The notes under the pieces are model-generated. The model saw nothing but the letters and a program-made list of their open reading frames with translations. It was not told the origin of the DNA and did no database searches. Below are positions 1 to 36,983 of a DNA stretch of 36,983 nt, in pieces. The translations under genes were made by a program, and so were the position numbers. Every line of letters begins with the position of its first letter. Position 1 is the first letter of the stretch. This DNA comes from a virus, in IMG/VR virus record IMGVR_UViG_3300028823_000174, positions 1-36,983 of that record. One strand, given 5' to 3'.

Positions 1-30
1 AACAATTTAAAAGCCGCCGAAAGGAGAGTT

Positions 31-282
31 ATGAGTTTCACGAAAACTGATGAATATGTAGCGGAAAATAAATTACAACGAACTAGTTTCCAGGGTTTTG
101 TTAGTAATTTTTTTACCATTTGGAAAGGTGTTCCACTTTTGGCAACTTTCAGCGAGGTGGAAAACTGTGTAATAAACATATTTTATCCTAGAAATTTGGA
201 TAACGACGAGATTATATTCATAGAAGATTTAATGATTGGATATGTCACAAAGGAGGAACAATGGAAAAGGACAGAACAGTAG
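31..282 (+). CDS. Unknown small phage protein
   Basis: An 83-residue protein I do not recognise. It is mixed hydrophobic and acidic with no Cys pair, signal peptide or clear membrane segment; a hydrophobic patch around residues 20-45 looks like beta strands. The start is supported by an AAGGAG box at 21-26, five bases ahead of the ATG. The reading frame is open upstream to the window edge, so a longer product cannot be formally excluded, but the ribosome-binding site favours this ATG. The 3' end overlaps the next gene by 22 bases, suggesting translational coupling. Confidence 0.6.
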   Translation: MSFTKTDEYVAENKLQRTSFQGFVSNFFTIWKGVPLLATFSEVENCVINIFYPRNLDNDEIIFIEDLMIGYVTKEEQWKRTEQ

Positions 283-1319
283 TACCAATTGACGACAGCA
301 TTAAAGATCTGTCAGTTAAAAATATTGCAGAACTTATTGATAAAGATAATAGATTCTTACAGATTTTCACAAGGGCCGCAGATCCAAATGCAAATGCTTT
401 AGTGGAGTTTCACGCGATTGATGAAAAGAAGCTCGCCAAAATTGCCGAAAACATGCCAGAAATAAACAGGGCTTCTAGAGTTTTTGGCCGTCAAAATTCT
501 CAAGCCACCGGCAAGCTTATGTCTCTGAGCATGATCGCTCAATCTCCCTACAGACGTTTGAAACAATGCCTTGCGAAAATAGAACGAAAAAGAGGAGCCC
601 TAAAGGAGAATATTTTTAAGCTGCGCAGGGAGAAGGTAGAACTTAATAAGTTGCTACGTAAAAGAGATAAAGTTAAAGATAGAATTAAAGCCGTACCAGA
701 GGGGCAAGATTATTACGAAGAGGCTGTCGGCGATAATACCATAAGGATAGATCTAGAAGATTTGTACTACGAATTGGAACTTTTACAGATTGATATAGAA
801 GAAAAAGTTGCAAATATTTCAGACACTAATATTTACGTCGAAGGCGCTTTGAAAGAAATAGGTATGTATCAGGATGCCTACAGAGAAATCATGGAAACCT
901 ATGAAATCCCAGAGAATTGGGACGAAGAGGATTTCGAAAAGTGTGAGGTTGAAGAGCACGTAAAAACGGCATTTTTACATGCAGTTAGAGATGTAGAGAT
1001 GACCGGTCGTTTGAATGTCGGTACATGTGAATATCTGGAACAATTTGGAATAGATCCCAAAGACGCTTTTGTTTTGGTAAACAACCATTTACAATCAAGT
1101 GGTCATGGGTTTATATCAAATGAAGGTGGAGAGATAGCTGTCACAAAGGGTATTGATACGTTATATGATTTTTTGGATAAAATGTACGAGGCGTTTGGCA
1201 AGGAATACAAGAAGTCCGCGCGCAGAATCGGTCTAAAAGATTATATTTCCGATGATTTCTTGTATAAGGATAGAAATAAAGAGGAGGATTTAGAGGATGG
1301 ACAAGAAGATAAAGCTTAA
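261..1319 (+). CDS. Coiled-coil phage protein of unknown function
   Basis: A 352-residue, highly charged, mostly helical protein. Residues about 95-195 form a heptad-like coiled coil rich in Lys, Glu, Leu and Arg, followed by a more globular C-terminal half (about 235-330) and an acidic tail ending in an EDLEDGQEDKA-like run. I see no catalytic motif. It begins inside the preceding gene behind a GGAGG box at 252-256 and ends 23 bases inside the glycosyltransferase gene, so three genes are translationally linked. A structural or assembly role is possible but is only an inference. Confidence 0.75.
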   Translation: MEKDRTVVPIDDSIKDLSVKNIAELIDKDNRFLQIFTRAADPNANALVEFHAIDEKKLAKIAENMPEINRASRVFGRQNSQATGKLMSLSMIAQSPYRRLKQCLAKIERKRGALKENIFKLRREKVELNKLLRKRDKVKDRIKAVPEGQDYYEEAVGDNTIRIDLEDLYYELELLQIDIEEKVANISDTNIYVEGALKEIGMYQDAYREIMETYEIPENWDEEDFEKCEVEEHVKTAFLHAVRDVEMTGRLNVGTCEYLEQFGIDPKDAFVLVNNHLQSSGHGFISNEGGEIAVTKGIDTLYDFLDKMYEAFGKEYKKSARRIGLKDYISDDFLYKDRNKEEDLEDGQEDKA

Positions 1320-1959
1320 TCTATTTATAGGAACACCGTGTTATAACAGCATGTTAAATAGTGATCATACGCATTCCATCATATCTTATTATCAACGTGG
1401 CCTGCCTATAACGCTTATGACGCTGGGGAATGAAAGTTTAATAACACGAGGTAGGAATACTATACTTTCTTATTTTCATTATGATAAAAGATTTACACAT
1501 CTTTTATTTCTAGATGCCGACATACACCTTCATGCGGATGAATTGGTAAAACTTATAGCGCATGAAAAGGACGTAATTGGAGCTCCTGTTCGTTTAAAGG
1601 GTTATAACAAGTTTGATAATTCACCTGTTTATAATACAGGAAAACTTATTGAAGACAAAGGAAATAATCTGGTTACAATGGACAGAATAGGCACAGCGGT
1701 TTTCATGCTTTCTCGTCCGGCCGTGGAAGCTTTGGTCGAATATGCTAAAGAAAACAACGATGTTTACCGCGGCAACCCTCATACAAGAGGGGACGCCAAT
1801 ATAGAAATACCACAATATGACATATTTAAAGTCGGAGTTTATGACGGAGAATATTTGTCAGAGGATTATTATGTTTGTCGAGTTTTACGTGAGCTTGGCT
1901 TTGAGGTTCATGTAGATGTAAGTTGCCAAACAAAACACAATGGTGTGTTTTCGTTTTAG
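1297..1959 (+). CDS. GT-A fold glycosyltransferase (family 2-like)
   Basis: A 220-residue enzyme likely to transfer a sugar from a nucleotide-sugar donor. The N-terminus LFIGTPCYNS is the usual first strand of GT-A enzymes. SLITRGRN (47-54) matches the Arg-Asn segment seen in many phage transferases. FLDADIH (71-77) supplies the metal-binding DxD (D73, D75). LSEDYYVCRVLRELGFEV (188-205) fits the catalytic acidic region, and H214 near the C-terminus is a plausible third metal ligand. It has no membrane segment and is short, a catalytic domain only. Substrate is unknown; phage enzymes of this kind modify phage DNA, virion proteins or host surface sugars. It has a GGAGG box about nine bases before the ATG. 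Confidence 0.8.
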   Translation: MDKKIKLNLFIGTPCYNSMLNSDHTHSIISYYQRGLPITLMTLGNESLITRGRNTILSYFHYDKRFTHLLFLDADIHLHADELVKLIAHEKDVIGAPVRLKGYNKFDNSPVYNTGKLIEDKGNNLVTMDRIGTAVFMLSRPAVEALVEYAKENNDVYRGNPHTRGDANIEIPQYDIFKVGVYDGEYLSEDYYVCRVLRELGFEVHVDVSCQTKHNGVFSF

Positions 1960-1969
1960 GTCTTATTGA

Positions 1970-2019
1970 ATCACCCGATACACTGAAATATTGGATCTAA
2001 ATCCGATTTCAGGGGTGAT
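1970..2019 (+). promoter_or_regulatory. Hairpin covering the ribosome-binding site of the next gene
   Basis: A three-part nested stem fills the gap between the glycosyltransferase and the transglutaminase-like gene. ATCACCC (1970-1976) pairs with GGGTGAT (2013-2019), CTGAAAT (1983-1989) with ATTTCAG (2006-2012), and GGAT (1993-1996) with ATCC (2001-2004). The right arms are contiguous, so the two outer stems can stack, with a six-base bulge on the left. The outer right arm is the Shine-Dalgarno sequence itself: AGGGGTGAT closely matches the complement of the 16S rRNA 3' end, and the ATG follows at 2023. The structure should therefore limit translation unless opened. Confidence 0.55.
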
Positions 2020-2022
2020 AAA

Positions 2023-2634
2023 ATGCCTAGAAAAATGTCTCCTCAGGAGCAAAAAAGAGCCAAAGAGTGGACTAATAAATGGCCAAGAAAGCCTGTTATT
2101 TACGATGCCCAATATGGCCGCCCAAGAGACGTAAGAACGTTTATTTTTGATAAAAGTTATATTTTAGAAGAAAAGACTAAGCAATATAAGTTGGTTGGTA
2201 AAAATGATGATGAAACAATATACAAGATTTTGATGTTTGTCATCGAGAATTTGGTTTATACAGGCGATGAGGAAACAAAGGGTCAATTAGAGTTTTGGCA
2301 AAATCCAGAAGACACGATGACCTCAATGCGCGGGGATTGTGAAGATGGTGCTATTTTAATAAAATCCTTGTCTTTGATAGCGGGTATTCCAGACTATAAG
2401 GTTAGAATAGCAGCCGGGGATGTTAAAGGGGGAGGACATGCATATGTTTTGTATCTCAGAGACGATGATACGCAGTGTGTCCTGGACTGGTGTTACTGGC
2501 CAAACAAGAAGCAGATAAATGAAAGGCCAAAATTCGCAGACGAGCCAAATTATTATGATGTTTGGTTCTCGTTTAACAAAAATTTCACTTTCGCAAAGCA
2601 AAAAAGAAAATATGGCCCAAAAAATAGGAGGTAA
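2023..2634 (+). CDS. Transglutaminase-like cysteine protease/peptidase
   Basis: A 203-residue protein with the papain-like fold signature of the transglutaminase superfamily. The Cys is in RGDCEDGA (C106), the His in GGGHAYV (H139) and the Asp in LDWCYWP (D155); order and spacing fit the Cys-His-Asp triad. A basic N-terminal 30 residues and a basic C-terminal tail flank the domain. Phage members of this family are often found near structural genes and are thought to cleave peptide bonds or crosslink proteins; the actual substrate here is unknown. Its ribosome-binding site lies inside a hairpin (1970-2019), suggesting its expression is controlled. Confidence 0.75.
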   Translation: MPRKMSPQEQKRAKEWTNKWPRKPVIYDAQYGRPRDVRTFIFDKSYILEEKTKQYKLVGKNDDETIYKILMFVIENLVYTGDEETKGQLEFWQNPEDTMTSMRGDCEDGAILIKSLSLIAGIPDYKVRIAAGDVKGGGHAYVLYLRDDDTQCVLDWCYWPNKKQINERPKFADEPNYYDVWFSFNKNFTFAKQKRKYGPKNRR

Positions 2635-2640
2635 ATTCAA

Positions 2641-3729
2641 ATGCCTTACAAAATTTCTGGAGAACTGAGTGATGTAGCCAGAATTATTGTAATAAAGGAA
2701 TCAGATTGGGGTATAGAATCAAATACCAATGAGTCCTCTGGGATATATAATATCACTTCTCTAACAAATACTGATAAATGGATAGTATCTAGAAAATCAG
2801 ATGGCGAAACAATAACGTTCGGGAACGTAACACCAGTTGGCTATGGTGACAGGGGTGTTTTTACAGCTGGCCAGGCCGACGGTACTCCAGTTAATGTTAT
2901 GGCTTATATCACAATTTCTTCCGCAGGAAATGCAACTGATTTTGGCGACATGGCGGTCATAAGATGGAACTGCCCAGGCGGCACATCTAATAGTTTTAAT
3001 GATCGAGGTCTTTTTGCAGGTGGTTATGGACCAAGTCTATCAAATATTATAGATTATATCACAATATCAACAACTGGAGATACAACAGATTTCGGGGACT
3101 TGACTGGTACTAGGTATTATCTTGAGGGCGTATCTAATGGTATAAGTGATCGTGGTGTGTTTAGTGGTGGTTATAATAAGAATTATATTGATTATGTTAC
3201 AATCTCAACACCAGGCAACGCACAAGATTTTGGAGATACGACAGTTCATAGATGGGGCTTCGGCGGTGCTGATAATGCAACTGGAAATAGGGCTGTTTTT
3301 GCCGGTGGCACAGGAACTACTAATGTCATAGATTATTTAACCATCACAAGTCTGGGCAACACCGTAGATTTTGGAGATTTATTCAATATAAGAGGCTTCT
3401 TGTGTGGAACTTCTAACAATAATCGTGCTGTTTATGCCGGCGGACATAAAAGTGGGGTTGGTGGCTATAATTTTATAGATTATTTAACAATTACAACATT
3501 AGGCAACTCACTTAATTTTGGAGATTTAACAAATAAAAGGGGTATGGTGGCAGCGTGCTCCAATAGAACCAACGATAGGGCCGTATTTGGCGGCGGCTGG
3601 CACTCAGAAGGAGGCCCAGCTTACTATAATATCATAGATTATGTAACGGTTTCCACTACAGGAAATGCTAATGATTTTGGTGATTTAACAGTAGTAAGTT
3701 ACAACCACACAGCATGCGAGAATGCTTAA
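2641..3729 (+). CDS. Six-repeat beta-propeller-like phage adhesin
   Basis: A 362-residue protein in two parts. Residues 1-60 form a small beta-rich domain (KISGELSDVARIIVIKESDW) seen at the start of many phage tail proteins. The rest is six repeats of about 48 residues, each with the pattern DRGVFxGG, then IDYxTI, then TxGNxxDFGDL. The IDYxTI and xxFGD elements each occur six times. The repeat array starts and ends in the middle of a unit, as expected if the first and last strands close a ring. The likely role is a virion-surface binding protein. AGGAGGT at 2627-2633 supports the start. Fold and role are inferred from the repeat pattern. Confidence 0.75.
   Translation: MPYKISGELSDVARIIVIKESDWGIESNTNESSGIYNITSLTNTDKWIVSRKSDGETITFGNVTPVGYGDRGVFTAGQADGTPVNVMAYITISSAGNATDFGDMAVIRWNCPGGTSNSFNDRGLFAGGYGPSLSNIIDYITISTTGDTTDFGDLTGTRYYLEGVSNGISDRGVFSGGYNKNYIDYVTISTPGNAQDFGDTTVHRWGFGGADNATGNRAVFAGGTGTTNVIDYLTITSLGNTVDFGDLFNIRGFLCGTSNNNRAVYAGGHKSGVGGYNFIDYLTITTLGNSLNFGDLTNKRGMVAACSNRTNDRAVFGGGWHSEGGPAYYNIIDYVTVSTTGNANDFGDLTVVSYNHTACENA
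2845..3729 (+). repeat. Six tandem protein-level repeats in the propeller-like gene
   Basis: Six units of roughly 145 bases encode the DRGVFxGG / IDYxTI / DFGDL pattern. DNA-level similarity is visible in segments such as ATAGATTAT and GATTTTGGAGAT, but the units have diverged, so this is an old amplification rather than a recent tandem duplication. The boundaries given are approximate. Confidence 0.6.
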
Positions 3730-3744
3730 GGTGTAAAAAACTGC

Positions 3745-3772
3745 TTGACAAATTGAAAATAATGGTTATTTT
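3745..3772 (+). promoter_or_regulatory. Candidate sigma70-like promoter upstream of clpP
   Basis: A perfect -35 TTGACA (3745-3750), a 16-base spacer and TATTTT (3767-3772, four of six consensus bases). It lies in the 126-base gap before clpP, one of the longer gaps in this part of the window, which supports a new transcription start. The -10 is weak, so the call is tentative. Confidence 0.35.
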
Positions 3773-3836
3773 ATAGTTATGGGTAATAAAGTAACCTCCA
3801 TAATAATAGGAGACCATGATTAAATATTTGAAATGA
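3764..3836 (+). other. Structured clpP leader with a possible six-codon peptide
   Basis: GGTTATTTTA (3764-3773) pairs with TAAAGTAACC (3787-3796) through ten base pairs including one G-U. CTCC (3796-3799) can also pair with GGAG (3809-3812). That GGAG is followed three bases later by an ATG opening a short frame, M-I-K-Y-L-K-stop (3816-3836), 19 bases before the clpP ATG. This may be a leader peptide or chance; nothing in its sequence shows regulation. Confidence 0.25.
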
Positions 3837-3855
3837 AAAGGAAAGGAGAAGAATT

Positions 3856-4440
3856 ATGAGTGGTGTTCCGTATGTTATCGAAAGAGATGAAAAAAATCAG
3901 GAAAGGGTGTATGATCTTTATTCAAGGCTTTTAAAGGACAGGATAGTTTTCATAGGGAGCCATTTTGATTCGCATTTGGCAAATTCGGTTGTTGCCCAAT
4001 TGTTGTTTTTGGAGGCTAATGATCCAGGAAGGGATATTTATATGTACATAAATTCCCCAGGCGGGTTGATTGTTTCTATGTATGCTATTTATGATACTAT
4101 GAAATATATAAAACCTGATATTGTAACGATAGGATTTGGGCAGTGTGCCAGCGCCGGAAGTTTTATTTTGGCGGCCGGAACCAAAGGTAAGCGTTATGCA
4201 CTTCCGAACGCTGAGATTATGATTCATGAGTTGCGTGGTGGAACCAAGGGTACTGCTACAGATATGGAAATAGAATATAAACATTCTATGCATCTTAAAG
4301 AAAAGATGGCCAAGCATTTCCATGAAATGACTGGACAACCGCTTAGAAAGATTAAGAAAGACATGGAAAGAGATTATTATATGTCACCGGAAGAGGCTAA
4401 AAAGTATGGTATAATTGATTCCGTACAATTTAGTAGATAG
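3856..4440 (+). CDS. clpP: ClpP-family serine protease
   Basis: At 194 residues this is the length of bacterial ClpP, with all landmarks: LYINSPGG-type oxyanion strand (YMYINSPGG, 62-70), nucleophile S99 in GQCASAGSF, catalytic H124 in MIHEL, and D173 in ERDYYMSPEEA. The His context is MIHEL rather than the common MIHQP. ClpP forms a tetradecameric barrel that degrades proteins fed by a Clp ATPase; no ClpX, ClpA or ClpC gene is in the window, so it would need a host unfoldase or act alone. A separate prohead protease gene exists (16583-17740), so a capsid-maturation role is not required. GGAGAAG ahead of the ATG supports the start. It leads a close set with the coiled-coil and actin-like genes. 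Confidence 0.93.
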   Translation: MSGVPYVIERDEKNQERVYDLYSRLLKDRIVFIGSHFDSHLANSVVAQLLFLEANDPGRDIYMYINSPGGLIVSMYAIYDTMKYIKPDIVTIGFGQCASAGSFILAAGTKGKRYALPNAEIMIHELRGGTKGTATDMEIEYKHSMHLKEKMAKHFHEMTGQPLRKIKKDMERDYYMSPEEAKKYGIIDSVQFSR

Positions 4441-4456
4441 GAGGTTTTGAGGGTTA

Positions 4457-5212
4457 ATGGAATATCATAAAGAAACACCTAAAAAAAGCAATAGGATAGT
4501 TATGACCAGCAGCCCACGAGATGTAAGAAGAAGGCAGGTTGCTGAGAGAGATGCAAACAGACTTATTGAGGAACTCAAAGGTGAAATAAGAAACCTAAAA
4601 GTTGGAACTGAATCTGGTGGCTTTACACCAGAGAAGGTTGATGCCGAAATAAGGAAGTCTGTAAAAAGTGCTATTGCCGAAACCAAACAACACTATGAAA
4701 GTGTGTTAAAGGACGCAGAGGCCAAAAGGATGGGTTTGGCAGAAAAACTACAAACCACAGAGGAAAGATATAACCAAAGGCTTGAGATGGAAAGGGCTAG
4801 ACTTAGGGAAGGTTATGACAAAAGAGTTGAAGAGCTAGAGAGAAGATATACAAATACCATAAGCCAGCTAGAGGATAGACTCAAATTGGCAGAAGAAAAA
4901 GTAGAGGCAAAAGAGGAAGTTATAGAAAATCTAAAGGCCGAGAAGGATCAGACAATAAAAAGACTATTGGAGGACCATACAAGAAAAATAGAAGAACTTA
5001 CAAAGTCTATTTCTCTTAAAGAACTTGAGGTAGATGACCCAGATCGCCCAAGAATGGAAGATATATTTATAGATCCGGTTGAGGCTGGTGCAGGCAAAGA
5101 CTTAGAATCACATGTAGAGATAGGAGATGATATTTCTCTAAACAGAAAAGAAGAAATAACCAAAAAAGTAGATAAACTGAAAGATCTTATGGGTCGATTG
5201 CCTAAGAAATAA
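4457..5212 (+). CDS. Long coiled-coil protein linked to the actin-like gene
   Basis: A 251-residue protein. Residues 1-30 are basic (SPRDVRRRQVAERDANR), residues about 30-200 form a long heptad-rich coiled coil dominated by Glu, Lys, Arg and Leu, and the C-terminal 50 residues carry a distinct acidic patch (DDPDRPRMEDIFIDPVEAGAGK, split about 202-224) before a basic end. The gene sits 16 bases after clpP and 21 bases before the actin-like ATPase, so the three are probably one operon. A role as scaffold, adaptor or filament partner is a reasonable guess from position; no sequence motif proves it. Confidence 0.75.
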   Translation: MEYHKETPKKSNRIVMTSSPRDVRRRQVAERDANRLIEELKGEIRNLKVGTESGGFTPEKVDAEIRKSVKSAIAETKQHYESVLKDAEAKRMGLAEKLQTTEERYNQRLEMERARLREGYDKRVEELERRYTNTISQLEDRLKLAEEKVEAKEEVIENLKAEKDQTIKRLLEDHTRKIEELTKSISLKELEVDDPDRPRMEDIFIDPVEAGAGKDLESHVEIGDDISLNRKEEITKKVDKLKDLMGRLPKK

Positions 5213-5233
5213 GGTTTCAAGGAGGAGGAATGT

Positions 5234-6229
5234 ATGAGTAATAAAGGTTTAGATATTGGAACCAATATGCTCGTAGCTGCTTTTGTAGCTGAGGATGATT
5301 CAATTAAATATAAAATGCAGCGCGATGCTTTTTACACAATAGTTCCAAAATCCCAAGTTAATGAACGAAGCATAAGGGCATCTCTTGAAAAAAGGGGGTC
5401 CAATTTTATTATTAATGGGGAAGGAAATTTTGTGGTCGTCGGAGAAGACGCTCTTGAAATAGCCATCGAACGAAACGATGTGGCAAAAAGACCACTTAGA
5501 AAAGGCGTCCTGTCTCCAAGAGAAAAAGATTCTTTACCGATGTTGAAGCTTATTATAGAAAGTTTAATTGGTAAGGGAGCAGAAGGAGATAAGGTGGTTT
5601 ATTCAGTTCCTGCCCGCCCAGTGGATGGGAATTTTGATATAGTTTATCACACCGAAATGATGAAAGCTTACTTAGGTGGGATGGGCTATGAGGCATACCC
5701 AATAAACGAGGCTTTTGCAATTTCTTTGTCAGAACTTCTTGATGACGGATTAACTGGAATTTGTTTAAGCTACGGCGCTGGAATGACAAATATTGCTGTA
5801 GTTCATCAAGGAGATCCTTTGGTGGAATTTAGCCTCACCCGCGCGGGAGATTACATCGATGAAGCTGTTGGAACAGCATTAGATGTATCTCCAAGTTTAA
5901 TTCAATTAGAAAAAGAAGCCGGTGTGGATTTAATGAATCCAAAGGATAAGATAGGAGAGGCTATATCAGTTTATTATAGCACCTTGATAAACTACACTAT
6001 GAGGAATATATCCTTCGAGCTGGAAAAAAGAAAGAAAGACCTGCCTATTTTTAGAAAAGCTGTTCCAGTTGTAGTTTCTGGGGGATTAACTTTAGCTGAG
6101 GGATTTGTTAAGAAGTTTGAAATTTGTTTGAGTCAACTATCGTTTCCTATTGCAGTAAGCGAAGTAAGAAGAGCAGAAGATCCAATGAGGGCCGTGGCAG
6201 GTGGAGCTCTATTGGCATCTCAATTATAA
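5234..6229 (+). CDS. Actin-like ATPase (MreB/ParM superfamily)
   Basis: A 331-residue protein with the actin/Hsp70 nucleotide-binding landmarks in order: phosphate-1 GLDIGTNMLVAA (5-16), connect-1 around PINEAFAISLSE (156-167, E159 in the place of the MreB catalytic Glu), phosphate-2 LSYGAGMTNIAVV (178-190), adenosine motif VVVSGGLTLAEGF (279-291), and connect-2 near AVAGGALLA (320-328). Family members polymerise into filaments that segregate DNA or organise the cell. Odd point: the phosphate-2 Asp usual in DxGGGT is Ser (S179). The strong GGAGGAGG box lies just before the ATG. The coiled-coil gene upstream is the obvious partner candidate. Confidence 0.85.
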   Translation: MSNKGLDIGTNMLVAAFVAEDDSIKYKMQRDAFYTIVPKSQVNERSIRASLEKRGSNFIINGEGNFVVVGEDALEIAIERNDVAKRPLRKGVLSPREKDSLPMLKLIIESLIGKGAEGDKVVYSVPARPVDGNFDIVYHTEMMKAYLGGMGYEAYPINEAFAISLSELLDDGLTGICLSYGAGMTNIAVVHQGDPLVEFSLTRAGDYIDEAVGTALDVSPSLIQLEKEAGVDLMNPKDKIGEAISVYYSTLINYTMRNISFELEKRKKDLPIFRKAVPVVVSGGLTLAEGFVKKFEICLSQLSFPIAVSEVRRAEDPMRAVAGGALLASQL

Positions 6230-6244
6230 TATGGAGGAATAGAA

Positions 6245-6610
6245 ATGGCTACAAAGGAAGATGATTATACTAGATATAGAACGCCCGGCGTTATACCTTA
6301 CACAATAGAAGCGAAGATAGGTAGATCTGACAGTAAAGATAAGATAGCTACCACTTCTATGACTATAGGTACAACCGCCAATAGGCTACCTGTTAGTCCA
6401 CTTGGCCGTAGAAATTTTATTAGGGTAAAAAACATGGACGCTCTTAATGATGTTGCCATATTGACAGCATCAGGTGTTTATGCTGATGGCTATCCTGTAC
6501 CCGCGGGTGGATCATGGGAAGAGTCCACAGACGCACCCCTTTGGATTGTTACAGCTAGTGGAACAGCGGATGTTGAAGTCTATGAAAGGAGCGAAAGATT
6601 TAATTATTAG
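6245..6610 (+). CDS. Small beta-barrel-like virion protein, unknown
   Basis: A 121-residue protein. Residues 45-121 follow a pattern I recognise from small phage structural proteins: LPVSPLGRRNFIRVKN, then a strand, then GYPVPAGGSW, and a final strand ADVEVYERSE. This suggests a small beta barrel that may decorate the virion or bind a fibre; function is not established. The N-terminal 40 residues are polar and perhaps flexible. It begins 15 bases after the actin-like gene, behind GGAGG at 6232-6236. Confidence 0.6.
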   Translation: MATKEDDYTRYRTPGVIPYTIEAKIGRSDSKDKIATTSMTIGTTANRLPVSPLGRRNFIRVKNMDALNDVAILTASGVYADGYPVPAGGSWEESTDAPLWIVTASGTADVEVYERSERFNY

Positions 6611-6621
6611 GAGAAAAATAT

Positions 6622-7014
6622 ATGCCAAAATTTGGAAAGAGTTCTAGTGAGCGTTTGTTTACATGTCATCCAGACATCCAAAGGCTTTTTAACGAAGTTA
6701 TAAAATATTATGATTGTTCTGTTACATGTGGACACCGTAGCAAAGAAGATCAAGATAAAGCTTTTAATGAAAAAAAATCAAAAGTCCAATGGCCAAACAG
6801 CAAGCACAATAGTATGCCTTCAGTAGCAGCTGACGTTGTTCCTTATCCAATAGATTGGGATGATACCAGAAGGTTTTATATGTTTGTTGGAATAGTGAGA
6901 GGCGTAGCAGCTATGATGGGCATTAAAATTCGCTGCGGTGCAGATTGGGATGGAGATATGGAAGTAAAAGATCAAAACTTCCATGATTTACCGCATTTTG
7001 AGCTGGTAGAATAA
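6622..7014 (+). CDS. M15-family L,D-endopeptidase, probable endolysin
   Basis: A 130-residue zinc peptidase of the VanY/L-Ala-D-Glu endopeptidase type, close in layout to the T5 endolysin. GHRSKEDQDKAF (38-49) is the conserved loop; zinc ligands are H62 (SKHNSMPS), D71 (AADV) and H125 (DLPHFEL), with D122 in the catalytic acid position. It would cut the peptide stems of peptidoglycan. There is no signal peptide or wall-binding domain, so release needs a holin; two holin-like genes lie at 13936-14672. It could instead be virion-carried, but size and motifs fit a single-domain lysin. Confidence 0.85.
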   Translation: MPKFGKSSSERLFTCHPDIQRLFNEVIKYYDCSVTCGHRSKEDQDKAFNEKKSKVQWPNSKHNSMPSVAADVVPYPIDWDDTRRFYMFVGIVRGVAAMMGIKIRCGADWDGDMEVKDQNFHDLPHFELVE

Positions 7015-7041
7015 GGTTTATTACTGAGGAGGATTACAGAA

Positions 7042-7263
7042 ATGAGCGAGAGATTTAGCGGAATTGTAAAGTGGTTTAGTAATGAAAGAGGCTACGGCTT
7101 CGTCCTAAAGGATGGAGTTAGTGACAACGGAGAGTATTTTGTACATTTTTCTTCCATTATTATGGAGGGTTACAAGACTTTGAAGGCAGGCCAAAAGTGT
7201 ACGTTTGAACTACTTGCAACAGAAAAAGGAACGCAAGCTGTAAACGTTATGTTAGAGGGATAA
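7042..7263 (+). CDS. Cold-shock domain nucleic-acid-binding protein
   Basis: A 73-residue protein that is one cold-shock domain. KWFSNERGYGFV (10-21) contains RNP1 and YFVHFSSI (32-39) contains RNP2; the C-terminal strand AVNVMLEG closes the barrel. Such proteins bind single-stranded RNA or DNA and melt RNA structure. Several structured leaders occur in this window, which would be natural targets, but this is inference. There is an extra DGVSDNGEY loop between RNP1 and RNP2 compared with the shortest bacterial CspA forms. AGGAGG precedes the ATG. Confidence 0.88.
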   Translation: MSERFSGIVKWFSNERGYGFVLKDGVSDNGEYFVHFSSIIMEGYKTLKAGQKCTFELLATEKGTQAVNVMLEG

Positions 7264-7293
7264 AAGAAAGGCGATTGCTCCATATACACCTCA

Positions 7294-7331
7294 ACTGACT
7301 TAAAAAATTTAAGATCTTAGTCAGTGATCTT
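7294..7331 (+). promoter_or_regulatory. Overlapping hairpins in the zinc-ribbon gene leader
   Basis: ACTGACT (7294-7300) pairs with AGTCAGT (7319-7325), and an inner CTTAAA (7299-7304) pairs with TTTAAG (7308-7313). A competing stem joins AAGATC (7311-7316) to GATCTT (7326-7331). The two structures exclude each other and lie just upstream of the ribosome-binding site GAGGAGG of the gene at 7353. This looks like a small translational or termination control element. Confidence 0.35.
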
Positions 7332-7352
7332 TAAAAAGAGGAGGAGAATAGT

Positions 7353-8180
7353 ATGATGTATAAAGAAAGATTTATAGTATCAATAAAACACAACGGACGC
7401 ATTTTGAGAGAACGTAATGATGTTGTTACGTTACCATTTGGTTCAGAATATTCGTTGTTGTTGAAGAATTTGGAATCAGTTAAAGCGGTTGTTGATGTAT
7501 CCATTGATGGAGAGGATGTACTAGATCGCAAGTCTATAATACTGAATCCAAATGAAGATTTTGAATTAAAAGGATTCATGAAAGGAACCAGCGTTACCAA
7601 TAAATTCAAGTTTATAAACAAAACCAAGGAAATATCCGATTACAGAGGAGATCGTCTTGATGATGGCCTAGTAAGGGTTGAGTTTAAATTTGAAAAGAAA
7701 AAGGTAACTAAAATCATAGAAGAAAAAAGGGTTTGTCCATGGTGTCATTCTGAGCCCTGTATATGCCCACGCTGGATTACAAGCTGGACATTTTATGATG
7801 GTGGATATCATCATAAAGGAAATTCTTCTGACGATTTTAAGATTTATTGTAATTCTGGAGACAGCGGTTTTTTCACTGATAACACCGTGATGTGTAATTT
7901 TTGTAACGCATCTTTTACAGCTGATAATTCGGCACCGCTTGATGATGAAGGGATTACTGTTAAAGGTTCTAAAGTCCGTCAGGATTTTGTCTATGGACAT
8001 ACGGAACCATTGGAAGAAAGTTCTTCTGTCATCATTATAAAATTACGTGGCACGAAGAGCAATGGAACTGTGGTTGAAAAACCAGTTACTGTGAAAACAA
8101 AATTGACATGCCCAACGTGTGGCAAGAAATCCAAATCAAGTGCGAAGTTTTGTCGTAATTGTGGTACTAATTTGGAATAG
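7353..8180 (+). CDS. Zinc-ribbon protein with N-terminal beta domain
   Basis: A 275-residue protein of unknown role. Residues 1-115 form a beta-rich domain (RFIVSIKHNGRILRE, VTLPFGSEYSLLLKN) that I associate with uncharacterised phage proteins. A first Cys cluster is CPWC...CIC (C128, C131, C136, C138), a second is CNFC (C181, C184), and the C-terminus is a classic zinc ribbon, CPTCG...FCRNCG (C253, C256, C267, C270). It likely binds up to three zinc ions. ATG-ATG at the start leaves the exact start ambiguous by one codon. It stands apart in its own leader and is bracketed by a 12-bp inverted repeat. Confidence 0.75.
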   Translation: MMYKERFIVSIKHNGRILRERNDVVTLPFGSEYSLLLKNLESVKAVVDVSIDGEDVLDRKSIILNPNEDFELKGFMKGTSVTNKFKFINKTKEISDYRGDRLDDGLVRVEFKFEKKKVTKIIEEKRVCPWCHSEPCICPRWITSWTFYDGGYHHKGNSSDDFKIYCNSGDSGFFTDNTVMCNFCNASFTADNSAPLDDEGITVKGSKVRQDFVYGHTEPLEESSSVIIIKLRGTKSNGTVVEKPVTVKTKLTCPTCGKKSKSSAKFCRNCGTNLE

Positions 8181-8221
8181 TTAGTTGGGCGTGTTGAGCA
8201 ATCGCCTACAAGGAGAATTAA

Positions 8222-8656
8222 ATGGTTTTAGCTGAGCTTTTGGATAGGAAAAAAGAGACCAAGAAAAAAATAAAAGAATTAAGGCTATATTTAGGTTTTT
8301 GGGCCGCCAATGAAGATAACACAGACGCGGAAAAGATAGATAGTGTTTTAACAAAAATATATAGTCTTTTGGATATCTACCAACAACAGTTATTTTTAAT
8401 TGGTAAAGTGAACGAGTCTGTTAAGATAGAGATCGGGCAATCCAAAGTATCGCTCGCGAACGCGGTTAGGCTCAGATCTATAATTCAAAAAAAGATTGAT
8501 GTTCTTGACGGTTTAATAAGCGCTTGTGAATACAACAAAAAAGGCTTATATAATATTTTGGATTTGTTGGAAAATAGAGATAAATTGTTAGACGAGTTTT
8601 ATATATTGGACAAGGCCATCAAAAGTAAAGAATGGCAGGTTGAGTTGGGCGAATGA
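8222..8656 (+). CDS. Helical coiled-coil protein, unknown
   Basis: A 144-residue protein, almost wholly helical and rich in Leu, Lys, Ile and Asp, without Cys motifs or membrane segments. Predicted coiled coils span about residues 5-25 and 60-125. It has AAGGAG before the ATG and overlaps the next gene by four bases (ATGA), so the pair is translationally coupled. I cannot assign a function. Confidence 0.65.
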   Translation: MVLAELLDRKKETKKKIKELRLYLGFWAANEDNTDAEKIDSVLTKIYSLLDIYQQQLFLIGKVNESVKIEIGQSKVSLANAVRLRSIIQKKIDVLDGLISACEYNKKGLYNILDLLENRDKLLDEFYILDKAIKSKEWQVELGE

Positions 8657-8922
8657 TTACAGAAAAATTGTGGGTAAAATTTGATAACAGCCTTGACATA
8701 GAGTGTTTTTGTGCTTATAATAGAAAGAGATGCCCTACCGAAGCTAAACCTGAATGTAAGTTACATTTGGTTAAGTTCATAGAGATGAGACCATCCAAGG
8801 TTGAGCTTGATGATAAAACCAAAGAAATAAAGGCACTTAAAGAAAAAGTGCGGCGAGAAACCAAAAAGATTGAAACTGAGCTACATAGAAGCATCAGGAA
8901 GATGAAGAATTTCAGAATTTAA
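8653..8922 (+). CDS. Small Cys-containing protein with basic helix
   Basis: An 89-residue protein. The first 40 residues hold C18, C20, C27, C35 and H38, which could bind one zinc; residues 50-89 form a long basic amphipathic helix (KALKEKVRRETKK). The combination could bind nucleic acid or another protein. It overlaps the previous gene by four bases and has no recognisable ribosome-binding site of its own, consistent with coupled translation. Function is unknown. Confidence 0.65.
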   Translation: MITEKLWVKFDNSLDIECFCAYNRKRCPTEAKPECKLHLVKFIEMRPSKVELDDKTKEIKALKEKVRRETKKIETELHRSIRKMKNFRI

Positions 8923-8935
8923 GGAGGATTTTCAA

Positions 8936-9550
8936 ATGATTATCGGAGTATCAGGAAAGGCAAGATCAGGAAAGAATGTTTTTGCTGAGTTTTTGGCGGC
9001 AGAAATTTTCAGGAGAACAGGCGAAGCATATATTTTGATGGCATATGCAGACGAACTCAAGAAAATGGTTCAAATGGAATTTGATTTGTCTTGGGATCAG
9101 CTTTGGGGGGATGCTAAGGAGTTTGAAGACAAAAGATATATTAAACGGGTTGACGTGGATGAGCACGGTGATTTTGTCACTGTTTATTGGACGGCACGAG
9201 AAATTATGCAGGCTTATGGAGAGTTTCATCGTTCAATAGATTGGAATTTTTGGGTAAAGAAACTGTTTTCAATTGTTGATGAAAAAGAATACAAGAATGT
9301 TATTATTACCGATGTCCGATATCCGAACGAGGTAGACCCAATTGTAGAACGTGGTGGATATCATATAAGAATTGGCAGACCAAACGCCGATAAAGTACAT
9401 GGTTCCACACACGCATCAGAAACTAGTTTGGATACGCCTTATAAGGTAGATTTCGGTGTTACAAACGCCGGGACGTTGGATGATCTGAGGAAGCTAGCTG
9501 GTGATATAGCTAGTGGTTTGATCCAGTTAAATAAATTTAAGGAGGATTAG
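8936..9550 (+). CDS. Deoxynucleoside monophosphate kinase
   Basis: A 204-residue P-loop kinase resembling phage dNMP kinases (T4 gp1 type), which phosphorylate dNMPs to dNDPs for phage DNA synthesis. The Walker A is GKARSGKN (7-14); Asn replaces the usual Ser/Thr or Asp after the Lys. Other family landmarks are YADELKK (40-46), the REIMQAYGE segment, and VIITDVRYPNEVD, followed by a C-terminal HASE segment that fits the lid or base-binding region. AAGGAGG sits just before the ATG. Context is small nucleic-acid-related genes. Confidence 0.82.
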   Translation: MIIGVSGKARSGKNVFAEFLAAEIFRRTGEAYILMAYADELKKMVQMEFDLSWDQLWGDAKEFEDKRYIKRVDVDEHGDFVTVYWTAREIMQAYGEFHRSIDWNFWVKKLFSIVDEKEYKNVIITDVRYPNEVDPIVERGGYHIRIGRPNADKVHGSTHASETSLDTPYKVDFGVTNAGTLDDLRKLAGDIASGLIQLNKFKED

Positions 9551-9554
9551 AATT

Positions 9555-9827
9555 ATGGCAAGCAAGAAAAATTTGAGTATCAGTATTATGCCAGACGAGG
9601 TTATGCATTTTGGGCTGTCAGTATCTAAAGACGGATATAAGTCAGCCAGAGTGATTGTTAAAAGAGGCGACAAGGAATACATGAGTATTGGTTACGAATG
9701 GGAAGGCGAAGGTATCCCAGAATTTGTTATGAGTCTTATGGGTTTTGTTAAGGCCAACCAAGAAGAGCTTAATGCCTCTGTTGAAGCAAAGAAGGAAGAG
9801 TACGAAGAATATTCAGCAAAGAAATGA
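9555..9827 (+). CDS. Unknown small acidic protein
   Basis: A 90-residue protein: about 55 residues of beta strands (LSISIMPDEVMHFGLSVS, ARVIVKRGDKEYMSIGYEW) followed by a C-terminal charged helix (EELNASVEAKKEEYEEYS). I do not recognise a family. AAGGAGG overlaps the stop codon region of the kinase gene, and the ATG follows, so both are probably on one message. Confidence 0.65.
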   Translation: MASKKNLSISIMPDEVMHFGLSVSKDGYKSARVIVKRGDKEYMSIGYEWEGEGIPEFVMSLMGFVKANQEELNASVEAKKEEYEEYSAKK

Positions 9828-9881
9828 CCCGCTGGGAAACGTTGGTGACCTATTAGAAAAAAATGTGTGCCAAAAAAATAA

Positions 9882-9900
9882 CTGCTTAAGTTTTAAGCGG
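9882..9900 (+). promoter_or_regulatory. Small hairpin ahead of the Cys-rich gene
   Basis: CTGCTTAA (9882-9889) pairs with TTAAGCGG (9893-9900), eight pairs with one G-U and a three-base loop, directly followed by the ribosome-binding site GGAGG of the gene at 9914. The rest of the 86-base gap (9828-9913) has an A-run but nothing else I can support. Confidence 0.3.
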
Positions 9901-9913
9901 CCGGAGGATTTAC

Positions 9914-10108
9914 ATGATTTGTTTAAATTGTGGATTTTGGGAAAAGGATGAAGAAAGGGATTTTGATAGTTTTTTGTTTAGTGGCGCAATAAAAGGTTGT
10001 TCATATCTATTAAAGCCACGCGGTTATTGTAAAAGGGAAGGCATAGTTACATGTTATGATGAAGGATGTGAGTGGTTTAAAAATACACTCGAGGAGGATG
10101 ATGACTAA
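9914..10108 (+). CDS. Small Cys-rich, probably zinc-binding protein
   Basis: A 64-residue protein with six Cys (3, 6, 29, 39, 47, 52), starting MICLNCGFWE and ending in an acidic tail. The CxxC near the start plus later Cys pairs suggest a small zinc-stabilised fold of a kind common in phages. Role unknown. GGAGG precedes the ATG, and its stop overlaps the next ATG (TAATG). Confidence 0.65.
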   Translation: MICLNCGFWEKDEERDFDSFLFSGAIKGCSYLLKPRGYCKREGIVTCYDEGCEWFKNTLEEDDD

Positions 10109-10338
10109 TGCCTATACCAATAGAAGAGTTTGTAAACCCTTCTTTTACTAGACTTAGAACTCGATATACAATTGCGGGTATAGAGAACCAACGGGCAAGA
10201 TTTATGAAGTTTGAACAGTATCCTAGGAGATATCGACACGGATATTTTCCGCAGGCTGGTTATAATCCGAACCACCAATCTACGAGAGTAGAACGTGTAC
10301 GGCTTGATAATGATAATTTAACACTTAAACCAAGATAA
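10108..10338 (+). CDS. Unknown basic protein
   Basis: A 76-residue, Arg-, Tyr- and Asn-rich protein without a clear hydrophobic core, so it may be disordered or bind nucleic acid or a virion partner. Translation is coupled to the preceding gene through TAATG, with GAGGAGG inside the upstream coding region. No family recognised. Confidence 0.6.
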   Translation: MPIPIEEFVNPSFTRLRTRYTIAGIENQRARFMKFEQYPRRYRHGYFPQAGYNPNHQSTRVERVRLDNDNLTLKPR

Positions 10339-10356
10339 GCCGGAAAGGAGAGATTT

Positions 10357-10917
10357 ATGGTTTCATACGAGGATAGGCTAAAGGTATTTGAAAATGAATT
10401 GGAATTGATTTTGGATGACAGTGTAAGGGAATTCACAAAGCTTTGTATACATCAAGCTCCAGATTATTTTTTTACAGATTGTCCCGCATCGTCAACAGGG
10501 AGATATCATCCACTTGACGAATTGAGTTGGGATGGAACCATGATACACACCAGAAAAGTATTTACTTTGGCGTATGAATTGTGTCGTGGTTTGGGTTGTG
10601 AAGAAAATAGAGACGAAATTTTAAGTGCGTGTATTATACACGATCTGTTGAAGCAGGGCATGACTAGAAGTGGTCATACTACAAAAGATCACCCAGCTTT
10701 GGCTGCAGCTCTTGTAGAACGGGTACAGAGAGAAACACCAATGCTTAGTGAAGAATCTTATGAAATTATAAGAAATTCTGTGGGATTTCATTATGGTTTA
10801 TGGTCTCAAGCACCCTGGTCGAAAAAGCTTGAAGATTACACGCCCGAAGAGCTATGTGTTTATTTGAGTGATTATGTAGCTTCGAAGAGATGTGTGAATG
10901 TAAATTATAGAAGATAA
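10357..10917 (+). CDS. HD-domain phosphohydrolase
   Basis: A 186-residue HD-superfamily protein. Metal-binding residues appear in the expected order: H64 (MIHTRKV), H95-D96 (IIHDLLK), H112 (KDHPALAA), H145 (GFHYG) and D172 (LSDYVASK). The family hydrolyses phosphate esters such as nucleotides or cyclic (di)nucleotides with Mg or Mn. Here the substrate is unknown; a neighbouring dNMP kinase hints at nucleotide metabolism, while counter-defence nucleotide cleavage is an alternative. GGAAAGGAGAG precedes the ATG. Confidence 0.8.
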   Translation: MVSYEDRLKVFENELELILDDSVREFTKLCIHQAPDYFFTDCPASSTGRYHPLDELSWDGTMIHTRKVFTLAYELCRGLGCEENRDEILSACIIHDLLKQGMTRSGHTTKDHPALAAALVERVQRETPMLSEESYEIIRNSVGFHYGLWSQAPWSKKLEDYTPEELCVYLSDYVASKRCVNVNYRR

Positions 10918-10935
10918 AAGGAAAGGAGAGTAGAA

Positions 10936-11202
10936 ATGCCTGAGTTAAACCCAGGAAGTATGGGGAGAAGATGGATCCCAGAAGGTGGCATTCAAAAACA
11001 CAACGAAAAGATTCATCGGGAAAGTAAGATTGCAGACGACTATAAAAATTTGCCTTTTAAATTTTCTAAACCAATAAAATCAAAAAAACACGTAATTGCT
11101 AAATGTAAAAATTGCGGCTATGAAATACATGTTCCAAAAAATACAGTGGGAATAATTTGTCCAGAATGTAAAAAATACTCTGACGTGGAGGTGCTAAGTT
11201 AA
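10936..11202 (+). CDS. Small zinc-ribbon protein
   Basis: An 88-residue protein with a basic, polar N-terminal half and a C-terminal zinc ribbon, CKNCGYEIHV ... IICPEC (C57, C60, C75, C78). Zinc ribbons of this type bind nucleic acid or protein. Its stop overlaps the ATG of the next gene (TAATG), which is a DNA-binding-like protein just ahead of the terminase genes, suggesting a link with packaging or late gene control; this is inference. Confidence 0.7.
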   Translation: MPELNPGSMGRRWIPEGGIQKHNEKIHRESKIADDYKNLPFKFSKPIKSKKHVIAKCKNCGYEIHVPKNTVGIICPECKKYSDVEVLS

Positions 11203-11612
11203 TGGGTAAAAGGGGAAGACCGGCTGGCCACAAACTTAGTGAGGAAAGTAAAAGGGCAATTGCGGAATCAAAAAGAGGACAAAGGCAAAAACAAGAGACA
11301 AAAGATAAAATATCTAAATCACTATTAATATATTTTGATCAATTTAATTCTTTGGCTGATGAGCTGGTTGATAGATATTGTAGATTAGATGACGATGAGT
11401 TGTGTGATTGGGCAGAAGAGGTTAAAGATGAATTAGACTCATCTGACGATGTTTTAACGCAGAAGAGGATGCGAAACAGCAGAAGGATTGAGATATGCTG
11501 TGGATCAAATATAGAATTTTTTAGTCACCAAATGACACCTGAAACCATGGTTATAATCAAAGATCTTATGGAGAAGGACTGTTCCATAGAAGAGATTCTA
11601 GAAGACTTATAG
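11202..11612 (+). CDS. NUMOD3/AT-hook-like DNA-binding protein
   Basis: A 136-residue protein. The start GKRGRPAGH resembles an AT-hook (GRP core), and GHKLSEESKRAIAESKRG (9-26) matches the NUMOD3 DNA-binding motif known from homing endonucleases; a weaker second copy follows (QETKDKISKSL). No GIY-YIG or HNH nuclease domain is present. The remaining residues are acidic and helical. It lies directly before the probable small terminase, so a DNA-recognition role in packaging or regulation is plausible. Confidence 0.65.
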   Translation: MGKRGRPAGHKLSEESKRAIAESKRGQRQKQETKDKISKSLLIYFDQFNSLADELVDRYCRLDDDELCDWAEEVKDELDSSDDVLTQKRMRNSRRIEICCGSNIEFFSHQMTPETMVIIKDLMEKDCSIEEILEDL

Positions 11613-11621
11613 GGGGTTTGA

Positions 11622-12155
11622 ATGGCAAGGACAAAAGTAGGGAGACCCAAAAACCCACCAGAGCACAAGGAAATATTAAAAGAGATCATCCCCATAAAAG
11701 ACATATTTGATGAGGATGAAGAAAGAATATACAATTCCTTGGTGGATGTTTATCTAAAAGATTTCGATGAGGGGGATTTAACATCTAGTGACATGGATGA
11801 TATATTTTCTTTGGCCATGAACAGAGTCTTAGAGATTCGCCTATTAAAGGATAGCAAAGGCGACATAGACAAACAGGTTGATGTTTCAGCGGCAATAGAA
11901 AAGCTGCGAAAGCAATCGGAAAAAATCAAAGAAAACCTGTCATCCAGAAGAAGAGACAGGATAAATCCAAATGAATTTAAAGGGTTTTCAATAGTTGATT
12001 TAGCAGTAGCTTATGATGAAGACAGAAAACATGTTTTGATGGCGAAAGTAGAAGACCTGAAAGAAGAGGAAAGGCGCATTTTAGAACAGAGGAAGGATTA
12101 TACCGGTAATAGGTATGACGTCGATGTTGATACAATGCAGGAGGAGGATTTTTAG
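11622..12155 (+). CDS. terS: Probable terminase small subunit
   Basis: A 177-residue mostly helical protein with a basic start (ARTKVGRPKNP), a helical middle (EERIYNSLVDVYLKDF, IFSLAMNRVLEIRLLK) and a charged segment KIKENLSSRRRDR. This pattern, and the position three bases before the large-terminase start, fit a phage small terminase, which recognises DNA for packaging. The VGRPK at its start resembles an AT-hook, as in the preceding gene. The ribosome-binding site is AGGGGGT. The assignment rests mainly on context. Confidence 0.6.
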   Translation: MARTKVGRPKNPPEHKEILKEIIPIKDIFDEDEERIYNSLVDVYLKDFDEGDLTSSDMDDIFSLAMNRVLEIRLLKDSKGDIDKQVDVSAAIEKLRKQSEKIKENLSSRRRDRINPNEFKGFSIVDLAVAYDEDRKHVLMAKVEDLKEEERRILEQRKDYTGNRYDVDVDTMQEEDF

Positions 12156-12158
12156 ATA

Positions 12159-13886
12159 GTGCCAAAGTTAGAAAAGAAAAATATGGAGCTCATATTATCG
12201 CAAGGTAAAGATCTTGTAGATTTTTATATAAAACACCCTTGCATAGCAGCATATGACCTTTTGAATGTAGACTTGGCACCCATACAAAGAATAGTGTTTG
12301 AAGACATGTGGTTTAAAAGTTATTGTATTACTGTAGCAGGTCGTGGTGGCGGAAAGACCTTTTTATTGGGTTTGCTAGCTGTACTTAGCTGTTTGTTATA
12401 TCCAGGCTACAGAGTAGGTTTGATAGCCCCAGTTTTTCGTCAGTCAAAACTCATTTTTGCAGAAGTAGAGAAGCTGTATTCAAGATCTGCGTTGTTGAGA
12501 GAAGCCTGCGAAAAAAAGCCAACCAGAGGATCTGACACATGTTATCTAAAATTCAAATCTGTAGGTGGCTTTAACGGATCGTATATAGAGGCATTACCCC
12601 TTGGTGACGGCTCTAAGATTCGTGGGTCTCGATTTTATTTAATTGTAGTGGACGAGTTGGCGCAAGTTCCTGATAAAATTTTGGATATGGTTGTTCGTCC
12701 AATGGCTGCTACTACATTAGAACCAATGGAAAACGTTAGAAAAATTGAAAGACAGAAAAGACTTATAGAATTGGGTTTGGCCACAGAGGATGATTTTGAG
12801 GATGAGACAGTTAACAAAATGATAATGGCGTCTTCTGGTTATTATAAGTTTAATCACATGTGGCGCCGAATGCGTGACTATTGGCAACAGATGGAAAAAG
12901 ATGGTGATGCCCAATCTCAATACGCTGTTCATCAGGTTCCATACTGGGATTTACCAGAAGGTTTTTTGGATAAGAATAACATCAATGAAGCCAAACGTGT
13001 AATGTCAAACTCTGAGTACAGAATGGAATACGAAGCCGCGATGATTTCGGATTCGGAGGGGTTTTTTAAAGCATCTCTTTTAGAAGCTTGTACTGCAGAC
13101 AGTGGTTTTTCTGTAGAGGTTAAAGGGCGTCCCGGTGAACAATATATTATTGGAGTTGACCCAAACCAAGGAGGCGCTGCCAGTTGTGGCGTATGTGTTG
13201 TAAAATTAGGACATATTAATAAAATAGTTAATATATTAGAATTAAAAAAGAAAACAACACAAGATCTTACCAAAGCAGTTCAGAACTTGTGTGATCATTA
13301 CAATGTTGTACGAATATTTATGGATAAGGGTGGTGGAGGAAAAGCCGTATGTGATTTATTAGAAGACGGATACGATGGTTATGATCCAATAATAGATATA
13401 ACCAACAAAGATCATGAACTTATGAAAGGCAGACACATTTTGGAAATGGTAAATTTTAATCCGGGTTGGATTTCGGATGCTAATTTTACCACAAAAGCTT
13501 TATTAGAAAATAAAACATTACGTTTTCCAGAACCACCCACCTCGAGCTTAGATTTAGAAGCGGTATCATATGAGAGAGTTAATACACTAAAATCTCAGAT
13601 GTTAAACATCATTGTAACTCAAACAGCAAGTGGTCTATTACACTTTGACACACCTAAAAAAGGACAGAATAAAGACCTGTATTCTGCTTTGATTTTGGCT
13701 GCTCACGGCGTAAGAATTTTCGAGAAAGAGATGCAGCCAGAACCTCAGATAGAGCTATGTAACGCTGGACTCATGAGACAACACCAGCCGGGTTCAGTGT
13801 TCACACCTCTTAACGGCCCAAAGACGGGTAGTATAAGCCCGCACGAGGCCGCGCTTCTTAAGCCTAGGAAAAATAAGAGAAAATAA
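12159..13886 (+). CDS. terL: Terminase large subunit
   Basis: A 575-residue packaging motor with both domains. ATPase: Walker A AGRGGGKT (60-67), Walker B LIVVDE (161-166) and the coupling motif MIMASSGYY (221-229). RNase H-fold nuclease: first Asp in IIGVDPNQ (D334), second acidic site in IFMDKGGGG (D389), and a third in NKDLYSALILAAHG (D506). It cuts concatemeric DNA and pumps it into proheads through the portal. The start is GTG, preceded by GGAGGAGG at 12139-12146; the next in-frame ATG is eight codons in. It ends 49 bases before a membrane-protein gene. Confidence 0.95.
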   Translation: MPKLEKKNMELILSQGKDLVDFYIKHPCIAAYDLLNVDLAPIQRIVFEDMWFKSYCITVAGRGGGKTFLLGLLAVLSCLLYPGYRVGLIAPVFRQSKLIFAEVEKLYSRSALLREACEKKPTRGSDTCYLKFKSVGGFNGSYIEALPLGDGSKIRGSRFYLIVVDELAQVPDKILDMVVRPMAATTLEPMENVRKIERQKRLIELGLATEDDFEDETVNKMIMASSGYYKFNHMWRRMRDYWQQMEKDGDAQSQYAVHQVPYWDLPEGFLDKNNINEAKRVMSNSEYRMEYEAAMISDSEGFFKASLLEACTADSGFSVEVKGRPGEQYIIGVDPNQGGAASCGVCVVKLGHINKIVNILELKKKTTQDLTKAVQNLCDHYNVVRIFMDKGGGGKAVCDLLEDGYDGYDPIIDITNKDHELMKGRHILEMVNFNPGWISDANFTTKALLENKTLRFPEPPTSSLDLEAVSYERVNTLKSQMLNIIVTQTASGLLHFDTPKKGQNKDLYSALILAAHGVRIFEKEMQPEPQIELCNAGLMRQHQPGSVFTPLNGPKTGSISPHEAALLKPRKNKRK

Positions 13887-13887
13887 A

Positions 13888-13925
13888 CTAACCTATATAA
13901 ATATAGAGAAGTATTCATAGGTTAG
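13888..13925 (+). promoter_or_regulatory. Long-loop hairpin between terL and the holin-like gene
   Basis: CTAACCTAT (13888-13896) pairs perfectly with ATAGGTTAG (13917-13925) across a 20-base loop; the right arm runs into the ribosome-binding site GAGGAGG. The left arm sits in an 11-base word, TAAACTAACCT, that recurs exactly at the stop codon of the portal gene (16521-16531). A weak terminator or translational control element is possible. Confidence 0.4.
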
Positions 13926-13935
13926 AGGAGGACAT

Positions 13936-14217
13936 ATGGACGAGAAGATTAGTGTCTTTAATCGTACTTTTTGGGATTTGTGGGCTCAAAAAATGCTCAG
14001 AAATATAGCATCCATAAAATTCCAATGGCTATTATTATTGTATGTTCCTGTTATATACGGCATGTTTCATATGAAGCCAGGAACTGACGATCCATGGATA
14101 TCAGCTACATTAGGATTGGGATTTTTAGGTGGTGGTTTTATTACACTTGCAACAAGCCGTATAATTGCCAGAACAAGTTTATGTAACCACGAAGAAGAGT
14201 TTAACACAGATAGATAG
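13936..14217 (+). CDS. Two-helix membrane protein, holin candidate
   Basis: A 93-residue protein with two hydrophobic segments, about 30-47 (WLLLLYVPVIYGMF) and 55-78 (SATLGLGFLGGGFITLATS), a basic amphipathic N-terminus and an acidic C-terminal tail. Size and layout fit a class II-type holin or a lysis accessory protein. It lies next to a second membrane protein of holin type, so the pair could be a holin/antiholin set. No specific family recognised. Confidence 0.65.
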   Translation: MDEKISVFNRTFWDLWAQKMLRNIASIKFQWLLLLYVPVIYGMFHMKPGTDDPWISATLGLGFLGGGFITLATSRIIARTSLCNHEEEFNTDR

Positions 14218-14228
14218 GAGGTATCGAT

Positions 14229-14672
14229 ATGGGATTTTTAAGCGCACTTCCAATAATAGGAAACATAATAGACGGCGCCACAAAGATAATCAATAAGGCC
14301 ATAGTTGATAAAGACAAACAACTTGAAATGGCAAATGAATTACAGAAGTTGGCCGTAGCAGCTGAGCAAGAAGTTTTAAGGTTAGAACACGAAGAAAAGA
14401 TGGGGCAGGTTGAAATCAACAAAATGGAAGCGGCCTCAAATGACAGTTATGTAAGACGGGCTAGACCAACAACTCTGTGGATTTGTAATATAGGTCTTGC
14501 ATATACATTTCTTATTTATCCACTCGGATGTTGGGCGCTGAAAATATGGGCACCAACAATAGAACCACCCCCAATGATTGATGCAGAGTATCTTATGATA
14601 CTTTTAGGTGGCCTTCTAGGATTTGGTGGCTATCGAACATATGAAAAGATTAAAAAGGTAAGTGGATCCTAA
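14229..14672 (+). CDS. Holin of the GTA/3TM type
   Basis: A 147-residue protein. The N-terminal 20 residues are a hydrophobic/amphipathic segment (LSALPIIGNIIDGATKII), residues 25-70 a charged helix, then VRRARPTTLWICNIGLAY (75-92) introduces two membrane helices at about 82-105 and 121-138. The RARP-tryptophan segment before the first helix is typical of the holin_3TM family found in gene transfer agents and phages. It would permeabilise the membrane so that the endopeptidase encoded at 6622-7014 reaches the wall. AGGAGGT precedes the ATG. Confidence 0.75.
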   Translation: MGFLSALPIIGNIIDGATKIINKAIVDKDKQLEMANELQKLAVAAEQEVLRLEHEEKMGQVEINKMEAASNDSYVRRARPTTLWICNIGLAYTFLIYPLGCWALKIWAPTIEPPPMIDAEYLMILLGGLLGFGGYRTYEKIKKVSGS

Positions 14673-14705
14673 TAATATAAAAAACGATTTAAGGAGCTAA
14701 AAGAT

Positions 14706-16520
14706 ATGAGGAAAGATACCATAAATAAGGTAACAACAGATTTAAAGGAAAAGTACCCTGACATAGGTTTAAAGGCTATTGAAGTAGATGACAAATCTGG
14801 AAAGGCTATGTTTTATTTGGAGCCTACTCAGAAGGCGCTGGCTTTTCTCCCCCGCGAAAAAGCCGCTGTTATAACTAGAGATCCGATTGACAGAACGGTT
14901 TTGGATTTAATTAAGGCAGATCCATATACAGAGGAGCCAAAACAATCGTTTCAGAGGGCTATTAGATATTATTATGTAGATCCACTTGTTGGTAGCGTAA
15001 CAAATCTATTAGCCAATCTATCACGCAAAGGCTTTGAAAATGATATAGACGATGAAAACATAAAGGCTTTTTATGATATATGGGCTTTTGATGTTAGATT
15101 TAAAGAAGTTTTGGAATGGATTTTCTTAGACTTTTTTAAGGTTGGACACGTTACAACTTACAAGGCCATCGCCAAATATGAACCAAGGGTTTCTCATCTC
15201 TCACCTGTTCCAGGGAAAAAGATGAAAAAACCAAAGAAAACCACCGGTGAAATGGAGGCCGAAGAAGGGGCTAAGAAAAATATATGGTCGAAGGGGCATT
15301 TGCCAGTAGCCTATACAGTTTTAAATCCTTTATTAGTTACAGTAGAAGGAAGCCTATTATTTGACAAATATAAGATAACCTTGACGCCACCACCAGAATT
15401 GAGTGCTTTATTAACTAAACCAGCATCTGAGCTTACCACGGATGAAAAAGAACTTATCAAAATACTGCCAACAGATTTGAAGAACGCCGCGACAGGTGGT
15501 GGAACGGTAACTTTAGATCCTAGGCTGGTTGGAACTGTTACATATAGAAAACAACCATATGAAAGATATGCTAAACCCCGCTCAACCCGCGTGTTCGAAT
15601 CAATAGATTATAAGCATTCATTGCGTGAGGCAGATTTAAGCACATTGGATGGTATTTCAAATTATATTTTGAAGATAACTATCGGTTCTGATGAATATCC
15701 TGTAACTACGCAGGCAGAGTTAGAGGCCGTAGCAGCATTGTTTAATACGCCATCAAAAAGTTTTGACGTAGTTTGGAATCATACGCTTAAAGTTGAGAAG
15801 ATAGTGTCTCCAGAAATTGGAGCCATTTTAGGACAAGAAAAATACAAACAAGTAAATGAAGACATGACTGCTGGTTTGGCAATTTCCAGGGCAATGATTG
15901 ACGGCGCATCAAACGTCAACGCCGCAGAAGTTGCCATGCTTACCAAAGCCTTAATGGAAGAAATCAACTATGCCAGAAGACAAGTAACACGCTGGATTTA
16001 TGATGAATATAGACAAATAGCTGAAGCTATGGGGTTTGACAGATTTCCTAAAATTAGATGGGATGACGGTGTTTTGAAGGATCCTATTTTGTATATGTCA
16101 ACGTTGTCTCAGCTGGTTGATAGAAGAATGTTAAGCTACAGAACGGCATTAGAGGCATTAGGCTTCGACTTCCCGAATGAAAAATTAAACATGGAAGAAG
16201 AGTTTGATGATGTACAAGACGGTATTTTTGGTATTATAGGTTCACCATGGCAACAGTCTAAGGGCTTGTTTGGTGGCGGTGGTGGTGGAAATATACAGCC
16301 AACACAAAGGTCTCCAGAGGGTACACCGTCTGGCGGGCGCCCAAAAGGTCAGCCAGCTAAACAAAAGCAACCTCAGGAGCCACAAAAAACCGTGAAAACC
16401 AAAACAAAACCGCCTCAAAAGACAGCCAGTCTGAAACTTTCTGATGTAATCAGGGGTATGTCTAATGAGGAATATTTAGCCCTTTTGAATCAAATGCATG
16501 AGATAAGAAGGGATGAATAA
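14706..16520 (+). CDS. Portal protein
   Basis: A 604-residue protein in the portal position, after the terminase and before the prohead protease. Portals form the dodecameric ring for DNA entry and tail attachment. Features: QRAIRYYYVDPLVGSVTNLL (80-99) near the start, typical of the portal clip/stem fold; a long beta-rich middle; a helical segment VSPEIGAILGQEKYKQVNED (about 365-390) of portal type; and a Gly/Pro/Gln/Lys-rich C-terminal tail (about 515-575) that is probably flexible. TTAAGGAGC precedes the ATG. Assignment rests on size, order and general pattern rather than a diagnostic motif. Confidence 0.82.
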   Translation: MRKDTINKVTTDLKEKYPDIGLKAIEVDDKSGKAMFYLEPTQKALAFLPREKAAVITRDPIDRTVLDLIKADPYTEEPKQSFQRAIRYYYVDPLVGSVTNLLANLSRKGFENDIDDENIKAFYDIWAFDVRFKEVLEWIFLDFFKVGHVTTYKAIAKYEPRVSHLSPVPGKKMKKPKKTTGEMEAEEGAKKNIWSKGHLPVAYTVLNPLLVTVEGSLLFDKYKITLTPPPELSALLTKPASELTTDEKELIKILPTDLKNAATGGGTVTLDPRLVGTVTYRKQPYERYAKPRSTRVFESIDYKHSLREADLSTLDGISNYILKITIGSDEYPVTTQAELEAVAALFNTPSKSFDVVWNHTLKVEKIVSPEIGAILGQEKYKQVNEDMTAGLAISRAMIDGASNVNAAEVAMLTKALMEEINYARRQVTRWIYDEYRQIAEAMGFDRFPKIRWDDGVLKDPILYMSTLSQLVDRRMLSYRTALEALGFDFPNEKLNMEEEFDDVQDGIFGIIGSPWQQSKGLFGGGGGGNIQPTQRSPEGTPSGGRPKGQPAKQKQPQEPQKTVKTKTKPPQKTASLKLSDVIRGMSNEEYLALLNQMHEIRRDE

Positions 16521-16582
16521 TAAACTAACCTTTTATATTATAACGACCCTTATATTATCTTAATGATTTAAGGAGGTTTTAA

Positions 16583-17740
16583 ATGCACAAAGAAAACAAT
16601 AAAAAAGTTTATCTCGAGGCGGATATTGAGATACATAAAGAAACAGCCGACTTACGAGAGAAAGCAGCATCGGTAATAAACTTACCCGATGAAAAGGTTA
16701 AACAACCTGATTTGTTATATTTTTCAGCTATTTTTGTTTCATCCGGAGAAAATTTAAACCACGCTTATTTCCTACCGTCAGAACTCGTCAAAGCAGAAGG
16801 TACAATCGTTAATAAAGCACTAGACGTAGAACACAAAGAAGATCAAATAATTGGCCATATTTATGAACGGGCGTTTATGGATCATGATGGAAACCCTGTG
16901 ACTGTGGAAGAAGTAGCACAGCTAGAAGCCGCGGATGTCGATCAGAGAGATTTCCACATTGCCATCGCCGGTATCCTTTACAAATCCAGATTTCCCAACA
17001 TTGCTGAAGAAGTTTCTAGCGGTCAATGGAAGGTTAGTATGGAAGCATACTATCAAGATTTCGATATTAAAGTCGGAGACCTTATTGTAAGCAAGAAAGA
17101 AGCTGAGGCGTTGGGTCTTACTACTGCAGATAAAGGTGGTGTTTTTGGGAGGTTGGCCAAGGTGATTAAGTCTGGTAAAGAAATATCGGCTGGAACAGTT
17201 GCTAGAGTTTTGCGTGGTATCATATTTTCTGGGTGCGGAATTGTAAAACACCCCGCTAACCCACCATCTGTGATCTTAGAAACAGCGAAGTCTAAAAAAA
17301 TAAGCACGGAAGATGGTGTAATCATTTTCAATCTGGATGACGATAATAATGTAACCTCTATTAATATAGAAGACCCCGTTTCCGGGGAGGAGGATAAGAA
17401 TTTGGAAAATAAGGACAAATCAGAACTACAATATGACGACACAGTTGGAATATGTGTAAATTACAAGAAATACGTGTATGGTGACACTTTTAAGGGACCC
17501 AACACGGATGTAATACACGAAAACTGGTGTACGTTGTACGAAGAGGGCTGTACCTCTTTTTCTAGAGACGTAACAGATCCTCAATGTTTAAAAAACAAAC
17601 GAGACAACGTCGCATATGTGTCCCAAGTAGCTAAGGCACATGCCAAAAAACTTCTAAAAACAAAACAAGAAAATGATAAGAGAGAAGGCTTGGTCGACAT
17701 GCTACTTGCGGCTTTGGAAAAAGCTGCAAAATATCATTAA
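16583..17740 (+). CDS. Prohead maturation protease
   Basis: A 385-residue protein. The N-terminal 230 residues fit the phage prohead serine protease fold: H84 in NKALDVEHKED followed by IIGHI, S152 in WKVSMEAYY, and a late strand FSGCGIVKHPANPPSVI (215-231) characteristic of these proteases. It would cleave scaffold and capsid proteins during head maturation. Residues 240-385 are unusual: acidic, then a Cys-bearing segment (ICVNYK, NWCTLYEEGC, PQCLKN) and a basic helical end. This tail could act as internal scaffold or be removed on self-cleavage. AAGGAGG precedes the ATG. Confidence 0.8.
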   Translation: MHKENNKKVYLEADIEIHKETADLREKAASVINLPDEKVKQPDLLYFSAIFVSSGENLNHAYFLPSELVKAEGTIVNKALDVEHKEDQIIGHIYERAFMDHDGNPVTVEEVAQLEAADVDQRDFHIAIAGILYKSRFPNIAEEVSSGQWKVSMEAYYQDFDIKVGDLIVSKKEAEALGLTTADKGGVFGRLAKVIKSGKEISAGTVARVLRGIIFSGCGIVKHPANPPSVILETAKSKKISTEDGVIIFNLDDDNNVTSINIEDPVSGEEDKNLENKDKSELQYDDTVGICVNYKKYVYGDTFKGPNTDVIHENWCTLYEEGCTSFSRDVTDPQCLKNKRDNVAYVSQVAKAHAKKLLKTKQENDKREGLVDMLLAALEKAAKYH

Positions 17741-17756
17741 GAGGAGGTAAAAGGTT

Positions 17757-18188
17757 ATGCCACAGGCACTTTCTGGTAAAAGAAGAAGTATGCCGAAGGT
17801 TTGCACAATCCTTGGCGATGACAATTTAAAAATTGCCTACAGAAAAGCTGGTAATAACCACGTGCCCCCTGTTTTCTGGGGAGATTCATTTACTATGGTG
17901 TCTGGTGCCACAGAGGTTGTGATAGCAAGTGGTATCTCATTTCATGGTAGTGACCTTGTCTCCGCTGTCGCTGGATACAGTGCTAACATCACTGCGTCTC
18001 CTTGTGGTGATCCCAAGGGAAGATGGTATATTGAAAAGAACGCTAATTTTAACGTTATTAAAATCAAAACCACTGCGGCAATGACAGAAGATGTGGTTTG
18101 GGATGTTAAATTCATGTTAGGAATAGACCCAGACATAGAAGGTATTTACTGTAGAGGAAACAGAGGCACTATGCCAAGTTATCCGTAA
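17757..18188 (+). CDS. Beta-rich head-module protein, unknown
   Basis: A 143-residue protein between the protease and the scaffold-like gene. It is beta-rich (SFTMVSGATEVVIASGISF, VVWDVKFMLGI) with two Cys (C16 and C102 region) and no catalytic motif. Position suggests a virion or head decoration/stabilising protein; it is not one I recognise. GAGGAGG precedes the ATG. Its stop codon lies in the loop of a hairpin (18179-18198). Confidence 0.65.
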   Translation: MPQALSGKRRSMPKVCTILGDDNLKIAYRKAGNNHVPPVFWGDSFTMVSGATEVVIASGISFHGSDLVSAVAGYSANITASPCGDPKGRWYIEKNANFNVIKIKTTAAMTEDVVWDVKFMLGIDPDIEGIYCRGNRGTMPSYP

Positions 18189-18204
18189 TAGCGGATAAAG
18201 CTTT
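18179..18204 (+). terminator. Weak terminator-like hairpin spanning a stop codon
   Basis: TTATCCG (18179-18185) pairs with CGGATAA (18192-18198) around a six-base loop that contains the TAA stop. A short T-run (CTTTT, 18201-18205) follows. The stem is only seven pairs, so termination would be partial. The rest of the 98-base gap has no promoter I would defend. Confidence 0.35.
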
Positions 18205-18286
18205 TGGTAGTGGAAAAGGAAATTTGTACATTTAGGTTGGCGTTTGATTTACGTAAAGTAGAAAATCTTGAAGGAGGTATTACTTT

Positions 18287-19081
18287 ATGGATGAAAAGCT
18301 GAGAAAGGACATCGAGGCTTGTGTGGCTGCTATCTTTTCTGAAAAAGAAGAAGCTGAAATGAGACGAAGAACCGAAGAAGCCCTTCAGAAAGCCGCTTCA
18401 ACAATTGAAGACCTTACGAACGCTCTAGAAGAGCGAAACGGCGAAGTAGAAGAGCTCGAGATTAAAGTCTCAGAGAGTGAAACCAAAATGACAGATCTCG
18501 AAACCGAGCTTGAGGCAGCTAGGGCAGAGGTCGCAACTGCTGAGGAAAAACTCGCAGAAAGTGTAAACACTCTTGAAGAAATTAAGAAAGATAGAGCTAC
18601 TGATGTCAGAATGTCTGAACTTGAAGAAGCCGGAGTTGCCCATAGCAATAAAGATGCTAAGGCAAATCAAATTGCTAAAGTAAGGGAAATGTCCGACGAA
18701 GATTACGCAGCTTATAAAGACGAACTGATATCTATTAGGCAGGCAGTCCTTGATGAACTCGCAGCCGCAGCCGAAACTGAATCCGAAGAAAAAGAAGAAG
18801 CTGAAGAAGAAACCTCAGAAGAAGAAAAAGAAGAAGCCGAAGAGAAAGAGGAAGCTGAAGAAGAAACTGAGGAAAAAGAAGAAGCTGAAGAAAAGGAAGA
18901 ATCTGAGGAAAAAGAAGAGGCTGAGGAAGAAAGCGAGGAAGAAGGCGAAGAAACTCCTCCTGCTAACGTAGATCCTAACAAGACGGCTTTTGCTGCTCTT
19001 AATTTGGATGTTCGCCCTTCAGCCGGTATGCTCGAGAAATATGCCGAATTCGGCAGAGCACTGGCCGAAGCAATGAAATAA
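18287..19081 (+). CDS. Probable capsid scaffolding protein
   Basis: A 264-residue acidic coiled-coil protein. Residues 1-110 form a coiled coil, residues about 165-225 are a low-complexity run of Glu, Lys and Ala, and the end is a conserved-looking short helix (FAALNLDVRPSAGMLEKY ... ALAEAMK). Position between the prohead protease and the major capsid gene, together with this composition and a C-terminal helix that could bind the capsid protein, fits a scaffold that is later removed by the protease. AAGGAGG precedes the ATG. Confidence 0.72.
   Translation: MDEKLRKDIEACVAAIFSEKEEAEMRRRTEEALQKAASTIEDLTNALEERNGEVEELEIKVSESETKMTDLETELEAARAEVATAEEKLAESVNTLEEIKKDRATDVRMSELEEAGVAHSNKDAKANQIAKVREMSDEDYAAYKDELISIRQAVLDELAAAAETESEEKEEAEEETSEEEKEEAEEKEEAEEETEEKEEAEEKEESEEKEEAEEESEEEGEETPPANVDPNKTAFAALNLDVRPSAGMLEKYAEFGRALAEAMK
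18780..18955 (+). repeat. Low-complexity Glu/Lys/Ala-coding tract
   Basis: A GAA/GAG-rich tract made of imperfect repeats of the unit GAAAAAGAAGAAGCT or close variants, giving EEKEEAEE-type protein repeats inside the scaffold-like gene. Such tracts expand or contract easily. Open frames seen on the other strands here are by-products of this composition. Confidence 0.7.
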
Positions 19082-19113
19082 TATAAAGAATTATAAAGAG
19101 GAGGTAAAAGGAT

Positions 19114-19353
19114 ATGTTTATACCTAGACATCCTGTTGTAGAAAATCAATTTTGTAGCTATCACGAGAATGAATCATTTGGTACTGCTGGCGTTGGCGGA
19201 GTAATCTGCTATGCTGGTTCTGTTCTTTATCTTGTAGAAGCAGCTACCAACGAAGAGCCGATGGTTAGAGCTTATTCTACCCAGGCCCTTTTTGCGGCTT
19301 TGGGAACAGAAGAGAAGATTCCTTTTGGTTTCGCTATGCAGAAGGTTAATTGA
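19114..19353 (+). CDS. Decoration-like head protein, N-terminal part before a frameshift
   Basis: A 79-codon frame that ends at a TGA in AATTGAC. Its last residues, PFGFAMQKV, followed by the out-of-phase continuation DGHKSAPLAVAHHGIWD, read as one protein, so it is the first part of a gene of about 186 residues. The protein is beta-rich (GVGGVICYAGSVLYLVEA) and lies between scaffold and capsid genes, where phages encode head decoration or stabilising proteins. GAGGAGG precedes the ATG. The break may be a real mutation, a sequence error or programmed +1 frameshifting. Confidence 0.65.
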   Translation: MFIPRHPVVENQFCSYHENESFGTAGVGGVICYAGSVLYLVEAATNEEPMVRAYSTQALFAALGTEEKIPFGFAMQKVN

Positions 19354-19672
19354 CGGTCATAAATCTGCGCCTCTCGCTGTAGCTCACCATGGTATCTGGG
19401 ATACGGTCCATTACACCTGTAAACATGCAGCTGGTGTTATCACCAATTATATGAAACCAGGCGAAAGACTATATCCTGCTACCTGTGCCGGTACCACACC
19501 TATTGGTAAGGTTACCAACAGTTCCACCGTTGCTGACAATGCTGATGATGATGGTGAATGTCTTGTAGCTACTGCTGTAGCTAGAGTTGTTAAGGGTGCC
19601 AGCAAGGCTAAATGTGAAGCTAATTTAGCTAACACTACGCTTTATCCTATTAGGATCAAGCTTCTTATCTAA
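19292..19672 (+). CDS. Decoration-like head protein, C-terminal part after a frameshift
   Basis: This frame is open from an ATG at 19292, but its first 20 codons run out of phase under the preceding gene and look non-natural (RLWEQKRRFLLVSLCRR). Meaningful sequence starts near 19349-19355 with DGHKSAPLAVAHHGIWD and continues through YMKPGERLYPAT and DGECLVATAVARVV to TTLYPIRIKLLI. The end strand IRIKLLI is typical of small phage decoration proteins. It has no good ribosome-binding site of its own, which supports production as a fusion with the upstream frame or loss of function. Confidence 0.6.
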   Translation: MRLWEQKRRFLLVSLCRRLIDGHKSAPLAVAHHGIWDTVHYTCKHAAGVITNYMKPGERLYPATCAGTTPIGKVTNSSTVADNADDDGECLVATAVARVVKGASKAKCEANLANTTLYPIRIKLLI

Positions 19673-19681
19673 ACGATAAAA

Positions 19682-19714
19682 ACGGATTAAGACACCGCTT
19701 TTATGTGTCTCCGT
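19682..19714 (+). promoter_or_regulatory. Hairpin in the capsid gene leader
   Basis: ACGGA (19682-19686) pairs with TCCGT (19710-19714) and GACAC (19691-19695) with GTGTC (19705-19709), with a four-base bulge on the left. It lies between the decoration-like gene and the capsid gene, ahead of AAGGAGG. No T-run follows, so RNA processing or message stabilisation is more likely than termination. Confidence 0.4.
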
Positions 19715-19742
19715 AATTAAATATTAAGGAGGAAGAGTAGAT

Positions 19743-20810
19743 ATGGATAAGCGCGAAATGCAAGAACTTTTTAAGGCCACTGCGAATATTGATACGCCTG
19801 AGGGACTTGCAGCATATAAAGCTTTCGCAGCTGCTCTTACTACTCCGATCCTTCAGAAGATTGAGCTGGAATCAATCATGAGAAGACTGTTCGCAGTCGA
19901 GAGATTGGCTCCAGGAGCACAGGCTGTATACCCTGTAGCAGAGGATTTTGAAGTTCCTGTGTGGGTACTGCCTGGACTAGGCTATATGGCACAAAACTTC
20001 ATTGAAGGTATTGGAGAAGAGGTTTATGTCCCAACATTTGCTATCAATGCAAGTGCCGATTGGAAAATCACTTATGCAAGAGACTCTCGTGTAGACATTG
20101 CCCAAAGAGCCGCATCAAGAGTTGCCATGGACATTGCTAATTACGAAGAAGAGTGTGGTTGGAGAGTTATTATGCCAGCTGCTACTTCAGCGTTTTCTGG
20201 TAAAGGTCTATTGGGCTCTCGTCCAGCCCCTATTTATGAAATCGACCCAAGTTCTACTGGCGCAGGATATCTGTCCAAAGAGCTCATCAACAAGATGATC
20301 GTTGGTTTCAAGAGAATAGGCAGGACTCTCACCGATCTCTATATTTCACCTGAGGATGCCGCTGACATTCGTGAGTGGACAGATACAGACATCGACCCAG
20401 TAACAAGACGCGAGATTTTTCAGGCTTCTGGAATGGGTTCGCTGTGGAATGTAGCACTTCATGAGGTACAGCACCTTGGTGCAACCGGTATGTACAACAT
20501 CAACGACGATGGTTCTGCGTTTGGCAAGTTTGTTGCCAGCTCCCATGCGTACAACAGTTACACTATCGACCACGGTAACGTAACTGCCGCTGATGGAACG
20601 GTTAGCACATTGGGTGAGACCCAGATCATGGGTTTTGACTTAAGTGTTAATGACTCTCTTGTTATGCCAATCCGAAAAGAATATCAAGCGCATGACGATC
20701 CAACTCTGCTCCGCGTCCAAAAGGCTGGCTTCTTTGGATGGGCTGAGATTGGCTTTGCTTGTTTAGATTCTAGAATGCTCGGAATGGGCGTTATTGACAG
20801 GTCTCTATAA
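19743..20810 (+). CDS. Major capsid protein (HK97-fold type)
   Basis: A 355-residue protein in the major-capsid position, after scaffold and decoration genes. Features consistent with an HK97-fold subunit are the helical N-terminal arm, the E-loop-like strand region around GAQAVYPVAEDFEVPVWV (58-75), a spine-helix segment (RDSRVDIAQRAASRVAMDIA, about 112-132), and a mixed A-domain with LYISPEDAADIREWTD and a C-terminal AGFFGWAEIGFACLDSR. There is no long N-terminal delta domain, which fits a separate scaffold gene. It is followed by a very stable hairpin, as expected for the most abundant phage message. Confidence 0.88.
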   Translation: MDKREMQELFKATANIDTPEGLAAYKAFAAALTTPILQKIELESIMRRLFAVERLAPGAQAVYPVAEDFEVPVWVLPGLGYMAQNFIEGIGEEVYVPTFAINASADWKITYARDSRVDIAQRAASRVAMDIANYEEECGWRVIMPAATSAFSGKGLLGSRPAPIYEIDPSSTGAGYLSKELINKMIVGFKRIGRTLTDLYISPEDAADIREWTDTDIDPVTRREIFQASGMGSLWNVALHEVQHLGATGMYNINDDGSAFGKFVASSHAYNSYTIDHGNVTAADGTVSTLGETQIMGFDLSVNDSLVMPIRKEYQAHDDPTLLRVQKAGFFGWAEIGFACLDSRMLGMGVIDRSL

Positions 20811-20833
20811 TATAGTGTATTATAGAAAAGATA

Positions 20834-20869
20834 TATAGTATCCCATATCTTCGGGTGTGGGATACTATA
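20834..20869 (+). terminator. Very stable UUCG-capped hairpin after the capsid gene
   Basis: A 16-pair stem (left arm 20834-20849, right arm 20854-20869, two G-U pairs) closed by C(TTCG)G, the most stable RNA tetraloop. It starts 24 bases after the capsid stop codon. There is no T-run after it, so it may terminate weakly, block exonucleases to protect the capsid message, or direct processing. Confidence 0.65.
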
Positions 20870-20880
20870 CTATCAACCCT

Positions 20881-20909
20881 TTGAAAATTTTGGCTATAAT
20901 TCATATAAA
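20881..20909 (+). promoter_or_regulatory. Sigma70-like promoter for the fibre region
   Basis: TTGAAA (20881-20886), a 17-base spacer and TATAAA (20904-20909): five of six matches at each box with ideal spacing. It lies just after the capsid hairpin and before the gene at 21024, a natural place for a new transcript. It is the best promoter match I found in the window. Confidence 0.55.
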
Positions 20910-20938
20910 CCATGATTATTATAGTCAAAATCATAAAC

Positions 20939-20975
20939 TGACCTCTATTATAGTAGAGGGATGTAAATCCGGTCA
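20939..20975 (+). promoter_or_regulatory. Alternative hairpins in the leader of the gene at 21024
   Basis: CCTCTA (20942-20947) pairs with TAGAGG (20954-20959) with a six-base loop. Alternatively TGACC (20939-20943) pairs with GGTCA (20971-20975), sharing two bases with the first stem. Both would lie in the 5' leader of a transcript from the promoter at 20881-20909. A switch is possible but unproven. Confidence 0.35.
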
Positions 20976-21023
20976 AGGGAAAGTTCAACAACCAATAGAA
21001 AAGGAAAAGGAGGAATTAAAACT

Positions 21024-21524
21024 ATGAACGGGTATGTAAAAAATAAGTCCGTAACATGGATGCACGCTATGAAAAGGTCTATAGGACCAGGAGCCACGGT
21101 TTCTTTAGACGAGCTTTATGAACAATATGGCACAAAACACGATTTAGCGACGGGAGAAGAATTTGCTAATTGGCTCCGAAGCGTTAAATTACCGAATAAA
21201 GATGTATGGGAAATAGTTTTTAACGAGGACTCACAGGAATCTACCGAATTAAAGGAAGAACCAAAGGTAGAACAAAAGGCCCCCATAACGGAACTTGCAG
21301 AAGAGGACCCTACCAAAGTCACAACAATTCAAGAAATCAAGAAAATGACGGTGAAGGACGTAGTAAATCTATCTGTAAGGAAAGCTAGGGACGTTGTTCC
21401 AAATATAATGGATTCACATTTGCTTAGATATGCTTTACAGGAAGCAAATCCATTGACTGGAAAGGACAGCCTTTGCAGAATTCTAAGAAAGAGGATTCAA
21501 GAATTAGAATTAAGCAGGATTTAA
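21024..21524 (+). CDS. Head-completion-like protein, unknown
   Basis: A 166-residue protein. The N-terminal 68 residues (GYVKNKSVTWMHAMKRSIGP, then LDELYEQYGTKHDL and EEFANWLRS) resemble small proteins found next to phage capsid genes, possibly connectors or packaging-completion factors. A charged linker (about 70-98) joins a helical C-terminal domain (100-166) beginning TTIQEIKKMTVKDVV. Function is not established. AAGGAGG precedes the ATG after a 213-base structured leader. Confidence 0.6.
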   Translation: MNGYVKNKSVTWMHAMKRSIGPGATVSLDELYEQYGTKHDLATGEEFANWLRSVKLPNKDVWEIVFNEDSQESTELKEEPKVEQKAPITELAEEDPTKVTTIQEIKKMTVKDVVNLSVRKARDVVPNIMDSHLLRYALQEANPLTGKDSLCRILRKRIQELELSRI

Positions 21525-21554
21525 GTAACATAAAACACAAGGGGGTAAACAGAC

Positions 21555-22850
21555 ATGGCTAGAAGTTTACTAAGACAATTAGAACAAATTAGACGTGCTG
21601 CTACCTATGATGATGCTATTGCTAATGTTAATACTGCGGCAGTAGCAGAGCCTGTTATTTCAGGTTCATTGGAAGAGGATACCAATGTTATTAGGTCCAT
21701 AATGAAGCAATTCAAAGGGACTACAAATTGGTATGACACCCCAGGTCTTATGTTTGATCCTACCACTACAAACAGTGGTGGAGATTCACTCGTAGACTAT
21801 AACATGGAAAATGTTAGGGGCCATTCTCTTCGTAACAAATCTGTCATCATAGCCGTAGAAGAAGACAATTCTGGCTCTGGTTATACAGTATCCGGTACTT
21901 CTACTGGTACATTAGCTACCATTTCAACAAGATATGCTGGTCAAGATGGTGGTACAGACTGGACAGGTCTTCCAATTTATGCCAGTACAGCCAATGCTGG
22001 TCAGTATCATGATGAAGGCGGAAGCTCCAACGTATGCCGTGTAGACGTTCTTGATATGAGTTCCGGTCAGGAATTTGATGATGGTACTGATATTATTTAT
22101 GCTATGATGTACGACGGCGCCGATTTTGGTGGAGCTGGAGCTGGGACAGACGTATACTTCAGATTCTACAAAAACGGTAACCCATGTGACCTTACAGGTA
22201 CTGGTGTAACCAGCGTAGCATTCGTATATCCACAGAGAAAAAGAATGTCAGACGTTCAAGAGTGGGAATGGCTACGAACAGACTTTGTAAGTTCTTGGGA
22301 AGGTGACGTAGAGCTAACTGAAGACATTTCTAACTTGTGGTCATTTACCGGATCTTCCGATAACACATCTGCTCCTACTTGGACCAACAGTGGTGGAAAC
22401 TGGTCAATCGGAGCAGGTACAGTCGATCTAGAGGGCGGAATAAATGATCTAAATTCTTCTGTTGGCGATATGACATTTACAGAAGATAATTACATCACAG
22501 ATGGATGGTCAGTAGCGGCCTCTTTAGATGCCTTGGATCAGGCTATAAAAGACAACGCTGATGCTATTTCAGCTGCTTCCGCAGCTAAATATGTAGAATC
22601 TCTATCAGCTCAGGCCGATGCTAATACAGTTCATGCCCTACCAGCCGGAGTAACTTACACACCTGATGCTACAGCTGGTCAGGAAGGTAAAAACATGGAC
22701 GTATTCGTAGACGGTCAGTTGCTTGCAGCAGACACTGGCGCTAATGGTGTCAATGCTGACAGAGACTACGGTGAAACCACAGCTTCAGGTATTACCTTTA
22801 GATTTAACGTACAGGCGGGTAGGAACGTAACCTATCTAGTAAGACAATAA
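21555..22850 (+). CDS. Tail-fibre-like structural protein, paralogue A
   Basis: A 431-residue protein. The N-terminal helix SLLRQLEQIRRAATYDD leads to LEEDTNVIRSIMKQFKGTTN, a coiled segment of the kind that trimerises fibres, then beta-rich Gly/Ser/Thr/Asp sequence, and a C-terminal beta domain with NMDVFVDGQLLAADTG. A near-complete second copy forms the last 430 residues of the next gene. Two patches of 50 and 47 bases are identical in both. The likely role is a virion fibre or fibril subunit. AAGGGGGT precedes the ATG. Confidence 0.72.
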   Translation: MARSLLRQLEQIRRAATYDDAIANVNTAAVAEPVISGSLEEDTNVIRSIMKQFKGTTNWYDTPGLMFDPTTTNSGGDSLVDYNMENVRGHSLRNKSVIIAVEEDNSGSGYTVSGTSTGTLATISTRYAGQDGGTDWTGLPIYASTANAGQYHDEGGSSNVCRVDVLDMSSGQEFDDGTDIIYAMMYDGADFGGAGAGTDVYFRFYKNGNPCDLTGTGVTSVAFVYPQRKRMSDVQEWEWLRTDFVSSWEGDVELTEDISNLWSFTGSSDNTSAPTWTNSGGNWSIGAGTVDLEGGINDLNSSVGDMTFTEDNYITDGWSVAASLDALDQAIKDNADAISAASAAKYVESLSAQADANTVHALPAGVTYTPDATAGQEGKNMDVFVDGQLLAADTGANGVNADRDYGETTASGITFRFNVQAGRNVTYLVRQ

Positions 22851-22856
22851 CATCTA

Positions 22857-22910
22857 ATTGTCGAGTAAATTAGTGGGCGCGGTTTTTCCGCGCCCTATAA
22901 AATCGACAAT
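22857..22910 (+). terminator. Nested hairpin between the two paralogous fibre genes
   Basis: GGGCGCGG (22875-22882) and CCGCGCCC (22888-22895) form a GC-rich eight-pair stem with a TTTTT loop. A second outer stem joins ATTGTCGA (22857-22864) to TCGACAAT (22903-22910). No T-run follows the inner stem, so this may be a partial terminator or a processing/stability element. The rest of the gap to 22963 contains only the ribosome-binding site AAGGAGG. Confidence 0.5.
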
Positions 22911-22963
22911 GTTTCTATCGCCTATTCATTAATATTTCCACTATATAATAAGGAGGTTAAAAC

Positions 22964-25378
22964 ATGGGTGTTAATTATACAAATATAACTTATAATACCA
23001 GTTATCCCACGCCTCCAGCCATCCAAGTAAATAATTTTGACGGAGACCAAACGGTCGATGGGCTTGATGTAGACATATCACTTAAAGGTCCGTCTGGATG
23101 GACGCCAACGCATTATAAGTTGTGGAATATTAATGGAGTCACTACTTCCGGAGCGGCCTCGTGGGTAGCATTCGTAGATGCAGGTGACAATAATATGGAA
23201 GTTGCCAGCCAGACGCTTATAGCACAAGCTGGCAAGCAGTATATATATGGACAATTTCATCATACTGTTTCTGGAACCACAGATACTGTCACCTCTAGCG
23301 GTGTTACATGGTCATGGACCGATCCAATTATCCATTCGTCAGTTGGATGGGTATCAGCGTGGGCAGGTCTAAACTATGGTAGTGCAAGTAGTGCTACGTT
23401 AAGAAACTCAACTTATAATATAGACATAGCATTAAGCAAAACAGGTATTCCACATTTAAGATACGGTGGAAAAGACTTTTCAGATATTAGAGTATCTGGT
23501 AATACAATTCAAGGATCTTCTTCAAGCTATTTAGGTGGCTTGTTAGAAGCTGATGCCAATAATTATATAACAATTACCAAAACTTTCGATACAGATGATA
23601 CTCCACTTGTAAAGGTGGATACTGGTTCTGGATATATAACACTTACCCAGCATGACGGTACAGAAAGAACTGGTCTTGCATCGGGGTATACTGATAGAAT
23701 ATCCAATTATAACTGGAATAGTGGAACTAAAACCCTAACTTTTAGAGTACATAAATTCTCCACTTACGGTTTCTGTACAGTAAACAAGGTAGAATTTACT
23801 GGAGATTCTACAACCGCTGGTTATAATGGAACTTCTATTTCTCTTAAAGTATATGTCCAAGATTCCGCAGGAGAACCCGTAGAAAATGCCCCGGTAACAT
23901 TCTCCGGAATTGCAGGAAGTTCAATTGGTAATTTCTCCGCCAATCCAGTTAACACTGGAGCAGATGGTATTGCAACTGCTACACTTAATCTAACCTCGAT
24001 TGGTAATCAAACATTTGATGCTTATGTAGATAATGTACATACTGACCCAGATCAAGTAACATATTGTATTGAGTTCCCAGCAAACATTGGTAGGAGCTTA
24101 CTACGTCAGTATGAACAAATCAGGCGTACAGGAACATATGATGATGATATTTCCAACGTAAATGATTCAGGTGTAGCTGAGCCTACTGTTACCAGTGGTT
24201 CAGAGTCTCGTTTGGAACATGACATGAATGTTCTTAGAACGATTACAAAACAACTTAAGGGCGGAACTAATTGGTACGATGATCCTGGATTGATGTTCGA
24301 TCCAACCACTACAAATAGTGGTGGGGATAGCCTTGTAACTTACAACGCAGAAAATGTTAGAGGACATTTCTTACGCAATAAAACCGTTCTTATAGCAGTA
24401 GAAGATGATAATTCTGGTTCCGGATATACTACAGCTTCTGGTAATGCTGGTATTTTAAATACTAATATTACAACAGCGTATGCTACCTGGGCTAATAGAA
24501 CTGGAGTTCCAATTTTCTCTAGCGCGACTGGAAATTATCCAGATGAAGGCGTCAGCGACAATGTATGTGCAATTGACTTGATAGATACATCCACCGGAGC
24601 AGAATTTGTTGATTCTGGTGGCCATATTATTTATGGTAAATTCCATGATGGAGCAGATTATGGTGGAGCCGGAAATGGAACAGATGTATATATCAAATTC
24701 TATTCTGATGGAAATCCATATACATTTGAAGCTGGAGATCCTACCAACATCATGATAATTTATCCATTGAGAAAAAGAATGTCTGATATGAATGAATGGG
24801 AATGGACTAGAACAGACTTTGTAAGTTCATTTGAAGGCGACGATGAACTAATAGAGGACATTGAGGATTTATGGTCATTTACTGGAGCAACAAATAATGA
24901 CACGTCTCCTACTTGGACCAACAGTGGTGGAAACTGGTCAATCGGAGCAGGTACAACCGATTTAGAAGGCGGAATAAATGACATTAATGCTTCTATTGGT
25001 GACATGACATTTACAGAAGATAATTACATCACAGATGGATGGTCAGTAGCATCCTCTTTAGATGCATTAGATCAAGCTGTAAAGGATAATGCTGACAATA
25101 TTGGAGATTTTTCTGCGGCTATATATGTTGAGGAGCTAGCAGGAGATATTCCAGCAGGAACTTTACATCAATTATCATTTAATTATACTCCAGAAGATGC
25201 CCTAGGCCGCGAAGGGCAGAATATGGACGTTTTTGTTGATGGTCAGTTAATGGCTGCCAGCACTGGTGTTAATGGTGCCGCTGCAGACAGAGACTACGCA
25301 GAAACTACTACTTCAGGTATTACTTTTCACATGGACTTGCACCAAGAATCCAACATCACCTATAGGGTGAGGATGTAA
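22964..25378 (+). CDS. Fibre protein with Ig-like domain plus paralogue B
   Basis: An 804-residue protein of two halves. Residues 1-275 are beta-rich and unlike the neighbours. Residues about 275-370 look like a Big-1/invasin Ig-like domain (SISLKVYVQDSAGEPVENAP, TGADGIATATLNL). Residues about 373-804, starting GRSLLRQYEQIRR, are a paralogue of the whole preceding protein, including NWYDDPGLMFDPTTTNSG and NMDVFVDGQLMAAS. Ig-like domains often decorate phage surfaces and help adhesion. The gene looks like a fusion of an adhesin head to a duplicated fibre gene. AAGGAGG precedes the ATG. Confidence 0.75.
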   Translation: MGVNYTNITYNTSYPTPPAIQVNNFDGDQTVDGLDVDISLKGPSGWTPTHYKLWNINGVTTSGAASWVAFVDAGDNNMEVASQTLIAQAGKQYIYGQFHHTVSGTTDTVTSSGVTWSWTDPIIHSSVGWVSAWAGLNYGSASSATLRNSTYNIDIALSKTGIPHLRYGGKDFSDIRVSGNTIQGSSSSYLGGLLEADANNYITITKTFDTDDTPLVKVDTGSGYITLTQHDGTERTGLASGYTDRISNYNWNSGTKTLTFRVHKFSTYGFCTVNKVEFTGDSTTAGYNGTSISLKVYVQDSAGEPVENAPVTFSGIAGSSIGNFSANPVNTGADGIATATLNLTSIGNQTFDAYVDNVHTDPDQVTYCIEFPANIGRSLLRQYEQIRRTGTYDDDISNVNDSGVAEPTVTSGSESRLEHDMNVLRTITKQLKGGTNWYDDPGLMFDPTTTNSGGDSLVTYNAENVRGHFLRNKTVLIAVEDDNSGSGYTTASGNAGILNTNITTAYATWANRTGVPIFSSATGNYPDEGVSDNVCAIDLIDTSTGAEFVDSGGHIIYGKFHDGADYGGAGNGTDVYIKFYSDGNPYTFEAGDPTNIMIIYPLRKRMSDMNEWEWTRTDFVSSFEGDDELIEDIEDLWSFTGATNNDTSPTWTNSGGNWSIGAGTTDLEGGINDINASIGDMTFTEDNYITDGWSVASSLDALDQAVKDNADNIGDFSAAIYVEELAGDIPAGTLHQLSFNYTPEDALGREGQNMDVFVDGQLMAASTGVNGAAADRDYAETTTSGITFHMDLHQESNITYRVRM

Positions 25379-25392
25379 GGAGGAGGTAAACT

Positions 25393-25800
25393 ATGGCATA
25401 TACACCACCAGCAGGCGACGCTGTTAACTTCAGTTTTACAGGAGGTTACTCTGCGCCGAACGGAGACGAGGTGCATTTCTTATTTGGTACTGTGGGTGTT
25501 ATCACTATTAATTCTGTTTCTAGGGCCACCATTGGAGATATCGATGGCTTTGATAGGTCTATTATCAATTGGCAGAGCGATATTGCTGGAGAATATGTTG
25601 TGGAAATGGGAGGATCTGGACATGATACTGGAGATCTTCTTGAATCCGGCTCAATTCCTGCCAACACCCCATATGAAACAGAAATTACCGATACCGACAT
25701 TACCACTGCCTCAGGCTTCGTAGGTGAGGCCTCCTACGAATTTAATATTTATGTGAAAAGTGAAGACGATATCTGGACACCATATCATTATAGCGGCTAA
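25393..25800 (+). CDS. Beta-rich virion protein, unknown
   Basis: A 135-residue protein that begins with YTPPAGDAVNFSF and a repeat of the motif (YSAPNGDEVHFLF), a repeated strand pair I have seen in phage structural proteins. The rest is an Ig-like beta sandwich (INWQSDIAGEYVVEMGGSG ... EFNIYVKSEDD). It is probably a fibre or decoration subunit. GAGGAGG precedes the ATG, and an intrinsic terminator follows the gene. Confidence 0.65.
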   Translation: MAYTPPAGDAVNFSFTGGYSAPNGDEVHFLFGTVGVITINSVSRATIGDIDGFDRSIINWQSDIAGEYVVEMGGSGHDTGDLLESGSIPANTPYETEITDTDITTASGFVGEASYEFNIYVKSEDDIWTPYHYSG

Positions 25801-25813
25801 TTATAGTATATAG

Positions 25814-25840
25814 AGGGAGCATGGAAACATGCTCCCTTTT
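25814..25840 (+). terminator. Intrinsic terminator with GAAA tetraloop
   Basis: AGGGAGCATG (25814-25823) pairs perfectly with CATGCTCCCT (25828-25837) around a GAAA loop, followed by TTTT. A ten-pair GC-rich stem, GNRA loop and T-run 13 bases after the stop make this the clearest terminator in the window. Confidence 0.85.
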
Positions 25841-25855
25841 ACAACATAGGTAAAA

Positions 25856-25910
25856 CCTAGGATAACCGTGGCGCCATTAGGTACCATTAGCTGACGAGCC
25901 GGCCCTAGGG
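25856..25910. other. Cluster of six-base palindromes
   Basis: Five six-base palindromes occur in 55 bases: CCTAGG (25856-25861), GGCGCC (25870-25875), GGTACC (25880-25885), GCCGGC (25898-25903) and CCTAGG (25904-25909, within CCCTAGGG). CCATTAG is also directly repeated (25874-25880, 25884-25890). The stretch is more GC-rich than its surroundings and lies between a terminator and a possible promoter. It may be a protein-binding site or a structured RNA. Confidence 0.4.
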
Positions 25911-25918
25911 TCTATAAA
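25891..25918 (+). promoter_or_regulatory. Candidate promoter after the terminator
   Basis: CTGACG (25891-25896, four of six), a 16-base spacer and TATAAA (25913-25918, five of six). Its place between a strong terminator and the next gene supports a function, but the -35 match is modest. Confidence 0.35.
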
Positions 25919-25951
25919 AAGGATGATTTAAAAGTAGAAGGAGGAACTAAC

Positions 25952-26356
25952 ATGTTAGGATTAGATGGAAGAGATGAAAGGAATCAACTTAGAAAATCCA
26001 TTATAAAGGCGGAAGAGGAAGAACTCGTAACCAAAGAAGAAGTTGGTTTTATTGTAACTCTGACTCAAAGATTTAGAGCTGATATAGAAAAGAAAGTTAA
26101 ACAACTGCATCAGCTGCAAGGTGAGATTGCACAATTAAAAGCCAACGAGGCCATTATAATTGGTTTAGTAGAAAATCTTGTTAAGGCTGCAGAAAGAGAC
26201 AAAGCTCGCCAAGAAACGGCAGCTAAGCTCAGAGAAGCCAGAGAAGTTGAAGAAGAACGTCATCGTGCTAGAAAAGCTGCACTTCCTAAGGAATCAGCAG
26301 ACGGTGATGAAACAGCAGAAGAACTAAAAGAAAAAGAATCTAAAAATAAAAAATAA
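25952..26356 (+). CDS. Charged coiled-coil protein, unknown
   Basis: A 134-residue helical protein: heptad-like coiled coil from about residue 15 to 105 and a Lys/Glu-rich tail ending KEKESKNKK. It has no catalytic or metal-binding motif. It lies between structural genes and has its own terminator/promoter boundary upstream, so it may be an assembly chaperone for fibres rather than a virion part; this is a guess. AAGGAGG precedes the ATG. Confidence 0.65.
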   Translation: MLGLDGRDERNQLRKSIIKAEEEELVTKEEVGFIVTLTQRFRADIEKKVKQLHQLQGEIAQLKANEAIIIGLVENLVKAAERDKARQETAAKLREAREVEEERHRARKAALPKESADGDETAEELKEKESKNKK

Positions 26357-26360
26357 AACT

Positions 26361-26436
26361 ACATAGAAAGACAATTATCATAGAGCCAAAAAACACATAG
26401 TGCCAACATACTTTCGGCACATTCTATGTGTCTTTC
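26361..26436 (+). promoter_or_regulatory. Hairpin with competing partner, downstream of the coiled-coil gene
   Basis: ACACATAG (26393-26400) pairs with CTATGTGT (26424-26431), with TGCC/GGCA (26401-26404 / 26416-26419) extending it. The right arm can instead pair with an upstream copy: ACATAGAA (26361-26368) with TTCTATGT (26422-26429). The two stems exclude each other, as in attenuators. Only a short broken T-run follows. Confidence 0.4.
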
Positions 26437-26457
26437 GATAAATAAAGGATGAAGCGT

Positions 26458-26610
26458 ATGATGAAGAATAGCCTGTGGTATAGGCATATAATTCCGTATC
26501 CATATCATAGGGATAATTGTATAAAAAACAGCTTACTTACGCCTAATTCTGCTTTTATCTGCTGCCGCGCTAGGATTAATTCCTGGAGCGGCAGTTTAGT
26601 TTTGAGGTAA
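26458..26610 (+). CDS. Possible 50-residue protein, doubtful
   Basis: A short frame starts ATG at 26458 (a further in-frame ATG lies nine bases upstream), with AAAGGA at 26444-26449, and runs to TAA at 26608-26610. The product, starting MMKNSLWYRHIIPYPYH, is basic and Cys-containing with no family resemblance. Its last third is the strong hairpin at 26562-26594, which suggests the sequence is constrained as RNA rather than protein. Listed because it fills the only sizeable gap in the area. Confidence 0.2.
   Translation: MMKNSLWYRHIIPYPYHRDNCIKNSLLTPNSAFICCRARINSWSGSLVLR
26562..26603 (+). terminator. Strong terminator-like hairpin before the fibre genes
   Basis: CTGCCGC (26562-26568) pairs with GCGGCAG (26588-26594); after one mismatch, CTAGGA (26570-26575) pairs with TCCTGG (26581-26586, one G-U), with a five-base loop. 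TTTAGTTTT follows. It ends only 21 bases before the gene at 26625, leaving no room for a promoter, so it may be an attenuator or rely on antitermination. Confidence 0.7.
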
Positions 26611-26624
26611 GGGATTTCTGACTT

Positions 26625-27371
26625 ATGATCATTTTAAGAAAACCAGGCAGACGAATAATAACCGTTATAATAGCCGACGAAATCGGAGGCGTACGAGACG
26701 GTAGTAACCAGGTTTTCACTACAACATATGATTATGAGCCACACAGAATTAATTTCTTTTATAATGGTCAGGCACTTCATAGTCCAGATGATTTCGACGA
26801 AACAGGGTCTAATGAGATAACTCTCAAATACATTTATCCAGATGATACTGATGAATTGAGAGCTGACTATGAAATGTTGGGCGGAACCACGACATCTGGA
26901 AATGATCATGGTTTATTAATAGGCCTTCTTGATGATGATCATCCACAATACCATACAAACGCCCGTGGTGATGCCCGCTATTATACTCAACCAATAGTTG
27001 ATGCTAAACTGGCCGCGCAGGACGAATTTATAGAATTATTAGACACACCAACAACTTACAGCGGAAGCGAAGGGAAATATGTCACGGTCAAAAGTGACGG
27101 GACTGGGTTGGAATTTAGCAGTGTTGGTGTAGAGCAGGCTGGTATAGAGGATATAGCCAATGGAGCGTCTTCGGTAAACGTAACATTTGGTTCGTCTTTT
27201 GCAAATACGAACTACATAGTTACGTTGGGTTTACAAAACACAGTGGCAGAATCAAAATCTGTTTATGCTATGCTTATTTCTAACAAAACAACTGCTGGAT
27301 TTACTGTGCTTTTTTCAGGAGATATGGATTCATCGAATTACAAATTGAATTGGATTGCTAAAGCTAGCTAG
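26625..27371 (+). CDS. Tail-fibre protein with DTPxTYSG module and lectin-like end
   Basis: A 248-residue protein with four parts. Residues 20-85 are a phage beta sandwich (DGSNQVFTTTYDYEP, FYNGQALHSPDDFDETGSN). Residues 93-120 carry DHGLLIGLLDDDHPQYH, a known fibre motif. Residues 134-166 are the ELLDTPTTYSG ... GLEF module. Residues 170-248 form a beta domain (VTFGSSFANTNYIVTL ... FTVLFSGD, NWIA) that resembles H-type lectin repeats and is shared with the next gene. A binding role on the virion is likely. The ribosome-binding site (TAAGGGA) is weaker than for its neighbours. Confidence 0.75.
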   Translation: MIILRKPGRRIITVIIADEIGGVRDGSNQVFTTTYDYEPHRINFFYNGQALHSPDDFDETGSNEITLKYIYPDDTDELRADYEMLGGTTTSGNDHGLLIGLLDDDHPQYHTNARGDARYYTQPIVDAKLAAQDEFIELLDTPTTYSGSEGKYVTVKSDGTGLEFSSVGVEQAGIEDIANGASSVNVTFGSSFANTNYIVTLGLQNTVAESKSVYAMLISNKTTAGFTVLFSGDMDSSNYKLNWIAKAS

Positions 27372-27388
27372 CAAGGAGGTAAAGATTA

Positions 27389-28105
27389 ATGGCTAAATTT
27401 CAAGATAAACATCTAAAGTTAAGGGATAATCAGAGGGCATATTTTGGTGATAGCGATGATTGTAGTATTTGGTTTGATGGATCTCAGTTGCGTGTGTCCT
27501 GTACTGTTAGTGGTGTTTATCCTACTCAAAGTTATCATCTTACAACTAGACAATATGTAGATGAACTTGAGTTTTTAGATTTAAATGATACACCAGCTAC
27601 ATATTCTGGATTTGGTGATTATTTGGTTGTTGTAAATGCTGGAGAAACCGGCCTAACGTTTACATCTGTAAGTGGACTAAACATTTTAATGGACCACGGT
27701 CTTTTAGACGGTTTAGGAGACGATGACCATCTACAGTATGTTAGAGCCGACGGCGGCGTAAATGATACTAGAGGCTTTACTGCTACTGTTAGTGGTATTT
27801 ATCCAACAGCGTGGTTCCATTTAACAACCAAACAATATGTAGATGAAAGAACACGCGATCACAGAACAGGTAGAGTCGCATTGGCGCTAGATGATGATAG
27901 AAAAAGTGTTACTTTTGCTACGCCGATGTCAGATACCAACTATAGTCTGAGCGTAATCATGAGAAATTTTGTAGATGACATTAAAGATAAGTCTATTTAC
28001 GCTATGATTATAACTGGAACTACAGTAAGTGGGTTTGATGTATTATTTTCAGGTGATATAGATTCTAACAATTATTATTTGGATTATGTCGCCGCATCAG
28101 ATTAA
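27389..28105 (+). CDS. Tail-fibre protein, same family with internal repeat
   Basis: A 238-residue protein. Residues 1-35 (FQDKHLKLRDNQRAYFGDSD) are shared with the next gene. SGVYPTQSYHLTTRQYVDE (41-59) recurs as SGIYPTAWFHLTTKQYVDE (135-153). The DTP module is at 62-94 (FLDLNDTPATYSG ... GLTF), followed by DHGLLDGLGDDDHLQY. Residues 160-238 are the same lectin-like end as in the previous gene. It is clearly a mosaic relative of both neighbours. AAGGAGGT precedes the ATG. Confidence 0.75.
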   Translation: MAKFQDKHLKLRDNQRAYFGDSDDCSIWFDGSQLRVSCTVSGVYPTQSYHLTTRQYVDELEFLDLNDTPATYSGFGDYLVVVNAGETGLTFTSVSGLNILMDHGLLDGLGDDDHLQYVRADGGVNDTRGFTATVSGIYPTAWFHLTTKQYVDERTRDHRTGRVALALDDDRKSVTFATPMSDTNYSLSVIMRNFVDDIKDKSIYAMIITGTTVSGFDVLFSGDIDSNNYYLDYVAASD

Positions 28106-28125
28106 AAAATTTTAAGGAGCTATAG

Positions 28126-28917
28126 ATGGCTAGATTTAAAGGTAAAGACCTATATTTAAATGATGATGATCAGGTCTATCTTGGAGACAACCACGAGGCA
28201 GCCCTGTGGTATGCGCAAAATGAGTTGCGTTTAGATCATACTATCAGTGGAACTTGGGCTACCCAGGGCTACCACTTGGTTCGTAAAGATCAATTACCCG
28301 ACGAGTTCCTGGATTTTATAGATACTCCAGCAACTTATTCTGGCTATGGCGGTGAATATGTAAGAGTTAAAACAGATGAAACTGGTTTAGAATTTTATAC
28401 ACCACCAACAGGAAGCGGAATAAACTATCAAACTATTGCGCCAGGTGCATATATACTTGGAACAAACAAACCAGGTTTTGAGGTTTTAGGTCCTATAGCA
28501 GGTCTGGCCTTTGATGACAGCCGACAAGAAGAGGTTTATGGAAGCCTCACAATACCAGGTGATATAAAATCTGGTAATGATATGTTAGTATGGTTGGATT
28601 ATTTTAATGACGGCGCACAAGTAGGTACAAACACATGTATTTGGAAAATAGATTATCATACGTATAGCCATGGAGAAAATTATAGCGCGAAGACCACAAC
28701 GACAATATCAGTTAATAGCGTATTGCCAAACAATGCAGCAGCAGGTACAGAACTAAGAGCTACTTTGACATTATCTTATAATGATGCTAATAACCCATTG
28801 ACCAAAAATATAATTACTTTCAGGTTGTATAGAGATGGTACAAATGCATCAGACACTATGACTGATGATGCGGTTTTGGTACAAACTACAGTTAAAGCAA
28901 TAACGGAGAGTATATAA
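28126..28917 (+). CDS. Tail-fibre protein, same N-terminus with a different end
   Basis: A 263-residue protein. The first 95 residues match the previous gene in order (FKGKDLYLNDDDQVYLGDN, then SGTWATQGYHLV, then FLDFIDTPATYSG ... GLEF). From about residue 110 it carries a different beta domain (GLAFDDSRQEEVYGSLTIP, then MLVWLDYFNDGAQVGTN, CIWKIDYHTYSHGE) found at the ends of other phage fibre proteins. It likely binds or trimerises. Its stop overlaps the next ATG (TAATG). Confidence 0.75.
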   Translation: MARFKGKDLYLNDDDQVYLGDNHEAALWYAQNELRLDHTISGTWATQGYHLVRKDQLPDEFLDFIDTPATYSGYGGEYVRVKTDETGLEFYTPPTGSGINYQTIAPGAYILGTNKPGFEVLGPIAGLAFDDSRQEEVYGSLTIPGDIKSGNDMLVWLDYFNDGAQVGTNTCIWKIDYHTYSHGENYSAKTTTTISVNSVLPNNAAAGTELRATLTLSYNDANNPLTKNIITFRLYRDGTNASDTMTDDAVLVQTTVKAITESI

Positions 28918-29543
28918 TGGGTATATTTACGCCTTTATTATCAGAAGACACTTTTATAGGGCTGCTCGATACACCAACTACATATAGCGGCGGCCACCAT
29001 AAATATACCAAAGTTAAAGATGACTTTTCCGGATTGGAATTTGCCTACGCTTTGGCTGGTGTTACGTCTAGTGGAACAACTCCTCCAGATCACAATGAAA
29101 CACATTTATGGTATAATTCACATCCTGATTGGAATATGTTTTTTATATGGGATGTCGGCCGGCAAAAATGGTTAAGTATGGCAAAACAGAATTATCTTTT
29201 TGCATATGGTGGTTCTGTAGATGGTGCTTATGTATCTATAGGAAATGTAACTGACTCTTCTGCATATTATTATATTCCTAGAACTGCTACTATAACAGCT
29301 ATAATGGCTTCTGAGGCTACGAGCGGTGGTAGCGAGCCAACTAAAGAATTTGAACTTCAGAATGCTGGTGTGGCAATAGCTGGTGGATATTTTAAAATGT
29401 CAAATTATGAATATTTTGATTTAAGTACGGACATTGATTTAGACGATGGTACACAATTGCAGCTATATGCATATAAGGAAGGAGCGGGTTCTAAAAACCC
29501 AATCATTATGCTTGAATTATCATGGAGGTATCCAACACCATGA
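28917..29543 (+). CDS. Fibre cassette copy 1, first gene
   Basis: A 208-residue protein. The DTP module is near the start (FIGLLDTPTTYSGGHHKYTK ... GLEF, 13-44), then a linker with HLWYN and WDVGRQKWLS, then a beta domain (GAYVSIGNVTD, TATITAIMAS, EFELQNAGVAIAGG, LELSWRYPTP). The same architecture is found in the gene at 30993. Its last codons include TGGAGG, which serves as ribosome-binding site for the next gene, overlapping by ATGA. Confidence 0.72.
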   Translation: MGIFTPLLSEDTFIGLLDTPTTYSGGHHKYTKVKDDFSGLEFAYALAGVTSSGTTPPDHNETHLWYNSHPDWNMFFIWDVGRQKWLSMAKQNYLFAYGGSVDGAYVSIGNVTDSSAYYYIPRTATITAIMASEATSGGSEPTKEFELQNAGVAIAGGYFKMSNYEYFDLSTDIDLDDGTQLQLYAYKEGAGSKNPIIMLELSWRYPTP

Positions 29544-30976
29544 CTTTAATAGCTAGAAATACAACGGCTAGTGGAGTATCTATAGCAGACCTTTCTGGAT
29601 TTGTTTTTGATCCTTATGAGGAAAGAGATCTTAGTGTATATTTCAGCAAAGCTAAATTATCAGAATCAGAAGATTTGGATAATTTTATTCAAGCAGGCAT
29701 AATTGTTTTGAATGACGGCGAAGAAGATTTGCCCACCTCTGAGGCTTTGACACAAACAGAACTTAGAACACATCGCGAGGAAGATATCCGTTTTATGCCG
29801 TTTGCTGGTGGCACATTTACTGGCGATGTATTTATGGGCCCCAATACTATTTCTGGGACACCGGGTTCTCATCTTTATATGTCTAATCTTTCTGGATTTA
29901 ATTATAATATTACAGGACTTCCTCATGATAGCTTTATAAGTTTGACAGATACTCCTCCAACTTATGAAGGTTTAAGCGATTTATTTGTTAGAGTCAATGC
30001 TTCTGAAACGGCGCTTAAATTTGTGCCAGTTGGATTTCTTGATTTGTATGATACTCCTGCTACATACAGTGGATATGAGGGACATATATTAGCTGTTAAT
30101 GCAGGCCAAACGGGTTTTGAATATGTAGCGCCACCACCAACATCGTTTTTAGATTTAATAGATACGCCAGATACTTATAATTACACTGGTGAGAGTCAAT
30201 ATCTAAAAGTAAAAAATGATAAAACTGGATTAGAATATACAACTATAAGTGGATTCGATTATTCAATTATTATAAACAGCCTAACGTGGCAAGGGACTCC
30301 AACCTACGATGGAGATATACATATATTAGGATGGCATGAAAGAATATATAATGTGCCACCACACGATGTTGAAGATCCATTTAGTCTGTCCAGTGGAGGG
30401 ACCGTAGATTCTCCAGAAAAACTTTTTCACACACATGCAGTTGTTGATATATTGACAACAACCTCTACGCCTTTTACGCTTACAATAAGTGGAACAACAG
30501 TAGATGAAGCTTCGGGTATATATTCGAAAGACTCAGAGAACATAACAGTAACAGGAACCGGATATTATCAGTCAGGTAAATCTTTTGTAGATGAGCCAGA
30601 GTTTAAAATAGCGGAAGCAACCAAATCTTGTACTTTTGATTTATATAGAACAACCTATTGGGATGCTGGAAACAGTAATTTTACAGTAAGAGGATGTATA
30701 TTTGAATGGACACCAGATCAACCAAACTGGCTTGTGGATGTAAAAATATGTCACATTCGCGCCGATGGAAGTCGACACGAGATAGATAGCATAGTCTTTG
30801 ATAAAGACGATACGTACACTAGAGCCGATGACTCCGAATCAGGTAAGTACAAAAGAACTGATTATAATTATCATATATATTCCGCTACCGCAGATGAGGG
30901 CATTATGATATGCATGAATCAGCGCGGAATAGGAAACTATTATTTTGAATTAAAATATAGTTTTATGACTTCTTAA
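29540..30976 (+). CDS. Fibre cassette copy 1, second gene with three DTP modules
   Basis: A 478-residue protein. The start at 29540 is chosen because it gives an ATGA overlap with a GGAGG box 11 bases upstream and aligns with the start of its paralogue at 31678 (TLIARNTTASG versus QVIVKNNTASG); an in-frame ATG at 29522 would add six residues. The middle holds three consecutive DTP modules (about 131-235). The C-terminal half (SLTWQGTPTYDGDIHILGWH, ITVTGTGYYQSG, CTFDLYRTT, FEWTPDQPNW) matches the paralogue at 31678. A virion fibre or adhesin role is likely. Confidence 0.75.
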   Translation: MTLIARNTTASGVSIADLSGFVFDPYEERDLSVYFSKAKLSESEDLDNFIQAGIIVLNDGEEDLPTSEALTQTELRTHREEDIRFMPFAGGTFTGDVFMGPNTISGTPGSHLYMSNLSGFNYNITGLPHDSFISLTDTPPTYEGLSDLFVRVNASETALKFVPVGFLDLYDTPATYSGYEGHILAVNAGQTGFEYVAPPPTSFLDLIDTPDTYNYTGESQYLKVKNDKTGLEYTTISGFDYSIIINSLTWQGTPTYDGDIHILGWHERIYNVPPHDVEDPFSLSSGGTVDSPEKLFHTHAVVDILTTTSTPFTLTISGTTVDEASGIYSKDSENITVTGTGYYQSGKSFVDEPEFKIAEATKSCTFDLYRTTYWDAGNSNFTVRGCIFEWTPDQPNWLVDVKICHIRADGSRHEIDSIVFDKDDTYTRADDSESGKYKRTDYNYHIYSATADEGIMICMNQRGIGNYYFELKYSFMTS

Positions 30977-30992
30977 TTGGAGGTTCTAAATA

Positions 30993-31667
30993 GTGGAAAG
31001 AATAGATAAATTTTGTAGAATTCCTGGACATAGTGAAGATATAGATCACTATTTTATCCATCAAGAGGATACTCCAACAACTTATAGTGGCCACGCGGGT
31101 GAAATGATTGTTGTTAAATCAGATCATAGTGGGTTAGAATTTGGAACTGTGAGCGGAACAGGAACAGGTATTGTAAGAAAATATCCAGCGCCCCCAACTA
31201 GCGACCATTATTGGCACAACTTAAATGACAACAGATTATATGGCTATGATGAAAGTTGTGGTCTGTGGCTAACTACAAATAGAATTGCATATGGATTTGC
31301 AAAAAACACATTGAATTTTAAAGGTGCTTATGTTTCATATGGAGAAACAAACCAAGCTTCTACCGGACCTCTCGTCCCACACCCGGCTAGAATTGTGGGT
31401 ATATATGGTAGAAACGACCTTGCATCCCCAACAAGACAAATAGAGTTACATGATTTTACAACAACTATTAAAACGATAGGTTGGCCAAATAAAAACTTAT
31501 ATTGGACAGAGGGTTTAAATGTTAATGCGGGCGCTATTTTGAAAATTAAAGCGAAATCTTCAAATAATGATAGGTTAGATTATCCAGTTATTTATATAGA
31601 AATAGCATATAGATACGACCCAACCTGGGACGGAACTTTACCTGATGGAAATGATTTAGGAGCGTAA
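30993..31667 (+). CDS. Fibre cassette copy 2, first gene
   Basis: A 224-residue protein starting at GTG behind TGGAGGT. The DTP module is near the start (EDTPTTYSGHAGEMIVVK ... GLEF), followed by a linker with HYWHNLNDNRLYGYD and a beta domain (KGAYVSYGETNQ, ARIVGIYGRNDL, QIELHDFTTTIKTIG, VIYIEIAYRYDP) that matches the gene at 28917. It is the second copy of a duplicated two-gene cassette. Confidence 0.72.
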   Translation: MERIDKFCRIPGHSEDIDHYFIHQEDTPTTYSGHAGEMIVVKSDHSGLEFGTVSGTGTGIVRKYPAPPTSDHYWHNLNDNRLYGYDESCGLWLTTNRIAYGFAKNTLNFKGAYVSYGETNQASTGPLVPHPARIVGIYGRNDLASPTRQIELHDFTTTIKTIGWPNKNLYWTEGLNVNAGAILKIKAKSSNNDRLDYPVIYIEIAYRYDPTWDGTLPDGNDLGA

Positions 31668-31677
31668 TGGAGGAAAA

Positions 31678-32703
31678 ATGTATCAAGTAATAGTAAAAAA
31701 CAACACTGCTTCTGGAATTTATATAAATGATTTGGGTGGTTATTATATAGCAGCATCTGAATCGGATGATGTGGCAGAAGTATTTAATCCATACGAAATA
31801 TCTATATCCCATAATTTGGCTGACATGGTTGCGTCTTCCGCTGTGACCATAAATAATGGTGCAGAAGATCTAGATATAGAACCCGCACTGTTACATATAG
31901 GAGTTAAAGATTCTTTTAGATCTTTACTTGATACCCCAACCACATATGTTGGAGCAGCACCTAAAGCTGTGAAAGTAAACCCAACAGAAACTGGTGTGGA
32001 TTTTGTTCAGGAATATAAACAGATGTCTTGGCATAAAACTATTACTTATAATGGTCGCTCAAGATTAGTTGGTTGGTATATAGACGAAGCAGACGATGTG
32101 TATTTACAAAGTGATGGACCTATACAACCATCTTCTCAATATTCTAATAATTCATTTTTTGTAATGAATATGACAAGTGTATCCGGAGCACCATTTACAG
32201 TCACTATTAGTGGAACATCAATGAGTGATATTACATTTTCCACATATGAGTGTATAGATAGTATAACAGTTACAGGTACAGGATATTACAAAACTAATTA
32301 TAGGTTTGTCAATACGCCATCTTTTTCAATTCCAGAAGATAATAAATCTTGTATATTTGATTTGAAAAAAACTAATCCGTTTTCTTTTGGTGGCACTAAA
32401 GTTTCTGTTCAGAGAATTCGTTTAGAGTGGGTTCCTGACGGAGAGGATTGGGAATTAGTTGGGAGTGCTTTGCATATACATGCTAATGGATATGCTCACG
32501 AGTTGATGGGAGGTCCATATATTTTTTCTTCTGAAGATATATATTTGAGAGCATCTCAAGATGAGCCAGGAATATTTGATGTTAGTGTGTTTGGAGCAGA
32601 AGCATATGTAGATGGTTCCATTGGGGAAGGAACAGTTATACGTTTTGATTCTACTTTTATAGGGGCACTTACTCTTATGTTGTGGTACAAGGAGGCTGTA
32701 TAA
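31678..32703 (+). CDS. Fibre cassette copy 2, second gene
   Basis: A 341-residue paralogue of the gene at 29540. The N-terminal 75 residues (QVIVKNNTASGIYINDLGGY, then VTINNGAEDL) align with it; only one DTP module is present (SLLDTPTTYVGAAPKAVK, about 81-110) where the paralogue has three. The C-terminal half (MSWHKTITYNGRSRLVGWY, ITVTGTGYYKTNYRF, CIFDLKKTNPFS, LEWVPDGEDWEL) is shared. GGAGG precedes the ATG. Confidence 0.73.
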   Translation: MYQVIVKNNTASGIYINDLGGYYIAASESDDVAEVFNPYEISISHNLADMVASSAVTINNGAEDLDIEPALLHIGVKDSFRSLLDTPTTYVGAAPKAVKVNPTETGVDFVQEYKQMSWHKTITYNGRSRLVGWYIDEADDVYLQSDGPIQPSSQYSNNSFFVMNMTSVSGAPFTVTISGTSMSDITFSTYECIDSITVTGTGYYKTNYRFVNTPSFSIPEDNKSCIFDLKKTNPFSFGGTKVSVQRIRLEWVPDGEDWELVGSALHIHANGYAHELMGGPYIFSSEDIYLRASQDEPGIFDVSVFGAEAYVDGSIGEGTVIRFDSTFIGALTLMLWYKEAV

Positions 32704-32706
32704 ATA

Positions 32707-33267
32707 ATGACATATCCATTTAAATATAAATTTATACCAAATGTTCCAACGCATGATATTGATATGGAGCATAGATTTTGGCGTCTTATAGACACTCCTA
32801 CAACCTATAGTGGATATGGAAAAGATTTTGTAACGGTAAAAGAAGATGAATCTGGTTTAGAATTTACGGATTTATTTACTGTTGTAAGTGGTTTTATGTT
32901 TTTCAAAGAAGTCTCTGATGATACCATGTCTACTACAACAAGTACACAGTGGCAAGAAAAAGTGTCTTTAGAAATATTTGATATTCCAGCAGGAAGATAT
33001 AGAATTGGATGGTTCTATGAATGGCAAATGAGAGGTGGCTCATTTAATTTTAATTGCAGGGTTCGAGTAGATGATGCAACTAATTTAATGGAGCAGGTGC
33101 AAGAACCAGCTGATTCTGCATCTGGATTATGGCATCCAGTTGGTGGTTTTGGTTATATTACTTTAGCGGCTGGGGGTCATCATGCCGACTTAGATTTTTG
33201 TTCTAGTTTTATAGACAAAGAGGCTTGTATAAGAAGAGGCCGCTTGGAGTTTTGGAGGATTTCATAA
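32707..33267 (+). CDS. Fibre protein with DTP module and WRIS-ended beta domain
   Basis: A 186-residue protein. The N-terminal 55 residues carry a DTP module (RLIDTPTTYSGYGKDF ... GLEF), followed by a beta domain (KVSLEIFDIPAGRYRIGWFY ... HPVGGFGYI ... LEFWRIS) shared with the next gene, which has a different N-terminus. This is a clear domain swap. Codons for the final Trp-Arg-Ile form GGAGG, and the stop overlaps the next ATG (TAATG). Confidence 0.7.
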   Translation: MTYPFKYKFIPNVPTHDIDMEHRFWRLIDTPTTYSGYGKDFVTVKEDESGLEFTDLFTVVSGFMFFKEVSDDTMSTTTSTQWQEKVSLEIFDIPAGRYRIGWFYEWQMRGGSFNFNCRVRVDDATNLMEQVQEPADSASGLWHPVGGFGYITLAAGGHHADLDFCSSFIDKEACIRRGRLEFWRIS

Positions 33268-33899
33268 TGGCTGAAAGATATAGATATTCAATACTAAATG
33301 ATTTTCCAAATTCTATGGTAAATACATCTATGCTAACTATAGAAATAAAGGAAAGCAGTATTTCTGAGACACTGTCACATATAAATACATGGAGTGATAA
33401 CTGCGATATTTGGTTTGATTCTGCTTTAACTTCCCCAGACGAAACAGAATTAGACGAGATAGTGGCTACACATTCTGGAACTGAACCAACCGAAGAGTTG
33501 TATTTCCCAGCAAATTGTTATGCATATGCAGAAGCATTAGATGAATCATCTACCACAAGTACAGATTTTGTAGAGAAACTTAGCCTTTCCGTAAAAGATG
33601 TCCCCCCTGGAATATATAGAATAGGATGGTCTTTTGAATGGTCTTTTTCTGTTACACTTTTTCAAGATTTTTTAGCCAGGGTTCAATTTAATAATACTTT
33701 TACGTTGTCAAATTTAAAAATACAACCTAGAAACTGTTATGCTGATGACGCCTGGCAGCATGTAGGTGGTTTTGCAAAAATGGAAATAGACACTTTGGGT
33801 GATTATGATATAGATTTAGATTTTGCTACTACCGGTGGAATTCCACCTAGGGCGTCATATATAAGAAATGCCAGACTAGAACTTTGGAGGATTTCGTAA
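33267..33899 (+). CDS. Fibre protein with a shared N-terminal module and the same end
   Basis: A 210-residue protein if started at the ATG at 33267, which overlaps the previous stop (TAATG) and follows a GGAGG box by eight bases; an alternative in-frame start 14 codons upstream lies inside the previous gene and is less likely. The N-terminal 70 residues (SILNDFPNSMVNTSMLTIEI, DNCDIWFDSALTSPDETEL, VATHSG) recur in the next gene. The C-terminal domain (KLSLSVKDVPPGIYRIGWSF ... LELWRIS) recurs from the previous gene. Confidence 0.68.
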   Translation: MAERYRYSILNDFPNSMVNTSMLTIEIKESSISETLSHINTWSDNCDIWFDSALTSPDETELDEIVATHSGTEPTEELYFPANCYAYAEALDESSTTSTDFVEKLSLSVKDVPPGIYRIGWSFEWSFSVTLFQDFLARVQFNNTFTLSNLKIQPRNCYADDAWQHVGGFAKMEIDTLGDYDIDLDFATTGGIPPRASYIRNARLELWRIS

Positions 33900-34762
33900 T
33901 GGCTAATAAATATACATACTCATTAGATGATTTTCCATATGACAAAGCAGATGGAAGCAGATTGAGTTTAGAAATTCAATCAAGTGCAATTGTTACCGCT
34001 TTAAATCACATAAATGTTGGAAAAAATAATTGTGATGTATGGTTTAAAGCAGAACTATCATCAGGCGATGAAACAATATTGGATGGATTAGTTGCTGCTC
34101 ATAGTGGAGAAGTGCTTCCTGAAGAAGCTGCACCAACAATGTCGGATGGTAGGCCATTAGTTAGAGCCGATACACGTCCTTTAGAAACACAGACGTATTT
34201 TACCATGTCTGGTGATACTGTTAGTGGTATTGGAGATGGAAAAATATTAAAATGGAATTTTGCACACGACGAAGATGTTTATGATTCAAATGATTACGAA
34301 AATGGTCCAACAGTAGTCAGCGGTATGAAATGTAAAGTTATGGAGGTGTGGTTTAATGATCCTGTTTATCTAAAAGACGGTTCTTTATATTTTCAAAACG
34401 CCAGTTTTGGATCTTATGTCTGTATGTATATAACAGTTCCGGCTGGAAATTATTATCCTAATGATGCAGGGCCAATACCAGCTTCTGCGTTAGGGCTGCC
34501 CGGCGACCAGATGTATGCTTATGCGTCTAAAAAGGTATTATATGCATGTTATGTCATGAAGCACCATATGGTGGGGGATTGTACTATGGGTGATGAGTTA
34601 AACGCCGAAGGTGCCCAAGTAGACGCTATACCAGCCGGTTGGTATATAACTGGTATAATTTGTACGGATGAAGATAATAATAATTTTAGAGGTTTTGGTT
34701 CTCTTGAAATGTATAGAGCACACACAGTGGTACTTCCAGGAGGAGCACCAGGAGGCGAATAA
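33899..34762 (+). CDS. Fibre protein with the shared N-terminal module and a new C-terminus
   Basis: A 287-residue protein starting at the ATG at 33899 (TAATG overlap, GGAGG eight bases upstream; a TTG frame start 15 bases earlier is less likely). Residues 1-70 (YSLDDFPYDKADGSRLSLEI, NNCDVWFKAELSSGDET, VAAHSG) match the N-terminus of the previous gene. The rest is a beta-rich domain unique in this window (VMEVWFNDPVYLKDG, YVCMYITVPAGNYYP, GWYITGIICTDED). It ends in a Gly/Pro-rich tail whose GGAGG codons provide the next ribosome-binding site. Confidence 0.68.
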   Translation: MANKYTYSLDDFPYDKADGSRLSLEIQSSAIVTALNHINVGKNNCDVWFKAELSSGDETILDGLVAAHSGEVLPEEAAPTMSDGRPLVRADTRPLETQTYFTMSGDTVSGIGDGKILKWNFAHDEDVYDSNDYENGPTVVSGMKCKVMEVWFNDPVYLKDGSLYFQNASFGSYVCMYITVPAGNYYPNDAGPIPASALGLPGDQMYAYASKKVLYACYVMKHHMVGDCTMGDELNAEGAQVDAIPAGWYITGIICTDEDNNNFRGFGSLEMYRAHTVVLPGGAPGGE

Positions 34763-34763
34763 A

Positions 34764-35294
34764 ATGATAGAAACTGCCGATATACTTTTGACAACATCAA
34801 AAACTAGGCTCGGTAGAATTATCATATGGATATTGAGGATCTTTCAATCTGATCCCGTTTTCTTTAATCATTGTATTTTAGCGGCCAACAATAAATTTGG
34901 TATAGAAGCTGCTACTAGTGGTATTCAATATTGTGATATGCGCAAAAAAATGGAGGCCGCAAAAGCTTATAAGCTTATAAGATGTAAGTGTATAACCGAC
35001 GCTAAAAAAGAAAATATAGTTAAATCAACTAGAAAACTTGTTGGTTTACCTTATGGATTTAGAAGATTGGGATTACAATTATTAGATCAAATGTTTTCAA
35101 CCGACTTCTTCACGCGCAAGTTAGGTGATAATAGATGTCAGGTATGTTCAAGTTTAATAGCCTGGGCATACTATGTCAGATGTAGAGTTAGATTTAATGG
35201 TGTCAACTGGCAGAGCTGTGAACCAGACGATGTAGACGACGAAGTTTTAAAAAACCCAGATATATGGGAAGTTGTTGCTGAGAAGAGGGGATAA
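34764..35294 (+). CDS. Permuted papain-fold hydrolase (C92/YiiX-like)
   Basis: A 176-residue protein; the ATG at 34764 follows AGGAGG and is preferred over a longer frame running into the previous gene. The pattern matches permuted NlpC/P60 or YiiX-like enzymes: a DILLTTSKT start, H36 in FFNHCILA, an acidic/strand region GIEAATSGIQ, then LVGLPYGFRRLG and the nucleophile C128 in CQVCSSLIAWAYY. A hydrophobic stretch at 17-27 (LGRIIIWILRIF) may contact membrane. Such enzymes act on peptide, amide or lipid-like ester bonds. Among fibre genes it may help entry or lysis. Confidence 0.65.
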   Translation: MIETADILLTTSKTRLGRIIIWILRIFQSDPVFFNHCILAANNKFGIEAATSGIQYCDMRKKMEAAKAYKLIRCKCITDAKKENIVKSTRKLVGLPYGFRRLGLQLLDQMFSTDFFTRKLGDNRCQVCSSLIAWAYYVRCRVRFNGVNWQSCEPDDVDDEVLKNPDIWEVVAEKRG

Positions 35295-36595
35295 TGGCTA
35301 GAAGCAAACTAAGAGAAAATCAGGTACAAGACGTAGATTTTTTGTCTGAGGCAGAGCACGCTACTACTTCACATACGTTTGGAGCTCTTACTGACGTGCC
35401 AGCTCTTAGTGGAAACGAAGGAAAATATCTACGCATCGATTCTACAGCCTCAGGTATTGAATATGTTACCATAGATGATAGTGTTGGTATATGGAAAAAA
35501 ATTTCGTCAGACTACACTGCGTCTGTTGGAGATAATTTATTTTTGGATAGCACGGTGGCTGGCATAGTAATAACCATGCCGTCTAATCCGGTTATGGGGA
35601 GCGCCGTAGCTTTTATAGATGGAGAGGGTAATTGTGCTACTAATAACATTACAATCTCCGGCGCCGGCGCCAAAATAATGGGCTTAGACGAAAACTTTAT
35701 AGTAGACGTTGATAGTGCAGAATTCAACCTAGTCTATTACGAATCAGATGACGGGTGGAGGCTTGGCCCAATAGGACACAATATAGGACTCAGAGCAGGA
35801 GATGTTCTTGTAGATCGCGGAGATCCAGCAGACTATGATTTTACGGTTGGTGATTTTACATGTGATAGTGCCTACCACGATTTAGATTTGTCATCAATAG
35901 TTCCATCAGGGGCTACATGGGTAAAAGTTAAAGTTGTACTCGCAGATGATGCTGTTGACTCGTATTTTGCGCTTAGAAAAAATGGGAATACAAATACAAG
36001 GGTTTCACTTTCAAATAGAATTAGAGTTGTAGATAAAACGCATTATATTACGGGGTTTGTGCCTTGTGATTCAAACAGAGTTATTGAGTACTCAGCTACA
36101 AACACTACATTCACCACTATAAACCTAGTAGTTACAGGATGGGTTTTTCCTGGTTCGGTTAACGACGCATTGAAAACAGACGGAACAGCGGGGAGAGTTT
36201 ATCGTGCCTGTTATATATGTATAAAAGATGGAACAAACGCAAACACAATAAACTGTGAGGTGTTTAGTCGTTTCAACGGTGACATTATAGCCGAAACAGA
36301 TAATATTGTAAAAGATGCTACAACAGGGCACTTTACGTTAGATTCTACTGGACATTTTCTTTATATTGAATCTACAGGCCTTACTGGAAATACATTGCAT
36401 GCAATGGGCTGCCTTATATATGCGGATATCGGAATTGCAACTCCTATTTGTCAAGTGAAGAGAGATGAGAGTAGTGGCGGCTTGCGTATCAACCTCACAG
36501 ATCCAATCACAGGCGATATATATGATTTTACGTCGCTTGTAGATAACGAAACTGGTTATATATATATTGATTTTTTCTATTTAACAGATGAATAA
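35294..36595 (+). CDS. Large fibre/adhesin protein with a divergent DTP-like module
   Basis: A 433-residue protein. The start overlaps the previous stop (TAATG). Residues 28-58 carry a divergent version of the module (ALTDVPALSGNEGKYLRID ... GIEY). Residues 60-165 form a beta-helix-like receptor domain (FLDSTVAGIVITMPSNP, NNITISGAGAKIMG), and residues 190-433 two further beta domains (WVKVKVVLADDAVDSYFALR, HYITGFVPCDSN, YIYIDFFYLTDE). It is probably a fibre tip or shaft protein. Confidence 0.72.
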   Translation: MARSKLRENQVQDVDFLSEAEHATTSHTFGALTDVPALSGNEGKYLRIDSTASGIEYVTIDDSVGIWKKISSDYTASVGDNLFLDSTVAGIVITMPSNPVMGSAVAFIDGEGNCATNNITISGAGAKIMGLDENFIVDVDSAEFNLVYYESDDGWRLGPIGHNIGLRAGDVLVDRGDPADYDFTVGDFTCDSAYHDLDLSSIVPSGATWVKVKVVLADDAVDSYFALRKNGNTNTRVSLSNRIRVVDKTHYITGFVPCDSNRVIEYSATNTTFTTINLVVTGWVFPGSVNDALKTDGTAGRVYRACYICIKDGTNANTINCEVFSRFNGDIIAETDNIVKDATTGHFTLDSTGHFLYIESTGLTGNTLHAMGCLIYADIGIATPICQVKRDESSGGLRINLTDPITGDIYDFTSLVDNETGYIYIDFFYLTDE

Positions 36596-36618
36596 AATAA
36601 AAGGAGCTTAATAGATAA

Positions 36619-36983
36619 GTGATCAAAGTAGACGAAAACGAACAGTTTCCGATAGTTGTTGCACTTATAGATGAGACTACCGGTATGCCCGGTACAGGGC
36701 AAACTGTTTACTATGAGATCCGGGGCGCTGATGATTCGTTTCTGACGCCTCCTATTTCTGGTATATTACCAGAGTCCGCTGTAGAAGGTGGCGTATATAG
36801 GACGACAGCAACGATCGCCGATGCCGGCGAATATGTGATTTATGCCACATGTTCTGGTTTTGTAACCAGCGCGGAAGATCTCTTAGTCATTCCTGAGACC
36901 GCTTATAAAGCTCACAACGTGTCTGTTGAGGATGTACCAAGAACTAATGCTGTGGCTACAGCTTCGCAGACTGCTAGAAATGT
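36619..36983 (+). CDS. Fibre-associated Ig-like protein, cut by the window end
   Basis: An open frame starting with GTG at 36619, 10 bases after AAGGAGC (36601-36607), and open to the last base: 121 complete codons. It starts VIKVDENEQFPIVVALIDE and contains YYEIRGADDSFLTP and EYVIYATCSGF, a beta-sandwich pattern often seen as an Ig-like or adaptor domain in phage tail proteins. The C-terminus is outside the window, so the function and length are unknown. Confidence 0.65.
   Translation, partial: MIKVDENEQFPIVVALIDETTGMPGTGQTVYYEIRGADDSFLTPPISGILPESAVEGGVYRTTATIADAGEYVIYATCSGFVTSAEDLLVIPETAYKAHNVSVEDVPRTNAVATASQTARN

Follow-up and report, generated by a model that had tools for sequence, protein, structure and literature searches.

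The host range of phages shifts largely through swaps of fibre heads. In T4, stackable repeats of ~33-46 residues, with a conserved glycine and an S/T-P, are re-used in the trimeric fibre proteins gp34 (744-776, 780-812 and 823-868) and gp12 (182-215) (PMC5537660). XD domains, such as those of CBA120 TSP4 and T4 gp10, fix several different spikes on one virion (PMC8825819). The closest described protein is phiCbK gp317, which is annotated in its record as virion-associated. It has nine copies of a short unit that we call the DTP module, and an F5/8-type (discoidin) domain sits between two of them.

We analysed an environmental phage record of IMG/VR (36,983 bases, classed linear); the window is this whole stretch of DNA. 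The DTP module is present in nine genes of the window. We consider it rather likely, with a probability of roughly 0.6, that the module serves phage fibre proteins as a small spacer and junction unit of mostly beta structure. A copy would form tight turns (F-x-x-L-x-DTPxxYxG) and then a beta-hairpin (KxVxV...GLEF). Singly or in multiples, the copies would lie between a virion-attaching N-terminal part and a cell-surface-binding C-terminal part, and their head-to-tail stacking would lengthen the shaft. As all junctions would be alike, domains exchanged or inserted at the module edges would still fit. In this phage lineage, the module would have spread to a cluster of nine genes that together have at least four types of head.

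Copies of the module in the window

With a motif scan of all six frames and with a profile, 11 copies of the DTP module were located in nine genes, all on the + strand, from 27,024 to 35,473. The profile of the 11 copies matched the record at those 11 places and nowhere else, with E values of 1.4e-20 to 4.5e-15. Each copy, when held out, was recovered by the other ten, with domain E values of 2.3e-17 to 6e-8, apart from the copy at 35375, which was the weakest (E = 0.0033). The copy at 31050 was recovered with E = 7.4e-12 and matched from codon 31065, and the best non-module match in these searches had E ~2. The initial annotation had counted about 11 uses of the pattern in nine named genes and had regarded a failure of the copies to align in a profile as evidence against it; all of the uses were located and all 11 copies were recovered by leave-one-out. 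Its repeat is also real, but the unit is about 33-34 residues long rather than 35.

The copy at 35375 has a changed form (DVPALSG), as had been noticed before. At the equivalent site, its orthologues in the related contigs L020 and L021 have the canonical DTPTTYSG. Thus, it is a diverged true copy. The near-identical contig L019/G001 (99.2% over 15.8 kb) likewise has eleven DTP copies. The DNA identity among the copies of the window has a median of ~55% and reaches 70% in the best pair; therefore, their divergence is old, and recent duplication was excluded as their source.

All genes of the fibre cluster lie on the + strand. The first gene (26625-27371) encodes an attachment-like N domain (residues 12-85, 26658-26879), a second short module, DDDHPQYH (DDDHPQYHTNARGDARYYT, residues 94-126, 26904-27002), whose motif occurs in dozens of IMG/VR fibre proteins, one DTP module (27024-27125, E = 2.3e-20) and a C-terminal head (residues 168-248, 27126-27368), which is H-type-lectin-like by VIA-align. 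The second (27389-28105) has a MAKF-type N domain, a DTP module (27569-27670, E = 3.7e-18), a DDDH module and a lectin-like head. The third (28126-28917) has a MAKF/MARF-type N domain, a DTP module (28303-28404, E = 1.4e-20) and a head. In the fourth (28917-29543) and the sixth (30993-31667), leaders of 11 and 20 residues, respectively, are followed by one DTP module (28950-29048, E = 4.4e-19; 31050-31151, E = 1.3e-19) and heads of one family. The fifth gene (29522-30976), whose start the initial annotation had put at 29540, encodes an N domain, three tandem DTP modules (29930-30031, E = 1.5e-17; 30035-30130, E = 4.0e-19; 30143-30247, E = 5.5e-18, with one extra residue in the turn) and a head. 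The seventh (31678-32703) has the same types of N domain and head with a single DTP module (31912-32010, E = 1.0e-17). The eighth (32707-33267) starts with a 23-residue leader before its DTP module (32773-32871, E = 3.2e-20) and shares its head with the module-free gene 33225-33899, in which an N domain is joined directly to that head and which likely starts at 33270. A second module-free neighbour (33884-34762) has the N domain of 33225 with another head. The ninth gene (35294-36595) comprises a 28-residue leader, the changed DTP module (35375-35473, E = 4.5e-15), a fibre domain (phrog_972 tail fibre, E = 2.4e-6) and a C-terminal part. Heads recur pairwise in the cluster (26625 and 27389, 28917 and 30993, 29522 and 31678, 32707 and 33225), and the nine neighbouring genes carry at least four head types. 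They presumably encode virion proteins in this phage.

Anatomy of the module and of its flanking domains

Conservation was measured in 219 DTP copies that were less than 80% identical. Their fixed core is F-x-x-L-x-D-[TVA]-P-x-x-Y-x-G...V-x-V...G-L-E-F. In the first half, F2 was conserved in 92% of the copies, L5 in 96%, D7 in 98%, T8 in 80%, P9 in 99%, Y/F12 in 95% and G14 in 86%; in the second half, V22 was conserved in 95%, G28 in 77%, L29 in 73%, E30 in 78% and F31 in 94%. Tandem copies mostly have a period of 34-43 residues. These tandem periods, with up to 29 copies in a protein of the contig L035, show that the module stacks. It would probably be homotrimeric.

The 26625 protein was modelled with AlphaFold2 as a single chain from an alignment with 76 rows, made of sequences from the window and the loci. 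Module-free relatives entered this alignment as N domains only, since whole proteins put their heads on the module columns. The model had a mean pLDDT of 82.2 and a pTM of 0.42. In it, the DTP module (block pLDDT 64 to 86) is predicted to form two short turns and then a beta-hairpin of strands 152-155 and 162-165. An alignment-free AlphaFold model of the three-module protein (gene 29522) had a pLDDT of 32.6 and was set aside.

The predicted folds on both sides of the module were compared with solved structures by VIA-align, in which a Z near 8 can mean a common arrangement only. The N domain resembled CBA120 TSP4 (7rfv; Z 7.9, 2.3 A, 64 residues), the N terminus of T7 gp17 (7boz_b; Z 7.4, 2.7 A, 66 residues) and 7ey9_a (Z 7.4); nearly all of its matches were phage attachment or tail proteins, with Z under 8. 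The head resembled the Pam1 tailspike RBD (7eea_B; Z 8.7, 2.1 A, 69 residues), LKA1 gp49 (Z 8.3, 2.7 A, 77 residues), and Helix agglutinin and the R1 pyocin fibre (Z 7.6 each), with H-type lectins at Z 7.5-7.6. A match of the head to Pfam Gp53-like_C (PF21882; 24.0 bits, E = 5.8e-5), just below the cut-off of 24.9, points in the same direction. Judged by the model, the 26625 protein is like an attachment-like N domain, a module and an H-type-lectin-like head in a row.

Domain exchange at the module edges

Breakpoints were counted for 39 fibre proteins with the module, from the window and twelve related contigs, in alignments without masking. Among alignment pairs that are not independent, from proteins all picked for carrying the module, 73 of the 159 internal homology ends fell within six residues of the far module edge in both proteins. 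When the module was placed at random, 500 trials gave a mean of 0.49 and a maximum of 4 edge-matched ends. As the conserved module draws alignments to its own edge, these counts do not pinpoint where the crossover took place; they do show that the junction between exchanged domains lies at the module.

Single cases illustrated the exchange. The head of gene 28917 was found in L088 and L045 behind a MAKF-type N domain, which is the type of the window gene 28126, and the homology began at the module (residue 11 versus 79 and 9 versus 77). The genes 27389 and 28126 have one module; L046 and L034 have two, with an extra stretch or domain between them. The genes 29522 and 31678 have a common N domain and head with three modules versus one, and their homology picked up again right at the last module (residue 79 of 31678 versus 208 of 29522). 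The module had been described as linking varied N- and C-terminal domains, and we found that these combinations also differ among related phages.

The clustering of homology breaks at the module edges, together with the extra domains between two copies, might also imply that the module is mainly a DNA-level recombination site for head swaps with no special structural role. We regard this as very improbable. The window copies are only ~55% identical in DNA (median; maximum 70%), which is low for homologous recombination, and homology also breaks without a module: 33884 and the L045 gene at 9327 have the same head behind different N parts. Moreover, the protein positions are conserved over the 219 diverse copies, which suggests that selection acts on the protein.

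Presence and absence of the module

In the 26625 family, the region between the N domain and the head varied. The N domain and the head were joined directly in L053, L176 and L217. Between them, L212 has the DDDHPQYH module alone, with no DTP module, and L046 has one DTP module. A DDDHPQYH module and a DTP module occur together in the window and in L020, and L050 and L056 have two DTP modules. Similarly, the gene 33225 has no module, whereas the L045 gene at 6107 has the same two domains with a module between them. The module can thus be absent, single, double or 29-fold, which is the behaviour of a spacer and joint.

The initial annotation had proposed a common docking or trimerising knot. 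As stated, this is not supported, and the dispensability of the module in the 26625 family argues against an essential one. A trimerising knot would be a folding nucleus that registers three chains, like a foldon. The module is small and beta-rich, its D, P and aromatic positions hardly vary, and it occurs in fibre-like proteins, as would be expected of such a nucleus. However, two protein types also occur in nature without the module, which is evidence against a trimerising or docking element that would be essential in them. In addition, the heads are similar to lectin domains found in trimeric fibres and could trimerise by themselves, and tandem runs would be redundant. We therefore find the knot quite unlikely. 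In the 26625 type of protein, the module does not seem to be needed for trimerisation or attachment, judging from the sequences of its relatives.

A docking module would be a common plug that fixes short fibre proteins to the virion or links them with one another, which would let many heads share one socket. What keeps this role alive is the module-first proteins, which have no other N domain. The first module lay within ~30 residues of the start in 23 of 126 proteins. Their leaders have 6-29 residues, so the module or the leader must do more than space there. Four window genes (28917, 30993, 32707 and 35294) are of this kind, and in L071 the N domain is missing altogether, and a MIILRK leader directly abuts the module. 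Many other proteins have a separate attachment-like domain ahead of the module, though, and close relatives have the same N domain and head without it. Giant proteins with 10-29 copies, largely in tandem, are also unlike a plug. Overall, docking as the common role seemed rather unlikely to us, and we retain the spacer and junction reading.

Distribution of the module in other phages

The DTP module matched the PHROG family phrog_11660 ('tail protein'). Gene 29522 matched with E = 5.6e-20 and six further window genes with E = 1.1e-7 to 8e-4, in each case over the module stretch. Single-sequence tblastn found the module in at least 88 of 50,697 phage records, including phages of Caulobacter, Brevundimonas, Vibrio, Cellulophaga, Sphingobium, Ruegeria, Sinorhizobium and others; in annotated records, the proteins that carry it are tail proteins or others, which are often hypothetical. 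CcrBL9 has eleven copies and phi38:1 four, and Lacusarx, ICP2 gene 14 and VCPH have one copy each. The profile scan suggested earlier recovered the copies in phiCbK and CcrBL9. The statement that similar sequences occur in other phages thus holds for phrog_11660, phiCbK, CcrBL9, phi38:1, ICP2 and many IMG/VR contigs.

The scan of IMG/VR kept 75 module loci. The window had nine module genes, L046 seven, L034 five, L089 and L082 four each, L045, L020 and L021 three each, and the remaining loci one or two. Many short module genes are therefore rare yet recurrent, mainly in the relatives of this phage. The highest copy number was 29 in the L035 protein of 4,680 codons, and the number of copies in the window is ordinary. 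The density that had been called high is high for the number of genes (nine) but not for the number of copies.

No Pfam or NCBIfam model covered the module in the window proteins, L035, L067, phiCbK or CcrBL9. The profile had no meaningful match among solved PDB sequences up to E = 10; hits to designed beta-trefoils and uteroglobin spanned only 10-15 residues and were discarded as meaningless. We found no paper printing the motif in the literature searched. The LSDVD...DGQ...W-P fibre motif is, we presume, a possible relative of the module, and its approximate consensus had no solved-sequence match. The module is already present in known phages without a curated name and merits a family model. 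It could also be used as a simple key in searches of metagenomes for fibre proteins that lack annotation.

Genomic setting

Capsid-protein relatives at ~79% identity or more are common. At E = 0.001, the DTP module was absent from 21 of the 33 capsid relatives that were searched whole, many of these records being fragments. The expansion of the module seems to be a feature of a sub-lineage.

In the longer relatives, the fibre region is flanked by the capsid gene on one side and, on the other, by a putative tail-tube gene, whose start (MARNRIIYASQSVW) has the look of a tail-tube protein; a tape-measure gene comes after the fibre region. Of nine longer relatives, a tape-measure domain was detected in five and a sheath domain in none; relatives have tape-measure frames of more than 7,000 codons. 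As the cluster lies between the capsid and the putative tail-tube genes, a placement at the tail tip is not secure. The fibres may be located on the tail, neck or shaft, and all of them would presumably be displayed together.

A combined role as socket and spacer can also be imagined, in which module-first proteins plug onto the module runs of their longer neighbours. The module-first proteins meant here are those of 28917, 30993, 32707 and 35294. The nine small proteins would then form a branched appendage with heads exchangeable gene by gene, which might decorate the neck or shaft of an unusually long tail; the neck or shaft is named rather than the tip because of the long tape-measure frames and the position of the cluster between head and tail-tube genes. 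We hold this arrangement to be quite improbable. As a plain spacer and junction unit, the module would help to explain nine fibre genes with mixed heads in one genome, and a short joint shared by very different phages would mark where head swaps are tolerated.

Comparison with known systems

Among the described systems, the phrog_11660 proteins (phiCbK gp317 and its Dolichocephalovirinae kin) have the same module by profile, with a discoidin-type domain between copies. All of their copies are in one protein of 1,400-1,600 residues, whereas those of the window are spread over nine short proteins. The likenesses to the XD domains of CBA120 TSP4 and T4 gp10 and to the N-terminal domain of T7 gp17 (Z 7.4-7.9, sequence identity 15-16%) concern the N domain of 26625 beside the DTP module, not the module itself. 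Similarly, the likeness to H-type lectin heads (Helix agglutinin, the Pam1 tailspike RBD, AP22 gp53 and the R-pyocin fibre tip; Z 6.8-8.7) is limited to the predicted C-terminal domain of 26625, for which sugar binding is putative. The repeats of T4 gp34 and gp12 contain a short helix, and the DTP module has no sequence match to solved chains; the comparison is one of analogy. By that analogy, the DTP module can be regarded as an unnamed, widespread case of the short stackable fibre units of which the T4 gp34 and gp12 repeats are an example.

Structural genes in and around the fibre cluster

The capsid protein encoded at window 19743-20810 was unusually conserved and lies beside the highly variable fibre region. 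It matched 154 IMG/VR relatives, and the best 80 of these 154 were at ~79% identity or more. The capsid gene was also present on three bacterial MAG contigs, from Fermentibacteria, WOR-3 and Geobacteraceae bins, which may be mis-binned phage. A gene duplication adjoins the capsid gene: the gene at 22964-25378 encodes an Ig-like Big_1 domain in its N-terminal part and, after that part, contains a copy of the gene at 21555-22850 (DNA ~69% identical over 1.3 kb).

Within the fibre cluster, we found two copies (window 26904-27002 and 27680-27796) of a second widespread short fibre module, DHGLL.GL.DDDHPQYH...DARYYT. Like the DTP module, it is optional among proteins related to the fibre protein encoded at 26625-27371. 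The same cluster includes a gene at 34668-35294 whose product gave a weak, below cut-off match to a YaeF/YiiX-type papain-like amidase (Pfam PF05708).

Volactin-like actin

Window 5234-6229 codes for a protein closely homologous to volactin, an actin of archaea (E = 4.5e-63 against Pfam PF25216). PF25216 was above the family cut-off in 13 of the 17 related phage records (G003-G026, the window counted among them); an actin is thus apparently among the core genes of these phages. In relative G010, the volactin-like actin gene (locus L227, 363-2459, minus strand; G010:C1:33800-36600) was split by an in-frame insert of ~370 residues, which looks like an intein from its sequence. The insert starts with CLVPGTKI and ends with IHN, ahead of CG, and it contains the LAGLIDADG-like stretches GYFLGDGS and LLAGLIRSDGS.

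Very long tape-measure frames

In relatives G013, G005, G004, G020 and G021, the PhageMin_Tail tape-measure domain was found within uninterrupted frames of 7,224 to 8,053 codons, including those of G013 (G013:C1:32459-56618; loci L232/L233) and G005 (G005:C1:64278-87558; loci L234/L235). A domain search found no sheath domain in the relatives with PhageMin_Tail frames. At ~0.15 nm per residue, frames of this size predict tails that would exceed 1 micrometre. Such tails would be longer than that of P74-26, which is almost a micron and was described as the longest known (PMC10034513).
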